From Pelosinus fermentans JBW45 (lineage in GTDB: Bacteria; Bacillota; Negativicutes; DSM-13327), in the NCBI RefSeq assembly GCF_000271665.2, contig NZ_CP010978.1:528501-592500 (forward strand): 64,000 nucleotides of DNA. Reading direction: 5' to 3'. Shown piece after piece: positions 1 to 64,000 of the stretch. Numbering within the stretch: the stretch's first letter is position 1; every line of letters starts with the position of its first letter. The notes under the pieces were generated by a model that worked only from the letters and a program-made list of their open reading frames with translations, made no database searches and was not told where the DNA came from. The translations under genes were made by a program, and so were the position numbers.

Positions 1-1
1 A

Positions 2-1831
2 GGAAACCAAGTTGGTGAATTTTTTGGTTCCCGTATTGCAGAGATTTCCTTAATGGCTAATTCTCCTACGATGGTGGAGGGAGATCGCCAAGCTATCATT
101 AGTTATTTAAAAACGGAAGAACAGCGTGAACAAAAGAAATATATTCGATTCTTTTTCACAGATCAAACAGGGAATGTATTTTATACAGACGGATCAAGTG
201 CGAATATTGCTCAACGGGATTATTTTAAAAAGGTTATGGCAACGGGACAAGCGTTTGCCCCTGATCCTGTAATATCGAGGGTAGACGGAAAGCCGATTAT
301 AACAGTGGTTGCCCCTATTAAAAAAGGCAGTGCAGTAGTGGGGATTCTAGGCGGATCGGTCCCATTAGAGAATGCAGCCAGTGATGTGGTAAAGATTAAG
401 ATAGGAGAGACAGGGCGCGCTTTCATTATAAAAAATGATGGTGTGGTGATTGTCCATCCTGAGGCGGAAAAAATAATGAAAGCAAATTTACTGACAGATG
501 AAGAGAGTGATGTCAGTTTGAAAAATGCTGCTGGCAAGATGGTGAAAGGAGAAAGCGGCATTACCCACTATAGCGATAAAAAGATTGATAATTACATTGC
601 TTACGCCCCGGTTAGCGGAACGGATTGGAGTATTGGTGTAAGTGTTCCTGTTGCGGAGGTGATGGGGAAGCTGCAAAAATTTATGTTTTCTGCAGGGATT
701 AGTTTTGTTATTATATTGTTGATATCCATCAGTATTGTTTTCTTTTTCGCTGGGTATTTGGCCAAGCCGATTCAAACATTAAGTGCTTTGGCTAATCGTA
801 TTGCCAAAGGTGATTTAACAATGGAAGGATTAGAGATTCATTCGAAAGATGAAATTGGGACCTTGGCAAAGGCTTTTGAGCTAATGGTTAAAAATCTGCG
901 TGATCTCTTAAGAAAAATTGCGCAGACGGCAGAACAGTTGGCGGCATCTTCCCAGGAGTTGACGGCTAATTCGGAACAATCCGCTCAGTCTTCAGGCCAG
1001 GTAGCATCATTGATTGTTGAAGTGGCAGCGGCAGCAGAAGGGCAAAAGTCATCTACCAGTGAAATGTTAAAAACAATGGAATTTATGGATGGTGGAATAC
1101 AAAAGGTGGTTGAGAAAAATAGCTTTATGACAGGTGTTACCGAAAAAACTGCAAGCTCTGCCTCGGAGGGCGATAAGGTTGTAAAAGAGGCCATCCAGCA
1201 AATGCAGAGCATTGAAGATACAGTAGCAGATTCGGCCCTTGTTGTAGAAGTGCTAGGAGAGCGCTCAAAGGAAATCGGCAATATTGTTGGTGTAATTTCA
1301 ACGCTTGCGGGACAAACTAATCTTTTAGCTCTAAATGCTGCGATTGAGGCTGCCAGAGCTGGTGAACAAGGTCGAGGTTTCGCGGTAGTAGCTGATGAAG
1401 TACGAAAATTAGCTGAGCAATCTCATCATGCTGCAGAGCAAATCGCTGAATTAATTAAGGAAATTCAAGTAGAAATTGATAAAGCAGTCGCAGCAATGAA
1501 GAAAGGGACAGAAGAGGCTGCATTGGGTACAACTGTAATTCATCATGCCAAAGAAAGATTTGGGGAAATTACCCATTTGGTAAATGAAGTAGCAACGCAA
1601 GTAAGAGATATTGAAAGTGAAATCCAAGGTATGGCCAAGAGCAGTGAAAAAATTGTGTATGCAGTGCGTGATGTGGATACGGACAGTAGGCGTACAGCTG
1701 TACAAACACAGGAAATTTCTGCGAGTATAGAGGAGCAGTCAGCTGCATCAGAAGAACTGGCTGCTTCCAGCAAGAGCTTAGCAATCATGGCAGAAGAATT
1801 GCAAGAGGCTGTACATAAATTTACATTCTGA
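2..1831 (+). CDS. Methyl-accepting chemotaxis protein, 5'-truncated by the window edge
   Basis: The reading frame is open from base 2, so the true start and first membrane helix lie upstream; the ATG at 53 is only an internal methionine. The visible part begins in an extracellular Cache-type sensor domain (residues about 1-210 counted from the ATG at 53, with the [11 protein letters not shown] and VVAPI segments). A membrane helix follows (about 216-240), then a HAMP linker (about 240-292) and a long helical signalling domain. The conserved hairpin tip is clear: [18 protein letters not shown], then [18 protein letters not shown]. It should control a CheA kinase from the cytoplasmic membrane in response to an unknown small ligand. 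No chemotaxis genes are adjacent. Confidence 0.93.
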
Positions 1832-1904
1832 TGGTTGTTATAGGTAATTAGTATTTTTGCAAGATAGATGGTTAGAAATAGATTAGGGTTACTAGGAGGA
1901 TAGT

Positions 1905-3320
1905 ATGGTTCATGAAGGCCACGATGACTTAAATGATCTTAAACATGTGTTTGCGTCTTCCGAATATGCTGAAAAATGGTATATTCAAATCTTAAATTCT
2001 ATTAATAATGGTATTTTAGTAACGGATGATCAGCTGATTGTTCGGTACGTTAATGCGCAATACACTCGTATTACAAGTATTAAAGAAAAAGACATACTCG
2101 GGCAGCCTCTTAAAAAGGTCCGTCCAGGCGCTAAGCTTCCCCAAGTCATTGCAACGGGAGAGGCCCTTGTTGGAGTGTATAGGCGTGAAGGAGATACAGA
2201 ATATGTTGTAGATATGGCTCCGATTATTGTTGAAGGAGCAATTATTGGTGGCGTGTCAGTTGTAAAGGATATTACGGAAGTTCGAAGATTGTCAGAAGAA
2301 ATAAAGACATTTGCCAAAAAGACGGGTCGTTTAAAAACCCTGGTAGATCGTATTTATAAAGCCAAGTATACATTTGATGATATCATAGGCAGCAGTAGTC
2401 CCATTCAGGAAGCTGTACGGGTGGCAAAAAGGGCAGCTCAAGGCAATGCCGATATCTTAATTACAGGAAAAAGCGGCACCGGCAAAGAGCTCTTTGCCCA
2501 AGCCATACACAACTCCAGCAATCGTGAATTTGGCCCTTTTGTTGCTTTAAATTGTGCTGCAATTGCTCCTTCTTTAATTGAAAGCGAGTTGTTCGGTTAT
2601 GAAGAAGGAGCTTTTACGGGAGCAAAAAAAGGTGGCAGGGTTGGCTTATTCGAAATTGCAAGTGGCGGAACGATTTTCTTAGATGAGATTGCAGAGCTGA
2701 ATCTGGAAGTTCAGGCAAAATTATTACGTGTATTGCAGGAGCGGTCTATACGGCGTGTTGGTGAAACCAGTGAGGTTTCCGTTGATATTCGGGTGATGGC
2801 TGCTACCAATAAAGATTTATATCAGATGGTGCAAGACGGCAAATTCCGTGCCGATGTTTACTATCGCCTGAATGTGTTAAATGTACATTTGCCGCCGCTT
2901 GCAGAAAGAGGGCAGGATATTATTTTATTAGCCAATCAATTCTTCCAATTTTATTTTCAGAAGATTGGCAGGACCTTTGAGGTGGATAAGCAGATCCTAA
3001 AAGCATTATTGCACTATTCATGGTCTGGCAATGTACGGGAACTGCGTAACGTGATTGAATACGCTGTCAATATGTGTGAGGATAATATAATCACGACTCT
3101 TCATCTGCCTAAATGGTTTAAAGTGGATGATGAAGCAAGAAATTCGATCCATTCCTTGTCCCAGATGGTCCAGGAATTTGAAAGAAGAACGATACAAAAT
3201 GCCATTGCCCATTATGGAACGAGTGTAGAGGCGAAACAACGGATTGCCAAGGAGTTGGGGATTTCTGTTGCTACCCTTTACAATAAAATCAAAGTAGAAC
3301 CGATATCTGATGACAAATAA
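1905..3320 (+). CDS. PAS-AAA+-Fis sigma-54-dependent transcriptional activator
   Basis: This 471-residue enhancer-binding protein has a PAS sensor domain (about 20-135), a central AAA+ domain (about 160-400) and a C-terminal Fis-type helix-turn-helix (about 430-466). The Walker A motif GKSGTGKE is near residue 187, and GAFTGA, the loop that contacts sigma-54, is near 235. The arginine-finger region and GNVRELRN are present. The ATG at 1905 follows AGGAGG with normal spacing. Its direct downstream neighbour is a CoA-transferase/thiolase operon with a sigma-54 promoter, so it is very probably the local activator, in the manner of AtoC or BkdR. The PAS domain rather than a receiver domain suggests it senses a small molecule directly. 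The ligand is unknown. Confidence 0.95.
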   Translation: MVHEGHDDLNDLKHVFASSEYAEKWYIQILNSINNGILVTDDQLIVRYVNAQYTRITSIKEKDILGQPLKKVRPGAKLPQVIATGEALVGVYRREGDTEYVVDMAPIIVEGAIIGGVSVVKDITEVRRLSEEIKTFAKKTGRLKTLVDRIYKAKYTFDDIIGSSSPIQEAVRVAKRAAQGNADILITGKSGTGKELFAQAIHNSSNREFGPFVALNCAAIAPSLIESELFGYEEGAFTGAKKGGRVGLFEIASGGTIFLDEIAELNLEVQAKLLRVLQERSIRRVGETSEVSVDIRVMAATNKDLYQMVQDGKFRADVYYRLNVLNVHLPPLAERGQDIILLANQFFQFYFQKIGRTFEVDKQILKALLHYSWSGNVRELRNVIEYAVNMCEDNIITTLHLPKWFKVDDEARNSIHSLSQMVQEFERRTIQNAIAHYGTSVEAKQRIAKELGISVATLYNKIKVEPISDDK

Positions 3321-3321
3321 G

Positions 3322-3369
3322 TTTCTAATTATTAAGAAAATCAGAAGAAAATTTCTTGATAATTAGAAA
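3322..3369. promoter_or_regulatory. Paired TTTCT-N8-AGAAA dyads, candidate activator binding sites
   Basis: Two 18-bp dyads (3322-3339 and 3352-3369) each read TTTCT-N8-AGAAA. They are 30 bp apart centre to centre, about three helical turns, so they would lie on the same DNA face. Together they also form one long inverted repeat with a single mismatch. They sit about 200-240 bp upstream of the sigma-54 promoter at 3566, which suits enhancer sites for the adjacent activator. No T-run follows, and a better terminator lies at 3520, so a terminator role is less likely. Binding is inferred. Confidence 0.55.
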
Positions 3370-3519
3370 GGTTCTAAAGGTGTTTTTGCCAGAGGTATTG
3401 GCTGTAGAAATGCAGCGATTGCGATTTATTTAGCCCCTGGATAAGAGCGACTAACATTCAGGTGGAGTTAAAACTCCATTGTCGATCAAGTCTTCTTTAT
3501 AAAAAAATAGAAATAAGTG
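3370..3519. other. Unassigned intergenic stretch between the dyads and the terminator
   Basis: I recognise no gene here. The only structure is a short perfect palindrome at 3463-3478 (TGGAGTT-AA-AACTCCA). A short open frame ending in a stop near 3440 is too brief to call. It may be spacer DNA that lets the enhancer loop to the promoter, or a relic. Confidence 0.4.
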
Positions 3520-3552
3520 AAGGAGCCATTTCTTATGGCTCCTTTATTTATT
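3520..3552 (+). terminator. Rho-independent terminator after the sigma-54 activator gene
   Basis: AAGGAGCCAT and ATGGCTCCTT form a 10-bp stem with a 5-nt loop, followed by TATTTATTT. It separates the regulator transcript from the CoA-transferase operon, which then needs its own promoter. Confidence 0.85.
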
Positions 3553-3565
3553 TGGCATAGAGGGC

Positions 3566-3582
3566 TTGGCATGATTTTTGCA
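3566..3582 (+). promoter_or_regulatory. Sigma-54 (-24/-12) promoter of the CoA-transferase/thiolase operon
   Basis: TTGGCATG-ATTT-TTGCA matches the family consensus TTGGCACG-N4-TTGCW with one change. The invariant GG (3568-3569) and GC (3580-3581) are separated by exactly 10 bp. The predicted start point is near 3593, about 50 nt before the ATG at 3645. With the sigma-54 activator immediately upstream, this is strong contextual support. Confidence 0.88.
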
Positions 3583-3644
3583 ATTAGATTTAGCTACAAG
3601 AAGTGATGGGATGAACTGCTTTTTAGTTAAAGGAGGAGCACGGG

Positions 3645-4304
3645 ATGAGTAAGGTTATAAGTCAAGAAGAACTAGTTTCCCTTTTTGAAGATAAGGCGAC
3701 AATCATGATGGGTGGATTTATGGGGGTTGGAGCACCGACATCCTTAGTCCGCATATTAGTAGAGCAAGGCGTGAAAGATCTTACGCTGATTACCAGTGAT
3801 ACAGCTACACCTGATACAGGTGTAGGACCACTAATTGTAAACCGGCAGGTGAAAAAGATTATTGCCTCGCATATTGGGACAAATCCGGAAACTGGCAGGC
3901 AGATGATTGCTGGCGAGACCGTAGTTGAGCTTGTACCCCAGGGGACTCTTGCGGAAAGAATTCGAGCGGGTGGTGCTGGTCTAGGAGGAATTTTGACTCC
4001 TACAGGGTTAGGGACAGTGGTGGAGGAAGGCAAAGAAAAATTGCTGGTCAATGGTAAAGAGTATCTCTTGGAATTGCCTTTAAGAGCCGATATCGCTTTG
4101 TTGAAAGCATATAAGGCTGATAAAGCTGGCAATTTGATATATCGTCAGTCGGCGCGGAATTTTAATCCGATTATGGCTTTAGCTGCAGACTTGGTGATTG
4201 TGGAAGTGGAAGAAGTGGTTGAAGTGGGAGAGCTTAAGCCGGATGAAGTAATGACTCCAGGGATTCTTGTTGATAAAGTTGTCTGCTGCGGGAGGATTTC
4301 GTAA
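3645..4304 (+). CDS. atoD: Acetate/butyrate-type CoA-transferase, alpha subunit
   Basis: This 219-residue protein has the length and sequence of the alpha subunit of class I CoA-transferases. It keeps the N-terminal [15 protein letters not shown] glycine-rich segment and the GAGLGG and [12 protein letters not shown] stretches. With the beta subunit it would move CoA between short-chain acyl-CoA and acetate or acetoacetate in the cytoplasm. The start follows AAAGGAGGAGC. Its stop overlaps the next start (TAATG at 4302-4306), indicating translational coupling. Regulation by sigma-54 is indicated by the upstream promoter. The exact acyl substrate cannot be read from sequence. Confidence 0.93.
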
Positions 4305-4987
4305 TGAAAACATACAGTGCAAAAGAATTAATCGCTTGTAGAGTGGCTGGAGAAATGCGAGATGGGGATGTAGTAAATTTGGGAATTGGTTTACCTACAC
4401 TCGTTTCTAATTATTTACCAGAAGGCATCAACATAACCTTGCAGTCAGAAAATGGTTTTGTCGGACTGGCTCCTGTTGGCAGTGAGGTCGATCCTGATTT
4501 AGTGAACGCTGGCGGGAAACCGGCAGGCATTTTTCCAGGAGGAGCTACTTTTGATAGCTTCATGTCTTTTGCCTTGATTCGGGGTGGTCATGTAGATGTG
4601 ACTGTGCTCGGTGGATTGCAGGTTGATCAGAATGGTAATTTGGCAAATTGGATGATCCCTGGGAAAATGGTGCCAGGCATGGGCGGTGCTATGGATTTAG
4701 TAGCTGGAGCGAAGAAAGTAATTGTTGCCATGGAGCATACAGCAAAAGATGGGGCAGCAAAAATCCTTGAAAAATGTAGCCTTCCTTTAACAGGTAAAGG
4801 GGTTGTATCTTTAATTGTTACAGAGCTTGCTGTAATTAAAGTAACATCGGAAGGATTGCAGCTAGAGGAGATCTCACCTTATACAACCGTGGAAGAGGTG
4901 GTTGCCAAAACAGAGGCAAAACTTATCATTCCCGATCATGTTGGGGCGATGAAGGGCTTAGAGCAATTAGAGCAATTAGAGAAATAA
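4304..4987 (+). CDS. atoA: Acetate/butyrate-type CoA-transferase, beta subunit
   Basis: This 227-residue subunit carries the class I CoA-transferase catalytic signature SENG, with Glu49 as the expected residue that forms the acyl-glutamyl and CoA-thioester intermediates. Other family features are GIGLPTLVSNYLPEG near the start and GGHVDVTVLGGLQVD in the middle. It overlaps the alpha subunit gene by one base. The C-terminus ends in a short repeated LEQLEQLEK run, slightly longer than the usual 216-220 residues. With the thiolase downstream, the pair could feed acetoacetyl-CoA to acetyl-CoA conversion or the reverse. Confidence 0.93.
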   Translation: MKTYSAKELIACRVAGEMRDGDVVNLGIGLPTLVSNYLPEGINITLQSENGFVGLAPVGSEVDPDLVNAGGKPAGIFPGGATFDSFMSFALIRGGHVDVTVLGGLQVDQNGNLANWMIPGKMVPGMGGAMDLVAGAKKVIVAMEHTAKDGAAKILEKCSLPLTGKGVVSLIVTELAVIKVTSEGLQLEEISPYTTVEEVVAKTEAKLIIPDHVGAMKGLEQLEQLEK

Positions 4988-5065
4988 GTATAAGAACAGG
5001 ATTCCTTTATGAAATAAATCGTAATACGGGTTTATATAGAAAAATTACAAAAGGTGGTTGGTAAA

Positions 5066-6247
5066 ATGAAAGAAGTTGTAATTGTGAGCGCAGTTCGTAC
5101 TGCAATTGGTGCTTATAATGGCAGTCTTGCGAATGTTTCTGCTGTAGAACTGGGAGCATTGGTCATTAAGGAAGCGATTAAAAGAGCTAACATCGATCCA
5201 TCACAAGTAAGTGAAGTCATTATGGGCAATGTGCTGCAGGCTGGATTAGGGCAAAATCCTGCTCGTCAAGCTGCTCTTAAAGCAGGGTTGCCGATTCAGG
5301 TTCCTGCCTTGAGCATTAATAAGGTATGCGGTTCTGGTTTAGAAGCTGTGAATTTGGCAGCTCGGACTATTTTAGCTGGCGATGGGGATGTGGTAGTAGC
5401 CGGTGGTATGGAAAGCATGAGCAATGCTCCTTATTTACTGGAAAAAGCACGGCGCGGTTATCGGATGGGGCATAGTGAATTAATTGATTCCATGATTAAG
5501 GATGGTCTATGGTGTGCCACAAATGATTATCATATGGGTATTACTGCAGAAAATGTAGCACAGCAATATGAAATCACTCGCCAGTTGCAGGATGAGTTAG
5601 CAGCCAGCAGCCAGGAAAAGGCACTAGATGCCATTCTGAAAGGTCGTTTCGAAGATGAAATCGTCCCTGTAGTGATTCCCCAGAAAAAAGGCGACCCTAT
5701 TGTTTTTGCTACCGATGAACATCCCAAAAAAGGAACTACCGTTGAGAAATTAGCAGCATTACGTACTGCTTTTAAGAAAGATGGCACTGTAACAGCGGGA
5801 AATGCTTCTGGTCTGAATGATGGAGCTGCTGCATTGGTTGTGATGTCCTTGGATAAAGCGAAGGAACTAGGTCTTACACCAATAGCTCGTTTTGTTTCTT
5901 CTGGCTCTGCTGGCGTTGACCCCAGTATTATGGGGATCGGACCAGTGCCTGCGACGCAAAAGGCACTGGTTAAAGCGGGACTGACAGTAGCAGACTTGGA
6001 TTTAATTGAGGCGAATGAAGCCTTTGCCGCTCAATTTCTAGCAGTGGGTAAGGAATTAGGTTTCGATCAGAGCAAGGTAAATGTAAATGGGGGGGCTATT
6101 GCTCTTGGACATCCAGTGGGTGCGAGTGGTGCCAGAATTTTAGTGACACTGTTATATGCCATGAAACAAAGAGATGCGAAAGTGGGCTTGGCAACACTAT
6201 GCATTGGCGGGGGCCAAGGCGTAGCAACAATCGTCGAAAACATGTAA
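5066..6247 (+). CDS. atoB: Acetyl-CoA C-acetyltransferase (thiolase)
   Basis: This 393-residue biosynthetic/degradative thiolase interconverts two acetyl-CoA and acetoacetyl-CoA. Acylated cysteine is Cys88 in [11 protein letters not shown]. The histidine is in [11 protein letters not shown], and the second cysteine is in LCIGGGQG near the C-terminus, so all catalytic residues are present. A GTG at 5054 would also open the frame, but it lies inside the ribosome site AAGGTGG (5051-5057). The ATG at 5066, 8 nt after that site, gives the usual [15 protein letters not shown] start. It is the last gene of the sigma-54 operon, 78 nt after the beta subunit. Together the three genes resemble acetoacetate or butyrate catabolism loci. 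Confidence 0.95.
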
Positions 6248-6249
6248 TA

Positions 6250-6295
6250 TACGAGTGGCTGCCATATTTCCAATGCAGCCACTCGTTCTTTTTTT
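6250..6295 (+). terminator. Terminator of the CoA-transferase/thiolase operon
   Basis: ACGAGTGGCTGC and GCAGCCACTCGT form a 12-bp perfect stem, followed by TCTTTTTTT. Confidence 0.92.
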
Positions 6296-6343
6296 AGTGG
6301 TAGCCTAATATCCTAATATAAGGGGGTTAAGAACGGTTTCTGC

Positions 6344-6383
6344 TCATTCTTTGCCTGTTCACAGCTGCATATAGAGTTGTTTT
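6344..6383 (+). promoter_or_regulatory. Element shared with the region upstream of the flavoprotein gene at 45993
   Basis: This stretch matches 45921-45958 at all but about four positions and a 2-nt gap. The common core is CTTTGCCTGTT, then GCTG and ATATAG, then TTGTTTT. Both copies lie upstream of, and point toward, a gene on the plus strand. It may be a regulator binding site or a small dispersed repeat. Confidence 0.5.
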
Positions 6384-6448
6384 CCGAGAGAGCGCTATAT
6401 TCTTTAGAAGGACTTTAGTGTATAATGGTGAATAAATACTATAGTGCC

Positions 6449-6485
6449 ATATACAAGAGTGGTTATTTTGATAACACTTGTATAT
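6449..6485. promoter_or_regulatory. Imperfect dyad upstream of the VOC gene, candidate operator
   Basis: Outer arms ATATACAAG (6449-6457) and CTTGTATAT (6477-6485) are perfect inverted repeats, with further partial pairing inside. A TATAAT at 6421-6426 lies just upstream without a good -35. This placement would suit a repressor site near the start of transcription. Confidence 0.4.
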
Positions 6486-6540
6486 TGGCTTAATATAAGG
6501 ACAAAATATGGAATGTCTATAGTGAGAGGAGAGATTTTTT

Positions 6541-6954
6541 ATGCAAATAAAACGTGTTGATTCAACTATTAATACAAATAAACTGCAAGAGTCGAAGGAA
6601 TTCTATATGAAGCATTTTGACTTTCAATTAGTATATGAAAGTGACTGGTACATAGAATTAATTGCACGGGACTTGCCGACAAATGGTATTAGCTTTACAT
6701 TACCCCAAAGAGAAGAAGGCGAGTTCTTTAATGGAAAGGGTTTAATTATTTCCTTCCAGGTGGATGATGTAGATGCTGAATATAAGCGGTTAAAAGAAGA
6801 AGGCGTTATTATATATCAAGAGATGCAGGATAAGCATTGGGGTGAAAGAAGCTTTGTAGTGAATGATCCAAATGGTATTCATCTATACATTTATACACCA
6901 ATTTCCCCAACGCCCGAATACCAAAAGATTTATGATTCTTTTAAAAATGATTAA
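6541..6954 (+). CDS. VOC-fold (glyoxalase/bleomycin-resistance family) protein
   Basis: This 137-residue protein is a single vicinal-oxygen-chelate module: a beta-alpha-beta-beta-beta start (SKEFYMKHFDFQLVYESDWYIEL), a middle IISFQVDDVDAEYKRLKEEG segment and the family end WGERSFVVNDPNGIHLYIY. Members bind a metal and act as isomerases, dioxygenases or drug-binding proteins; this sequence does not settle which. The start follows AGGAGAG. It is a monocistronic gene between two strong terminators. Its promoter region shares an element with the thioredoxin-reductase-like gene at 45993, hinting at a redox or stress link. Confidence 0.85.
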   Translation: MQIKRVDSTINTNKLQESKEFYMKHFDFQLVYESDWYIELIARDLPTNGISFTLPQREEGEFFNGKGLIISFQVDDVDAEYKRLKEEGVIIYQEMQDKHWGERSFVVNDPNGIHLYIYTPISPTPEYQKIYDSFKND

Positions 6955-6967
6955 GAATTGAAAAAAA

Positions 6968-6999
6968 AGCAGCCACTTTTGAAAAGTGGCTGCTTTTTT
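6968..6999 (+). terminator. Terminator after the VOC gene
   Basis: GCAGCCACTTTT and AAAAGTGGCTGC pair perfectly around a 2-nt loop, with an A-run before and a T-run after. It could work in both directions. Confidence 0.92.
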
Positions 7000-7018
7000 A
7001 ATCAGAATTTATAAATAA

Positions 7019-7040
7019 CCCCTTCGCGTCTTTGTGGTTC
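7019..7040. repeat. Fragment of the dispersed AACCACAAAG hairpin repeat
   Basis: Only a right-arm-like piece is present (TCGCGTCTTTGTGGTTC, matching right arms at 10030 and 34895). It is the most decayed member of the repeat family in this window. Confidence 0.6.
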
Positions 7041-7150
7041 GATTTTTTTGTTTAAAGTATATCAATTTTTTCTATTTCGTAATCACTATAATAGGTTCGA
7101 ATGAATGATTAGAAAAATTTAACAAACAAGTATAGGAAAACCAAGAAAAA

Positions 7151-7157
7151 TGTCGAA
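7151..7157 (+). promoter_or_regulatory. Possible Spo0A box (TGTCGAA) upstream of the GGDEF/HD-GYP gene
   Basis: TGTCGAA is the core of the Spo0A consensus TGNCGAA. It lies about 110 bp before the start codon. A 7-bp match alone is weak, but a similar and longer match precedes the other GGDEF gene at 51433. Confidence 0.3.
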
Positions 7158-7262
7158 GATTATGTAATAATAATTCTTTTATTTCAAAAATTCCCTAAAT
7201 TTCCAGGTATTGATGTTTTTTTTATATCAATAGATGAAGATGCTGAATCAGGAGTGATTATG

Positions 7263-9875
7263 ATGAATAGAGAATATATACCAAAAAGTCCATTGGGTAT
7301 TGCAATTATTTATATTTTATTAGGCAGTGTATGGGTTTTGTTTTCTGATAGCATGATTGAGCAGATATTTAATGATATAAAGATCATCACTACTTTATCC
7401 ATAGCAAAGGAATGGTTTTTTATTTTATGTACGGGTTGGTTACTCTATCGCCTTATTAAGCAGTCTCAAAAAACATTGATGACACAAAATATTGCTCTTG
7501 AGGTTTTAGGCGAAGAGCGTTTAGCGTCAGAAGAAGAATTGCGGCAGCAGTTAGACGAATTACTCAGTCGTGAAGAGGAAATTCGCAGACAAAACTTAGT
7601 GCTGGTTTCGTTAAATGAAACTGCTTTGGGGCTTATGAACCGTCTAAATTCAAATGAGTTATTAAGAGATATTGTTGTAAGTGCAGCGAAACTTATTAAT
7701 ACGCCTCATGGATATGTATGTTTAATCGATGAAGAACAGGGAGTTTGCAGAAGGCTAATCGGTACAGGGGCCTATGAGGGGGAAACTGGTCGGCTGGATA
7801 AGCTGACGGATGGGCTGGTTGGGGAAGTGTACAGGATTGGGGAAATTAAAATGGTTGATGATTATAGTACATGGGAGAAACGTTTTACAGACCCCTATTT
7901 TGACAATATGCATTGTACGGTACAGGTGCCTTTTAAGTCAGAAGGAAAAGTATTTGGTACATTAGGTCTGTCCTTTGCTGAGCCAGAAAGAAAGTTTACG
8001 GTAAGTGAACTTGATTTATTAACACGTTTTGCTGAATTAGCTTCCATCGCTCTTGATAATGCCAATTTATTTACTACTTATAAGAATGAGCTCATAGAGC
8101 GCAGACAGACCCAAAAAGCCTTGCAGATTTCTCAAGCCAATTATCGGGCGATATTTGATGCGGCCAGCGATGGAATTATTGTTCATGATGCTGCTACAGG
8201 GGAAATTATCGATAGTAATCAAAAAGTTGAAGAATTGTATGGTTGTTCTCATGAGGAAATGATTTCACGAGATAGACTGGGTAATCAGCAATTACCTTAT
8301 AGTGGAGATGATGCTTTAGAATGGACTCGCCGAGCTGCTGTAGGGAAATCACAGCTATTTGAATGGATGATTCAAAGGAAGAACGGAGAAAGCATCTGGG
8401 TGGAAATTAATTTAGAAAATGCCGAAATCGCTGGAAGACAGTGTATATTATCTGTAATCCGTGATATTCGGAGACGAAAGCGAAGAGAAATCGAGCTTCA
8501 TAAAATTCAGAGTAACAATCAGGCATTGATTAATGCCATTCCGGATAATATGTTTCTTATACGGTGTGACGGCATCATAATGGATTGCAAAATAAATTGT
8601 CCGCATTTGTACTATTTATGCTCTGATGAAATTATTGGGGAAAGTGTTTTTCAAGTCTTTCAGCCAAACCTTGCCAAACAGACGATGAACGCAATCGTGG
8701 AAGCGATTAAGCGTGGCAAGTTGCAAATCTATGAATTCCAAATGACAAAGGAGCAAAACCAATATTATTTTGAAGCACGGATTGTACCAAGTGGTGATGA
8801 AGAAGTTCTGACGATTGTTCGTGATGTAACGGATCGAAGGCAAATCGAGGAAAAACTAGCTTATTTGAGCCATCATGATGCAATGACTGGTTTATACAAC
8901 CGGGCCTATTTCGAAGAAGAAATGCGAAGAATGGGTGCTATACGCAATGTGGCTGCAGGGATTATCATTTGTGATTTAGACGGCTTAAAACTTGTGAATG
9001 ATACGTTAGGTCATAGTATGGGAGATGAAGTTTTAAAAGCTGTCGCTGATGTTCTTAAAAAGGCATTTCGTCCAAAGGACTTAATTGCGCGAATTGGTGG
9101 GGACGAATTTGCCATACTGCTTCCTTCTAATTCACGATCTGCTTTTAAAATTGCTTGTTCTCGTATTCATAAGTTAATCGAAGAGTACAATGGCAATAGA
9201 CCCATTGTACCTCTTAGCTTATCTATGGGATTTGCTGTAACCAAAGAAACTCCTACGGATATGAATGCTTTGTATAAAGAAGCAGATAATTATATGTACA
9301 GAGAAAAACTGCAGCGTCATCAAAGTAACAAACATACAATTGTTCAAGCATTAATGAGTGCCTTAGAAGTTCGAGACTTTATTGCAGGTGGGCATGGCGA
9401 GCGCATGAAGGAATTAATAGTGTCTTTGGCAAATGCCGCGGGTTTACCTAAGCAAAGACGTGAAGATCTTCGCCTTTTTGCTCAATATCATGACTTGGGG
9501 AAGGTTGGAATCTCTGATGAGATTTTATTTAAGCCGTGTCCTTTGACGACAGAAGAATATACAATTATGAAACAACATTCAGAAATTGGTTATCGTATCG
9601 CTCAAGCCACTCCTGATTTAGAGCCGATTTCGGAGTGGATACTAAAGCATCATGAAAGGTGGGATGGAACAGGATACCCTTTAGGTATTGAAGGTGATGA
9701 AATTCCTGTGGAATGCCGTATTTTATCCATTGTAGATTCTTATGATGCTATGACCAATGATCGTCCTCAGCGCAAAGCAATGAGTCATGAATCTGCAATC
9801 GCCGAACTGCGCAAATGCGCAGGCAGCCAATTTGATCCTCATTTAGTGGAGTTATTTATACAATTACTAGTTTGA
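7263..9875 (+). CDS. GAF-PAS-GGDEF-HD-GYP membrane protein for c-di-GMP turnover
   Basis: The protein has two N-terminal membrane helices (about 10-30 and 45-65), a coiled linker, a GAF domain (about 125-275), two PAS domains (about 295-410 and 420-535), a GGDEF domain (about 545-705) and an HD-GYP domain (about 710-870). Both output sites look intact: RIGGDEFAIL for cyclic-di-GMP synthesis, and HDLGKVG with HHERWDGTGYP for its hydrolysis. It could therefore switch between making and degrading the messenger. GTG 7254 and ATG 7260 are also in frame, but AGGAG at 7250-7254 best fits ATG 7263. It stands alone, flanked by repeats. Confidence 0.93.
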   Translation: MNREYIPKSPLGIAIIYILLGSVWVLFSDSMIEQIFNDIKIITTLSIAKEWFFILCTGWLLYRLIKQSQKTLMTQNIALEVLGEERLASEEELRQQLDELLSREEEIRRQNLVLVSLNETALGLMNRLNSNELLRDIVVSAAKLINTPHGYVCLIDEEQGVCRRLIGTGAYEGETGRLDKLTDGLVGEVYRIGEIKMVDDYSTWEKRFTDPYFDNMHCTVQVPFKSEGKVFGTLGLSFAEPERKFTVSELDLLTRFAELASIALDNANLFTTYKNELIERRQTQKALQISQANYRAIFDAASDGIIVHDAATGEIIDSNQKVEELYGCSHEEMISRDRLGNQQLPYSGDDALEWTRRAAVGKSQLFEWMIQRKNGESIWVEINLENAEIAGRQCILSVIRDIRRRKRREIELHKIQSNNQALINAIPDNMFLIRCDGIIMDCKINCPHLYYLCSDEIIGESVFQVFQPNLAKQTMNAIVEAIKRGKLQIYEFQMTKEQNQYYFEARIVPSGDEEVLTIVRDVTDRRQIEEKLAYLSHHDAMTGLYNRAYFEEEMRRMGAIRNVAAGIIICDLDGLKLVNDTLGHSMGDEVLKAVADVLKKAFRPKDLIARIGGDEFAILLPSNSRSAFKIACSRIHKLIEEYNGNRPIVPLSLSMGFAVTKETPTDMNALYKEADNYMYREKLQRHQSNKHTIVQALMSALEVRDFIAGGHGERMKELIVSLANAAGLPKQRREDLRLFAQYHDLGKVGISDEILFKPCPLTTEEYTIMKQHSEIGYRIAQATPDLEPISEWILKHHERWDGTGYPLGIEGDEIPVECRILSIVDSYDAMTNDRPQRKAMSHESAIAELRKCAGSQFDPHLVELFIQLLV

Positions 9876-9890
9876 AAAATGAAAAATATT

Positions 9891-10046
9891 GAACCGCAGA
9901 GGCACAGAGAGCACAGAGAAAGATAGAAGGGGTTAAAAAATATCCCTCAGTGAACTCTGTGTCTCTCTGTGCCCTCTGTGTTAACGTTCTCTTTGCGGAA
10001 CTCAAAAACATAAAGCCCTTTGTGTCCTTTGCGTCTTTGTGGTTCC
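9891..10046. repeat. Dispersed hairpin repeat, one full copy plus a right arm
   Basis: A copy of the GAACCGCAGAGGCACAGAG type runs from 9891 to about 9986, with complementary CTCTGTGTCTCTCTGTGCC on its right side. A second right arm (CTTTGTGTCCTTTGCGTC and GTGGTTCC) follows at 10012-10046. This fills most of the 400-nt gap before glgC. The remainder (10047-10278) is AT-rich and shows no gene or clear promoter. Confidence 0.8.
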
Positions 10047-10278
10047 TTTTTCGTTTTATTTGTTTTAAAGAGTACGCATTATTTATAAAAAATAAAATAA
10101 ATTAAAACAGGAATATGATATGAGTATGTCCAATATAGAAAAAAAGGAAAATTTTTACAATTGAATAAACCTCCTCATAAAAAAATAGTCATGCTGGGAA
10201 GTGGTCGTGCATAGTATAGGAAATGGGCTGCATGAGTTTTTTGTGGCATGGGTAGAAAACGAATGGGGGATTTATGTT

Positions 10279-11466
10279 ATGCGTAAAAAGGAATGTATTG
10301 CTATGATTTTAGCAGGTGGGCAGGGAAGCCGGCTGGGAAACCTGACACGTAAGATTGCAAAGCCTGCGGTGCCCTTTGGCGGTAAGTATCGTATTATTGA
10401 TTTTCCTTTAAGCAATTGCCACAACTCTGGAATTGATACGGTGGGAGTTTTGACCCAGTATCGTCCTCTGGCTTTGCATAGCTATATCGGAATCGGTAGT
10501 CCATGGGACTTGGATCGCAGAGATGGCGGGGTGTATGTTTTGCCTCCTTATGCCCAGGAAGGTGGTGCAGAATGGTATAAAGGAACAGCGGATGCAATTT
10601 ATCAAAATTTAAATTTTATTGATATGATCAACCCCAATTATGTATTGGTCTTATCAGGTGATCATATTTACAACATGGATTATTCACTGATGCTGGATCA
10701 TCATAAGAAACAAAAAGCAGAAGCTACTATTTCGGTGATTGAAGTACCTTGGCATGAAACCTCACGCTTTGGCATTATGAATACGGATGAACAGGGCAGA
10801 ATTACAGAATTTGTTGAAAAACCTAAAGAAGCGAAGAGTAATTTGGCTTCTATGGGAATTTACATTTTTAACTGGCGTTTATTGAGAAAGAGTTTGGAAG
10901 ACGACCGTAAGAATGCCCTTTCCAGCCATGATTTCGGCAAAGATATAATCCCTAAGTTATTGATGGATGGTCATCGTTTATATTCATATTATTTTAAAGG
11001 GTATTGGAAGGATGTAGGCACAGTAGAAAGCTTTTGGGAAGCGAATATGGATTTATTGGCGGATGAGCCAGAGCTGGATTTATATAATCCTAATTGGCGG
11101 GTTTATTCTGTAAATCCTACCAGGCCGCCTCATTATATTGGCGCTACGGCAAAGGTCACTCGTTCTTTGGTGAGTGAAGGCTGCTCAATTTTAGGTGAGG
11201 TGGAGCATTCTGTAATTTTTCCCGGTGTACATATTGAGGAAGGGGCCATAATTAAGGATTCTATTGTTATGCCCTATGTTACCATTGGCAGAGACGCGCA
11301 GATTTACCGAGGGATTATCGGACGAAAAAGCTTAATCGAAGAAGGTGCTTTGATTGGTTCAATCAATCACGAAGGTATATGTGTCATTGAGGAAAACATC
11401 GTCATACCTAGTGATGCTGAAATTCTAGAGAATCATATGATAAGTAAACAAAAACAGGTGGGATAA
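10279..11466 (+). CDS. glgC: Glucose-1-phosphate adenylyltransferase, first copy
   Basis: This 395-residue enzyme makes ADP-glucose from ATP and glucose-1-phosphate, the committed step of bacterial glycogen synthesis. The pyrophosphorylase signature GGQGSRLG is at residues 14-21. [29 protein letters not shown] and the [14 protein letters not shown] segment follow, and the C-terminus is a left-handed beta-helix. A GTG at 10201 opens the frame earlier, but the GGGGGA at 10265-10270 and alignment with the second copy (which begins [14 protein letters not shown]) favour ATG 10279. The GlgD partner starts 1 nt after its stop. A very similar second GlgC is encoded at 19785. Confidence 0.95.
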
Positions 11467-11467
11467 G

Positions 11468-12589
11468 ATGCAAAACGTTATGGGAATTATTAATTTGAAT
11501 CTTGGTCAGGATGTTTTAAAAGAGCTAACTATGGGAAGGCCATTAGCGGCTCTTCCTTTTGGCGGCAGGTATCGGTTGATTGATTTTATTTTATCCAATA
11601 TGGTGAATTCAGGAATGCAGAATGTAGGGATTTTGGTGCAAGATAAATACCGGGCATTAATGGATCATTTGCGTTCGGGGAAGGAGTGGGATCTAGCCCG
11701 AAAAAGAGATGGGTTATTTATTTTACCTCCTAGCCCTAATCCTTGTTCATCAGGGGGATCCCGGGGAAGTGTGGAAAATTTTTATAATAATTTAGACTAC
11801 ATTGAAAGCAGCAGGCAAGAATATATGCTGATTACTGGCAGTCATATTGTCTGCAACTTAAATTATCGTAAGGCTTTTAAGTTTCATAAAGATATGAATG
11901 CAGACATTACAATCTTATATAAGGAATATGATGCAGAGGATGAACTTGAACTTTCCCAATATACCTTCCTGGATTGTCAGCCTGACGGCCGAATTAGCGA
12001 CATGGGCAGCCAATCATCTAGAACTGCATCCCGTAAAGTTTCCATGGAAATGTATCTGATTGAAAAAAGATTATTGGTAGAGTTGATTAAAGACTGCCAG
12101 GCACGAGGCGGCTGGGATTTTGTAAAGGATGTTTTAATTAAAAATGTAGATAAACTAAAGATGTTTGGTTATTCTTATAAGGGGTATGCGGCCAGGATTG
12201 ATTCAATAAAAAATTATTATCGTCATAATATGGATTTGCTAAGGCCGGAAAAGTGGGAAGAATTATTTTTCAAATCAGGACTTGTGTATACCAAAGTAAA
12301 GGATGAAGCCCCGGTCAAGTATAAGGAAAATGCCAGAGTCTTTAATACCATGATTGCCAATGGTTGCATCATTGAGGGACGAGTGGAAAATAGTATATTA
12401 TTTCGTGGTGTTAAGGTACATAAAGGTGCATATATTAAGGATAGTATTATTATGCAAAAATGTGAAATAGCTGAAAATGCGATTATTGAAAATGTAATCT
12501 GTGATAAAAATGTTTGTATTACTCGAGGGAAATGGTTAAAAGGGGAGAAGAGCTATCCTTTGGTAGTGTCAAAGGGAACTATAGTATAA
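11468..12589 (+). CDS. glgD: GlgD, non-catalytic ADP-glucose pyrophosphorylase subunit, first copy
   Basis: This 373-residue GlgC homologue has lost the GGxGxRL nucleotide-binding loop; the N-terminus goes directly from MGIINLN to PFGGRYRLIDF. The catalytic SGDHIY is replaced by TGSHIVCN. That is typical of the Bacillota regulatory subunit GlgD, which forms GlgCD heteromers and raises activity. It keeps the C-terminal beta-helix (FRGVKVHKGAYIKDSIIMQKCEI). It begins 1 nt after glgC, so the two are co-translated. A second GlgC/GlgD pair lies downstream at 19785-22118. Confidence 0.93.
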   Translation: MQNVMGIINLNLGQDVLKELTMGRPLAALPFGGRYRLIDFILSNMVNSGMQNVGILVQDKYRALMDHLRSGKEWDLARKRDGLFILPPSPNPCSSGGSRGSVENFYNNLDYIESSRQEYMLITGSHIVCNLNYRKAFKFHKDMNADITILYKEYDAEDELELSQYTFLDCQPDGRISDMGSQSSRTASRKVSMEMYLIEKRLLVELIKDCQARGGWDFVKDVLIKNVDKLKMFGYSYKGYAARIDSIKNYYRHNMDLLRPEKWEELFFKSGLVYTKVKDEAPVKYKENARVFNTMIANGCIIEGRVENSILFRGVKVHKGAYIKDSIIMQKCEIAENAIIENVICDKNVCITRGKWLKGEKSYPLVVSKGTIV

Positions 12590-12648
12590 GTACAGCGGAG
12601 TGAGCAAAAGATTATCCTTCAGAATTAGTCATTTTCAGGAGGTTTTTT

Positions 12649-15084
12649 TTGTTGATGGATAAAGAAGGATTTAAAGAAGCTTATAGCAAAAAGTTACAAG
12701 CCCTGCATGGTAAAAGTCTTGAAGAATCCAGTATTCACGATCAATATATAGCGTTGGGGAGCCTGCTGCGGGATTATATCAGTCCAAATTGGATAAAGAC
12801 CAATCAGCAATATAAGGCCAACGGCGATAAACAAATCTATTATTTTTCAATTGAATTTTTATTAGGTAAATTGCTGGATATGAACCTGCTCAATTTAGGA
12901 GTGAAAGAGGTTTGCCACACTGGACTTGCAGAACTGGGGATTGATCTATCTGTATTATTGCAGGAAGAGCCGGATGCAGGACTTGGCAATGGGGGGCTTG
13001 GGAGACTTGCTGCTTGTTTTCTGGATTCCATGGCAGCCTTATCACTTCCGGGGCATGGCTGCGGTATTCGATATACCTATGGATTGTTTGAGCAGAAAAT
13101 AGTAAAGAATTATCAAGTGGAATTACCGGATAACTGGTTAAAAGATGGTTATATATGGGAATATCGTAAAACGGATAAAGCAGTAGAAGTTGCTTTTGGC
13201 GGTCATGTAAGAAGCGTAGTAAAAGCAGATGGCAGAACCTATTATCTTCATGAAAATGCGGAAGTGATATTAGCGGTTCCTTATGATATTCCTATGATCG
13301 GATACCAAAATAATACGGTCAATACTCTTAGGTTATGGAGCGCGGAATTAGCACATAACGATTGCTATTTTACATTCCGTAATCGGAATGAATTCTTAAA
13401 AGCGATAGAATATAAGAACTCAGTCGAGCGAATTTCTAAGTATTTATATCCCGATGACACACATCCCGAAGGGCGTCTGCTGCGATTAAAACAGGAATAT
13501 TTTTTTGTTTCAGCCGGATTACAAAGTATTCTAAAAAGATTTAAGTCCGCTAATAATAGAATTAAACTATTTCCTGATAAAATTGGCGTACACATTAATG
13601 ATACGCATCCAGCCTTAGCTGTTCCGGAATTGATGCGAATCCTAATTGATGAGGAGAATCTCGGTTGGGATGAGGCTTGGCAGATTACAACTAAGACCAT
13701 ATCCTATACCAATCATACTGTGCTGCCTGAGGCTCTTGAAACATGGCCCGTGGAGATGTTTCAGAACTTGCTGCCTCGGATTTATATGATAATCGAAGAA
13801 ATTAACCAGCGATTCTGTAAGGAACTTTGGGCAAAATATCCTGGACAGTGGGGGCGTATTCGAGATATGGCAGTGATTGCCGATGGTGTAATACACATGG
13901 CACGTCTAGCGGTAGTAGGCAGCCATAGTGTTAATGGGGTAGCGAAGCTGCATTCGGATATTTTGCAACAATATCTGATGCATAATTTTTATCAATATGA
14001 TCCTGTTAAATTTCATAATAAAACCAACGGCATTACTCACCGTCGTTGGTTATTAAAAGCCAATCCGCTACTTACGGATTTAATTAATAATGCAATTGGA
14101 ACCCACTGGATTGCTGATCCAAAAGAACTGCTGCTGCTGCGTAAATACTCCCAAGATACTGCTTTTAAAGAACAATTAGCGGCCATAAAGCTGAAGAATA
14201 AAATAAAGCTGGTTGATCATATTTATAGTCATTATGGGATATCTGTGAATCTTCATTCTATCTTTGATATACAAATCAAACGGATTCATGCTTATAAACG
14301 CCAAATATTAAATGTATTGCATATTATGCATCTATATAATGAATTAAAAACAAACCCTCAATTAGACATGGTACCGCGCACTTTTATTTTTGCTGGAAAG
14401 GCGGCACCAGGCTATTATATAGCCAAACAAACGGTCAAATTAATTAATATCTTAGGAGCTGTCATTAATCATGACAAAACAATACAAGATAAACTAAAAG
14501 TAGTTTTCATGGAGAATTATAGTGTCTCCTTAGGGGAAATGCTGTTTCCTGCAGCCGATGTGAGTGAGCAAATTTCTACTGCCAGCAAGGAAGCTTCTGG
14601 AACCGGAAATATGAAGTTTATGATGAATGGGGCTATTACAATTGGAACATTAGATGGTGCTAACATTGAGATCAAAGAAGCAGTTGGCCCGGAAAATATT
14701 ATTATTTTTGGTCTCACAGCTCAGCAAGCTCTTGATTACTATAAGCATGGAGGCTACAATGCTTGGGATGTCTATAATGAAGATATGCGGGTCAAAAAGG
14801 TAATTGAGCAGCTGGTAAATGGGTATCTGCCTGATGAAAAAGAAGAATTTAGACCCCTGTATGATTATATACTGCGTAATAATGATGAATTCTTTGTTTT
14901 AAAGGATTTTGCAGCTTATGCTGATGCTCATCAACGGTTAAACGATAAGTTTCGCCAGAGACAGAATTGGCAGTCTATGTGTCTGGAAAATATCGCTCAT
15001 TCTGGTTTGTTTTCCAGTGATAAAACAATACGGGAATATGCTGCAGAAACTTGGCATCTGGGGAAGTCAACTATAAGAGGATAA
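12649..15084 (+). CDS. glgP: Glycogen/starch phosphorylase, first copy
   Basis: This 811-residue GT35 enzyme releases glucose-1-phosphate from alpha-1,4-glucan ends. It has the usual length and the PLP-lysine motif EASGTGNMKFMMNGA, and DAGLGNGGLGRLAACFLDSMA in the N-terminal half. The start is TTG at 12649, 6 nt after AGGAGG; it aligns with the ATG start of the second copy (both begin MLMDK). ATG at 12655 is the alternative. It closes the first glycogen transcript (glgC-glgD-glgP), since a terminator follows. A second phosphorylase of identical length lies immediately downstream. Confidence 0.95.
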   Translation: MLMDKEGFKEAYSKKLQALHGKSLEESSIHDQYIALGSLLRDYISPNWIKTNQQYKANGDKQIYYFSIEFLLGKLLDMNLLNLGVKEVCHTGLAELGIDLSVLLQEEPDAGLGNGGLGRLAACFLDSMAALSLPGHGCGIRYTYGLFEQKIVKNYQVELPDNWLKDGYIWEYRKTDKAVEVAFGGHVRSVVKADGRTYYLHENAEVILAVPYDIPMIGYQNNTVNTLRLWSAELAHNDCYFTFRNRNEFLKAIEYKNSVERISKYLYPDDTHPEGRLLRLKQEYFFVSAGLQSILKRFKSANNRIKLFPDKIGVHINDTHPALAVPELMRILIDEENLGWDEAWQITTKTISYTNHTVLPEALETWPVEMFQNLLPRIYMIIEEINQRFCKELWAKYPGQWGRIRDMAVIADGVIHMARLAVVGSHSVNGVAKLHSDILQQYLMHNFYQYDPVKFHNKTNGITHRRWLLKANPLLTDLINNAIGTHWIADPKELLLLRKYSQDTAFKEQLAAIKLKNKIKLVDHIYSHYGISVNLHSIFDIQIKRIHAYKRQILNVLHIMHLYNELKTNPQLDMVPRTFIFAGKAAPGYYIAKQTVKLINILGAVINHDKTIQDKLKVVFMENYSVSLGEMLFPAADVSEQISTASKEASGTGNMKFMMNGAITIGTLDGANIEIKEAVGPENIIIFGLTAQQALDYYKHGGYNAWDVYNEDMRVKKVIEQLVNGYLPDEKEEFRPLYDYILRNNDEFFVLKDFAAYADAHQRLNDKFRQRQNWQSMCLENIAHSGLFSSDKTIREYAAETWHLGKSTIRG

Positions 15085-15092
15085 AATAGCAG

Positions 15093-15134
15093 CGAGAGTA
15101 TACTTGTGTGTAAAGTGTGCTCTCGTTTTATAAT
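15093..15134 (+). terminator. Terminator between the two glycogen phosphorylase genes
   Basis: CGAGAGTATACTT and AAGTGTGCTCTCG form a 13-bp stem including two G-U pairs, followed by TTTTATAAT. It splits the glycogen block into two transcripts. The rest of the gap (15135-15338) is AT-rich without a gene. Confidence 0.8.
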
Positions 15135-15338
15135 GATTTCGCGGAATATTGTAATGATGCAGCATGAATTTACAAAAAAATGCAAAAATTTTTATTCAAA
15201 AAAAGCAGGGATTTTCTGAACAAATGGACAAGTAATACGATAAGAGAAATCATATAATTTTTTTACAAAACAACAAGATAATCCCATACCGTTAAATATA
15301 AATAAATATTGTAATTTTGAATAAGGGGGACAGGCTGC

Positions 15339-17774
15339 ATGTTAATGGATAAAGATGAATTCAAAGCCATTTTTGTAAACAATCTGCAAACGATGTTTGG
15401 TAAAGGGATTGAGGAAGCGTCTATTAATAATAAATATATGGCCCTAAGCCGAGTTATTCGTGATTGCATTAGTAAGAATTGGATGGAGACGAATAAAGAG
15501 TATAGTGAGACGGGTGTAAAGCAGGTTTACTACTTTTCCATGGAGTTTTTACTGGGAAAAGCACTGGATATGCACTTAGTCAATGGAGGAGTCAAGGAAA
15601 TCTATCGAGAGGCCCTGGAAGAACTAGGGATTGACTTAAACGAACTGGAAAAACAAGAAGCAGATCCAGGTCTGGGGAATGGTGGATTAGGTCGTTTAGC
15701 AGCCTGCTTTATGGAGTCCATGGCAGCTGTTGGAATACCGGGACATGGCTGCGGCATCCGCTATACTTATGGTTTATTTGAGCAAAAGATTGTAGATCAT
15801 AATCAAGTGGAATTGCCCGACAATTGGCTGCAGGATGGTTATCCCTGGGAATTTCGAAAAGCGGATAAAGCGGTAGAAGTCAAATTTGGCGGTACCATTA
15901 AAAGTAACCAGCAAGGAGAGCGATGGGTATTTACTCATGAAAATTATGAGGCTGTATTAGCAGTACCTTATGATGTTCCCCTTGCTGGTTATCATAATAA
16001 TACAGTGAATACGCTGCGGCTGTGGAATGCAGAATCGTTATATGACGGTTTTGATTTTACTTCCTTTAATCGGGGTGAATATTTAGAAGCAATGGAGTAT
16101 CGGTCCTCCGTTGGTTTAATATCGAAAATATTATATCCGCAGGATAATTTTTATGAAGGACGTCTCTTGCGCTTAAAGCAGCAGTACTTCTTTGTTTCTG
16201 CTGGACTGCAGAGTATCATTCGGCGCTACAAGAAGAGGTATACCTCCATGAAGCAATTGCCGAAAAGAGTAGCTGTTCATATTAATGATACCCATCCAGC
16301 CATCGCTGTACCTGAGCTGATGCGTTTATTGATGGATCAGGAAGAATTATCTTGGGATGATGCTTGGAAGATTACTACGGAAACCATTTCGTATACCAAT
16401 CATACCATTATGCCAGAAGCCTTAGAAACATGGCCAGTGGAGATGTTTAAGTCGCTGCTTCCAAGGATGTATATGATTGTACATGAAATTAATGAGCGTG
16501 TGTGCCGCAGTTTATGGGATGCCTATCCCGGAGACTGGGAGCGAATCCGAAGCATGGCAGTGATTGCTGATAATATGGTCCATATGGCCAGGCTTGCTGT
16601 AGTCGGCAGTCATAGTGTAAATGGTGTTGCCCAAATACATACGGACATATTAAAAGAACATATTATGTCAAACTTCCATAAATTTTATCCCAAAAAGTTT
16701 AATAATAAAACAAACGGCATTACCCATCGGCGGTGGCTGTTAAAAGCCAATCCTGAGCTTGCCGGGATTATAACTGATTGTATTGGACCAAGCTGGATCA
16801 CTGACCCTCAGAATTTAGAGGAATTTGGGCGATTTGCCACGGATAAGATCATACAAGAAAAAGTTCGGAAAGTGAAACACGATAATAAGAAGATATTAGC
16901 GAAGTATATTAAAGAAAAAACAGGTGTTACCGTAGATGCTCGTTCGATCTTTGATGTTCATATTAAACGTATTCATTCTTACAAACGCCAAATACTGAAT
17001 GTCTTTCATATTATGGATTTATATAATCGATTAAAGGAAAACCCCTCTCTGGCCATTACGCCTCGGACCTTTATTTTCGCTGGTAAAGCAGCACCAGGTT
17101 ACTATATTGCAAAACAGACGATTAAATTGATTAGTGTTCTGGCTTCGTTAATTAATAAGGATAAGGATATTAAAGGTAAGCTGAAAGTCATCTTTTTAGA
17201 AAATTATAGTGTCTCCTTAGGAGAGCTGCTGTTTCCAGCAGCCGATGTAAGTGAGCAAATATCAACAGCTAGTAAAGAAGCTTCAGGGACAGGTAATATG
17301 AAGTTTATGCTGAATGGAGCGGTAACCATTGGTACGCTGGATGGAGCAAATGTGGAAATCCATGATGCGGTGGGCGATGATAATATCTTTATTTTCGGGC
17401 TGACCAGTCAACAGGTGTTTGATTACTATAATCACGGCGGATATGATGCTTGGCAGGTGTACAACAGTGATATACGGATTAAGACAGTTTTAGAACAATT
17501 GGTTAACGGCTTTTTGCCTTATCAGAGAGAAGAATTTAGACCCTTGTATAATTCCTTACTTGCAGATAATGATGAATTTTTTGTCTTACGAGATTTTGAT
17601 GCCTATGCAAAGGCGCAGGTCGAATTAGACAAACGCTATAAACAAAAAAATAAATGGATCGAAATGAGCATTCATAACATTGCGCAAGCAGGTATTTTCT
17701 CCAGTGACCGCACCATTTGTGAATATGCCCGCGATATTTGGCACACGAAACCTGTAGTCATTACCAAACCATAG
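15339..17774 (+). CDS. glgP: Glycogen/starch phosphorylase, second copy
   Basis: This second 811-residue GT35 phosphorylase is closely similar to the one upstream along its whole length. It has DPGLGNGGLGRLAACFMESMA and the PLP site EASGTGNMKFMLNGA. The ATG follows GGGGGACAGG. It heads a second unit, glgP-glgB-glgC-glgD-glgA. Differences scattered throughout argue for an old duplication rather than a recent one. The two isozymes may differ in regulation or chain-length preference; sequence alone does not show this. Confidence 0.95.
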   Translation: MLMDKDEFKAIFVNNLQTMFGKGIEEASINNKYMALSRVIRDCISKNWMETNKEYSETGVKQVYYFSMEFLLGKALDMHLVNGGVKEIYREALEELGIDLNELEKQEADPGLGNGGLGRLAACFMESMAAVGIPGHGCGIRYTYGLFEQKIVDHNQVELPDNWLQDGYPWEFRKADKAVEVKFGGTIKSNQQGERWVFTHENYEAVLAVPYDVPLAGYHNNTVNTLRLWNAESLYDGFDFTSFNRGEYLEAMEYRSSVGLISKILYPQDNFYEGRLLRLKQQYFFVSAGLQSIIRRYKKRYTSMKQLPKRVAVHINDTHPAIAVPELMRLLMDQEELSWDDAWKITTETISYTNHTIMPEALETWPVEMFKSLLPRMYMIVHEINERVCRSLWDAYPGDWERIRSMAVIADNMVHMARLAVVGSHSVNGVAQIHTDILKEHIMSNFHKFYPKKFNNKTNGITHRRWLLKANPELAGIITDCIGPSWITDPQNLEEFGRFATDKIIQEKVRKVKHDNKKILAKYIKEKTGVTVDARSIFDVHIKRIHSYKRQILNVFHIMDLYNRLKENPSLAITPRTFIFAGKAAPGYYIAKQTIKLISVLASLINKDKDIKGKLKVIFLENYSVSLGELLFPAADVSEQISTASKEASGTGNMKFMLNGAVTIGTLDGANVEIHDAVGDDNIFIFGLTSQQVFDYYNHGGYDAWQVYNSDIRIKTVLEQLVNGFLPYQREEFRPLYNSLLADNDEFFVLRDFDAYAKAQVELDKRYKQKNKWIEMSIHNIAQAGIFSSDRTICEYARDIWHTKPVVITKP

Positions 17775-17803
17775 TCTGTGAATAGTGATAGGGGAGGTAT
17801 TAT

Positions 17804-19702
17804 ATGGCAGTTCCTATTTCACCAATCAGCCAAGAGGATTTATATTTGTTTCATGAAGGCAGTAACTTTCGAAGCTATCAGTTACTGGGAGCTCATGTTC
17901 TCACCGAGAATGGTGAACAAGGTGTGCGCTTTACTGTATGGGCACCAAATGCACAAGGAGTACGAGTTGTCGGAGATTTTAATGCCTGGCAGGGCAAGGG
18001 TCATAAGATGAATCGCGTAGGGGCATCAGGTGTATGGATGCTGTTTATTCCGGGTCTTATGGCAGGAGATATCTATAAATATGAAATACAGACTGCTGGC
18101 GGACAGACGCTTATAAAGGCGGACCCTTATGCTTTCTATGCCCAGCTTCGACCGGAAACCGCTTCTGTGGTTTGCAATTTAAACGGCTATCAATGGAAAG
18201 ATACAAAATGGCAGTCAAGGAAGGCGAAACCAGTGAATCAGCAGCCTCTATTGATTTATGAGGTGCATTTAGGATCTTGGCGGCGAGGTGTAGACAACAC
18301 TGTGCTGACATATCGTGAGCTGGCAGAGCTTCTTCCACAATATGCATCTTCTATGGGCTATTCGCACATTGAGATCATGCCTGTTGCCGAACACCCTTTT
18401 GATGGTTCTTGGGGCTATCAAGCGACGGGATATTATGCCATCACCAGTCGCTACGGTACGCCAGAAGATTTTATGTATTTGGTTGATGTCTGTCATGAAT
18501 ATGAAATTGGTGTGATCGTAGACTGGGTACCAGGGCATTTTTGCAAAGATGATCATGGACTTAGGCAGTTTGATGGTACTGCATTATACGAGTATGCTGA
18601 TGCCCAGCGGGCAGAGAATAAAGGCTGGGGTACTGCCAATTTCGATTTAGGACGTACGGAAGTCCTGAGTTTTCTTATCTCCAATGCTGTATTCTGGCTG
18701 GATGTCTATCATATTGATGGTATACGGGTTGATGCGGTTTCTAATATTTTGTATTTAAATTATGGCAGGGAAGCTGGGGATTGGACACCTAATCAATATG
18801 GGGGTGATGGCAATCTAGAAGGGGCAGCTTTTTTGCGAAAACTAAATGAAGTTGTGTTTGCCCAGCGGCCTAATGTGCTTATGATGGCAGAAGAGTCAAC
18901 TTCTTGGCCCATGGTATCTTGGCCGACCTATAGCGGCGGCTTGGGTTTTAACTTCAAATGGAATATGGGTTGGATGAATGATATGCTGCGATATATGGAA
19001 ATCGACCCAGTTCATCGAAAATGGAATCATCATTTGTTAACCTTTTCGTTTATGTATGCTTTTTCAGAAAATTTCATTCTGCCTTTATCTCACGATGAAG
19101 TGGTTCATGGAAAGAAATCAATGCTCAATAAAATGCCTGGTGACTATTGGCAGAAATTTGCCAATCTGCGTGCTTTTTATGGCTATTGGATGGCTCACCC
19201 GGGAAAGAAATTGTTATTTATGGGCAGTGAATTTGGTCAATTCATTGAGTGGCAGGATCATGAGAGTCTGGATTGGCACTTGGTGGAATCCCCTATGCAT
19301 GAAAAACTGCAGGAGTATTGCCGCAGGCTAAATCATTTTTATAAAAAGGAAAGATCTTTGTGGGTAGTAGATGGCAATTGGCAAGGATTTGAATGGATCG
19401 ACTGCAGTGACTATACGCAAAGCGTGATTTGTTTTATGCGTAAGACTGCTAGTCCAGAGGAAACGTTAATTGTGGTGTGTAATTTTACACCTAACGTGCA
19501 TCAGACATACCGAATCGGCGTACCTGCCGAAGGATCTTACCTAGAAATCTTTAATAGTGATTGGGAGGAGTTCGGCGGATCGGGACAAAAGAATACAGGA
19601 GTATTAGCAGCAGAAGAGACGGTTTGGCATAATCATTCTCACTCCTTGGTGATCACCCTTCCGCCCTTGGCTACTATCTATCTAAAAAAGACTAAGAAAT
19701 GA
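17804..19702 (+). CDS. glgB: 1,4-alpha-glucan branching enzyme
   Basis: This 632-residue GH13 enzyme makes alpha-1,6 branches in glycogen. A CBM48-type N-terminal domain (about 30-115, VRFTVWAPNAQGVRVVGDFNAW) precedes the catalytic barrel. Catalytic residues are visible: the nucleophile in GIRVDAVSN, the acid in MAEESTSWP and the transition-state pair in LPLSHDEVVHGKKS. The start follows GGGGAGG, 29 nt after glgP. It lacks the extra N1 domain of long enteric branching enzymes, as is usual in Bacillota. Confidence 0.96.
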   Translation: MAVPISPISQEDLYLFHEGSNFRSYQLLGAHVLTENGEQGVRFTVWAPNAQGVRVVGDFNAWQGKGHKMNRVGASGVWMLFIPGLMAGDIYKYEIQTAGGQTLIKADPYAFYAQLRPETASVVCNLNGYQWKDTKWQSRKAKPVNQQPLLIYEVHLGSWRRGVDNTVLTYRELAELLPQYASSMGYSHIEIMPVAEHPFDGSWGYQATGYYAITSRYGTPEDFMYLVDVCHEYEIGVIVDWVPGHFCKDDHGLRQFDGTALYEYADAQRAENKGWGTANFDLGRTEVLSFLISNAVFWLDVYHIDGIRVDAVSNILYLNYGREAGDWTPNQYGGDGNLEGAAFLRKLNEVVFAQRPNVLMMAEESTSWPMVSWPTYSGGLGFNFKWNMGWMNDMLRYMEIDPVHRKWNHHLLTFSFMYAFSENFILPLSHDEVVHGKKSMLNKMPGDYWQKFANLRAFYGYWMAHPGKKLLFMGSEFGQFIEWQDHESLDWHLVESPMHEKLQEYCRRLNHFYKKERSLWVVDGNWQGFEWIDCSDYTQSVICFMRKTASPEETLIVVCNFTPNVHQTYRIGVPAEGSYLEIFNSDWEEFGGSGQKNTGVLAAEETVWHNHSHSLVITLPPLATIYLKKTKK

Positions 19703-19784
19703 GCGGAAGGTAGCGTCCTAGAAATAAACATAAAGGTGTTGGAATAGAAGTTGTGAAAGACTTTTAATAGTAGGGGGCGTTATT

Positions 19785-20996
19785 ATGCACAAAAAAGCAT
19801 GTGTAGCTATGTTATTGGCAGGTGGACAAGGAAGTCGTCTTGGTATTTTGACACAGAAGTTAGCCAAACCGGCAGTTCCCTTTGGCGGTAAGTACCGTAT
19901 TATTGATTTTCCCTTAAGCAATTGTAATAACTCAGGAATTGACACGGTTGGTGTGCTTACCCAGTACAAGCCCTTGGCCTTAAATAGTTATATCGGTATT
20001 GGCAGTGCTTGGGATTTGGATCGAATGAACGGCGGTGTGTTTGTACTTCCTCCTTATGTAAAAGAGCAGGGGGGAGAATGGTATAAAGGTACGGCAGATG
20101 CGATTTGTCAGAACAGCAATTTTATTGATCGGTTTAATCCGGAAACCGTACTCATATTATCAGGAGATCATATTTATAAAATGGACTACTCATTGATGCT
20201 GGAATTTCATCAAAAGCAGCAGGCCGATGCTACCATTGCGGTTATTGAAGTTCCTTTTGATGAAGCCAGCCGGTTTGGAATTATGAACACAGACAAAGAA
20301 CAGCGTATTATTGATTTTGAGGAAAAACCTGCAGAACCAAAAAGTAATTTGGCATCTATGGGAATTTATATATTTAGTTGGCCCGTTTTAAAAAAATATT
20401 TGTTCGAAGACGAGCTTAATCAAAGTTCAACTCATGACTTTGGTCATGATATTATTCCTAAAATGCTGGCAGATAAACGCAACCTTAGGGCCTATTCTTT
20501 CAGAGGATACTGGAAGGATGTAGGAACCGTAGAAAGTTATTGGCAGGCGAATATGGATTTGTTGGGAGAGAGACCCGAGCTGAATTTATATGATTCAAAG
20601 TGGCGTATTTATTCTTCGAACTCTCCGCGGCCGCCTCATTATACTTCTACCACGGCTAAAATCACGAATTCGATTATTGCAGAGGGATGTTTGATTTTAG
20701 GTGAAGTAGAAAATTCCATCCTTTTCCCAGATGTTTATGTCGGACCAGGTGCTAAGGTGAAAAATTCAATTATTATGTCTGGTGCACATATTGAAGATCA
20801 TGTTGTGACGGACAAGGCGATTATTGGACGTAAAACAGTACTGAAACAAGGAACAGTAATAGCTGCTAAGAAGCTGGATGGGCAGCAGAAGATTGTAGTA
20901 TTGGATATTGATATGATTATTCCACCCCATACTACGATTGAGGCAAGTCTTTCATGCAGTCCACCAGAAGATGCGCTTTGCAAAAGGGAGGAATAA
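19785..20996 (+). CDS. glgC: Glucose-1-phosphate adenylyltransferase, second copy
   Basis: This 403-residue enzyme is highly similar to the copy at 10279 and keeps all catalytic motifs: GGQGSRLG (14-21), [12 protein letters not shown] and [18 protein letters not shown]. The C-terminus is a few residues longer and diverges in the last 20 positions. It is preceded by AGGGGGCG and lies 82 nt after glgB. With GlgD immediately after, it forms the second GlgCD set of the window, placed next to glycogen synthase. Confidence 0.95.
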
Positions 20997-20999
20997 GAT

Positions 21000-22118
21000 A
21001 TGATCGATTTAATGGGGATTATCAACCTCAATGAAGCAGAAGAACATTTAGGAGAATTAAGCCGTTCTCGTTCATTGGCCTCAATTCCCTTTGCTGGACG
21101 CTACCGTTTAATTGATTTTGTTCTGTCCAATATGGTGAATTCAGAAATTTCTAATGTGGGAATCTTTATTCAACATAAGTATCGTTCTTTGGTAGATCAT
21201 TTACGTTCCGGCAAGGATTGGGATTTAGCACGTAAACGGGACGGACTCTTTGTTTTGCCGCCGGCTTATACCCGAACTCCGATGCAGGTTCATCGGGGCG
21301 ATGTAGACAACTTATACAGCAATTTAGATTATCTTTATCAAAGCCGTCAGAAGTATGTTATCATTGCTGGCGCCAACATTGTAAGCAATATGGATTATCG
21401 AGGGATCTTAGAATATCATAAAAATACCCAGGCCGATATTACTGTTTTATATACAAAAGCAAATTGTGGAACTCATGATTGTGTAAGATCTAATATTTTA
21501 GGACTTGGCCCAGAGGGGCGGGTTCTTACTATCAGTGAATTTAAAGATACAGGCGGTTATCAAAATATGTCCATTGACATGTTTATTATGAAAAAAGACC
21601 TGTTGATTGAATTGGTGAATCAGTGTATTGCCCGTGGCGATTATGATTTTGTAAAGCATTGTATCATTAAGAATGTTAAGAGGTTAAAAGTATACGGATA
21701 TCATCATCCAGGTTATGTAGCGCGGATTAGTTCTCTGCAAAGTTACTTTCAACACAGCATGGAATTACTCAATCCTCACATTTGGAAGGAGCTATTCTTT
21801 AAATCGGGATTAATTTATACAAAGGTCAAGGATGAAGCACCTGCAAAATATATGCATGAAACGGAGGTGACGAACTCTTTAATTGCCAGTGGATGCTATG
21901 TGGAAGGAAAAGTCGAAAATAGTATTTTATTTCGGGGCGTAAAAGTACATAAGGGAGCATATATTAAAAATAGTGTTATTATGCAGAAAGGGAATATCGG
22001 TCCAGGAGTGATCCTCGAAAATGTTATTTGTGATAAGGATGTTCATATTACATCTAATAAGCAGTTAAAGGGTGAGTACAGTTATCCCCTTGTAATCAAG
22101 AAAGGACGGGTGATTTAA
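21000..22118 (+). CDS. glgD: GlgD, non-catalytic ADP-glucose pyrophosphorylase subunit, second copy
   Basis: This 372-residue GlgD-type subunit lacks the GGxGxRL loop and has AGANIVSN in place of the catalytic SGDHIY, as in the first copy. The beta-helix segment FRGVKVHKGAYIKNSVIMQKG is nearly identical to the first copy. It starts 3 nt after the glgC stop and ends 2 nt before glgA, so glgC-glgD-glgA are tightly coupled. Its likely role is regulating the adjacent GlgC. Confidence 0.93.
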   Translation: MIDLMGIINLNEAEEHLGELSRSRSLASIPFAGRYRLIDFVLSNMVNSEISNVGIFIQHKYRSLVDHLRSGKDWDLARKRDGLFVLPPAYTRTPMQVHRGDVDNLYSNLDYLYQSRQKYVIIAGANIVSNMDYRGILEYHKNTQADITVLYTKANCGTHDCVRSNILGLGPEGRVLTISEFKDTGGYQNMSIDMFIMKKDLLIELVNQCIARGDYDFVKHCIIKNVKRLKVYGYHHPGYVARISSLQSYFQHSMELLNPHIWKELFFKSGLIYTKVKDEAPAKYMHETEVTNSLIASGCYVEGKVENSILFRGVKVHKGAYIKNSVIMQKGNIGPGVILENVICDKDVHITSNKQLKGEYSYPLVIKKGRVI

Positions 22119-22120
22119 CT

Positions 22121-23587
22121 ATGACAAAAGTATTAATCGCAGCCGCTGAAGCGGTACCTTTTGCAAAAACAGGTGGATTAGGAGACGTTATTGGTTCATT
22201 ACCGAAAGAGCTGATTAAGCAAGGTGTGGATGCTAGGGTTATTATGCCTAATTATCAAGATATACCCGAGGGCTTTAAGTCACAAATGGTGTTTAAAAAT
22301 CACTTTTTTGTGCAGGTTGGCTGGCGGCAGCAATATTGCGGGATTTTAGAATTCGTTTATGAAGGTGTAACCTTCTATTTCGCGGATAATGAGTATTATT
22401 TTAAACGACATGGCTTTTATGGTTATGGGGATGATGCGGAACGCTTTGGTTTCTTTTGCCGTGCGGTATTAGAGGCTTTGGACAAAATCGATTTTATGCC
22501 AGACATCATTCATTGTCACGATTGGCATACTGGAATGATTAGCGTGTTGTTAGATGCTCATTATCGGGAGAGACCGAAGTATAAAAAAATCAAAACCTTA
22601 TTTACCATTCACAATTTAAAATATCAGGGTGTATTTTCCCAAGACATATTACATGATATTTTGAGTCTAGACTGGACATATTTCACTCCTGAAGGTGTGG
22701 AATTCCACAAAGCTGTTAACTTCATGAAGGGCGGTTTGGCATATGCAGATATGATTTCTACTGTCAGCAGAACATATGCCAAGGAAATCCAAGATCCTTA
22801 TTTTGGTGAAGAACTAGATGGATTCTTACGGAAGCGTCAAAATCGTTTAGTGGGCATTGTAAATGGCATTGATTATGCTGTATATAATCCAGCGACGGAT
22901 AAGCTGATTTCCAGTACTTATGATGTGAATACCTTAGAGAAGAAAAAGCAAAATAAGCTTGAACTACAAGCTCGCTTGGGCTTACCTGTCAGGGAAGATG
23001 TACCGGTCATTGCTATCGTTTCTCGCTTAGTGAGTGCCAAGGGATTGGATTTAGTCGAAAGAATGTTTCAGGATCTGGTGAAACAGGCCGCAATTGCTGG
23101 AAAGGATACCTATGATATTCAATTAGTGGTTTTAGGGACTGGCGAAGCGAGGTATGAGAATTTCTTTAAGTACATGGCCTGGCAGTATCCTGGTAAAGTA
23201 TCTGCCAATATCATGTTTGATGAAGATTTAGCTCATCAAATTTATGCTGGCGCTGATATGTTCCTGATGCCTTCCTTATACGAACCTTGCGGTATTGGTC
23301 AACTAATCGCAATGCGTTATGGCTGCTTGCCAATTGTGAGGGAAATTGGTGGTCTGCGGGATACAGTTCGGTCGTATAATCAAGAGATCTGCGAAGGAAA
23401 TGGTTTTACTTTTGTAAACTATAATGCTCATGAAATGGCAGATACAATCAATTGGGCACTAAGAACATTCCAAGATAAGGAATGCTGGAATAAAATAGTG
23501 AAAAATGCAATGCAAAGCGATTATAGTTGGCAAAAATCAGCTAAACAATACAAGGAAATGTATCAAAAATTAATAAAACAGGCGTGA
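22121..23587 (+). CDS. glgA: Glycogen synthase (ADP-glucose type, GT5)
   Basis: This 488-residue GT5 enzyme extends alpha-1,4-glucan from ADP-glucose. The ADP-glucose-binding KTGGLGDVIGSLPKEL motif is near residues 16-31. The C-terminal GT-B half has PSLYEPCGIGQLIAMRYG and REIGGLRDTV. Length and motifs are standard. It starts 2 nt after glgD and is followed by 90 nt without a terminator before the GH13-GH77 fusion, which may be part of the same transcript. Confidence 0.96.
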   Translation: MTKVLIAAAEAVPFAKTGGLGDVIGSLPKELIKQGVDARVIMPNYQDIPEGFKSQMVFKNHFFVQVGWRQQYCGILEFVYEGVTFYFADNEYYFKRHGFYGYGDDAERFGFFCRAVLEALDKIDFMPDIIHCHDWHTGMISVLLDAHYRERPKYKKIKTLFTIHNLKYQGVFSQDILHDILSLDWTYFTPEGVEFHKAVNFMKGGLAYADMISTVSRTYAKEIQDPYFGEELDGFLRKRQNRLVGIVNGIDYAVYNPATDKLISSTYDVNTLEKKKQNKLELQARLGLPVREDVPVIAIVSRLVSAKGLDLVERMFQDLVKQAAIAGKDTYDIQLVVLGTGEARYENFFKYMAWQYPGKVSANIMFDEDLAHQIYAGADMFLMPSLYEPCGIGQLIAMRYGCLPIVREIGGLRDTVRSYNQEICEGNGFTFVNYNAHEMADTINWALRTFQDKECWNKIVKNAMQSDYSWQKSAKQYKEMYQKLIKQA

Positions 23588-23677
23588 TGGTAGAGATATA
23601 GCTTTACGAGAGAGAAGGCAGAGAACAGTTCTGATGATCTTATCAGTACGTATTTTCTAACGAGTGAGGGATATAAT

Positions 23678-26600
23678 ATGAAGCAAGAATTAATTCTTCA
23701 TGATTCACAATTGGAGTTTTTTCGCAGCCCCTTTGGGGCTGTTTGTTGTAATCAACCTCTTCTTCTTCATTTGAAAATACAGAGTTCTGTTACTCCTGTA
23801 AGTGTTGTACTTCGTTTATGGCGAGAGGATCGGGGTGAAGAAAAAATCTCGATGAAGAGGTTAGAGGATTCAGGACAGGCGCTACTCTATCAAGTACAGC
23901 TGAATGCTCCCTTAGCTCCTTGCATTATGTGGTATTATTTTATTATTCAGCTGGAGGATACGGTATATTATTATGGAAATCAGCCTGATCGTCTAGGGGG
24001 AATCGGCCAATTATATGAGACAGAACCTCCCGGTTATCAAATTACTGTATATAAGAAGGGAGCCGTTACCCCTGACTGGTTTAAAGGATCTGTAATGTAT
24101 CAAATTTTTCCGGATCGCTTTTATAAGGAAACAGCAGAAGGACAGGTCTTAGCGGCCCCCAAAGGAAGCGTCATTCACGCCCATTGGGATAATCATCCTT
24201 ATTATATTCGTGATGCAGATACGGGACGGATCGTGTCCTATGACTTTTTTGGAGGAAATTTGCAGGGGGTTATTGCAAAACTGCCCTATTTGAAGGAACT
24301 AGGTATTAGTGTCATTTACTTTAACCCTATCTTTGCATCCCCTAGCAATCATCGCTACGATACCGGGGACTATAAAACCATAGATGCCATGCTTGGTAAC
24401 AACCAAACTTTCACGGCATTATGCGATAAAGCAAAAGAATATGGTATTGCTGTAATTTTAGATGGTGTTTTTAGTCATACGGGCAGTGACAGCATTTATT
24501 TCAATCGGGAAGGAAATTATCCTGCGGTGGGTGCTTATCAATCCAAAGAGTCTCCTTATTATAATTGGTATCGCTTTAAAGAGTATCCCCACTCTTATGA
24601 GGCTTGGTGGGGGATTGACACAATGCCCAATGTGGAAGAGAATGAACCTTCTTATATTGATTATATAATTGAAGGAAAGAATAGTGTGATTAGAAAGTGG
24701 CTGCAGCTGGGAGCTAAAGGTTGGCGTCTTGATGTGGCGGATGAGCTGCCGGATGAATTTATAAAAAAGATCTATAAAACCATGAAAAATACGGACCCAG
24801 ACAGCGTACTCATTGGTGAGGTCTGGGAAGATGCTTCTAATAAAGAGAGCTACGGAAAACTTAGAAAGTATCTACAGGGGGATGAATTGGATTCGGTCAT
24901 GAATTATCCTTTCCGCGGAATTGTACTGGATTTTATTCTTGGCGCGATTGGTGCTCCTGCTGTTCATCGACGATTTATGAGTCTGGCAGAAAATTATCCT
25001 CGTCAAAACTTTTATGCGATGATGAATTTAATTGGCAGTCATGATGTAGCGAGGGTACTAACCTTATTGGGAGAGGCCCCCTCTCCAGACAGTCTAACTG
25101 TTGCTCAGCAGGCCGTATATCGTCTGCCTGCTGATAAACGTCAATTAGGAATTGCTAGATTGAAGATATTGGTTTTATGGCAAATGACCTTTCCCGGTGT
25201 TCCCTGCATTTATTATGGGGATGAGGCTGGTGTAGAAGGTTACAAGGACCCTTTCAATCGCAGTACGTATCCATGGGGTCAAGAAGATCAGGAAATGCTG
25301 GCTTGGTATAAACAAGTGATTGCAGTGCACAATCGTTACGATATTTTCAAAACAGGAGAATGGATTTCCCTGCCTGCTCATGAGCAGGTATATGGGTATA
25401 TTCGTAAAATTAGTAACGGCAAGAATGTTTTTAGTCAATCAGCTCAGGATAATACGGCAGTGATATTATTAAATTCGAGTGTAGATCAATCCATAACCGT
25501 GGAACTTCCTATTCGCAAGTGGTGCCATGGTGTCATGGTAGATATACTAAATAATAACCAGGAAATACGGATTGTAAAAGGAATGTTGACGGTATGCTTA
25601 CAGCCTTTGGAAGGTAAGGTTCTCTTACAAGCGGAAAAAAGTTTTTTCCCGCGCCGAGCAGGAATACTCTTGCATCCGACTTCATTGCCTTCTAAATATG
25701 GTATTGGGGATTTGGGAAAAGAAGCGTACGAATTTATTGATTTTTTACATAAGAGCAAACAAAAATTGTGGCAGGTACTTCCGTTAAATCCAGTTGGGGA
25801 TAGTCATTCCCCCTATCAGTGCCCTTCCGCCTTTGCGGGCAATTCTCTGTTGATATCCTTAGATAAATTAGTGAGTTTAGGGCTGTTGAATGCACAAGAT
25901 CTAGGACAGGCCCCCGACTTTCAGGATGAGCAAGTTGCATTTTCTCAAGTAAAAGAATATAAGGAATCCTTATTATACAAAGCTTTTGGGAAATTTAGGA
26001 AGAAAAGTATATCGCAGGATTATGAGCGGTTTTGTACGGCACATCATGGCTGGCTATCGGAATATGCTTTGTTTATGGCGCTAAAAACCTATTTTAAGGG
26101 GCAGCCATGGCACCTGTGGTCTAGAGAAGTTGCTTTGCGGGAACCGGCAGCGCTGAAGCAGTATAAAGAATTACTGGCGGATGATATTGACTATTATACT
26201 TTTTTGCAATTTATCTTCTTTAGCCAATGGGAGGAAGTAAAGAGGTATGCGAACCAGCAGCAGGTCAATATTATTGGTGATATACCTATTTTTGTGGCCC
26301 ACGATAGTTGTGATGTCTGGGCAAATCAGCAGCTGTTTGATTTAGATGAAAATGGCAAGGCACAAACAGTGGCCGGGGTTCCACCCGATTATTTTAGTAA
26401 GACGGGTCAATTATGGGGTAATCCCCATTATCTCTGGGAAGAAATGGCCAAAGATGACTACCGCTGGTGGAGAGAACGGCTGCAAGTCTTATTTTCCTTA
26501 GTTGACATCGTCCGTGTAGATCATTTTCGCGGTTTTGAATCCTTTTGGGAAATTCCCGCTATAGCAGAAACTGCAGAGCAGGGGCAATGGGTAAAGGGAC

Positions 26601-27139
26601 CGGGGGAGAGATTCTTTCGTATTTTGCAAAAGCATTTAGGTCCATTGCCTATTATTGTAGAAGATTTGGGGATTATTACGCACGAAGTGGAAGATTTAAA
26701 ATATGAACTTTCTTTCCCAGGAATTAAGGTGCTGCAGTTTTCTTTTTGTTATGATGAACAGGGGAAATGCATACCTTTTACTTGTGAAAAAAATACGGTT
26801 GTATATACAGGAACCCATGACAATGACACAACCAGCAGCTGGTATGAAAAACTGCTGACAGAAGACCTGACATTAGCAACATGTATACAGCAGGAAATTG
26901 GTCTGTCTGAGGAAGAGAGGATTGCGCCTTATTGGAGATTTATAGAATTTTTATATAGCACTAATGCGGATACTGCCATTGTTCCCATGCAAGATATTTT
27001 AGGGTTGTCCGGTATAGCCAGAATGAATCTTCCTGGTACGGTAAGTGGTACAAATTGGGCATGGCGGCTGGATAAGAAGCTGCTGACCAATGATATCAGC
27101 AAAGATCTGGCTGCACTCACAGAAAAATATGCAAGGTAA
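23678..27139 (+). CDS. GH13 glucanase fused to GH77 4-alpha-glucanotransferase
   Basis: This 1153-residue protein joins two enzymes. Residues about 1-125 are an immunoglobulin-like N-domain of neopullulanase type. Residues about 135-640 form a GH13 catalytic domain with GWRLDVADELP (nucleophile), IGEVWED (acid) and LIGSHDVARVL. From about residue 655 a complete MalQ-like GH77 domain begins (RRAGILLHPTSLPSKYGIG), with ADP-independent transferase motifs VRVDHFRGFE, IVEDLGII and TGTHDNDTTSSW. One chain could thus cut or debranch glucan and shuffle the released maltodextrins. It follows glgA and probably feeds the phosphorylases. Such fusions are known in clostridia; the specificity of the GH13 half is uncertain. 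Confidence 0.93.
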   Translation: MKQELILHDSQLEFFRSPFGAVCCNQPLLLHLKIQSSVTPVSVVLRLWREDRGEEKISMKRLEDSGQALLYQVQLNAPLAPCIMWYYFIIQLEDTVYYYGNQPDRLGGIGQLYETEPPGYQITVYKKGAVTPDWFKGSVMYQIFPDRFYKETAEGQVLAAPKGSVIHAHWDNHPYYIRDADTGRIVSYDFFGGNLQGVIAKLPYLKELGISVIYFNPIFASPSNHRYDTGDYKTIDAMLGNNQTFTALCDKAKEYGIAVILDGVFSHTGSDSIYFNREGNYPAVGAYQSKESPYYNWYRFKEYPHSYEAWWGIDTMPNVEENEPSYIDYIIEGKNSVIRKWLQLGAKGWRLDVADELPDEFIKKIYKTMKNTDPDSVLIGEVWEDASNKESYGKLRKYLQGDELDSVMNYPFRGIVLDFILGAIGAPAVHRRFMSLAENYPRQNFYAMMNLIGSHDVARVLTLLGEAPSPDSLTVAQQAVYRLPADKRQLGIARLKILVLWQMTFPGVPCIYYGDEAGVEGYKDPFNRSTYPWGQEDQEMLAWYKQVIAVHNRYDIFKTGEWISLPAHEQVYGYIRKISNGKNVFSQSAQDNTAVILLNSSVDQSITVELPIRKWCHGVMVDILNNNQEIRIVKGMLTVCLQPLEGKVLLQAEKSFFPRRAGILLHPTSLPSKYGIGDLGKEAYEFIDFLHKSKQKLWQVLPLNPVGDSHSPYQCPSAFAGNSLLISLDKLVSLGLLNAQDLGQAPDFQDEQVAFSQVKEYKESLLYKAFGKFRKKSISQDYERFCTAHHGWLSEYALFMALKTYFKGQPWHLWSREVALREPAALKQYKELLADDIDYYTFLQFIFFSQWEEVKRYANQQQVNIIGDIPIFVAHDSCDVWANQQLFDLDENGKAQTVAGVPPDYFSKTGQLWGNPHYLWEEMAKDDYRWWRERLQVLFSLVDIVRVDHFRGFESFWEIPAIAETAEQGQWVKGPGERFFRILQKHLGPLPIIVEDLGIITHEVEDLKYELSFPGIKVLQFSFCYDEQGKCIPFTCEKNTVVYTGTHDNDTTSSWYEKLLTEDLTLATCIQQEIGLSEEERIAPYWRFIEFLYSTNADTAIVPMQDILGLSGIARMNLPGTVSGTNWAWRLDKKLLTNDISKDLAALTEKYAR

Positions 27140-27185
27140 TCATTGAAAAAAAAGATTATATAGAGGGGGAAAAATGTAAAAACTA

Positions 27186-27214
27186 TTGACGAGAAGGAGG
27201 TTCAATAGTAGAAT
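27186..27214 (+). promoter_or_regulatory. Sigma-A promoter of the Rrf2-cydAB operon
   Basis: TTGACG (27186-27191) and TAGAAT (27209-27214) are separated by 17 bp, close to consensus. A dyad lies just downstream of the -10, where a repressor could block initiation. Confidence 0.75.
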
Positions 27215-27221
27215 TAAATTA

Positions 27222-27236
27222 ATACCGAACCGGTAT
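27222..27236. promoter_or_regulatory. Dyad ATACCG-N3-CGGTAT, candidate Rrf2 operator
   Basis: The 6-bp arms are a perfect inverted repeat with a 3-bp centre, and outer TTAATAC/GTATTAA extends the symmetry. It is 7 bp after the -10 element of the Rrf2 gene's promoter, suggesting autoregulation and control of cydAB. Binding is inferred from position. Confidence 0.55.
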
Positions 27237-27264
27237 AGTATTAATTATAAAAGGAGGTATGTAC

Positions 27265-27687
27265 GTGCAGTTTAACCAAGCCACGGACTATGCTTTTCGC
27301 GTTATTATACATTTAGCAGAACTGCCTGAAGGAGAATTAGCCAATAGCCAGGCAATCGCTGAAGAGCAGAATATACCAATTGGATTTTTACAAAAGATTA
27401 TGCGTTCTTTAGTAAAAGGAGAATTGGTAAAATCCTATCGAGGAGTGGACGGAGGCTTTGTTTTGGCAACGTCGGCTGAAAAGATCAGCCTTTTAGATGT
27501 AATTGAAGTAATGGAGGGACCTTTGGATTTGCAACGATGCTTAAAAGAAGAGTCTGCCTGCACGAAGGGGTGCAATGCAAAATGCCCCGTACATACTTCA
27601 CTAGCTGTGATTCAAGCAAATTTTACAAAGGCTTTAAGTGAAGTCAATTTTGCTGGTTTGGTGGGAAAATATAAAGAGGAGAGGTAG
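27265..27687 (+). CDS. Rrf2-family transcriptional regulator with three-cysteine cluster
   Basis: This is a 140-residue winged-helix regulator of the Rrf2/IscR/NsrR family. The N-terminus is the usual QATDYAFRVIIHLAELPEG, and the recognition helix region is IPIGFLQKIMRSL. The C-terminal half has cysteines spaced as C-x3-C-x3-C (SACTKGCNAKCPVH), the family pattern for a redox- or NO-sensitive Fe-S cluster. ATG 27259 is only 1 nt from AAAGGAGG, so GTG 27265, 7 nt from it, is the better start. It is 9 nt upstream of cydA, so it likely senses oxygen or NO and controls cytochrome bd. Confidence 0.9.
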   Translation: MQFNQATDYAFRVIIHLAELPEGELANSQAIAEEQNIPIGFLQKIMRSLVKGELVKSYRGVDGGFVLATSAEKISLLDVIEVMEGPLDLQRCLKEESACTKGCNAKCPVHTSLAVIQANFTKALSEVNFAGLVGKYKEER

Positions 27688-27696
27688 GCGAAGAAT

Positions 27697-29085
27697 ATGG
27701 AAGAACTGCTTTTGGCACGATGGCAATTTGCCATTACGACAGTGTACCACTTTTTATTTGTGCCGTTGACATTAGGATTATCCGTATTGGTGGCCGTGAT
27801 GGAAACCATGTATGTCAGAACAGGTAATGAAACCTATAAAACAATGACTAAATTTTGGGGTAAATTGTTTTTAGTTAATTTTATTATGGGTGTGGTAACT
27901 GGAATTGTTCAGGAATTTCATTTTGGTATGAATTGGGCTGAGTATTCTCGTTTTATGGGAGATATTTTTGGTGCGCCTTTAGCTTTAGAAGCCTTATCAG
28001 CGTTTTTCCTGGAATCGACTTTTTTAGGGTTATGGATCTTTGGCTGGGATCGATTATCTAAAAAGATGCATGTAACTTGTATGTGGCTAGTTGCCTTTGG
28101 CACTAATTTATCGGCTTTTTGGATTTTGGTAGCCAATTCCTTTATGCAGTCTCCAGTGGGGTACGCACTTCGCAATGGACGGGCAGAAATGACTGATTTT
28201 ATACAGGTAATTACCAATCCATATGTATGGGGACAATTCCCACACACGGTTTTAGGAGGCTTAGTAACTGCTGGTGTATTTGTAACAGCTATTAGTGCTT
28301 ATTATTTATTAGAAAAACGTCATTTGCCTGTGTTTAAACCTTCCATTAAAATTGGTTTGGCATGCATGTTGGTAAGCACATTGTTAGTAATGGGTACAGG
28401 ACATTTACAAGCTCAATTTCTCGCTACAAAACAGCCTATGAAGATGGCAGCCATGGAGGCATTGTGGGAATCTGCTGATCCGGCACCTTTTGCAATTGCA
28501 GTAGTGGTGGATGAGAAAAACAAAAAGAATTCTTTTGAGATCGGTATCCCAGGTGCATTATCTTTTCTAGCTTATGATAAGTTTTCAGGAGAAATCAAAG
28601 GGATTAACGAATTGCAGGCAGCTGCGGAGAAAAAATATGGACCGGGTAACTACACGCCTAATATTGCACAATCCTTCTGGACATTTCGCATCATGGTACT
28701 ATCTGGATTGTGGATGATGCTCGTGGCAGCATTAGGTGCGTTCTTCTTCTATAAGAAACGGTTGGAAGAGAATCCTTTTATTCTCAAGTTGCTATTGTGG
28801 AGCTTGCCTTTTCCTTATATTGCAAACTCGACAGGCTGGATTCTAACAGAAGGTGGAAGGCAACCTTGGATTGTGGTAGGTTTGCAAAAAGTAAGTGAGG
28901 GCGTGTCCACTAATGTAACCAGTACAGAAATCTGGATCTCGATGATTGGTTTTACGGTACTGTATGGAGTATTAGCGGCAGCGGCTGTTTACTTAGTACG
29001 TAAATTTATCTTAATTGGACCCATAGATGAAAAACCCGTTCTAAGTGTGCTGACGAAGACGAAGGAGGCGACATTATGGAACTAA
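27697..29085 (+). CDS. cydA: Cytochrome bd ubiquinol/menaquinol oxidase subunit I
   Basis: This 462-residue polytopic membrane protein is the haem-carrying subunit of cytochrome bd. His18 (TTVYHFLFVPLTLG) corresponds to the haem b595 ligand. The later histidine in GQFPHTVLGG and the GRQPWIVVGLQ segment are conserved. It is shorter than the E. coli protein because the Q-loop is short, as usual in Bacillota. It is the second gene of an Rrf2-cydA-cydB operon and overlaps cydB by 10 nt. In an anaerobe its likely job is removing oxygen at high affinity. Confidence 0.96.
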   Translation: MEELLLARWQFAITTVYHFLFVPLTLGLSVLVAVMETMYVRTGNETYKTMTKFWGKLFLVNFIMGVVTGIVQEFHFGMNWAEYSRFMGDIFGAPLALEALSAFFLESTFLGLWIFGWDRLSKKMHVTCMWLVAFGTNLSAFWILVANSFMQSPVGYALRNGRAEMTDFIQVITNPYVWGQFPHTVLGGLVTAGVFVTAISAYYLLEKRHLPVFKPSIKIGLACMLVSTLLVMGTGHLQAQFLATKQPMKMAAMEALWESADPAPFAIAVVVDEKNKKNSFEIGIPGALSFLAYDKFSGEIKGINELQAAAEKKYGPGNYTPNIAQSFWTFRIMVLSGLWMMLVAALGAFFFYKKRLEENPFILKLLLWSLPFPYIANSTGWILTEGGRQPWIVVGLQKVSEGVSTNVTSTEIWISMIGFTVLYGVLAAAAVYLVRKFILIGPIDEKPVLSVLTKTKEATLWN

Positions 29086-30080
29086 ATGTCTTGTGGTTTA
29101 TCTTAGTAGGAGTCCTATTTACCGGCTTTTTTTTCCTGGAAGGTTTTGATTATGGTGTGGGTATGCTCTTGCCCTTCATTGGGAAAAATGATGTAGAACG
29201 ACGAATTGTAATTAATACCATAGGTCCATTTTGGGATGGCAATGAAGTATGGATGATTACTGCAGGCGGAGCCTTATTTGCAGCCTTTCCTCATGTTTAT
29301 GCTACTATGTTTAGCGGATTTTACATGGCGTTGTTTTTGATGTTGGTAGCGTTGATTCTGCGGGGTGTAGCCATTGAGTTTCGCAGTAAGGATGAAAGCT
29401 CTGCGTGGCGCAGTACGTGGGATTGGATGATCTTTATTGGGAGTACTCTACCAGCACTGCTTTGGGGTGTCGCCGTTACGAATTTGATTCAGGGGATACC
29501 CATTAATGGGAAGATGCAGTATGCTGGAACATTCTTTGATTTATTGAGTCCTTATACCTTAGTAGGCGGGATTGCCTTTTTATTAGTATTTTTATTCCAT
29601 GGAGCATTGTTTCTGACTCTTCGGGTGGAGGGAGAACTCATTGAACGATCCCGTAAAGCAGCGGTGAAAATTGGATTGCTTGCAGCTTTGGTTTTTTTGA
29701 GTCTTGTAGGTTTAACTTACACAAATACGGATTTATTTAAAAGTGGATTAGCCAGCAGTGCCTTATGGGGGGCAGTAGTAGTCTTTGTCGCCGGTTACGT
29801 TCTGCTTTGGTTAAAAAGATTTGGTTGGGCTTTTGCCATGAGTGGATTGGCGATTGCTTTTACGACGATAGCCTTCTTTAGCGGTTTATTTCCCCGTATT
29901 ATGGTGTCCAGTTTAGATCCAATGTGGAGTTTAACCATTTATAATGCCGCTTCTAGTGCGTATACTTTAAAGATTATGTCCTTTGCAGCCCTGGCCTTAG
30001 TGCCGATTGTATTGGCTTATCAGGGGTGGACCTATTGGGTATTTCGTAAACGGGTTACGGCGAAAGAGTTAGAATATTAA
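29076..30080 (+). CDS. cydB: Cytochrome bd oxidase subunit II
   Basis: This 334-residue membrane protein starts with FILVGVLFTGFFFLEGFDYGVGMLLPF and continues with GPFWDGNEVWMITAGGALFAAFP, both standard for CydB. About eight to nine hydrophobic segments are visible. It overlaps cydA by 10 nt and ends at a strong terminator. The exporter genes cydDC, needed for haem insertion in the oxidase, are 5 kb downstream rather than adjacent. Confidence 0.96.
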   Translation: MELNVLWFILVGVLFTGFFFLEGFDYGVGMLLPFIGKNDVERRIVINTIGPFWDGNEVWMITAGGALFAAFPHVYATMFSGFYMALFLMLVALILRGVAIEFRSKDESSAWRSTWDWMIFIGSTLPALLWGVAVTNLIQGIPINGKMQYAGTFFDLLSPYTLVGGIAFLLVFLFHGALFLTLRVEGELIERSRKAAVKIGLLAALVFLSLVGLTYTNTDLFKSGLASSALWGAVVVFVAGYVLLWLKRFGWAFAMSGLAIAFTTIAFFSGLFPRIMVSSLDPMWSLTIYNAASSAYTLKIMSFAALALVPIVLAYQGWTYWVFRKRVTAKELEY

Positions 30081-30084
30081 TCAT

Positions 30085-30123
30085 GAATAAGGGCAGCTGG
30101 CAAGCTGCCCTTATTCATTAATT
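30085..30123 (+). terminator. Terminator of the Rrf2-cydAB operon
   Basis: GAATAAGGGCAGCT and AGCTGCCCTTATTC pair as a 14-bp perfect stem with a 4-nt loop, followed by an AT-rich tail with few Ts in a row. Confidence 0.8.
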
Positions 30124-30225
30124 TAAATCAAGCTTCTTCTTTGTTAAAATATTGTGTATATTTTGTAGACTTATGGTATAGTGATAATAGGAATCTTTGT
30201 TTCATTTTAAAAAGGGGGCGATGGT

Positions 30226-33090
30226 ATGGTAATGAAAATTGTAGAGAGTGATATTGCAAAACTTCCCGATAATTATAGGGATTTTTATCATGATGTTATA
30301 AAATTTATCCCTAGGGAACGAGTTTTTGTTGACCCGATTCGCACATTAGCATATGGTGCTGACGCTAGTTTTTACAGCATGCTTCCAAAAATCGTAATTA
30401 AGATAAAAAATGCAGAAGAAATGTCCAATATTTTAAGAAAGGCCAATAAGGTGAAAATTCCTGTGACTTTTCGTGCAGCAGGGACAAGTTTATCTGGACA
30501 GTCCATTACGGATTCTGTGCTTTTAGTTGCTACAGAAGGGTGGCATAATTACTCCATTAGTTCTGATGGTGAATCCATTGCCCTAGAGCCAGGGATTATT
30601 GGTTCTGAAGCCAATGCATATTTAAAATCCTATTCCCGAAAAATTGGACCGGATCCCGCAACGATTAACAATGCTATGATTGGTGGCATTGCAGCCAATA
30701 ATGCCAGTGGCATGTGCTGTGGTACGGCTGATAATAGCTATAAGACAGTTGAGAGCATGAAACTTATTTTTGCAGATGGTTCAGTGCTGGATACGGCAAG
30801 CGCAGCTTCACGAGAAGAATTTAAAAAAAATAATCCTTCCATTATAGAGGAACTTGAAAAAATCCGTGATGAAATTAATGCAGACGCAGAGCTAACACAG
30901 CTTATTAAGCGTAAATATAAAATTAAAAATACCACTGGATATGGCCTGAACTCTTTTGTCGACTATTCAGACCCTTTTGATATTATTAATCATTTAATGA
31001 TCGGCTCAGAAGGGACACTGGGTTTTATTACTGAAATAACCTATAAAACGGTCATTGAACATGAGCATAAAGCTTCTGCATTAATGATTTTCCCTGATAT
31101 GAATACCACCTGTCTGGCAGTAATGGAACTTGACCGTGAGCTGGTCGCTGCTGCTGAACTGATGGATCGTGCATCCCTTCGTTCTGTAGAGGATGAACCA
31201 GGAATGCCAGATTATTTAAAAACATTATCACCGGATGCAGCTTCTTTATTGGTGGAAGTACGGGCAGGAGATAAGGCTGCCTTAAATCAGTTAATTGAAG
31301 ATGTAAAAGCACGCTTAGCGCATCTTCCTACTGTATTGCCAATTACTTTTACGGATGTTAAAGCAGAGTATGAAGTTTTATGGCATATTCGTAAAGGGAT
31401 TTTCCCTGCCGTTGGCGGTATGAGGAGACCGGGCACTTCTGTTATTATTGAGGATGTGGCTTTCCCGAAAGAAAGAATGGCTGAAGCTGTGCTAGAACTG
31501 CGTAATATTATGAATAAATATAACTATGATGACGGCATCATTTATGGACATGCTTTAGATGGCAATGTGCATTTTGTTGTAACACAAACCTTTAAAAATC
31601 AAGAAGAAATTGAACGCTATCAATCCTTAATCAAAGATGTTTGCGATATGGTAGTCAATGAGTATGGCGGATCGCTAAAGGCAGAGCATGGTACAGGCCG
31701 TAACATGGCACCATTTGTGGAAATGGAATGGGGCAAAACGGCTTATAGTTATATGCGCAAATTGAAAAAGGTATTTGATGCTGATAGTACCTTAAATCCA
31801 GATGTCATCATTACGGACAATCAATTGCTTTACATTCAGAACTTGAAGCCCATGGCTCAGGCTCATGAGATCATTGATAAATGCATTGAATGCGGTTTTT
31901 GTGAAATTAATTGTCCTTCTAAGAACCTTACAGCTACACCTAGACAGCGTATTGTGGTGCAGCGTGAAATTGCCAGATTGCGCCAAACTGGTGAAGACCC
32001 AGAACGGCTGCGTCGCTTAGAAGAAGATTATGCCTATTTTGGTGATGAAACCTGTGCTACAGACGGATTGTGCTCTACCACCTGTCCTGTGGGCATTAAT
32101 ACAGGAGAGCATACGAAGCATTATCGGGCCCAATTAATGGGAGATAACGGAAAATCCATTGGACGTTTCATTACTAAGAATTTTGCCGGTGTAACAACTA
32201 TGGCACGTTTGGGACTATCTAGTGCTAAAATAGCACACTCCGTACTCGGTACTTCTTTAATGGGCGGTATTGCTGGTGGACTTCATTCCATCAGCGGTCA
32301 TAAAGTGCCTTTATGGAATCCTTGGATGGCAGGACCTGGTCAGACTCCTGATCCATCCCGTTCCCAAAAAGGTGTGGCTGGGCGTAAAGTGGTATATTTT
32401 CCAAGTTGTGTGAGTCGTACTATGGGGGGCGCTGCTCCTGGGGATCGGGATAAACGTCAGCTTAGTCAAGTGATGATTCAATTGATGGAAAAAGCCGGCT
32501 ATGAAGTCATTTTCCCTCGCGAGATGGATAAGCTGTGCTGCGGTATGCCTTTTGAAAGTAAAGGGCTATTTGAGTCGGCTGATAAGATGAGCAGTGAATT
32601 GGAAAAAGAATTATTAGTTGTGAGCAACAATGGAGAGTATCCTATTGTTTGTGATACAAGTCCTTGTATTTATCGTATGCGAAAAGTAATGGACAAGAAG
32701 CTGAAAATGTATGAACCCGTAGAATTTATCCACGATTACCTGTTTGACTTGCTGGAATTCAAACAACAGCCGGAAACCATTGCTGTACACGTAACTTGTA
32801 GTTCAACTAAATTAGGGCTGAAAGAGAAGTTTAAGAAATTAGCAGAAGCTTGTGCGACGAAGGTGGTCATGCCAGAGAGGGTTAGATGTTGTGGATTTGC
32901 TGGTGATAAGGGCTTTGAAGTACCAGAATTAAATGAATCTGCTCTAGCTGAACTCAAAGACAGCTTACCTGCGGATTGTACTTCTGGCTATTCCAATAGC
33001 CGTACTTGCGAAATGGGCCTAGCTCATCGCAGCGGTCTTAGCTATCAATCCATGGTATTCTTGGTTGATCGTTGTACAGTAGCAAAATAA
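30226..33090 (+). CDS. FAD and Fe-S D-lactate dehydrogenase-like oxidoreductase (Dld-II/YdiJ type)
   Basis: This 954-residue protein combines an N-terminal FAD-binding domain (about 35-270, with RAAGTSLSGQS and GGIAANNASGMC), an FAD-oxidase C-terminal domain (about 290-535, GHALDGNVHF and KAEHGTGRN), and two 4Fe-4S motifs near 550 (CIECGFCEINCP) and 609 (CATDGLCSTTCP). A C-terminal pair of CCG domains follows (CCGMPFESKG, CCGFAGDKGF). This architecture belongs to respiratory 2-hydroxyacid dehydrogenases such as Dld-II, which pass electrons from D-lactate or similar acids to quinones. The start follows AAAGGGGGCG. Lying between cydAB and cydDC, it could supply electrons to cytochrome bd. The substrate is not proven. 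Confidence 0.88.
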   Translation: MVMKIVESDIAKLPDNYRDFYHDVIKFIPRERVFVDPIRTLAYGADASFYSMLPKIVIKIKNAEEMSNILRKANKVKIPVTFRAAGTSLSGQSITDSVLLVATEGWHNYSISSDGESIALEPGIIGSEANAYLKSYSRKIGPDPATINNAMIGGIAANNASGMCCGTADNSYKTVESMKLIFADGSVLDTASAASREEFKKNNPSIIEELEKIRDEINADAELTQLIKRKYKIKNTTGYGLNSFVDYSDPFDIINHLMIGSEGTLGFITEITYKTVIEHEHKASALMIFPDMNTTCLAVMELDRELVAAAELMDRASLRSVEDEPGMPDYLKTLSPDAASLLVEVRAGDKAALNQLIEDVKARLAHLPTVLPITFTDVKAEYEVLWHIRKGIFPAVGGMRRPGTSVIIEDVAFPKERMAEAVLELRNIMNKYNYDDGIIYGHALDGNVHFVVTQTFKNQEEIERYQSLIKDVCDMVVNEYGGSLKAEHGTGRNMAPFVEMEWGKTAYSYMRKLKKVFDADSTLNPDVIITDNQLLYIQNLKPMAQAHEIIDKCIECGFCEINCPSKNLTATPRQRIVVQREIARLRQTGEDPERLRRLEEDYAYFGDETCATDGLCSTTCPVGINTGEHTKHYRAQLMGDNGKSIGRFITKNFAGVTTMARLGLSSAKIAHSVLGTSLMGGIAGGLHSISGHKVPLWNPWMAGPGQTPDPSRSQKGVAGRKVVYFPSCVSRTMGGAAPGDRDKRQLSQVMIQLMEKAGYEVIFPREMDKLCCGMPFESKGLFESADKMSSELEKELLVVSNNGEYPIVCDTSPCIYRMRKVMDKKLKMYEPVEFIHDYLFDLLEFKQQPETIAVHVTCSSTKLGLKEKFKKLAEACATKVVMPERVRCCGFAGDKGFEVPELNESALAELKDSLPADCTSGYSNSRTCEMGLAHRSGLSYQSMVFLVDRCTVAK

Positions 33091-33122
33091 CAAGTACGTC
33101 AGTACAATAATATGGAGTTTCA

Positions 33123-33166
33123 AAAAGTTATGCTTCCTATTAAACAGTAGGAAGCATAACTTTTGT
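33123..33166 (+). terminator. Terminator after the FAD/Fe-S oxidoreductase gene
   Basis: Arms AAAAGTTATGCTTCCTA and TAGGAAGCATAACTTTT are a 17-bp perfect inverted repeat with an 8-nt loop. Confidence 0.88.
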
Positions 33167-33183
33167 TACTATTAAAATTCTAT

Positions 33184-33233
33184 GAACCACAAAGGCACAA
33201 TGCCGCTGATGCGGCATTGTGCCTTTGTGGTTC
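33184..33233. repeat. Dispersed hairpin repeat, compact perfect copy
   Basis: A 23-bp perfect inverted repeat with the 4-nt loop TGAT; the arm starts GAACCACAAAGGCACAATGC. It is the shortest and most symmetric member of the family. Confidence 0.9.
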
Positions 33234-33278
33234 CATTCATTTTAAATGTTTTGCGCCAAGAGCAGGGATAGAATGATT

Positions 33279-33363
33279 GAACCGCAGAGGAGCAGAGTGC
33301 GCTGAGGGGATTCTCTACCATTATTAATGATGTTTTCTCTGGCTCTCTGCGTCTCTACGGTTA
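33279..33363. repeat. Dispersed hairpin repeat, divergent copy
   Basis: The left arm is TGAACCGCAGAGGAGCAGAG and the right arm CTCTGCGTCTCTACGGTTA, with an AT-rich centre. It belongs to the GCAGAGG sub-type also seen at 9891 and 61470. The rest of the 396-nt gap (33091-33486) holds a terminator and a second repeat, but no gene. Confidence 0.8.
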
Positions 33364-33486
33364 AAATGTTTAAAAAATCAAATAGAAGTAGGATAATTTT
33401 TTTGCAGAGAGAGGAACGCTTAGAGCGAATCGTGAATATATTGATGAATATACGAGAAATGTAGAAGATATTGGAGTCTGATGTAA

Positions 33487-34677
33487 TTGGATGACATGGA
33501 ACAGGGGTATTCCCGGTTACTAAAGAAAAAGCAGAAAAAAGCGATTCAATTATCCAAGCAAATTGCTTTCGTGCAATATACTATAGCTATAGTGATTAGT
33601 TTGTCTATCCTATTATGCCTAGTGTGGTTAGGGTGGCAGTATGAAGGCACTCGTGTGACAGTTGCAAAATCATCTGGGCATCAAGTAATTACTTCTCAGC
33701 AGCCTGTGGCAGGACCTAGTTATTTACAGGCATTCCCGATGGTCGATGGGGTGGCAGGAGCTTCAGCAACCTTAAAAGGAGCTTTGCCAGCTTGCCGAAT
33801 TGTCATTAATTTACCTAGTCGCACTCTTGATTTTTATAATGAAAATCAGTTAGTAAAAACCTATCCTGTAGCGATTGGTAAACCTGCTACACCGACACCC
33901 ATTGGCAGTTTTACGATTCGATATAAAGAGATAAACCCTTGGTGGTATCCTCCTAGAAGTAAGAAGGTTGTACCTTCTGGTCCCGATAATCCTTTGGGAT
34001 ATCGTTGGATGGAGTTTGCCCCTTTATACGGTATTCACGGCACGAATGAACCGTGGGCAATCGGAGGCTGGGTTTCAAACGGTTGTGTCCGCATGGCTGA
34101 ACCTGATGTGGAAGAATTATTTGAAGCTGTTCCCAAAGGGACCGGCGTATACATACAGTATGATTTGGTGAGAATAGAAAAAAATCTCATGGGGGAAGTT
34201 TCCATAGGGATCTATCCTGATATATACGGTTTAAAAAGACAGCCTGTCACAGTTCTTGAGATCGAACATAAGCTGCTTGAGGCTGGTATGCCTAACTTCG
34301 TCGACGCCAGTATCCTGCAAGGTATAATTGTTCAGCGTAAGGGTCAGCAAAATCCTTTGTTTCAAGTACATAATTTCAAAGTGAATGGAGTACTTCTGCC
34401 AGATCCGATTATTGCCAGTCAGGGACAAAACTTTGTTCCAATTTGGGCAGTAGCGAATTTTTTTCACACGGATGTAGTATGGGATGAACAGCAGCAGTTG
34501 GTATATAGTCATCAGCAGGTTGTGCCTGGTTTTGTAAAAGGACAGATTCTCTATGTAACCCAACAAGATGTACAGTCTTTGTTTGGTGGTATGTGGCTTT
34601 GGAAAGAGATTGATAATTGCTGGGAGTTATCGGCTTTTGCAATTGGAAAGGGCAGCTCAGCAAGGCAGCTGAAATAA
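33487..34677 (+). CDS. L,D-transpeptidase (YkuD domain), membrane-anchored
   Basis: This 396-residue protein has a basic N-terminus, one membrane anchor (about residues 25-46) and an extracytoplasmic YkuD domain (about 100-220). The catalytic motif is HGTNEPWAIGG then SNGCVRM, with the nucleophile cysteine intact. Such enzymes make or exchange L,D-cross-links in peptidoglycan, or bind other substrates. The C-terminal part (about 290-385, VNGVLLPDPIIASQGQNFVP) resembles a copper-amine-oxidase N-domain often used as a surface module. The start is TTG 33487, 10 nt after GGAG; ATG 33496 is the alternative. It is monocistronic. Confidence 0.88.
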   Translation: MDDMEQGYSRLLKKKQKKAIQLSKQIAFVQYTIAIVISLSILLCLVWLGWQYEGTRVTVAKSSGHQVITSQQPVAGPSYLQAFPMVDGVAGASATLKGALPACRIVINLPSRTLDFYNENQLVKTYPVAIGKPATPTPIGSFTIRYKEINPWWYPPRSKKVVPSGPDNPLGYRWMEFAPLYGIHGTNEPWAIGGWVSNGCVRMAEPDVEELFEAVPKGTGVYIQYDLVRIEKNLMGEVSIGIYPDIYGLKRQPVTVLEIEHKLLEAGMPNFVDASILQGIIVQRKGQQNPLFQVHNFKVNGVLLPDPIIASQGQNFVPIWAVANFFHTDVVWDEQQQLVYSHQQVVPGFVKGQILYVTQQDVQSLFGGMWLWKEIDNCWELSAFAIGKGSSARQLK

Positions 34678-34765
34678 AAATATTGCATGTTAGGAAAAAG
34701 CTCGTTATTATAGAATAAGATAGTTATTGCGCTGACAATCCTTTGGCCTGTGAAAAGAAACTACT

Positions 34766-34795
34766 AAGGCAGCATGATGACATGCTGCCTTTTTC
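34766..34795 (+). terminator. Terminator after the L,D-transpeptidase gene
   Basis: AAGGCAGCATG and CATGCTGCCTT form an 11-bp stem with a 4-nt loop, then TTTT. Confidence 0.9.
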
Positions 34796-34817
34796 CAGTA
34801 AGTAAATAAAGTAAAAG

Positions 34818-34911
34818 TGAACCACAAAGGCACAATGCCGCTGCTGCGGCACACAAAGGGGACACAAAAATATAAAAAAGTCCTTTGTGTCCTTTGCGTC
34901 TTTGTGGTTCC
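34818..34911. repeat. Dispersed hairpin repeat, full-length copy
   Basis: The left arm TGAACCACAAAGGCACAATG contains the nested small hairpin TGCCGC-TGCT-GCGGCA. The right arm ends CTTTGCGTCTTTGTGGTTC. It occupies most of the 340-nt gap between the transpeptidase and cydD. Confidence 0.88.
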
Positions 34912-35017
34912 TTTTTGTTTTATATGTTTTAAAGGATACATTAGCGTTTTCTTATAAAAGACAAGCTTATGGTGAACCGATTTTTTTTAGCAGATATAGA
35001 AGGACGGGAGTATACGT

Positions 35018-36748
35018 ATGGTTGATAAACGACTTATGAATCAGCTGAAACAGCATCGACGGCAGTTTTCTGTATTGGTTGGCCTAGGGCTGGGTGGTGG
35101 GGTGCTCGCTGTATTGCAGGCTGATTTTATGGCTAAAATTATAAATGGTGTTTTTTTAGCCCAATTGGATTGGGCAGGAGTCAGCCAGTGGATGGCTGCT
35201 TTATTTGTTGTAATGACTATGCGCAGCATATTTGTTTGGTTAATTGAAGTGACGGCCCATTCTTTGGCTGCTTATATAAAAAAGTCTATGCGGCAAAGGA
35301 TCTTGACTTCGCTTTTTGCTTTAGGACCCATGTATATCCGAAGGCAGCAAACAGGAGAATTAATTAATGTGCTGGTGGAGGGAGTAGAAAATCTGGAGCC
35401 TTATTTTGCGAAGTTTCTGCCCCAATTATTTACGGCCGTTATCGTTCCTATCGTTGTGTTGTCAGTAGTATTCCCTCTTGATATGACTACAGCTATTATT
35501 TTATTGCTGACTGCGCCGCTGATTCCTGTCTTTATGATACTTATAGGACGCACAGCAGAGCAGGTGAATAAGCGTCAGTGGGAGACCTTATCTCGTCTGA
35601 GTGCTCATTTCCTGGATGTGCTGCAGGGCTTGACTGTGTTAAAAATTTTTGGACGCAGTATTGAGCAGATACAGGTCATTCATCGTATGAGTTCAGAGTT
35701 TCGAGATAAGACTCTTGGCGTGTTAAAAATTGCGTTCTTATCGGCTTTGGTGTTAGAGTTAGTCGCAACGATTAGTACGGCCTTAGTGGCTGTAACTATA
35801 GGACTGAAGCTGCTGTATTATAAGATGGAGTTCAACCAAGCTTTTTTCTTATTGCTCTTGGCTCCTGAGTTTTACTTGCCTTTGCGTCAATTAGGTACTC
35901 ATTTTCATGCAGGAATGGCTGGAAGTGCAGCAGCAGAACGAATCTTTGGAATTTTATCCTTGCCTAAAAGCCGAGATGTGAAGGGGAGGACGATCTCTCT
36001 GCCACGGCAGCAGCAAGTGAGTATTGCCTTTGAAAATGTACATTATGCTTATGACAATAGGGAGCGCCCAGCATTAAATGGCGTATCTTTTGCAATAGAG
36101 CCAGGAGAGACCGTGGCTTTAGTCGGAGCCAGCGGTTCTGGAAAAAGTACGATTGCCAGTTTATTATTAGCATTTATGCACCCTGATGAAGGGCATATCA
36201 CAGTCAATGGTATGAATTTGACCGATATAAAACTAGAAGACTGGTTATGCCAGGTTGCTTTTGTGCCTCAGTCCCCCCATTTATTTTATAAATCAGTGGC
36301 GGATAACATTCGATTAGGGCGAGAAGATGCTAGCTTAGAGACGATCATGCAAGCGGCAAAAAATGCTGGTGCTCATGAGTTTATTATGGGATTGCCAGAA
36401 GGCTATGATACTCTGGTGGGAGAAGGCGGACATGGATTAAGCGGCGGAGAGTGTAAACGTTTAGCCATTGCCAGGGCATTTTTGCAGGATGCTCCTTTTT
36501 TACTGTTAGATGAAGCGACTGCAGGCCTAGATCCGCAAAGTGAAGCTGTAATTGATGAAGCGTTAAGCAGACTGATGCAAAAGCGTACCGTATTAATTAT
36601 TGCTCATCGACTGAGTACTGTGTACAAAGCTCATTGTATCGTGGTGCTTCATGACGGAAAACAGGCTGAAGCTGGATCCCATGAGGAATTAATGAAGAAT
36701 CAGGGTTTATATTCTCAGCTGGTGTTGGCCTTTAGAGGTGGAAAATGA
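35018..36748 (+). CDS. cydD: Thiol reductant ABC exporter subunit CydD
   Basis: This 576-residue half-transporter has a six-helix membrane domain (about 15-310) and an ATPase domain (about 330-570). Walker A is GASGSGKST, the signature is LSGGECKRLAIARA, and Walker B is FLLLDEATAGLD. With CydC it exports cysteine/glutathione and is required for cytochrome bd assembly. GGLGLGGGVL in the first helix is ordinary for CydD. Its stop overlaps the cydC start (ATGA at 36745-36748). The partner oxidase is encoded at 27697-30080. Confidence 0.93.
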   Translation: MVDKRLMNQLKQHRRQFSVLVGLGLGGGVLAVLQADFMAKIINGVFLAQLDWAGVSQWMAALFVVMTMRSIFVWLIEVTAHSLAAYIKKSMRQRILTSLFALGPMYIRRQQTGELINVLVEGVENLEPYFAKFLPQLFTAVIVPIVVLSVVFPLDMTTAIILLLTAPLIPVFMILIGRTAEQVNKRQWETLSRLSAHFLDVLQGLTVLKIFGRSIEQIQVIHRMSSEFRDKTLGVLKIAFLSALVLELVATISTALVAVTIGLKLLYYKMEFNQAFFLLLLAPEFYLPLRQLGTHFHAGMAGSAAAERIFGILSLPKSRDVKGRTISLPRQQQVSIAFENVHYAYDNRERPALNGVSFAIEPGETVALVGASGSGKSTIASLLLAFMHPDEGHITVNGMNLTDIKLEDWLCQVAFVPQSPHLFYKSVADNIRLGREDASLETIMQAAKNAGAHEFIMGLPEGYDTLVGEGGHGLSGGECKRLAIARAFLQDAPFLLLDEATAGLDPQSEAVIDEALSRLMQKRTVLIIAHRLSTVYKAHCIVVLHDGKQAEAGSHEELMKNQGLYSQLVLAFRGGK

Positions 36749-38472
36749 GTATATTCCTACGTTTATTGCAGATTATGGGTTCTTCTTGGCGGACAATGGT
36801 GATGGCGGGTCTCTTCGGTTTTTTTACCGTTGGGAGTAATATTGGATTGATGGCAGCATCAGCATATTTGATTTCTGGTGCAGCTTTGCATCCTTCCATT
36901 ACAGAGTTATCCATTGCCATTGTGGGAGTGCGTTTTTTTGGAATCGCCCGGGCGGTTTTTCGTTATTTAGAGCGTTATGTTTCGCATGATGCTACATTTC
37001 GTTTATTAGGTACTGTACGTGTATGGTTTTATACAAAATTAGAAACCTTAGCGCCAGCTCGACTTTTGGAGTGGAGGAGCGGTGAGCTTTTTAGTGCTAT
37101 CGTTGGTGATGTGGAGACGTTAAAGGAATTTTACCTTCGGGTGTTGGCTCCCCCTTTCATTGCACTATTGGTGATAGTTGGCACATGTTTGTTTCTGGCA
37201 CAATTTAATTTGGTCTTTGTGTATGTACTAATCGGCGGAGCGATATTCCTTGGGGTACTCTTGCCCCTGGCAGTTTCTCGGGCACAAAAATCCTTGGCAG
37301 AGGAGTTAGTTGCTGCGCGGATGCAGATGAAAGCCCAATTGGTGGATAGCATTACAGGAATTGTGGAGCTTGCCGCTTTTGGTCAGACTCACCGCCAAGC
37401 GCAGTATATTTCTGAACTTGACGAAGAATTGGCAGGGATTCAAGGCAAAGTGGTGAATCAGGCAGGGGTGATCGATGCCCTGGGATTATTCATCGTAAAT
37501 GCTACAGTGTGGCTAGTCCTATGGTTTGCGATACCATTAGTACACGGTGGTCAGTTGGAGGGTATTTATTTAGCAGTTGTAGCCCTAACGGTGCAAAGCA
37601 GCTTTGAGGCTGTGCTGCCGCTGCCATTGGCAGTACACTTTTTGGCTGAAAGCATGGCAGCCGCCAGGCGGCTGTTTGGAATTGTCGATCGGGTGCCGAC
37701 GGTTATTGAACAGAGCGAAGGTATTTTAACCGGGACGGATGCGACGATTACAGTGAAAGACTTGAGTTTTAGTTATCGTGCAAATGGAGCGGCAGTCTTG
37801 CGTAACATTTCCTTTACCGTTGCTTCTGGGAAAAGTGTGGCGATTGTTGGTCCAAGCGGGGCGGGAAAAAGTACATTACTGTACGTTTTGCTGCGCTTTT
37901 GGGAGTATGAAGAAGGAAGCATTCTCCTTGGCAATCATGAGTTGAAAAAGTATCAGTCCCAAAATCTACGGACTATGTTTAGTGTAGTATCCCAGCAAAG
38001 CCATATGTTTAATGCCAGTATTCGGGATAATATTTTACTGGCAAAACCTGATGCCAGCGAAGCAGAGTTTGAGCAAGTAATAGAGAATTCAGAGCTGACT
38101 GAGCTGCTGCAATCTCTGCCGCAAGGTTCGGATACCATGGTGGGCCAGAATGGTTATGCTTTATCTGGAGGGCAGCGTCAGCGCATTGCTATTGCCCGGG
38201 CTTTACTGCGAAATGCTCCCATTCTCATTTTAGATGAACCAACTGTTGGGCTTGATTCTTTAACAGAAGAGGCTGTTATGGAAACTCTTGCCAAGTTAAT
38301 GGCAGGGCGTACTACGATTTTAATCACCCATCGCTTGACAGGTCTTAAGCATATGGATACTATTTTTGTGCTTGAGGCTGGAAGGATTATTGAGCAGGGG
38401 ACGCAGGAAGAATTATTGGAAAATGCAGGTTTATTTTATCAGTTATGGCATTTACAGCATGATGTGGTATAA
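36745..38472 (+). CDS. cydC: Thiol reductant ABC exporter subunit CydC
   Basis: This 575-residue half-transporter pairs with CydD. Membrane helices occupy about 15-300. Walker A is GPSGAGKST, the signature LSGGQRQRIAIARA, Walker B ILILDEPTVGLD, and the switch histidine is in LITHRLTG. The last eight codons lie inside a 25-bp sequence repeated exactly at 40030, so the present 3' end appears to be one boundary of an inserted element; the gene remains full length. No terminator follows directly, though a hairpin at 38723 could serve. Confidence 0.93.
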   Translation: MSIFLRLLQIMGSSWRTMVMAGLFGFFTVGSNIGLMAASAYLISGAALHPSITELSIAIVGVRFFGIARAVFRYLERYVSHDATFRLLGTVRVWFYTKLETLAPARLLEWRSGELFSAIVGDVETLKEFYLRVLAPPFIALLVIVGTCLFLAQFNLVFVYVLIGGAIFLGVLLPLAVSRAQKSLAEELVAARMQMKAQLVDSITGIVELAAFGQTHRQAQYISELDEELAGIQGKVVNQAGVIDALGLFIVNATVWLVLWFAIPLVHGGQLEGIYLAVVALTVQSSFEAVLPLPLAVHFLAESMAAARRLFGIVDRVPTVIEQSEGILTGTDATITVKDLSFSYRANGAAVLRNISFTVASGKSVAIVGPSGAGKSTLLYVLLRFWEYEEGSILLGNHELKKYQSQNLRTMFSVVSQQSHMFNASIRDNILLAKPDASEAEFEQVIENSELTELLQSLPQGSDTMVGQNGYALSGGQRQRIAIARALLRNAPILILDEPTVGLDSLTEEAVMETLAKLMAGRTTILITHRLTGLKHMDTIFVLEAGRIIEQGTQEELLENAGLFYQLWHLQHDVV

Positions 38473-38473
38473 T
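38449..38473. other. Left attachment-site copy (attL), overlapping the cydC stop
   Basis: These 25 bp start CATTTACAGCATGATG and end TATAAT. They encode the last residues HLQHDVV plus stop of CydC and recur without change at 40030-40054. Identity breaks at both edges. Confidence 0.72.
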
Positions 38474-38518
38474 TATAGGTACCTGTAAAATAAGGGGTAC
38501 TACTACGAAATCGCTTAT

Positions 38519-38537
38519 TTGTTACCATTTTGTTACC
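38519..38537. repeat. Tandem TTGTTACC repeats, candidate integrase arm-type sites
   Basis: TTGTTACC occurs at 38519-38526 and 38530-38537, 11 bp apart in the same orientation, about 50 bp inside the left att copy. Tyrosine recombinases of Tn916 and lambda type use short direct repeats in this position. Confidence 0.45.
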
Positions 38538-38554
38538 GAAAAACGATAAAAATA

Positions 38555-38724
38555 TTAGAGATTGTCCATAAGTTTATTGAACTTATGGGCGGCCTCTTTT
38601 TTCATGTATTTGGTTATATGTAATATACTCTCTTAGTTGTGTCGTCACTAATATGCCCTAATCGCTGCATGATCTCTTCGAGGCTAACACCTGCTTCTGC
38701 CAGCACGTTAATAAATATGCACAA
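38555..38724 (-). pseudogene. Tyrosine recombinase (phage-type integrase), C-terminal relic
   Basis: On the minus strand one frame reads INVLAEAGVSLEEIMQRLGH followed by ISDDTTKRVYY, the typical integrase C-terminus with the LGH motif and the catalytic tyrosine region. A shift of one frame is then needed to continue as LHITKYMKKEAAHKFNK and LMDNL-stop, the usual tail. Everything upstream of about INV (the catalytic Arg-Lys-His-Arg part) is missing. It is therefore a dead fragment, and its 3' end faces the left att copy as expected for an integrase. Confidence 0.85.
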
Positions 38725-38764
38725 AAAATGCCGCCGTACTCTTATGAGTTTGGCGGCATTTTTT
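38723..38764. terminator. Bidirectional terminator-like hairpin inside the element
   Basis: AAAAAATGCCGCC and GGCGGCATTTTTT form a 12-13 bp stem with a 16-nt loop and have A/T runs on both sides, so it could stop transcripts from either strand. Confidence 0.78.
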
Positions 38765-38925
38765 CTTTACGTAAACATTTTAGTATAATATCAGCTTTAT
38801 TTAGATTTATTTTGACTAAATAAAAAGGATTATTCCATTTATTGGAGAAATAATCATGTTAAATGGAGTATATTGTATTTAAAGTAAGATTATAACAGAT
38901 TATTGATAAAAGGAGGAAAACGATA

Positions 38926-39945
38926 TTGCAGAAAAAAACATTTATTTTGTTGTCAGTATACTTGTTACTTGTTTCAATAATAATAGGAGGTTGTACCACT
39001 ATGGAGCCCAAAAAGGTAACGACAACTAACAAATATCCAGAGAAACCCATTACGATAATTGTTCCTTTTAGTGCCGGTGGAGGAATGGATCTGATAGCCC
39101 GAGCGATGGAAAAGACAGCTTCTACGAATTTAGGACAGCCTTTAATTGTTATTAACAAACCTGGAGGTGGCGGCACTATCGGTTGGAATGAATTAGCTAG
39201 TGCTACTCCTGATGGATACACAATCGGTATTACTGGCGTTGAAGTCATATTACAACCATTATATGGTTCGACCAAATACCATTATCCTACTGCTTTAGAG
39301 CCGCTTGTACAGGTTTCCTCCAACCCATTTGTATTGGTAGTGCAGGCTAATCAACCGTGGAAAAATGTTGATGATTTAGTCAGGTATGCTCAACAGCATC
39401 CGGGACAATTGAAATTTGGTAACGCTGGTACAGGCACGTTGTCTCATGTATACAGCGAACTGTTTGCCCACGATGTCGGTATTACGACGGATCCAGTTCC
39501 CTTCCGGGGGGCATCAGAGTCTTTGATAGCTTTGCTTGGTGGACATATTCAGGCTTTTTTTGCTAACCCAGCAATAATCGAAGAGCATGTAAAAAATGGC
39601 ACACTTAGAGTGTTGGCAGTGACAGCTGAACAACGTATGACAGACCCTGTATTTGCGGATGTGCCAACTTTCAAAGAACAAGGGCTGGACATTGTATTTA
39701 GTTATTGGATTGGAGTAGCTGCTCCTAAAGAAATGCCTATTGAGGTAAAAGCCAAGCTGGCCAATGGTTTAAAAGCTATAATTGTTGATCCCGAGTTTCA
39801 AAAAAATCTAGAAACTATTAGAGTGCAAGTTGACTATTTAAATCCCCGAGAATCCCAAAAGAAATGGCTGGATGATAATCAAAAATTATCCAAGATAGTA
39901 CAAGAAACTGGTATTTTAGACCGAATTAAGGAGCAAAAAAAATAA
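38926..39945 (+). CDS. TctC (Bug)-family extracytoplasmic solute-binding lipoprotein, orphan
   Basis: This 339-residue lipoprotein has a signal peptide ending in the lipobox IIGGC (Cys23), then the TctC fold starting KPITIIVPFSAGGGMDLIAR. The AGGGTIGWNEL-like loop (GGGGTIGWNEL) and FRGASESLIALLGGHIQ that bind carboxylates follow. Such proteins feed tricarboxylate transporters (TctAB). The start is TTG 38926, 9 nt after a perfect AAAGGAGG; later ATGs would remove the signal peptide. No tctA or tctB is nearby. It is the only intact gene in the decayed element and was probably carried in as cargo. Confidence 0.92.
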   Translation: MQKKTFILLSVYLLLVSIIIGGCTTMEPKKVTTTNKYPEKPITIIVPFSAGGGMDLIARAMEKTASTNLGQPLIVINKPGGGGTIGWNELASATPDGYTIGITGVEVILQPLYGSTKYHYPTALEPLVQVSSNPFVLVVQANQPWKNVDDLVRYAQQHPGQLKFGNAGTGTLSHVYSELFAHDVGITTDPVPFRGASESLIALLGGHIQAFFANPAIIEEHVKNGTLRVLAVTAEQRMTDPVFADVPTFKEQGLDIVFSYWIGVAAPKEMPIEVKAKLANGLKAIIVDPEFQKNLETIRVQVDYLNPRESQKKWLDDNQKLSKIVQETGILDRIKEQKK

Positions 39946-40029
39946 CTTAAATTTAGGAGAAATGCGCTGTCTATCTTTAATTAGGTGGACGGTGATTTTT
40001 TATTCAAACATATGTAAATAAGAAAGTCC

Positions 40030-40054
40030 CATTTACAGCATGATGTGGTATAAT
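40030..40054. other. Right attachment-site copy (attR)
   Basis: Exact 25-bp repeat of 38449-38473. Here it is intergenic and contains a TATAAT. Before insertion this copy's right flank would have been the natural downstream flank of cydC, leading into the DUF2225 gene. Confidence 0.72.
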
Positions 40055-40178
40055 ATTCTAGGCAAAGGTTATATATGATGCATTAAAATACTTGTATATT
40101 AATTGTTATGCAGTCAGAAATGCAATGTTAATTTTTAGTATACATAGATTGCTTATGATAGGAGATGGAGTAGGAAAT

Positions 40179-40865
40179 ATGCTAGAGGCCTTATTTTCTG
40201 TAGAAAAAAATTGCCCTATTTGTCAAGAAACATTTCAGGTAACACGGGTGCGATCCCGCTTGGTAATGATGAAGCAGGATTCGGACTTTTGTTCTTACTA
40301 TAAAGATATTAATCCCTATTATTATAAAATCTGGATGTGTCCTCATTGTGGTTATGCAGCACAGGATAATTATTTTGAAGAAATTTTGCCTGCTGCGGCA
40401 GAGCGCATACAAGGATTTTTTGCAGATCGGAATATAAGAATTGATTTAAGCGGGACACGCAGCAGAGAACAGGGCATTGTGAGCCATCAATTAGCGATTG
40501 TTTGTGCTGAATTGGCATCCGTTCCTGCCAGCAGGTTGGCTGGACTGCATATGCGATTAGGCTGGCTATATCGAGAGGCTAAAGAGGTTGAGCAGGAACA
40601 AGCTACTTTGCTTAAGGCGGTTGATTATTATGAGCACGCTTTGGACAATGAAAATATGCCTGTGGGTCCAATGACGGAATTGACGATTACCTATTTGATT
40701 GGTGATTTGCTGCGTCGGACAGGTCATAGCGAGAGGGCTTTGCTGTATTTAAATAAAGTCGTTAGCAGTCCTAAAGCCAGGCAGGAAAAAAGGATTGCCG
40801 ATTTAGCTCGGGATGCTTGGCAGGAAGTGCGTGCCCAAAGACGTGGGAAAGAGGAAAATGTGTAA
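40179..40865 (+). CDS. DUF2225 family zinc-ribbon/TPR-like protein
   Basis: This 228-residue cytoplasmic protein of unknown function is conserved in Bacillota. Cysteine pairs CPIC (near the N-terminus) and CPHCGYAA (about 40 residues later) suggest a zinc ribbon. The helical C-terminal two-thirds (LGWLYREAKEVEQEQATLL, LIGDLLRRTGHSERALLYL) resembles tetratricopeptide repeats. The frame opens earlier at 40092, but GGAG 8 nt before ATG 40179, plus the start of family homology, favour the later start. It lies next to cydC only if the inserted element is ignored. Confidence 0.85.
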   Translation: MLEALFSVEKNCPICQETFQVTRVRSRLVMMKQDSDFCSYYKDINPYYYKIWMCPHCGYAAQDNYFEEILPAAAERIQGFFADRNIRIDLSGTRSREQGIVSHQLAIVCAELASVPASRLAGLHMRLGWLYREAKEVEQEQATLLKAVDYYEHALDNENMPVGPMTELTITYLIGDLLRRTGHSERALLYLNKVVSSPKARQEKRIADLARDAWQEVRAQRRGKEENV

Positions 40866-40990
40866 TCAGATGCAGAATTTTGTCACTAAAATGAAAAATA
40901 ATGAAGTGGATGCAGCCAGTGTACAGTTCCAGAGAGTAAAACGTTAAAAACCGAGGATGGACTACGAAAATGTTTTCTGTAAAAATACAC

Positions 40991-41019
40991 TTGACTTTCA
41001 TAAGGTGATAAAATATAAT
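40991..41019 (+). promoter_or_regulatory. Sigma-A promoter of the T-box/serA operon
   Basis: TTGACT (40991-40996), a 17-bp spacer and TATAAT (41014-41019) give a near-consensus promoter. The start point is predicted at about 41026, giving a leader of about 300 nt. Upstream bases 40866-40990 show no gene. Confidence 0.85.
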
Positions 41020-41026
41020 ATGTTTA

Positions 41027-41253
41027 AATTGATACATGAACATGAGGAAAGGGAAATTAAGTGTGCAGAATGTTCAGAGAGCCGACGGGTGGTGTAAGTC
41101 GGTCATTTTGACAGTTGGTTCCGCCCTGGAGTGGCTAATGATGAATTATGACGGGTGTCGCCCGATATAGCGATAAGAGTTGGCTATGTATGTAGCAATT
41201 TGGGTGGCAACGCGGGAATATCTCTCGTCCCTGGTGGGATGAGGGTTTTTTTT
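41027..41253 (+). ncRNA. T-box leader, serine type, controlling serA-DUF1015-serC
   Basis: The T-box sequence GGGTGGCAACGCGGG is at 41202-41216, within the antiterminator. The terminator that competes with it is CTCGTCCC-TGGT-GGGATGAG followed by GGTTTTTTTT (41225-41253). Stem I begins with AGAGAGCCGAC (about 41076), and the specifier region reads GGTTCCGCCCTGGAG. The proposed specifier codon is TCC (Ser) at 41120-41122. Uncharged tRNA-Ser(GGA) would permit read-through into serine biosynthesis. The codon was assigned by pattern, not by folding. Confidence 0.92.
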
Positions 41254-41333
41254 ATATCTTTTTTTAAGATAACGTGTGTATTTATATTGAAAATGTATAA
41301 CATTAGGATGATAATCATATGGAGGGAATGTAA

Positions 41334-42920
41334 ATGAGAATATTAGTAAGTGATCCGGTTTCAGCGCAAGGGGTAGAACTATTACAAAAAGAATATGAGG
41401 TAGATGTTAAAATAAAACTACCGATTGAGGAGTTAATAAAAATTATTCCTCAGTATGATGCTTTAGTAGTACGCAGTGAGACAAAAGTAACTAAAGCGGT
41501 TATTGAGGCAGCGGCTAATTTAAAAGTAATTGGACGTGCTGGAGTAGGCGTTGATAATATTGATGTAGAGGCAGCTACCCAAAAAGGCATAATTGTACTT
41601 AATGCACCAGAAGGAAATACAATTGCAGCAACAGAACATACGATGGCAATGATGTTGGCGCTGGCGCGTAATGTTCCCCAAGCTCATGCCAGCCTGAAAA
41701 ATGGACAGTGGCTGCGCAGCAAGCTGATGGGTGTGGAAATGCGTGGTAAAACATTAGGAATTCTAGGGCTGGGGCGTATTGGTTCAGGTGTGGCAAAACG
41801 AGCTTTAGCAATGGAAATGAATGTTGTAGCTTATGACCCTTTTATTAACGCAGAGCAGGCGAAGGCTATAGGTATTCAACTACTGGAACTGGATGAAATT
41901 TTCCCGTTGGCTGATTTCATCACGCTGCATTTGCCTTTTACCTCTGAAACGAAATATCTGTTAAACAAAGAGCGTTTTGCTAAAATGAAGCCCAGTGTAC
42001 GGATTATAAACTGTGCACGAGGCGGCGTCATTCATGAAGGGGATTTGGCAGAGGCTATTGAACAAGGTATTGTAGCAGGTGCAGCAATTGATGTATTCGA
42101 AAAAGAACCCGTCAATCCGGAAAATCCGTTATTAAAGCTGGACCAGGTAATCGTGACTCCTCATTTGGGCGCCTCTACAGCAGAAGCACAAGTTGGTGTA
42201 GCGGTGGATGTAGCAAAAGGTATTATTGCAGCGCTGAAGGGGGAACCTATTGCTACGGCAGTAAATATGGCACCGATTCAGTCTCATGTGCTAGAGGTCA
42301 TTCGTCCGTATTTTAACTTGGCAGAAAAAATGGGTTGTTTGGCCATTAATTTGGCCGAAGGACGTATAACAGCAGTTGATGTAGAATATAATGGGGAAAT
42401 TAGTGAAGTCGATACAAAAATGCTGACCACAGCCATGATTAAAGGCTTGCTAAACTCCATTTTGACAGAACATATTAATTATGTGAATGCTCCAGGGGTT
42501 GCAAAATCTCGTGGCATTAAAATACGCGAAGTAAAAAGTAAAGAAACAGCTAATTTTGCTAATTTGATTACCGTACGAGTGTATACGGATAAGAAGACTC
42601 ATGTTGTAGCAGGAACTTTGTTTGGACATGAAGAAGGCCGTATTGTAATGATTGATGGATACCGAGTGGATGTTGAGCCTCAGGGCTGGCTAATTGTGGG
42701 ACTTCACTTGGATCGTCCAGGAATGATCGGTTATGTTGGTACCATTTTAGGTACTGATGGGATTAATATTAATAGTATGCAGGTAGGCCGTACAGAGGTT
42801 ACAGGTACTAATATTATGGTGATGAGTGTAGATTCTGATGTACCAGCAGCTACTATGCTTAAAATAAAAGCTGTCGATGGAATCTTGGGAGCAAAAATGA
42901 TTAACTTTTGTGTAATTTAG
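41334..42920 (+). CDS. serA: D-3-phosphoglycerate dehydrogenase
   Basis: This 528-residue long-form SerA catalyses the first step of serine synthesis, oxidising 3-phosphoglycerate with NAD. The NAD-binding domain shows [14 protein letters not shown], the active-site parts are [13 protein letters not shown] and [12 protein letters not shown], and the C-terminus carries an intervening ASB domain and an ACT domain (about 455-528, [16 protein letters not shown]) for allosteric control. The start follows GGAGGG. It is the first gene behind the serine T-box, with DUF1015 and serC after it. Confidence 0.96.
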
Positions 42921-42931
42921 GAGGAAAAACT

Positions 42932-44185
42932 ATGGCTAGTGTAAAACCTTTCCGCGGTCTTAGACCGGCACCCGAATTGGCAGATAAAGTTGTTTCTCTG
43001 CCCTATGATGTAATGGACTCTGCTGAGGCAAGAGCTATTACATCCAAAAATGAATTGAGTTTTTTACGAGTTACTAAATCGGAGGTGGACCTTGCCCTTG
43101 ATGTGAATCCATACTCAGAAGAGGTATATCAAAAAGCCAATGAAAATCTTCAGGATTTTATAAATAAAGGAATTTTAATCCAGGATGAGAAACCTTGCTT
43201 TTATATTTACAAGCAGCAGATGGGAAGCCATACCCAGGTAGGATTAGTGGCAACGGTATCTGTTGTTGAATATAACAATAATATTATTAAGAAGCATGAA
43301 TTGACCAGGCCGGATAAAGAACAGGATCGAGTCAATAATATTACAGCTACAGGGGCGCAGACAGGAGCTGTATTTATAACCTATAAAGCAAATGATCATA
43401 TGAATGCTGTTATAGCCCAGGGAATGACAAAACAGCCAGTATATGATTTTGTTACCGAAGATGGAAATCGTCACACGCTCTACGTTGTGGATGACGCTGT
43501 TAAAATAAAGGCAATTGAACAGGCTTTTGCCCGTATTGAGTCCTTATATATTGCTGATGGACATCATCGTTCTGCTGCTGCTGCCAGGGTTTATGAAACC
43601 TATAAAGCAAATAATCCTGAGCATACTGGTGAAGAAGCATATACTAGGTTCCTAGCAGTCATTATTCCTCATACAATGACGAAGATTATGGATTATAATC
43701 GAGTTGTAAAAGATTTAAATGGATTAACAGAAGAGGCCTTTCTCAAAAAAATCCAAGAAAAATTTAGTATTGAACCGTGTACTCGAATCTCATGTAAAGC
43801 GGAATATCCTCATTATTTTGGTATGTATCTGAATAAAGCATGGTATAAATTAGTGGCGAAACCGGGCAGTTATGAGGAAACAGATCCCGTAGGGAAGCTG
43901 GATGTTAGTATCCTGCAGAGCAATCTGTTAGAGCCTATCTTGGGTATTGGGAATCTTCGTACGGATAAACGCATTGATTTCGTCGGAGGCATTCGTGGCA
44001 TGGGAGAATTAGAGCGTTTAGTAGATAGTGGTGAATATGTTGTTGCTTTCTCCATGTTCCCGACGTCGACTAAGGATTTAATGGCAATTGCTGATGCTGA
44101 CCAAATTATGCCGCCTAAGTCAACCTGGTTTGAGCCGAAACTTAGGGATGCAATCGCAGTACATTTGATAAATGGAGGAAACTAA
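42932..44185 (+). CDS. DUF1015 family protein in the serine operon
   Basis: This 417-residue protein belongs to a family of unknown function (COG4198). It begins ASVKPFRGLRPAPELADKVVSLPYDV and contains IADGHHRSAAA near residue 210, a motif resembling the GxHRxxA box of the ParB/Srx/SerK superfamily, some members of which phosphorylate serine. ATG 42932 follows AGGAGG; an earlier in-frame start (42908) overlaps serA and lacks a ribosome site. It is sandwiched between serA and serC behind a serine T-box, so a role in serine or phosphoserine metabolism is a fair inference. No serB is present in the operon. Confidence 0.88.
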   Translation: MASVKPFRGLRPAPELADKVVSLPYDVMDSAEARAITSKNELSFLRVTKSEVDLALDVNPYSEEVYQKANENLQDFINKGILIQDEKPCFYIYKQQMGSHTQVGLVATVSVVEYNNNIIKKHELTRPDKEQDRVNNITATGAQTGAVFITYKANDHMNAVIAQGMTKQPVYDFVTEDGNRHTLYVVDDAVKIKAIEQAFARIESLYIADGHHRSAAAARVYETYKANNPEHTGEEAYTRFLAVIIPHTMTKIMDYNRVVKDLNGLTEEAFLKKIQEKFSIEPCTRISCKAEYPHYFGMYLNKAWYKLVAKPGSYEETDPVGKLDVSILQSNLLEPILGIGNLRTDKRIDFVGGIRGMGELERLVDSGEYVVAFSMFPTSTKDLMAIADADQIMPPKSTWFEPKLRDAIAVHLINGGN

Positions 44186-44188
44186 AAG

Positions 44189-45277
44189 ATGGCACAGCGT
44201 GTTTTTAATTTTAATGCAGGTCCAGCAGTACTGCCTTTAGAGGTGTTGGAAGAAGTACAAGGTGAATTACTCAACTATCAGGAAACGGGCATGTCTATTT
44301 TGGAAATTAGCCATCGCTCAAAAGCATATGAAGCGATTAATCGTCAAGCCGAAGCTAATCTGAAAGAACTGTTGGGCTTAGGAGATAATTATAGAGTCTT
44401 ATTCTTGCAAGGGGGGGCGAGTACTCAATTTGCGATGATACCAATGAATTTCCTACCCCCAGGGCGGACCGCAGATTATATATTAACAGGCGCCTGGTCA
44501 GAGAAGGCCCTTAAAGAAGCCAAATTATTTGGTAACACTCATGTAGCAGCAACAACTGCCGAGGGCAACTATAAGCGCATTCCGAATCTGGATGAAATTC
44601 AGCTAAGTGACAATCCTGCCTATGTACATATTACTTCGAATAATACGATTTTTGGTACTCAATGGAAAACCCTGCCTTCCTTCGGTGAAGTACCATTGTT
44701 TGCCGATATGTCATCGGATATTTTGTATAAGCCCTTTGATGCAGAAAAATTTTCTTTAATTTATGCAGGAGCACAAAAGAACTTAGGTCCTTCCGGTGTT
44801 ACCGTTGTTATTGCCCGTAGGGAGTTATTAGAGAATAATCCTAAAGATATTCCTACGATGCTGCGATACGAAACCCATGCTAAGAATGATTCCCTTTATA
44901 ATACGCCACCGGCTTTTTCTGTGTATGTACTAAACTTAGTGCTGCAGTGGATTAAGAAGCAGGGCGGATTAGTGGGAATGCAAAAGCGTAATGAAGAAAA
45001 AGCGGCTTTGATTTATCATACGATTGACAATAGCAATGGTTTTTATAAAGGGCATGCACAAAAGGACAGTCGTTCTTTAATGAACATTACCTTCCGATTA
45101 CCGAGTGAAGAGCTAGAGAAGACCTTTGCCAGTGAAGCTGAAAAGGCTGGTCTTGTCGGTCTTAAGGGGCATCGTTCTGTAGGCGGCTTACGGGCTTCCA
45201 CGTATAATGCCATGACGGTAGAAGGCTGCCGGGTACTACAACAATTTATGTTGAATTTTCAGCAGAAAAACGGGTAA
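44189..45277 (+). CDS. serC: Phosphoserine aminotransferase
   Basis: This 362-residue PLP enzyme converts 3-phosphohydroxypyruvate and glutamate to phosphoserine. It begins RVFNFNAGPAVLPLEVLEE, and the PLP lysine is in YAGAQKNLGPSG. The C-terminus KGHRSVGGLRASTYNAM is typical. It starts 3 nt after DUF1015 and is the last gene of the T-box operon. Phosphoserine phosphatase, the third step, is not encoded in this window. Confidence 0.96.
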   Translation: MAQRVFNFNAGPAVLPLEVLEEVQGELLNYQETGMSILEISHRSKAYEAINRQAEANLKELLGLGDNYRVLFLQGGASTQFAMIPMNFLPPGRTADYILTGAWSEKALKEAKLFGNTHVAATTAEGNYKRIPNLDEIQLSDNPAYVHITSNNTIFGTQWKTLPSFGEVPLFADMSSDILYKPFDAEKFSLIYAGAQKNLGPSGVTVVIARRELLENNPKDIPTMLRYETHAKNDSLYNTPPAFSVYVLNLVLQWIKKQGGLVGMQKRNEEKAALIYHTIDNSNGFYKGHAQKDSRSLMNITFRLPSEELEKTFASEAEKAGLVGLKGHRSVGGLRASTYNAMTVEGCRVLQQFMLNFQQKNG

Positions 45278-45296
45278 ACTACAGGAAGAAAAGTTA

Positions 45297-45337
45297 GAAA
45301 GCGGGAGTACAGGTTAACTGTATCCCGCTTTTCATCT
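45297..45337 (+). terminator. Terminator of the serine biosynthesis operon
   Basis: AAAGCGGGAGTACAG and CTGTATCCCGCTTT pair with one bulged base, followed by TCATCTTATTCTTTTT. The remaining 45338-45502 shows no gene. Confidence 0.82.
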
Positions 45338-45502
45338 TATTCTTTTTATTCTGACGCTTGCTAATTTCCAATGTCGACCAGAGAAGGTGGAATCTCATTC
45401 CAAATATTTCAATGAGAGTGGCAGGATTATTCCCAGGAGATCGTGAAATAGTAATGAAAATAAGATAAACATTATTAAATAATAGAAAAAATTTATTATA
45501 GC

Positions 45503-45808
45503 TTACTTTGATGGCAAGTCTAATGAGGATTGATCTTGTTTAGGAGAATCAGGCAGAGAGATAATTTGGAGGGGGATACCTCCTGCAGTCGGTGCTAGGG
45601 TATTAAAAACTAAGGTGTAGATTAAGCCGAACAAGCCTGAGGTCAAACCTGCTAAAAGCGTGATAAAAGCTCCTCCAAGGAAGCCGAGAGAACTTCGATC
45701 CATAATGAAAAAGAGCAAACCGACAATACTTCCCGTACAAATACCACCAGCAAACATTAGATAAAAAACAGGTCTATAGCCAAGGCGAATCAGTTTATAA
45801 TTGAACAT
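45503..45808 (-). CDS. Small membrane protein of unknown function
   Basis: This 101-residue protein on the minus strand has two membrane segments (VFYLMFAGGICTGSIVGLLF and GGAFITLLAGLTSGLFGLIY) and a hydrophilic, proline-rich tail (PDSPKQDQSSLDLPSK). A TTG at 45865 extends the frame but has no ribosome site; ATG 45808 has a modest AAAGG 11 nt before it. The GGxCTGSIVG and GLTSGLFGLIY glycine pattern suggests tightly packed helices. I do not recognise the family. It is convergent with serC and divergent from the flavoprotein at 45993. Confidence 0.6.
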   Translation of the reverse strand: MFNYKLIRLGYRPVFYLMFAGGICTGSIVGLLFFIMDRSSLGFLGGAFITLLAGLTSGLFGLIYTLVFNTLAPTAGGIPLQIISLPDSPKQDQSSLDLPSK

Positions 45809-45920
45809 ACGATCAACTGCCTTTCGATCCGGGTTTTTCAGTATGAAATATAAGTAGGGCGGCAAAGAATCATCATAATTAACGCTTCAACCTGTTACTT
45901 AACCTACGCTCATAGTTATG

Positions 45921-45958
45921 TCATACTTTGCCTGTTTACGGCTGGATATAGTTGTTTT
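45921..45958 (+). promoter_or_regulatory. Element shared with the VOC-gene promoter region
   Basis: Near-identical to 6344-6383 (core CTTTGCCTGTT, GCTG, ATATAG, TTGTTTT). It ends 34 nt before the start codon of the flavoprotein. As in the other copy, it points toward the gene. Confidence 0.5.
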
Positions 45959-45992
45959 GGAGAATACCTATAAAATCTAGGAGGAATGAAAA

Positions 45993-46859
45993 ATGTCTAA
46001 TGAAATATTTGATATTGGGATTATTGGTGGGGGACCAGCGGGTCTATCGGCTGCTTTAACAGGGCGGATTCGCAATAAGAGTGTTGCTTTATTTGAGCAT
46101 ATGGATTTTAGCCTAAAATTGCAGAAAGCTCACATAGTGGATAATTATTTAGGAGTACCACAGGTTACAGGGCAAGGGATGATGCAGCAATTTGTAGCTC
46201 ATTGTACTGCCCACAATCCCAGCATTATAAAGGAAAAAGTCGTGAATATTTTTCCGGGGGACGATTTTTTCACCTTACTGACACCTGGGGCAACGTATCA
46301 GGTGCGTACGGTGATTATTGCAACGGGTGTGGTAGCTACTACTTTGTTTCATGGTGAAAAGGAATTCTTAGGTAAAGGTGTAAGTTACTGCGCTACTTGC
46401 GATGGGATGATGTATAAAGGCAAAGATGTGGCTGTTATTTCCTACACCAGTGAAGGTGAGCATGAAGCGGAGTATTTAAGTGAACTATGTCGTACGGTCT
46501 ATTATCTGCCTCAGTATAAAGATATGGCTCCATTGCGTTCTGGTATCAAAGTCATCCATGAGAAGCCCCAGACGATTTTAGGTGATGTAGTAGTAGAAAA
46601 ATTGCAGATGGGCAAAGAGGAGCTAAACGTTCACGGAGTATTTATTATTCGCATGTCTGATCCAGTGGAAAATATACTTCCAGGTCTTGTTCTTGACGGT
46701 GAGGTTATCAAAGTAAATCGAGATATGTCTACAAGCATTCCAGGGGTGTTTGCGGCAGGCGATTGTACAGGAAAACCGTGGCAGATAGCCAAAGCTACAG
46801 GTGAAGGCTTAGTAGCGGTATTAAGTGCTATTACTTATTTAGGGAAAAAAGATAAATAG
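45993..46859 (+). CDS. Thioredoxin-reductase-like flavoprotein without the NADPH motif
   Basis: This 288-residue protein has the FAD-binding start IGIIGGGPAGLSAALTG, the redox-active pair Cys133/Cys136 (YCATCDG) and the C-terminal FAD motif GVFAAGDCTGKPWQIA, so it is a low-molecular-weight thioredoxin-reductase fold. In the second nucleotide domain, where NADPH enzymes have GGGxSA and HRRxxxR, it reads DVAVISYTSEGEHEAEYL and has no arginine cluster. That is the hallmark of the ferredoxin-dependent (FFTR) and deeply rooted (DTR) types. Its reductant is therefore probably not NADPH. AGGAGG precedes the ATG. It converges on and overlaps the YkvI gene by 25 nt. Confidence 0.85.
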   Translation: MSNEIFDIGIIGGGPAGLSAALTGRIRNKSVALFEHMDFSLKLQKAHIVDNYLGVPQVTGQGMMQQFVAHCTAHNPSIIKEKVVNIFPGDDFFTLLTPGATYQVRTVIIATGVVATTLFHGEKEFLGKGVSYCATCDGMMYKGKDVAVISYTSEGEHEAEYLSELCRTVYYLPQYKDMAPLRSGIKVIHEKPQTILGDVVVEKLQMGKEELNVHGVFIIRMSDPVENILPGLVLDGEVIKVNRDMSTSIPGVFAAGDCTGKPWQIAKATGEGLVAVLSAITYLGKKDK

Positions 46860-47887
46860 AGCAGTCTTAAGGTAAACCATAGGGTGACGTAACCAAATAA
46901 GGTGAAGACAATAGAAACCAGAGAAGTAAAACCAATATAACTAAAAAGTACACTGAATGTTATGACGATGAGTAACGCGGCAGTCTTGGATAAACCTGTG
47001 ACTGCCGTTAATTTTGTAGTGCATCCATATAAGCATGCTAAGCCAGTGGTATACATGGCAGCGGCAAAGGTAAAGATGTAAGCTGCATGATGAACAATGT
47101 GCTGTGATCCTGCAATATGCAGCATGGGAATTTCATATTCTGGAGATAACGGATAGTGAATCATAACCACCAGGATGATTAAACCTGCTAATAATAATAG
47201 CAGCAAGCTGCCGATTATGCTTCCACTTATGCGGATAGAAGGCTCGGGAGTGCGGGCGCCTAGAGGAACTAATAGGGTAGCACTCATAACTAAGTTGTAA
47301 GAAAGATAGAGTAAGCTAGAGAGCAGCCAATGAGAAGTTGATATGTTGATGGTTGCTGATGAAATATGCAGCATTGTAAAATTCCAGTCATGATAAGACA
47401 GCGAGTACATAGCGACAAAGCTTGTAATAGCTGCCAGCAGTGGTGTAATAATGAGATTTGCTGTGGCGATACCGTTAATACCCCAGAGTGTTGTGAGTAA
47501 TAGGATCAAGGTCATAATGCCAATACCCAAACCGTAAGGCAGGTGCAGGGTATCTCGAAATAACGTGCCGTTTCCTGCTAGCATAACCGTTAGAACACCA
47601 AAGAGGGACAAGGTAATGATACAATCTAATACAGTACCAATTTTTTCCCCGCATGCATAGTATAATAATTGATGATAACTGGTAGCTTTAATGGTATAAC
47701 TGATCTTTAGAATCGTAATACCGAGCCAGGCAAATAAAATAATTGTGAACAATAGACCAACCAATCCCATACTGCCGTAGACGACGAAAAACTGGGTAAG
47801 TTCTTGTCCGGAAGCAAATCCTGCTCCCATAATGGTTCCTGCATAGATAGCGGCAATTTTGGCTATCTTAAGTACATGATAGGACAT
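46835..47887 (-). CDS. YkvI-type polytopic membrane protein
   Basis: This 350-residue protein on the minus strand has about ten membrane helices. It starts IAAIYAGTIMGAGFASGQELTQ, a broken first helix typical of the LeuT/APC-fold transporters, and matches the COG3949 (YkvI) pattern. The substrate is unknown. Its 3' end overlaps the flavoprotein gene in convergent orientation (46835-46859), so both transcripts may be antisense to each other there. ATCACTCC-type bases before the start read GGAGTGAT on its strand, giving a ribosome site. Confidence 0.85.
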   Translation of the reverse strand: MSYHVLKIAKIAAIYAGTIMGAGFASGQELTQFFVVYGSMGLVGLLFTIILFAWLGITILKISYTIKATSYHQLLYYACGEKIGTVLDCIITLSLFGVLTVMLAGNGTLFRDTLHLPYGLGIGIMTLILLLTTLWGINGIATANLIITPLLAAITSFVAMYSLSYHDWNFTMLHISSATINISTSHWLLSSLLYLSYNLVMSATLLVPLGARTPEPSIRISGSIIGSLLLLLLAGLIILVVMIHYPLSPEYEIPMLHIAGSQHIVHHAAYIFTFAAAMYTTGLACLYGCTTKLTAVTGLSKTAALLIVITFSVLFSYIGFTSLVSIVFTLFGYVTLWFTLRLLYLSFFPK

Positions 47888-48049
47888 TGCATCACTCCTT
47901 AGAACTTGGCAGTTCTCTTATTTTTTCTATGTAAAAACTTGGGATATTATGCAGGATATATTAAAAAAAAATTGAATTTTTCAATAGAGAATATATGGGT
48001 TATTATTAATTAGGAAGGATAAAATGCACTAAGAGGAGTTTGCTGTCAG

Positions 48050-49048
48050 ATGAGAAAAGATATAGCGTATCGAATCGCCCAAGCTATTCATGCGGGCCTA
48101 TTTCATGGCGTACTTGTGATTGATAGTGAGTTTAGGTCAGTTTTTCTCAATCAGGCATTATGCGATATGTGGAAAGTGCAGCAGCAGGACGTCTTACATC
48201 ATTCTGTGCTGGATCTTTTCTGTAATGGCAATGTGAAGAAATTCGGCGGTGCTTATCAAGGTCCTTTAATTGAAACGATGGTTACTGGGCGGGAAATAAG
48301 TGGCTGTGAAGTATATTTTAATATGCCTGGGAATAAGGAAGGTAAATGGTTTTTGGTCAATACTTTTATCTTGCGAGATGAAAGTGGGCAGCCAGAATAT
48401 GCTCTAGGAAATTATATTGTAATTGATAAGTTCAAAGTGTTTGAAAATAAGCTGAATGCTGTGAATATGAATATTATTAAAGCCTTTTGCAAAGCAATTG
48501 GAGTGAGAGATATCTATACGATGCAGCATAGTGAAAATGTTGCTGCACTACTTGTCGGCTTAACTGAATACATGAGGTTATCTGATAGTGAGGTAACGAT
48601 GGCTTATTTAGCAGGGATTGTGCATGATGTAGGTAAAATTGGTATTTCGGAAGAGATTTTAAATAAACCAGGTCGTTTGACAGAGGCAGAGTATGAAATT
48701 GTTAAACGCCATCCTTCCAAAGGGGCGGATATCTTGCAAGAGGTAGATGAATTCGCTACTTTGGCTCACATTGTTCGTCATCATCATGAGCGATATGATG
48801 GAAAAGGTTACCCTAATGGATTACAGGAGGAAGAGATTCCTCAGATTAGTCGTATGCTGACAATCTGTGATGCTTATGATGCTATGACGAGTGTACGGTG
48901 TTACTGTAGTCCTCATAGTGTTGAGGAAGCCTTAGTTGAAATAAAAAAATGTGCTGGTGAACAGTTTGATCCGAAACTCAGCAGCATTTTTATTGATTTT
49001 ATTCGAGAGTGTAATTCTGGGGATGGTATGAGACCTGCTTTACAATAA
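48050..49048 (+). CDS. PAS-HD-GYP protein, predicted c-di-GMP phosphodiesterase
   Basis: This 332-residue cytoplasmic protein has an N-terminal PAS domain (about 15-130) and an HD-GYP domain (about 150-325). All HD-GYP signatures are present: HDVGKIGISEEILNKPG, HPSKGADIL, HHHERYDGKGYPNGL and ICDAYDAM. It should hydrolyse cyclic-di-GMP in response to a ligand or redox state sensed by PAS. The start follows GAGGAG. It is the third c-di-GMP enzyme in the window, with those at 7263 and 51433. The serS leader begins right after its stop. Confidence 0.92.
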   Translation: MRKDIAYRIAQAIHAGLFHGVLVIDSEFRSVFLNQALCDMWKVQQQDVLHHSVLDLFCNGNVKKFGGAYQGPLIETMVTGREISGCEVYFNMPGNKEGKWFLVNTFILRDESGQPEYALGNYIVIDKFKVFENKLNAVNMNIIKAFCKAIGVRDIYTMQHSENVAALLVGLTEYMRLSDSEVTMAYLAGIVHDVGKIGISEEILNKPGRLTEAEYEIVKRHPSKGADILQEVDEFATLAHIVRHHHERYDGKGYPNGLQEEEIPQISRMLTICDAYDAMTSVRCYCSPHSVEEALVEIKKCAGEQFDPKLSSIFIDFIRECNSGDGMRPALQ

Positions 49049-49066
49049 ATAGTGAATATTGTAGAA

Positions 49067-49180
49067 TATAATGGTATACGCTATTTATGTATAAGAACAG
49101 ATTTATTCCGTTATGTATCGCATAGCAGTGTTGATGCGGAAAAATACTCTCGTTTCTGGATAGCAGGCGGGAGTTTTTTA
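49067..49180 (+). promoter_or_regulatory. serS leader with -10 element and attenuator-like terminator
   Basis: A TATAAT at 49067-49072 (with a poor -35) is followed by about 75 nt and then a terminator-like hairpin, ACTCTCG (49146-49152) with CGGGAGT (49168-49174) and a T-run, 75 nt before the serS start. No T-box GGGTGG motif is present, so the sensing mechanism, if any, is not a classical T-box. Confidence 0.55.
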
Positions 49181-49255
49181 TTATTATCTCCGTGTTCTCT
49201 AGTTTTTATAGAGAATGCGTTACTATTTTTACTAGGAATAGGAGGAGGGTTTAGC

Positions 49256-50530
49256 ATGCTTGATGTTAAATTTGTTAGGGACCATACAGAAGAAGTTCAG
49301 CAAGCCTTGGTAAAGCGTGGAATGAATCTTAGTTTAGATGAATTTTTAACCTTGGAAAAAGAACGCCGGGAGCTATTAGGGCAGGTAGAAACGCTTAAAA
49401 ATACGCGTAATACTGTTTCTCTTGAAATCAGTCGCTTGAAAAAAGCAAAAGAAAATGCGGATAATTTAGTATCCCAGATGCGTCTGGTCGGTGACCAAAT
49501 TACTGAATTGGATGGTAAGGTAAAAGAAGTAGAAGGAAAATTGCAGGCCATTATTATGGATATCCCAAACATACCTCATCAATCAGTCCCTGTCGGACGT
49601 GATGAAAAGGATAATGTAGAGGTACGCAATTGGGGAACTTTGCCTACATTTGTGCAGCCACCACTCCCTCACTGGGAAATTGGCGAGAAGCTTAATATTC
49701 TTGATTTTGAACGAGGCGGCAAGGTGACAGGCGCACGTTTTACTTTTTATCGAGGTCTAGGTGCCAGGCTAGAACGATCACTCATTAGTTTTATGCTGGA
49801 TGTACATACGAGCGAACATGGTTACACTGAATTTTTCCCTCCTTTTATTGCGAATAAAGAGAGTATGACAGGTACGGGGCAGCTTCCTAAATTTGGCGAG
49901 GATATGTTTAAGTTAGAGGGGCTGGATTATTATTTGATCCCTACCGCTGAAGTTCCAATTACCAATTACCATCGTGGTGAAATTTTGGATGCTAAAGATT
50001 TACCTTTATACTATACTGCTTATAGTGCTTGTTTCCGCGCGGAGGCAGGAGCTGCCGGCCGCGATACTCGTGGATTAATTCGTCTTCATCAGTTTAATAA
50101 GGTGGAGATGGTGAAGTTCTCTTTACCTGAAAATTCCTATGAAGAGTTGGAGAAATTAACACATAATGCAGAACGTATTTTAGAACTATTAGGTCTGCCC
50201 TATCGCACGGTAGCTTTATGCAGTGGTGATATGGGATTCTCTTCTGCTAAGACCTATGATATTGAAGTATGGCTGCCTAGTTTCAATGCGTATCGGGAGA
50301 TTTCATCTTGTTCCAATTTTGAGGATTTTCAAGGTCGTCGTGCGGATATTAAATTCCGTCGGGAAGCAAAGACTAAACCAGAGTTTGTACATACTCTCAA
50401 TGGATCGGGCTTGGCAATTGGTCGTACCGTAGCTGCCATTTTAGAGAACTATCAGCAGGCTGACGGCTCTGTTATTGTACCAGAAGTGTTAAGAAAATAT
50501 ATGGGCGTTGATGTTATTGCTGCTAAGTAA
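49256..50530 (+). CDS. serS: Seryl-tRNA synthetase
   Basis: This 424-residue class II synthetase charges tRNA-Ser. It begins [18 protein letters not shown], then the long antiparallel coiled-coil arm (about 30-100). Motif 2 ([23 protein letters not shown]) is near 260-285, and motif 3 ([20 protein letters not shown]) is near the end. The frame is open back to 49052, but AGGAGGG 9 nt upstream and family alignment place the start at ATG 49256. A leader with a terminator-like hairpin precedes it. Confidence 0.96.
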
Positions 50531-50564
50531 ATGCTACTGGGCAGAATAAAGCTTCTTTGCCTGC

Positions 50565-50599
50565 AGAAAAGACTTGGCATAAGCCAAGTCTTTTCTTTG
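50565..50599. terminator. Bidirectional terminator between serS and the minus-strand gene
   Basis: AGAAAAGACTTGGC and GCCAAGTCTTTTCT pair perfectly around a 4-nt loop; A-rich on one side and T-rich on the other, so it can serve both convergent genes. Confidence 0.9.
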
Positions 50600-50622
50600 T
50601 AAATAATCGTACTTTCCATTCT

Positions 50623-51198
50623 TTAAATTCGTACTTCGAAGTTGCCTTTTATTTTAGATGATGATTTGTTCTTTCTCTGTACAATTTTCTCAGGAGAAGG
50701 AGAAGGAGAGGCGGTTGCCGAGGAATTCATTAAATTCAGAAGATCCTGTGGACTGTCGGCGGAATAATTAAGAATGGTTCGCTGTTTTTTGTGAGTGTTC
50801 TTCCATAGGCGGAAGCAGGCAAGAGAAATGGCAATAAGTAATACAAGAGAAAAGAAGAATCCGAAGCCAAAAGGAGAAGGTTTATTCTTAGAGGTCGATA
50901 CTGTGGGGGCGGAGGTGGTTTGGGATGAAGTTTCCCGATACGTTCCTAAAGATGGTTGTGCAGGAACAGGAGTGTTATCGGTAGAGGAGGGAGAGGCTGC
51001 CTTCTTTGTAGTTACAGGAGGCGGACTAGTCATTTTGCCTTCCGTTGGTGTCTTTACAGTTGTGGATTTATCGGCGTTAATAGAATTGGATGCGGGTGGC
51101 GATGCAGGCTGATCTGCAGCACTATTATCAGAAGATTTATGATTTACAGTGGGAGGCGTAGGAGGAGTTGGTCTCGTTGGCGGGGTTGGAGTTTGCAT
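50623..51198 (-). CDS. Pro/Thr/Ser-rich single-pass membrane protein
   Basis: This 191-residue minus-strand protein has a low-complexity N-terminal half rich in Pro, Thr and Ser (starting MQTPTPPTRPTPPTPPTV). One membrane helix follows at about 110-130 (FGFGFFFSLVLLIAISLACF), and a basic tail ending KGNFEVRI. AAAGGAG 10 nt before the ATG supports it. There is no signal peptide ahead of the Pro-rich part, so orientation is unclear. A plus-strand frame across the same region (50795-51112) lacks any such support. I do not recognise the family. Confidence 0.7.
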   Translation of the reverse strand: MQTPTPPTRPTPPTPPTVNHKSSDNSAADQPASPPASNSINADKSTTVKTPTEGKMTSPPPVTTKKAASPSSTDNTPVPAQPSLGTYRETSSQTTSAPTVSTSKNKPSPFGFGFFFSLVLLIAISLACFRLWKNTHKKQRTILNYSADSPQDLLNLMNSSATASPSPSPEKIVQRKNKSSSKIKGNFEVRI

Positions 51199-51343
51199 AT
51201 CAAAGAAGCTCCTTTGTCATTCATATCTTACTCTATTGTACCAAATATCACCGAAGCTTGTATATCATTAAAGTTCATTGCCGATTAGGGTTTATTTTTT
51301 AGTCCCGCAATAATGGGTTTCCTTATAGGAATTATGTGGTATC

Positions 51344-51351
51344 TTGTCGAA
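51344..51351 (+). promoter_or_regulatory. Possible Spo0A box (TTGTCGAA) upstream of the GGDEF-EAL gene
   Basis: TTGTCGAA matches the Spo0A consensus TTTGTCRAA in all but the first position. It lies about 80 bp upstream of the start. A related TGTCGAA precedes the other composite c-di-GMP gene at 7151. Confidence 0.35.
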
Positions 51352-51432
51352 GTATAAGACTTATTCTTAAAATAGAGCTACAGATGCTCCTATATAGAAA
51401 TACAGAGAGTTAAAGAGCGGAGGTAAAGTGTT

Positions 51433-53808
51433 TTGAAATTAGAGTCGGGCATGTCTATTGCTCAAGAGATTGTTGCTTTAATTTATAATATAAGTGGGTA
51501 CCCTGTTATGATTTGGGATCATAAGGGGGGGCTTCTTGCTGAGTCTGGTGCTTTGGAATTTCGAGAAATGTGCAAGCTCTCTGGTGATGAGCATACTAGA
51601 AGTTTACAGATGAACACATCTTGTGATTATATAGAGGAATTTATTTTTCTGGAGGATAACAAAAACGGTAAAATTGTGATTGGCAGTACTACTGATACTG
51701 CAAAAGTATTGATTGGGCTGGCAACTGAATTGGCTGTTCTTTTATGGCAGAAAAATAAGGCTTATCAAAAATTAAGTCATCAAATGGGAGAATATGAAAC
51801 GCTGTTTAATTTGATCCCTGTACAGATTTGGTATAAAGATACAAATAATAAAATTATTCGTGTAAATAAACAGGTGGAAAAAGATATTGGTATTCCCATT
51901 CAGGATTTTGTAGGAAAATCGGCACAGGAATTTTTTCCTGTCTATTCGAAAAAATATTATGAGGATGATTTGGCGGTTTTACGCTCGGCTGAGCCTAAGC
52001 TAGGTATTTTGGAACAAATCAATCATGCTAATGGTGAGAATCGCTGGATCTATACAAGCAAGATCCCAACTAGGAATTGTGATGGGATTGTAACAGGACT
52101 TGTTGCTTTGGTAGTTGATATTACAGAAAGTAAGAAAATGGAAAAGCAAATGCCGATTTGGGCTAAGATATTTGAAAGCAGTGGCGAAGCAATTTCAGTC
52201 ACCGATAAAGAGAATCGCTTTGTTGCCGTAAACCGCGCTTTTTCTTTAGCTACAGGCTATTCCTCTGATGAGGTCATTGGTAGAGAGCCTAGTCTTTTAA
52301 AGTCTGGTTGCCATGATAAGATCTTTTACCAAAACATGTGGGCGGCAATTATTCAAACAGGTTCTTGGGAAGGAGAGATTTGGGAGAAGCGAAAAGATGG
52401 TGTAATTTATTTAAAATGGTTACGAATTGATCAGATTAAAGATGAAGAAGGCAATTTGATTAATTACCTGGCACGATTTACCGATATGAGTGAGAAAAAG
52501 GCCGCCGAAGAGCGGATTCATTATTTGGCAAGGCATGATGCGTTAACAGGGCTGGCCAATCGGGAAGTGTTAGGCAAACAATTAGCAAAAGATATAGAAA
52601 GGGCTCGTCATAGCGGCAGCGGCGTAGGAGTTATTTCTCTTAATTTGGATCGGTTTAAAAATATCAATGATTCTTTAGGGCATAAAGTGGGGGATGAAGT
52701 CTTAAAGGAGCTCGCCGATCGGCTGGAGACCTGCTCTAAGAGAACAAGTCTAACAGCGCGTTTTGGTGGTGATACCTTTAATTTTATTGTACCAAAAATT
52801 TCTCGGAAAGAAGAGATTATAAAAGTAATTCATGAGGTCATGAGTGCTTTGGAAAGACCTCTCTTGCATGGTGGATTTGAGTTAATCATTACTGCAAGTA
52901 TTGGCGTCAGTGTATATCCTGATGATGGAGATACGGCAGAAGTGCTAATTCGCAATGCTGATACAGCCATGCATAAGGTGAAGGATAATGGACGTAATTT
53001 TTATGAGTTCTTTGAAGCCAATATGAATGAATATGCATCGGAACGTCTTATGCTTGAAAATAATCTAAGGCGTGCGCTGGCAAGAGAAGAATTTGTTCTA
53101 TTTTATCAACCTCAAGTGGACAGTAAAACAGAAGCTCTCATTGGAGTGGAAGCTCTGATCCGCTGGATGCGTCCTAATACTGAAATCGTACCGCCAGGAG
53201 ATTTTATTCCAATTTTAGAAGAGACAGGCCTTATTATTCCCATTGGTAAATGGGTTTTGGCAGAAGCGTGCCGGCAGCATAAAGAGTGGATTCGAAATGG
53301 CTTACCGCCAATTCCTATCTCTGTAAACATTTCTGCCATTCAATTTCAGGAAAAGGAATTCTTGCCGATGCTTTCTAATATTATAAAAGAAAGTGGTATT
53401 GAACCAGGATATCTAGATCTGGAGCTAACAGAGAGCGTTGTCATGCGACAGCCGGAATTTGTTATCAAGCAGTTAGAGTTTATTAAAGAGATGGGAATCA
53501 ATTTATCCTTAGATGATTTTGGAACTGGGTTTTCCAGTCTGAGTTATCTGCGCTATTTTCCTTTGGATCGGTTGAAAATTGACCAATCTTTTGTACGTGG
53601 TTTGTCGACGGACTTAGTTAATGAAGCAATCATTGAGGCGGTAGTGGCTTTAGGAAAGAGTTTGAAGATAAAAACCATTGCGGAGGGCGTTGAAACGAAA
53701 CAAGAATTAGATTTTCTGCGAAAGCTTGAATGCGATGAGATACAGGGATATTATTTTTCGAAACCCTTGCCCAGTGATGATTTTATAAAATGGTTTACCA
53801 ATCGGTAA
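51433..53808 (+). CDS. PAS-GGDEF(degenerate)-EAL protein, predicted c-di-GMP phosphodiesterase
   Basis: This 791-residue cytoplasmic protein has an N-terminal region of about 115 residues without clear homology, two PAS domains (about 125-235 and 245-355), a GGDEF domain (about 365-530) and an EAL domain (about 540-790). The GGDEF active site reads GGDTF (445-449), so synthesis of cyclic-di-GMP is probably lost and the domain may only bind GTP. The EAL site is complete (EAL at 573-575, DDFGTGFSSLSYL). The start is TTG 51433, 9 nt after CGGAGG; ATG 51451 is an alternative. It is monocistronic. Confidence 0.92.
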   Translation: MKLESGMSIAQEIVALIYNISGYPVMIWDHKGGLLAESGALEFREMCKLSGDEHTRSLQMNTSCDYIEEFIFLEDNKNGKIVIGSTTDTAKVLIGLATELAVLLWQKNKAYQKLSHQMGEYETLFNLIPVQIWYKDTNNKIIRVNKQVEKDIGIPIQDFVGKSAQEFFPVYSKKYYEDDLAVLRSAEPKLGILEQINHANGENRWIYTSKIPTRNCDGIVTGLVALVVDITESKKMEKQMPIWAKIFESSGEAISVTDKENRFVAVNRAFSLATGYSSDEVIGREPSLLKSGCHDKIFYQNMWAAIIQTGSWEGEIWEKRKDGVIYLKWLRIDQIKDEEGNLINYLARFTDMSEKKAAEERIHYLARHDALTGLANREVLGKQLAKDIERARHSGSGVGVISLNLDRFKNINDSLGHKVGDEVLKELADRLETCSKRTSLTARFGGDTFNFIVPKISRKEEIIKVIHEVMSALERPLLHGGFELIITASIGVSVYPDDGDTAEVLIRNADTAMHKVKDNGRNFYEFFEANMNEYASERLMLENNLRRALAREEFVLFYQPQVDSKTEALIGVEALIRWMRPNTEIVPPGDFIPILEETGLIIPIGKWVLAEACRQHKEWIRNGLPPIPISVNISAIQFQEKEFLPMLSNIIKESGIEPGYLDLELTESVVMRQPEFVIKQLEFIKEMGINLSLDDFGTGFSSLSYLRYFPLDRLKIDQSFVRGLSTDLVNEAIIEAVVALGKSLKIKTIAEGVETKQELDFLRKLECDEIQGYYFSKPLPSDDFIKWFTNR

Positions 53809-53897
53809 AGAAAAGTCTCCCAAAGAGAAGACGTCTCGAGAGGATTTCGTTCTAGAATCAGAATTTATAAGTTTTGAGGGTGAAAAAATATAAGATG

Positions 53898-53997
53898 TGA
53901 ACCACAAAGGCAAAATGCCGCTCTGCGGCACACAAAGGAGTGCACAAAAAAATATAAATAGAATCCCACTTTGTGTCCTTTGTGTCTTTGTGGTTCA
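53898..53997. repeat. Dispersed hairpin repeat, full-length copy
   Basis: The left arm TGAACCACAAAGGCAAAATG has the nested TGCCGC-TCT-GCGGCA; the right arm ends CTTTGTGTCTTTGTGGTTC. It lies between the EAL gene and tRNA-Gln. Otherwise 53809-54088 shows nothing recognisable. Confidence 0.88.
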
Positions 53998-54088
53998 AAA
54001 ACGCCTATTTCTTCATTTTCAAATAATAAAAACCCTGCAATGAATGCAGGGGGATTTTACATAATAATGTATTGATTTTGAAATTACA

Positions 54089-54164
54089 TGGCTAGGGCGG
54101 CAGGACTCGAACCTGCGGATGCGGGAATCAGAATCCCGTGCCTTACCAGCTTGGCGACGCCCCA
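54089..54164 (-). tRNA. tRNA-Gln, anticodon CTG
   Basis: On the minus strand a complete cloverleaf starts TGGGGCGTCGCCAAGC. The anticodon arm is CGGGA-TTCTGAT-TCCCG (anticodon CTG), the T-arm contains GGTTCGAGTCC, and the gene ends CGCCCTAGCCA with an encoded CCA. It stands alone, with no tRNA cluster. Confidence 0.95.
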
Positions 54165-54414
54165 ATGAAATTTCCTATATGCATTATATACTATTTTCTT
54201 CAGAATAGCAAATCGTTTTCCCCTAGAAGGCTACTCTTTTTTATAATTATGTAGTGTAGCTGTTGATATCTTGTCAATGTTCTTTCTTCTTGGCAGAAAA
54301 TCATTGCGGTAACTAGAAAGAATCGTGTAAAATAAGGGTTCAGGACAATTTAATCTGGAGCTAGATTGAATGAAACTTAATCACAGGTTTAAAATAGATG
54401 ACAGGGAGAGTCGC

Positions 54415-56394
54415 ATGAAATTATTTATTGCAGAGAAACCGAGTATGGCAGCAGAACTTGCAAAATGCCTGCCTGGCCCTCTCGTTCGCAAAGATGGATA
54501 TATTGAAACCGGCGGCGGGGTCGTGACTTGGGTATTTGGTCACATTCTTCGCCAAGCAGAACCGGGAGAATATGATGAAAAGTATAAAAAATGGCGGGCT
54601 GCGGATTTACCCATTATTCCAGCAGAGTGGAAGCTGTTAGTGGCTGATTCTTGCATGAAGCAATTTAATATTATTAAGACTCTCATTGGTAAAGCCGCAG
54701 AAATTGTTCATGCAGGTGACCCGGATCGGGAGGGTCAATTGCTGGTGGATGAAGTATTAGGCTATACTCATAATGAAAAACCAGTCATGCGCATTCTTGT
54801 AAATGCACTGGATGAAAAAAGTATAAAAAAAGCACTTACGAATCTGCGCAGTAATCAGGATTTTTTTAATTTAAATCAGTCGGCTTTAGCTCGTTCGCGG
54901 GCTGATTGGCTTGTTGGGATGAACCTGTCTCGTGCGTTTACGTTAGCCGCCCAAAGCGCTGGTCACGACATTACATTACCCATCGGTCGGGTTAAGACTC
55001 CTACTCTTGCGTTGGTAGTAAGACGGGAGCGAGAAATAAAAAACTTTAAAGCAGCAGATTACTTTTTAATTAAGGCAGACATAAAACATGAGAATGGACC
55101 ATTTAAAGCATCGTGGAAAGCAAAAGAAGAACAGCTAGGCAGGGATTCAGAAGGACGTTTAGTTGATCCTGTTATTGCACAAGCATTAATTGAGAAACTG
55201 GAAAAAGCCCAAGAGGACGTTTCTATCGTATCTTGTGATACCAATGAAAAAAAAGAACCCCAGCGCCTCCCCTTTTCTTTGTCGGCTCTACAGGTTCTGG
55301 CTGGGAAAAAGTACGGATATGATCCCCAGGCTGTTTTGACGGGGGTTCAGAATTTATATGAAAAGAAACTTACATCCTATCCTCGTTCAGATTGTGATTT
55401 TTTGCCTGAGTCTCAAAAAGCGGATGCCACGGTCATTCTGGCTAATTTACGCAATAGTCACCAGGAAGAGCTAGCAATCTGGTCAGGAAAGGCTGATATA
55501 AAAATTAAGAGCCGTGCCTGGAATGATAAAAAGATTACGGCTCATCATGCGATCATTCCTACGGAAGTACCCTGTAAAATTAACACATTACCAGAAATCG
55601 AAAGAAATTTATACTTCTTGATTGCTCAAGCCTATGTAGCGCAATTTTATCCTGTTCACGTGTATAATCAGACTCGCGCGGAGCTTGAATATGCAGGTGA
55701 AGATTTTGTTGCTAATGGCAGAGTTATCGTGACAATGGGCTGGAAAGAACTTTATGGCGGTGAAGTCAAAGAGGAAGAGGATGAAGATAGTAAGACTCTG
55801 CCTAATATGCAAAAAGGTGATAAGGCTGATTTTATCAGTGCTACGTTAGAAAAAAAGACAACAAAGCCGCCAGTGCGCTTTACCTCTAGTACACTGCTGC
55901 AGGCTATGAAGGAAATACATAAATATGTTAAGAATCCTGAATTGAAAAAACATCTTAAAGATGTTTCTGGAATTGGGACAGAGGCCACTCGGGCTTCTAT
56001 TATAAAAGAACTGACAGTGCGGTCTTTTTTAGAAGAAAAGAAAAAATACCTGTATCCTACGGAGTCGGCTTATCTTCTCATTGATGCATTGCCGGAAGAA
56101 TTAACCTATCCTGATTCCACAGCCATATGGGAGATTATCTTTAATCGTATGGTGGAAGGAAAGGCTGAGCTCAATAGTTTTATTGGTCAGCAGACCGAAT
56201 TTATTACTAGCTTATGTTTAAAGGCCAAAGAAGTTCAAATTGAAAATAAAGATGCGAATGTAGTAAAGTGTCCAAGATGTAAGCAGGGTGTATTAAAACT
56301 GCGCAATGGCAAGAATGGAACCTTTTGGGGATGCTCCCGTTTTCCGGAGTGCCGGGGTACTTGTAATGACAAAGATGGACAGCCTCAGCTATAA
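54415..56394 (+). CDS. topB: DNA topoisomerase III
   Basis: This 659-residue type IA topoisomerase begins MKLFIAEKPSMAAEL, the TOPRIM start, with HAGDPDREGQLLVDEVL as the metal-binding site. The catalytic tyrosine is in KKLTSYPRSDCDFLPES. The C-terminus has a zinc ribbon (CPRCKQGVLKLRNGKNGTFWGC). ATG 54370 is in frame, but GGGAGAG before ATG 54415 and the family alignment support the later start. It is often found on mobile elements as well as chromosomes; here no mobility genes are adjacent. Confidence 0.95.
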   Translation: MKLFIAEKPSMAAELAKCLPGPLVRKDGYIETGGGVVTWVFGHILRQAEPGEYDEKYKKWRAADLPIIPAEWKLLVADSCMKQFNIIKTLIGKAAEIVHAGDPDREGQLLVDEVLGYTHNEKPVMRILVNALDEKSIKKALTNLRSNQDFFNLNQSALARSRADWLVGMNLSRAFTLAAQSAGHDITLPIGRVKTPTLALVVRREREIKNFKAADYFLIKADIKHENGPFKASWKAKEEQLGRDSEGRLVDPVIAQALIEKLEKAQEDVSIVSCDTNEKKEPQRLPFSLSALQVLAGKKYGYDPQAVLTGVQNLYEKKLTSYPRSDCDFLPESQKADATVILANLRNSHQEELAIWSGKADIKIKSRAWNDKKITAHHAIIPTEVPCKINTLPEIERNLYFLIAQAYVAQFYPVHVYNQTRAELEYAGEDFVANGRVIVTMGWKELYGGEVKEEEDEDSKTLPNMQKGDKADFISATLEKKTTKPPVRFTSSTLLQAMKEIHKYVKNPELKKHLKDVSGIGTEATRASIIKELTVRSFLEEKKKYLYPTESAYLLIDALPEELTYPDSTAIWEIIFNRMVEGKAELNSFIGQQTEFITSLCLKAKEVQIENKDANVVKCPRCKQGVLKLRNGKNGTFWGCSRFPECRGTCNDKDGQPQL

Positions 56395-56505
56395 AAAGAC
56401 TCGATTTGAGAAAATAATAGTCGAATACAAACGATTTTCAAAGAATACTACCATTTTTGATCCTCATATGGTATTATTTTCTTATTGGCATAAGGAGGTA
56501 AACAG

Positions 56506-56955
56506 ATGAAGTGGTTTCAGAAAAAGGCTGTTATACTGATGATATCCTTCTTGGGTTTAGGGATATGGCTGCCTGTCGTTCAGGCTGCACCTATACAAAA
56601 TAGTGACCTCATAAAGGTAACCGTAAATATAACCATTGAGAATCCGGATTATTTCTGGAAGTATCCTTTTTTAGGAAAAGAAATTGATGGTATTCGAATT
56701 TCTGGCATGGGGCAAAGTTTTTTTATACAGCCAACCTCAAGCGGTGAAAGAGTTGAATTTGATGTACCTAAGAACTACCGATTAAAGATTGCTCTTGAAT
56801 TACAAAATAATAATGAGACTGTAAAAGAAACTCGCTACTCTACAAAACGAGGCGTAGATGACAAGAAAAATACGCTGGAGATCCTTTTAAAAGCACCAGA
56901 ACCTCAATCGATTATTCTTACTACAGCAGATTTCGAAGAAATACGGGGTAAATAA
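56506..56955 (+). CDS. Small secreted protein of unknown function
   Basis: This 149-residue protein has a classical signal peptide (basic start, hydrophobic AVILMISFLGLGIWLPVV, cleavage near VQAAP). The mature 118 residues appear beta-rich (VTVNITIENPDYFWKYP, ISGMGQSFFIQPTS). It has no cysteines that would indicate a lipoprotein. AAGGAGG precedes the start. It sits between topB and a response regulator, and I see no family or function. Confidence 0.7.
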   Translation: MKWFQKKAVILMISFLGLGIWLPVVQAAPIQNSDLIKVTVNITIENPDYFWKYPFLGKEIDGIRISGMGQSFFIQPTSSGERVEFDVPKNYRLKIALELQNNNETVKETRYSTKRGVDDKKNTLEILLKAPEPQSIILTTADFEEIRGK

Positions 56956-57053
56956 AAAGGTTGAAAAAGCAGTAATTTGATTCATAGATGATTTCCAAAA
57001 ATCTTTTTTACTATATAGCGGATTCGTATATCTAGTTATATAGGGAGGTTCAT

Positions 57054-57665
57054 ATGAGAAAAGAAAGAGTATTATTGGTTGATGATGATGGTATAGCTCT
57101 ATTAGTGCACAGTAAAATGCTGGAGCAGCATGCTGAAATTGTTACTGCGGCAAATGCGAATGAGGCGTTGGAAATTATAAAGAAAGATAAGGCGTTTGCT
57201 GTCATTATATCGGATCAATATATGCCCGATATGAACGGTGCCGAACTGCTGCAAATTGTAGGTGTTATGGTACCGAATATGGTTCGGATCATGATTACTG
57301 GTTTTGCAGATTTAGACGTTGCCATGCAAGCGGTGAACTTGGGAAATGTATTTCGGTTCTTGGTTAAGCCTTGCTGCCAAGAGGACTTAGTGCTGGCCCT
57401 TGCTGCTGGTCTTGAAAAATATCGACAATCTACAGGCGAGACGTCCCAAGAGGAGACTGCATTGACAGAACCATTAACAGAAAGAGAAAGAGAGGTTCTG
57501 CGCTTATTAGGCATTGGTTTTACCAGTGGAGAAATTGCCTTGGCTATGGGGATTACCATTGGTACCGTTAAAACTCATGTGCACCATATTTTTGGTAAAT
57601 TAGCAGTGAATAACCGTATTAAGGCAGTGGCGAAAGCAAAAAGTATAGGACTTATATCAAGATAA
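57054..57665 (+). CDS. Response regulator with LuxR-type DNA-binding domain
   Basis: This 203-residue regulator has a receiver domain (1-120) with acid pocket VDDD, phospho-acceptor Asp54 (ISDQYMPDMNG) and the conserved lysine in FLVKPCCQ. A LuxR-type helix-turn-helix follows (about 142-200, LTEREREVLRLLGIGFTSGEIA). GGGAGG precedes the ATG. It lies just upstream of a hybrid histidine kinase whose Hpt domain could phosphorylate it. A terminator separates the two genes, so they are not strictly one transcript. Confidence 0.93.
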   Translation: MRKERVLLVDDDGIALLVHSKMLEQHAEIVTAANANEALEIIKKDKAFAVIISDQYMPDMNGAELLQIVGVMVPNMVRIMITGFADLDVAMQAVNLGNVFRFLVKPCCQEDLVLALAAGLEKYRQSTGETSQEETALTEPLTEREREVLRLLGIGFTSGEIALAMGITIGTVKTHVHHIFGKLAVNNRIKAVAKAKSIGLISR

Positions 57666-57677
57666 CATAAGGTTCTT

Positions 57678-57710
57678 GGAATATCTAAGAAAGATATTCC
57701 TATTTTATTT
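57678..57710 (+). terminator. Terminator after the LuxR-type response regulator
   Basis: GGAATATCT and AGATATTCC form a 9-bp stem with a 5-nt loop, then TATTTTATTT. Confidence 0.78.
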
Positions 57711-57842
57711 CATATTCGAACAATTTTGGTGAAACAATTTATTTCAAGTTATTGCAAAACTATATCTTTTGGCAGATGCGGTTTAGAAGTAAATCATCTA
57801 TATTATGAATAAGTGGTAATCGTATTTGAGAAGGTGATTTTC

Positions 57843-60407
57843 ATGGAACATATAAATTTGTCATTGATTCTATTGTTAATTATAGTCGGCATATCATATG
57901 CGATGTCCTTTTATACTTGGCGATATCGTTTTATATACGGATTATGGCTTTTTTGGAGTGTAGCTTTTATTGGTATTACATTACAAATTGTCGGTTTCTT
58001 ATTATATGAAGGTTTAGATATTGCAATGATAAGTGCTAGTATCACCTTTTTATGTATTGTAGTTAGCTTTATTGCATTTAAGTTCTTTGAGATTGTTCCA
58101 GCCGCAAAAAGCTTAGCTGTTGAGAATATGGAGGATGGTATTCTCGTACTTGATACGAAGGATCGAATATTGGATATGAATGCCCAGTTGGAGAAAATCT
58201 TAGGCATTAAGAAAAGTAATGTTGTAGGGGCCGTTGTAGAAAGAATCGCATCAACGTGGCTAGTGCAAGCTATACAAGGCGAAAAGTTTCAAAAATACAC
58301 GACGATGCTTCAGCAAGATGAGAGCTATTATGAAGTCAACTCTACGCCTTTGCAGCATCGGGGAAAAAATTTTGGCAGGGTGATTGTGCTCTGTGATGTT
58401 ACCAGCCGTATGTTGGCGGAACAACGCTTTCAGCAATTATTGCAGTCAGAAGAAAAATTACTGCAAACGGAAGCCTTAGCTCATATGATGTTTAATCACC
58501 ATCAAGCCATGATGATGATAATTGAAAGCAAGACGGGTCATATCTTAGAAGCCAATGCAGCAGCAGAAAATTTCTATGAATCCCCCTTAATTGGTTGTCT
58601 GATACAAGAATTTATTGAGTACCCTGATAAACGTGGAGAAAAGAATAGCAGTCAATATGCAAATGTTGGAGAGTATCAGTTTATGGCAAGGCACGCCTTA
58701 GCTTCAGGAGAAGTAAAAGATTTATCTGTGAATCTTACAACGAAAGTAATTGGCGAAATGGTATTATCTTTTTTGATTTTAGAAGATTTTACCGAAAAGA
58801 TGCAACTGGAAAAAGCACTGCGGGAAGCAAAAGAGAAAGCTGAAAAAGCAAATCGGGCAAAGGATGATTTTCTAGCAATTATTAGCCATGAGCTTCGCAC
58901 GCCGATGAATGGTATTTTAGGAATGGCGAAACTGGCGCTAGGGACAAAATTGCAGCCAGATCAACGGGAGTGCTTAGAATTGGTACAGGTTTCAGGGGAA
59001 AAACTGCTGGTTTTATTAAATGACTTACTTGATTTTTCAAAAGTTCGGGATGGAAAACTGGAATTAGAAAGTATTTGTTTCTCCCTGCGGGATGTAATGA
59101 GCGAATTTCATCGTATCTTAAGAATGAAAGCAAAGAAAAAGGGTTTGCAGTGTGTGATTCATATCGCCCATGATGTACCCGATGGATTGTGTGGTGATCC
59201 TCGGCGTCTGCAGCAAATTGTAATGAATTTAGCAGATAATGCGGTAAAGTTCACGAAGACCGGCTTAGTTTCAATTGCAGTGAATGTTAAGCAATACCTT
59301 GATAATCAGGTGAATTTATTATTTGTTGTACGGGATACGGGAATCGGGATTCCCCCAGAAAAAATTAATATTATTTTTCATAAATTTACCCAAGTCGACT
59401 CTTCTACCACGAGAAAATATGGCGGGACGGGCTTAGGACTTAGTATTGTGAAACACTTGGTAGAAATCATGGGTGGTAGAGTATGGGTAGAAAGCAGCAT
59501 AGACAAAGGTAGTTCTTTTTATTTTACCGTTGCCTTCGAGGTTAGCCAAATGCCTTTGGGCAATCATCCATTAGAGCAACCCAAACAGTCCGAAAGTAGT
59601 AAAGAATTGGAACGTATTGAGAAGCTGCAAGTTTTATTAGTGGAGGATGAATTTATCAATCAAAAGGTAGCTGTTAAAATGCTGACCAATCAAGGTCACA
59701 ATGTTACATTAGCCTCCAATGGAAAACAGGCGATAGAATTCTTTAATAAAGAGCAATTTGATATTATTTTTATGGACATACAAATGCCTGAGATGGATGG
59801 GGTACAAACGACAGCTGCGATTCGTGATCTAGAAGAACAATGGGCGGATGAACGGCATATTCCGATTGTGGCTATGACAGCTTATGCGATGAAGGGGGAC
59901 CGGGAACGTTTGATGTCTTGCGGGATGGATGAATATATTAGTAAACCTCTAGATGCTGAGGTATTAAATAATGTAGTCAGAAAACTATTTTATGAGCGGT
60001 ATGTGAATCCTGAGGGGCAAGAAGAAATGGGCGAGGAGCCGAGGGAAGTGGCAGCCAATCCCTACTTGGATCAGCTTTTGAGCATTTGTCAGGGTGATCT
60101 GGATACAGTGAAGGCTGTTATTAGCTGCTTTTTGGACAATGGTACGCAATATATGCGAAATATAGAGCAGGCTGTAAACGAAAAAAATGCCAGCCACTTG
60201 AAGCTTAGTGCTCATCGCTTAAAAGGTGCAGCAACGTATTTCGGAAATCAGACAGTTGTGGAATATGCAGCGCAACTAGAGCATATGGGAGATGTAGGTC
60301 AGCTTATTGATATTGAGCAGGTTTTTGTCAAATTGCAAGTAGCTGTCAAAGAATTGGAAGATGGGCTGCAGCAGGCATGGCGAGAATTACCCAATACAAA
60401 AGAATGA
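57843..60407 (+). CDS. Hybrid sensor histidine kinase with receiver and Hpt domains
   Basis: This 854-residue membrane kinase has three N-terminal helices (about 5-25, 32-55 and 60-80), two PAS-like domains (about 90-190 and 215-320), HisKA with phospho-His349 (ISHELRTPMNGI), a HATPase domain (NLADNAVKFTK, DTGIGIPPEK, GGTGLGLSIV), a receiver domain (about 595-720, MDIQMPEMDG) and a C-terminal Hpt domain (HRLKGAATYFG). The helices followed by VENMEDGILVLDTKDRI look like the end of the longer 7TM sensor found in related kinases, here shortened. ATG 57843 follows AAGGTGA; an upstream GTG (57813) lacks one. The full phosphorelay likely ends on the neighbouring LuxR-type regulator. Confidence 0.93.
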   Translation: MEHINLSLILLLIIVGISYAMSFYTWRYRFIYGLWLFWSVAFIGITLQIVGFLLYEGLDIAMISASITFLCIVVSFIAFKFFEIVPAAKSLAVENMEDGILVLDTKDRILDMNAQLEKILGIKKSNVVGAVVERIASTWLVQAIQGEKFQKYTTMLQQDESYYEVNSTPLQHRGKNFGRVIVLCDVTSRMLAEQRFQQLLQSEEKLLQTEALAHMMFNHHQAMMMIIESKTGHILEANAAAENFYESPLIGCLIQEFIEYPDKRGEKNSSQYANVGEYQFMARHALASGEVKDLSVNLTTKVIGEMVLSFLILEDFTEKMQLEKALREAKEKAEKANRAKDDFLAIISHELRTPMNGILGMAKLALGTKLQPDQRECLELVQVSGEKLLVLLNDLLDFSKVRDGKLELESICFSLRDVMSEFHRILRMKAKKKGLQCVIHIAHDVPDGLCGDPRRLQQIVMNLADNAVKFTKTGLVSIAVNVKQYLDNQVNLLFVVRDTGIGIPPEKINIIFHKFTQVDSSTTRKYGGTGLGLSIVKHLVEIMGGRVWVESSIDKGSSFYFTVAFEVSQMPLGNHPLEQPKQSESSKELERIEKLQVLLVEDEFINQKVAVKMLTNQGHNVTLASNGKQAIEFFNKEQFDIIFMDIQMPEMDGVQTTAAIRDLEEQWADERHIPIVAMTAYAMKGDRERLMSCGMDEYISKPLDAEVLNNVVRKLFYERYVNPEGQEEMGEEPREVAANPYLDQLLSICQGDLDTVKAVISCFLDNGTQYMRNIEQAVNEKNASHLKLSAHRLKGAATYFGNQTVVEYAAQLEHMGDVGQLIDIEQVFVKLQVAVKELEDGLQQAWRELPNTKE

Positions 60408-60436
60408 AAAAATACACGGCAGGGCCGTGTATTTTT
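60407..60436. terminator. Bidirectional terminator after the hybrid kinase
   Basis: AAAAAATACACGGC and GCCGTGTATTTTTT pair perfectly around a 3-nt loop. Symmetric A/T runs let it also end the convergent small gene at 60508. Confidence 0.93.
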
Positions 60437-60507
60437 TCATTCACTATATTAAAAGTATGTGTTTTCTCTGTCTGGTGTGGCTCATTAATTTTAGAACCCG
60501 TAGCATT

Positions 60508-60762
60508 TTAGTGATGTACGGAATCATTTGAAAAAACTTTAAGAATTTCAAAGTTAAGTCTTTGGGTTTCTAATATTGCAGTAATTTTTGCATCCATTCG
60601 ATATAAAGTGGTGACAATATCATCTTGCTGATCCTCTGATAACAGATCAATGTTTGCGTGTAATTTTTGCAATTCTCCTGAAGTTAATTCTTCTAAGCTG
60701 TCAAGGCGCTTGTTGATATTCTCCATCGAAACTAATATTTTGTTTAGTATTTCTTCGTTCAT
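60508..60762 (-). CDS. Small coiled-coil protein of unknown function
   Basis: This 84-residue, charged, helical minus-strand protein shows heptad-like spacing of Leu and Ile (ILNKILVSMENINKRLDSLE, LRMDAKITAILETQRLNFEIL-like segments). It has no membrane segment or signal. AGGGGA lies 6 nt before the ATG. It sits between a hybrid kinase and PII genes, and nothing in the context assigns a role. Confidence 0.65.
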   Translation of the reverse strand: MNEEILNKILVSMENINKRLDSLEELTSGELQKLHANIDLLSEDQQDDIVTTLYRMDAKITAILETQRLNFEILKVFSNDSVHH

Positions 60763-60852
60763 ATAATTCCCCTGTCTTTATCAATGATATAAATATATGT
60801 AATTTTTGGTTGACTTATTATACATTTTCCACTGCTGCTGCGTCAAGGTGTG

Positions 60853-61221
60853 TTATGGGATATCTTTAGGATCAAGGATAGCGCCAGGTCCTTCTTCTCC
60901 CGTGCGAATTCGCACTGCGTTTTCAATAGGATAGATAAAAATCTTACCGTCGCCGATTTTTCCCGTGGAGCAGACTTTCTTTACAGCTGCCACTACTTTT
61001 TCTACGGGAACTTTGCATACAACAATTTCTATCTTGATTCCAGCTAAAAGATTAATGTTATATTCTTTACCTCGGTATATTTCAGTATGACCTTTTTGTA
61101 GCCCGCAGCCAAATACTTGACTTACGGTCATACCTGTAACTCCGATTGCATTTAATGCTTCTTTCAATTCCTCCAGCTTGCCAGGACGGGTGATAATATC
61201 GATTTTGGTCATGATCGACAT
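60853..61221 (-). CDS. glnK: PII nitrogen regulatory protein, second of a pair
   Basis: This 122-residue PII protein binds ATP/ADP and 2-oxoglutarate and controls AmtB and nitrogen enzymes. The T-loop (QKGHTEIYRGKEYNINLLAG) keeps the tyrosine at the position of Tyr51 (Tyr54 here, because three extra residues precede the usual MTKID start). The B-loop TGKIGDGKIFIYP and the C-loop RIRTGEEG are intact. AAAGGCGG lies 8 nt before the start. It is 385 nt after the first PII gene and beyond a terminator, so it may be expressed separately. Confidence 0.94.
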   Translation of the reverse strand: MSIMTKIDIITRPGKLEELKEALNAIGVTGMTVSQVFGCGLQKGHTEIYRGKEYNINLLAGIKIEIVVCKVPVEKVVAAVKKVCSTGKIGDGKIFIYPIENAVRIRTGEEGPGAILDPKDIP

Positions 61222-61420
61222 GGTGACTACCGCCTTTCATCATAATGTAAGAAGCAACGAAGTGAAGATGCTGCATATACTGATAATTAGCTATTTACGG
61301 TTAGATTCCTCCTGACCATTGGTAATAATGTATGGGGAAATTCAATATAATGCATAAAGTGAGGGACATTCAGGCAAGACTCTAAGATAGATTCCATATG
61401 TTAGTGAACATATATTAGAG

Positions 61421-61486
61421 TAACCACAAAGACGCAAAGGATACAAAGGGTTTTATTTACTTGTGCTCTCTGCGCCTCTGCGGTTC
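61421..61486. repeat. Dispersed hairpin repeat, mixed copy
   Basis: The left arm TAACCACAAAGACGCAAAGG is of the ACAAAG type, but the right arm (CTCTCTGCGCCTCTGCGGTTC) is of the GCAGAGG type, so the two sub-types are combined. It lies between the two PII genes. The other part of the gap (61222-61420) shows no gene. Confidence 0.78.
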
Positions 61487-61534
61487 GGTTTGCTAAAGGA
61501 CGTGTAGCGTTTTTTGTGCCGCGTATAGCAAGAA

Positions 61535-61563
61535 AGAACCTGACAGTAGAAACTGTCAGGTTC
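61535..61563 (-). terminator. Terminator of the amtB-glnK transcript
   Basis: On the minus strand GAACCTGACAG and CTGTCAGGTTC form an 11-bp stem with a 6-nt loop, followed by TTTCTT. Confidence 0.88.
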
Positions 61564-61606
61564 AAAAGGAGGATTATCGAAAAGAGGGAATGTTAGTAAA
61601 CATGTA

Positions 61607-61978
61607 TTAGGAGTTATCTTCTTGACGATCCATAATGGCAATGTCGCCTTCTTCGCCAGTGCGAATTCTAACGGCATTTTCAATGGGATAAACAAATATC
61701 TTACCATCGCCGATTTTACCGGTGCGACATACTTTTTTCACCGTTTCAATTACGGTTGTGACAGGAACTTCGCATACTACGATTTCCACTTTTATGCCAG
61801 CTAAAAGATTAATATTATATTCTTTACCACGGTATACTTCAGTATGACCTTTTTGCAAGCCGCAGCCAAATACCTGGCTTACTGTCATGCCCATTACACC
61901 AATGTCAGCCAAGGCTTCTTTTAACTCTTCCAATTTACCGGGGCGAGTCACTACATCAATTTTGGTTATTTTTCGCAT
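61607..61978 (-). CDS. glnK: PII nitrogen regulatory protein, directly after amtB
   Basis: This 123-residue PII protein is very similar to the one at 60853 (same T-loop core GCGLQKGHTEVYRGKEYN, same B- and C-loops). It lies 22 nt after amtB on the same strand, the classical amtB-glnK arrangement, so it probably gates the ammonium channel by binding with its T-loop. AGAAAGGTGG precedes the ATG. The two PII proteins differ mostly in the last 10 residues and scattered positions. Confidence 0.95.
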   Translation of the reverse strand: MRKITKIDVVTRPGKLEELKEALADIGVMGMTVSQVFGCGLQKGHTEVYRGKEYNINLLAGIKVEIVVCEVPVTTVIETVKKVCRTGKIGDGKIFVYPIENAVRIRTGEEGDIAIMDRQEDNS

Positions 61979-62000
61979 GAAGGATTACCACCTTTCTGAT

Positions 62001-63431
62001 TTAGTGAGATTTAGAATGTGAGGCTTGTAAAATTGAACTATTGATTGGTTCTGATTGACTGGCAACATGAGAAAAGCTTAGAGGAGAACCGGCAGTTATA
62101 TCTTGATAACTATAACCCCGTTCACCGTGTTCTGCAATATCTAGGCCTATGTCTTCATGGTTTTCATCAGAACGTACTTGCATGAATACACTAATTACTT
62201 TTAATATCACAAAGGTCATAACAGCTGCAAAAACCCAGGTAACTGCAACGCCGAATAATTGAGTGAAAACAAGATCAGGATTGCCAAAAAATAATCCATC
62301 AGCGCCAGCTGGATTTACAGCTGTAGAGGCGAATAGACCTGTGGCGATTGCACCCCAAGTACCGCCAATTCCGTGAACACCAAAAGCATCAAGAGCATCA
62401 TCATAACCAAGTTTTGCTTTTAAAATACTAACAGCAAAGAAACAGATTGCACCGCCAGCTAAACCGATCACAATAGCAGGTATTACACTAACAAAACCTG
62501 CAGCAGGAGTGATTGCCACAAGACCGGCCACACAACCGCTCGCTGCGCCTAGTATAGTGGGTTTGCCATGGTAGAGCCATTCGGTTAAAACCCAAGCGAG
62601 TGTAGCAGCAGCTGCAGCTACGTGAGTAACAACGAAAGCGCTGACTGCTAAGCCATTGGCTGACAATGCACTTCCGGCATTAAAGCCGAACCAGCCAAAC
62701 CAGAGAAGAGAAGCACCGATAAGGGTCATAGGCAAATGGTGAGGCAGCATAATTTCCGTGCCGTATCCCTTGCGTTTGCCAATAAATAAAGCAACTACTA
62801 AACCAGAAATACCTGAGGAAATATGAACAACCGTTCCGCCGGCGAAATCCAAGATGCCCATTTCCCGCATCCAGCCACCGACACCCCATACCCAGTGTGC
62901 AAGAGGGTCATACACAACGGTGGCCCAAATGACAATAAATACAGCGAAAGCGGAGAACCTCATACGTTCAGCAAAGGAACCTGTAATTAAAGCAGCTGTA
63001 ATAATGGCGAACATACATTGAAAAACCATAAAAAGCAGATGGGGTATCGTTGCAGCATAGTCGGCATTTGGTAATTGACCTACATCGTTTAAGCCGAACC
63101 AGGCTAAGCTGCCGATGATATGGTTGATATCAGGTCCAAAAGAGAGAGAGTAGCCCCATAGTACCCATTGTACAGTAATAAGTCCGATGATAAAAAAACT
63201 TTGCATAAGAGTGCTCAGTACGTTTTTAGTTCTTACCATACCACCATAAAATAAGGCTAAACCAGGTGTCATAAGCATTACCAGTGCAGCACTTAACAGA
63301 ATAAAAGTGGTATCACCTGTGTCGATGGTAGCAACCTCGGTAGCTGCTTCTACGCCTTCTGCGAAGGCTGTTCCGAGACTAAGCAGCATCATAAGGACAG
63401 AAGTGCTCATAATAGTCAATAGCTTTTTCAT
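62001..63431 (-). CDS. amtB: Ammonium transporter
   Basis: This 476-residue Amt/MEP/Rh channel has a cleavable signal-like N-terminus (MKKLLTIMSTSVLMML), then eleven membrane helices. The pore histidines are in GGTVVHISSGISGL and FGVHGIGGTWGA. The cytoplasmic C-terminus (about 400-476) is long. ATG 63431 follows GGGAGG with 7 nt spacing; the earlier ATG 63446 overlaps that site. Its transcription appears controlled by a leader with two hexaloop hairpins and terminators. GlnK follows directly. Confidence 0.95.
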   Translation of the reverse strand: MKKLLTIMSTSVLMMLLSLGTAFAEGVEAATEVATIDTGDTTFILLSAALVMLMTPGLALFYGGMVRTKNVLSTLMQSFFIIGLITVQWVLWGYSLSFGPDINHIIGSLAWFGLNDVGQLPNADYAATIPHLLFMVFQCMFAIITAALITGSFAERMRFSAFAVFIVIWATVVYDPLAHWVWGVGGWMREMGILDFAGGTVVHISSGISGLVVALFIGKRKGYGTEIMLPHHLPMTLIGASLLWFGWFGFNAGSALSANGLAVSAFVVTHVAAAAATLAWVLTEWLYHGKPTILGAASGCVAGLVAITPAAGFVSVIPAIVIGLAGGAICFFAVSILKAKLGYDDALDAFGVHGIGGTWGAIATGLFASTAVNPAGADGLFFGNPDLVFTQLFGVAVTWVFAAVMTFVILKVISVFMQVRSDENHEDIGLDIAEHGERGYSYQDITAGSPLSFSHVASQSEPINSSILQASHSKSH

Positions 63432-63487
63432 GTTAAAACCTCCCATGATTAATTAGATCGTAAGATATAGTATTTTATACTTTTGGG

Positions 63488-63588
63488 CAAATAAAAAAGC
63501 GTCTAAAGGTGGTGAGACCTTTAGGACGCCATTGTCCCTAATAGACAGAAAAAACCTCCGCGAGTACTTTGCGAAGGCGTCATTGCCT
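63488..63588 (-). ncRNA. amtB leader with two hexaloop hairpins each overlapping a terminator (ANTAR-type)
   Basis: On the minus strand hairpin 1 is AGGC-AATGAC-GCCT (63575-63588) and hairpin 2 is GGAC-AATGGC-GTCC (63524-63537). Both hexaloops have A at position 1 and G at position 4, the signature of RNAs bound by ANTAR antiterminators. The 3' arm of hairpin 1 is also the 5' arm of a terminator (GCCTTCGC with GCGGAGGT, then TTTTTT). The 3' arm of hairpin 2 is the 5' arm of a second (GCGTCCTAAAGG with CCTTTAGACGC, then TTTTTTATTT). Each hairpin excludes its terminator. No ANTAR protein gene is in this window. Confidence 0.82.
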
Positions 63589-63613
63589 ATTTCGTATAAA
63601 ATTTTATAAATGA

Positions 63614-63642
63614 ATTATATCAATGTTTTATAATCATGTCAA
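63614..63642 (-). promoter_or_regulatory. Consensus sigma-A promoter of the amtB operon
   Basis: On the minus strand TTGACA (63642-63637), a 17-bp spacer and TATAAT (63619-63614) match consensus exactly. A promoter this strong fits control at the RNA level by the leader that follows. Otherwise 63643-63802 shows nothing recognisable. Confidence 0.92.
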
Positions 63643-63802
63643 TAAAGAAACGCAAAATAAAAATCCGAACAAAAATAATATATTTCTATATAAAATTCGA
63701 TAAAAATAGGTTATAATAATTTCTGGATTTGTAAAAAGTGTAAAAGTACAAGTCTATTTTTAATGTTGTATTATATATAGAAGCTTAATCATAAAGAGTT
63801 TA

Positions 63803-63855
63803 TGAACCACAAAGGCACAATGCCGCTAACGCGGCACGCAAAGGAGTGCACGAAA
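63803..63855. repeat. Dispersed hairpin repeat, left arm only
   Basis: TGAACCACAAAGGCACAATG with nested TGCCGC-TAAC-GCGGCA, then CGCAAAGGAGTGCACG. No right arm follows before the next gene. Confidence 0.8.
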
Positions 63856-63910
63856 AAATAAATCGCGTAGCGTTTTACTAACGTAAATATGGATGGGAAG
63901 GAGCAAGATA

Positions 63911-64000
63911 ATGCAAAGCAAATATGATGTAGTGATTATTGGCGGAGGTCCGTCGGCAATTTTTGCCGCCTATGAACTAGTGTCCAGCAATCCAGCTATT
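63911..64000 (+). CDS. FAD-dependent oxidoreductase, 3'-truncated by the window edge
   Basis: Only the first 30 residues are visible. They contain the dinucleotide-binding start YDVVIIGGGPSAIFAAYELV, which resembles COG2509-type FAD-dependent dehydrogenases. GGAAGGAG precedes the ATG. The family cannot be fixed from this fragment. Confidence 0.75.
   Translation, partial: MQSKYDVVIIGGGPSAIFAAYELVSSNPAI

Follow-up and report, generated by a model that had tools for sequence, protein, structure and literature searches.

The stretch of Pelosinus fermentans JBW45 DNA analysed here (64,000 nucleotides, hereafter the window) carries an ammonium transporter gene, amtB, on the minus strand (62001..63431; Ammonium_transp, PF00909, 8.5e-130), whose start was placed at the ATG at 63431 by its ribosome site. 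A P-II-like gene is located directly 3' of amtB (61607..61978, minus strand; a close relative of this gene matches P-II) and is probably on the same transcript, and a second P-II-like gene is found at 60853..61221 on the same strand. A strong terminator with a 12-pair stem (61536-61563, minus strand) is present between the two P-II-like genes. The amtB promoter, TTGACA-17-TATAAT (63614..63642, minus strand), matches 12 of 12 consensus positions and has a TG before the -10 box (extended -10), which bears out the consensus promoter described in an earlier note on this DNA. Transcription is predicted to start at about 63607. An AT-rich inverted repeat, TATAAAATTTTATA, lies at this predicted start (63595-63610, minus strand), with similar repeats in close relatives, and might represent an operator or a 5' element.

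Along the minus strand, the promoter is followed by two hairpin-terminator units (H1/T1 and H2/T2), the ribosome site and the amtB start codon. H1 (63575..63588) is a single hexaloop hairpin, AGGC-AAUGAC-GCCU, having A at loop position 1, G at position 4 (A1/G4) and a closing C-G pair, and is a candidate ANTAR docking site and antiterminator. It is followed by a predicted intrinsic terminator, T1 (63549..63578), which consists of CCUUCGC-AAAGUACUC-GCGGAGG (hairpin 63578-63555) and a U6 tract (63554-63549). The second single hexaloop hairpin, H2 (63523..63538; GGGAC-AAUGGC-GUCCU), shows the same A1, G4 and closing C-G pair, with A-U as the second pair, and precedes the predicted terminator T2 (63493..63530; GGCGUCC.UAAAGGU-CUCACC-ACCUUUAGACGCU plus U6; hairpin 63530-63498, U6 63498-63493). 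The two hexaloops named earlier, AATGAC and AATGGC, were thus found exact to the base, and the sharing of a 3' arm between each hexaloop and its own terminator also holds: the 5' arm of T1 is the 3' arm of H1, and that of T2 comprises the 3' arm of H2 together with the last loop bases, so that the hexaloop and terminator forms are mutually exclusive. The whole leader has a folding z of -5.4. When the alternative structures were folded alone, both terminators were more stable than the hexaloop hairpins (T1, -9.3 vs H1, -4.9 kcal/mol; T2, -15.7 vs H2, -6.6 kcal/mol); on these predicted energies, transcription would be expected to terminate unless something keeps the hexaloops folded. A scan of the 64-kb window at the same stringency detected a single further unit in addition to these two, and Rfam searches, run at the gathering threshold and with E relaxed to 5, returned no credible family.

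The promoter and both units are kept in the leaders of all ten genomes of the family, and the tandem layout recurs in orthologous amtB leaders throughout the Negativicutes. The class-wide sample comprised 110 amtB upstream regions from 94 Negativicutes genomes, which were scanned for hexaloops whose 3' arm overlaps a terminator. The naming of the class draws on two sampled genomes, G012 and G079, whose ANTAR genes share their coordinates with those of G153 and G156, labelled Megasphaera and Veillonellaceae. Loops with A1/G4 gave 114 units in 80 of the 110 leaders (34 leaders with at least two units), compared with 19 units for the 15 other letter pairs at loop positions 1 and 4 combined, a six-fold enrichment, and 0.25 units per set of shuffled leaders; on the basis of these controls, the combination of hexaloop and terminator is not due to chance. 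Ten of the 19 other units were GG, most of them variants with G at position 1 in equivalent positions of the leader. In one genus, the first amtB hexaloop of four leaders is GAUGAA, with G for A at position 1 at the equivalent place, and such a replacement may be a tolerated change. Covariation of the hexaloop stems in related leaders, set beforehand as a test of the attenuator reading, is present: in four of the five pairs, both bases are substituted (59 cells vs 19.6 in shuffled alignments). The alignment was drawn from units matching the A1/G4 pattern and the stem requirement, so that A1, G4 and the stem pairing are conserved within it partly by construction; the letter-pair control is an independent test of the A1/G4 preference. 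Two features that the scan did not require are also conserved, namely the closing C-G pair (53 of 56 related units) and A at loop position 2 (nearly invariant).

Similar units are not confined to amtB. Across the class, matches to a covariance model of the unit precede genes for glutamine synthetase, P-II, nifV, oligopeptide/peptide and amino-acid binding proteins, alanine symporters, xanthine permease, NCS1 permease, a 5-oxoprolinase subunit, M20 amidohydrolase, nitrilase-family amidohydrolase and diaminopropionate ammonia-lyase. As most of these functions are in nitrogen scavenging, the distribution supports a putative nitrogen control. In P. fermentans itself, besides those at amtB and the eut-like genes, short-stemmed elements of a similar kind occur before an M20 hydrolase gene, a nucleoside-gate protein gene and a gamma-glutamylcyclotransferase-like gene, an incomplete list drawn from the covariance model and selected stretches. 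Five weaker matches in this genome proved to be plain terminators without a hexaloop.

The recognition features of these leaders are those of known ANTAR targets. As in the antiterminators of the eut, nas and ami systems (EutV, NasR and AmiR), an A1/G4 hexaloop with a closing C-G pair has its 3' arm in common with an intrinsic terminator, an ANTAR regulator is encoded in the genome, and the target is nitrogen-related; SELEX with NasR likewise selected a terminal C:G pair and A1/G4 (PMC7496416). The ANTAR target was defined by Ramesh et al. (2012; PMC3369931) as a two-hairpin element, in agreement with the earlier statement that described targets pair two hexaloops ahead of one terminator. Nitrogen genes are indeed known targets, ammonium transporters being among the genes behind the matches of that study, and hence an ANTAR element before an ammonium transporter is not new. 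The ANTAR regulon of Desulfotomaculum acetoxidans, with 13 attenuators in six transcription units (PMC3369931), resembles the present one in that nitrogen genes including ammonium transporters are targeted and that a transcription unit can carry multiple attenuators, although its elements were matched with a dual-hairpin model and the amtB-type elements have no hexaloop pair. In the dual-hexaloop class, two hexaloops joined by a linker of 5-12 nt stand before one terminator, an arrangement that is absent from the amtB leader. Here, each terminator has one hexaloop lacking a partner at 25 nt or less, the complete unit occurs twice in series, and the first hexaloop lies at a fixed short distance from the promoter. 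Because the recognition features are present and the adjacent pair is lacking, the amtB leader is regarded as a variant that lies outside the dual class. Literature searches covering part of the journals found no report of single-hexaloop attenuators.

Evidence that the single unit, not the pair, is the basic element of the wider nitrogen regulon comes from several comparisons. An A1/G4 partner hexaloop was found at most 25 nt upstream of none of 115 units, and the same partner scan did detect closely spaced pairs near ANTAR genes in other lineages (three loci, one with a 9-nt linker). Of the 90 leaders whose promoter could be recognised, 79 have a first hexaloop that begins 13-30 nt past the -10 box (median 22.5), which leaves no room for a transcribed partner before it. 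With a relaxed scan, a unit was present in 101 of 110 amtB leaders, and in about 75 of these 101 a further AA.G hexaloop lies no more than 130 nt away (mostly at 45-120 nt, mode 48-52; among the listed spacings, two of 25 nt fall inside terminator loops), compared with an average of 3.1 when other loop triplets were used for the second hexaloop. A second hexaloop was found in only 8 of 39 leaders of other nitrogen genes, implying that the unit is single and that amtB is special in doubling it. Single units were also observed near ANTAR genes at five loci in Bacilli, and the single form is thus not confined to Negativicutes. In two genomes (G008 and G006), amtB is directly followed by a second copy with a single unit of its own, where the model matches both strands.

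The main rival explanation is that the leader is one stretched dual-hexaloop attenuator, in which H1 recruits an ANTAR dimer and passes it to H2, T2 is the sole regulated decision, and T1 acts only as a weak terminator, pause site or spacer hairpin. This would be consistent with the two hexaloops, spaced rather constantly at about 50 nt, that most amtB leaders have, with a T1 that is weaker than T2 and has a shorter U tract on average in the tandem leaders (4.5 vs 5.1), and with the 2022 EutV model, which assigns recruitment to the upstream hairpin and antitermination to the downstream one (PMC8934654). However, 73 of 78 H1 in the tandem leaders (and 72 of 78 H2) overlap a terminator hairpin that is followed by a U tract, so that each hexaloop does have its own terminator hairpin in nearly all of them, and only one hexaloop is present in 31 of the 39 other nitrogen leaders and in 26 of the 101 amtB leaders. 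In addition, the linker between H1 and H2 is 31-75 nt in most amtB leaders, far from the 5-12 nt of known dual-hexaloop RNAs, which cease to work with a 14-nt linker in vivo or once the linker is extended by 20 nt in vitro (PMC3369931, PMC8934654). We consider the stretched arrangement unlikely on balance. H1 and H2 are also systematically different, the second stem pair being G-C in 73 of 78 H1 and A-U in 73 of 78 H2; one possible reason is that differing arms would prevent cross-pairing between H1 and H2.

A search for ANTAR-domain regulators elsewhere in the P. fermentans genome identified two response regulators, both above the Pfam cut-off. One belongs to an EutW/EutV-like pair beside an amino-acid permease gene (G000:C1:5280249-5282342), and single hexaloop-terminator units, neither with an adjacent partner hexaloop, precede eutW and the neighbouring permease. 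In the other pair, a kinase with a GAF_PdtaS domain is encoded next to a REC-ANTAR regulator that is closest to Rv1626 (structure 1s8n, 1.7e-57), and these are hereafter referred to as PdtaS/PdtaR-like. The two features recall the PdtaS/PdtaR system, from which the present pair differs in its position between tsaD and groES/groEL, kept across the Negativicutes (11 of 13 genomes examined; L267 3636-6846 and further loci), and in accompanying a nitrogen regulon of terminator-overlapping elements, which it may well drive. When the PdtaR-like ANTAR domain was aligned to EutV, using the contact residues and numbering of PMC8934654, the G4 contacts R142, K149, E160 and Y164 were found to be kept, as were K143, M172 and R175; the changes are K147 to R, R168 to Q, N173 to S and R177 to S. 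The EutV triple mutant N173A/R175A/R177A did not bind.

ANTAR proteins were detected in 131 of 150 Negativicutes genomes. Matches to the covariance model at E<=1e-3 occur in 80 of the 131 ANTAR-containing genomes and in 3 of the 19 others (Fisher p = 3e-4, with ancestry ignored), and amtB itself in 111 of 131 vs 3 of 19. An ANTAR protein is encoded in nine of ten named genomes having the leader unit, and in one genus without the kinase or a convincing ANTAR (G144 and G128), amtB is kept and its leader has no hexaloop, so that both losses coincide. Two assemblies that are 87-88% complete (G027 and G102) have units, with no ANTAR or kinase found. In ANTAR-less G120, the model matches were checked at one place, where no hexaloop unit was seen. 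One unit in Geobacteraceae also occurs where no ANTAR was found and may be a chance match. A non-ANTAR RNA-binding protein or a small ligand might in principle read the hairpins, as the ANTAR protein differs from EutV at three RNA-contact positions and the two ANTAR-negative assemblies have units; this appears improbable, given that the loop and closing pair are the exact ANTAR consensus, the presence of units tracks ANTAR across genomes, and no Rfam family is matched. That two ordinary terminators merely carry chance hexaloops, as might be inferred from how common terminators are and how short the hexaloop stems, is contradicted by the letter control, the shuffles, the covariation and the class-wide recurrence, and has next to no credibility.

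The A1/G4 control, stem covariation, tandem recurrence and the two ANTAR proteins support the double ANTAR attenuator proposed in the earlier note, as far as genome sequences can indicate. We favour, with a probability of roughly 0.7, the reading that the amtB leader consists of tandem single-hexaloop ANTAR attenuators, both terminators being relieved by an ANTAR protein, most likely the PdtaR-like one. RNA polymerase would meet T1 and, if it passes, T2, and would stop by default. The active regulator would hold H1 and then H2 as hexaloop hairpins, T1 and T2 would be unable to form, and amtB and the P-II genes would be transcribed. Such antitermination by the PdtaS/PdtaR-type pair would probably occur when nitrogen is short. 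Each unit would act with one hexaloop, and two in series would multiply the fold control. A more specific proposal, to which we give about even odds, is that the PdtaR-type ANTAR of Negativicutes antiterminates with one hexaloop per terminator and that amtB is placed under two serial switches, whose second pairs differ class-wide (G-C in H1, A-U in H2), giving two ordered, non-equivalent decisions. Action through a single hexaloop would depart from the behaviour of EutV, which requires both hexaloops in vivo and whose antitermination in vitro was abolished by a linker longer by 20 nt (PMC3369931, PMC8934654). The binding motif has been cut to one hexaloop, with two still required for antitermination (Walshe et al. 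2022; PMC8934654), and the affinity of NasR for a lone hairpin is weak (about 12 uM; PMC7496416).

ANTAR antitermination has been thought to need two adjacent hexaloops, one that recruits and one that antiterminates (PMC8934654). The recognition features and the ammonium-transporter targets are known; what appears to be new is a tandem of putative single-hexaloop ANTAR attenuators. The amtB-type leaders represent a large natural set with one hexaloop per terminator and no space before the first, which makes the adjacent-pair rule directly testable. These findings also suggest that a PdtaS/PdtaR-like pair may govern nitrogen acquisition across the whole class, and that repeating an attenuator may be a compact way, found in nature, to multiply regulatory range.
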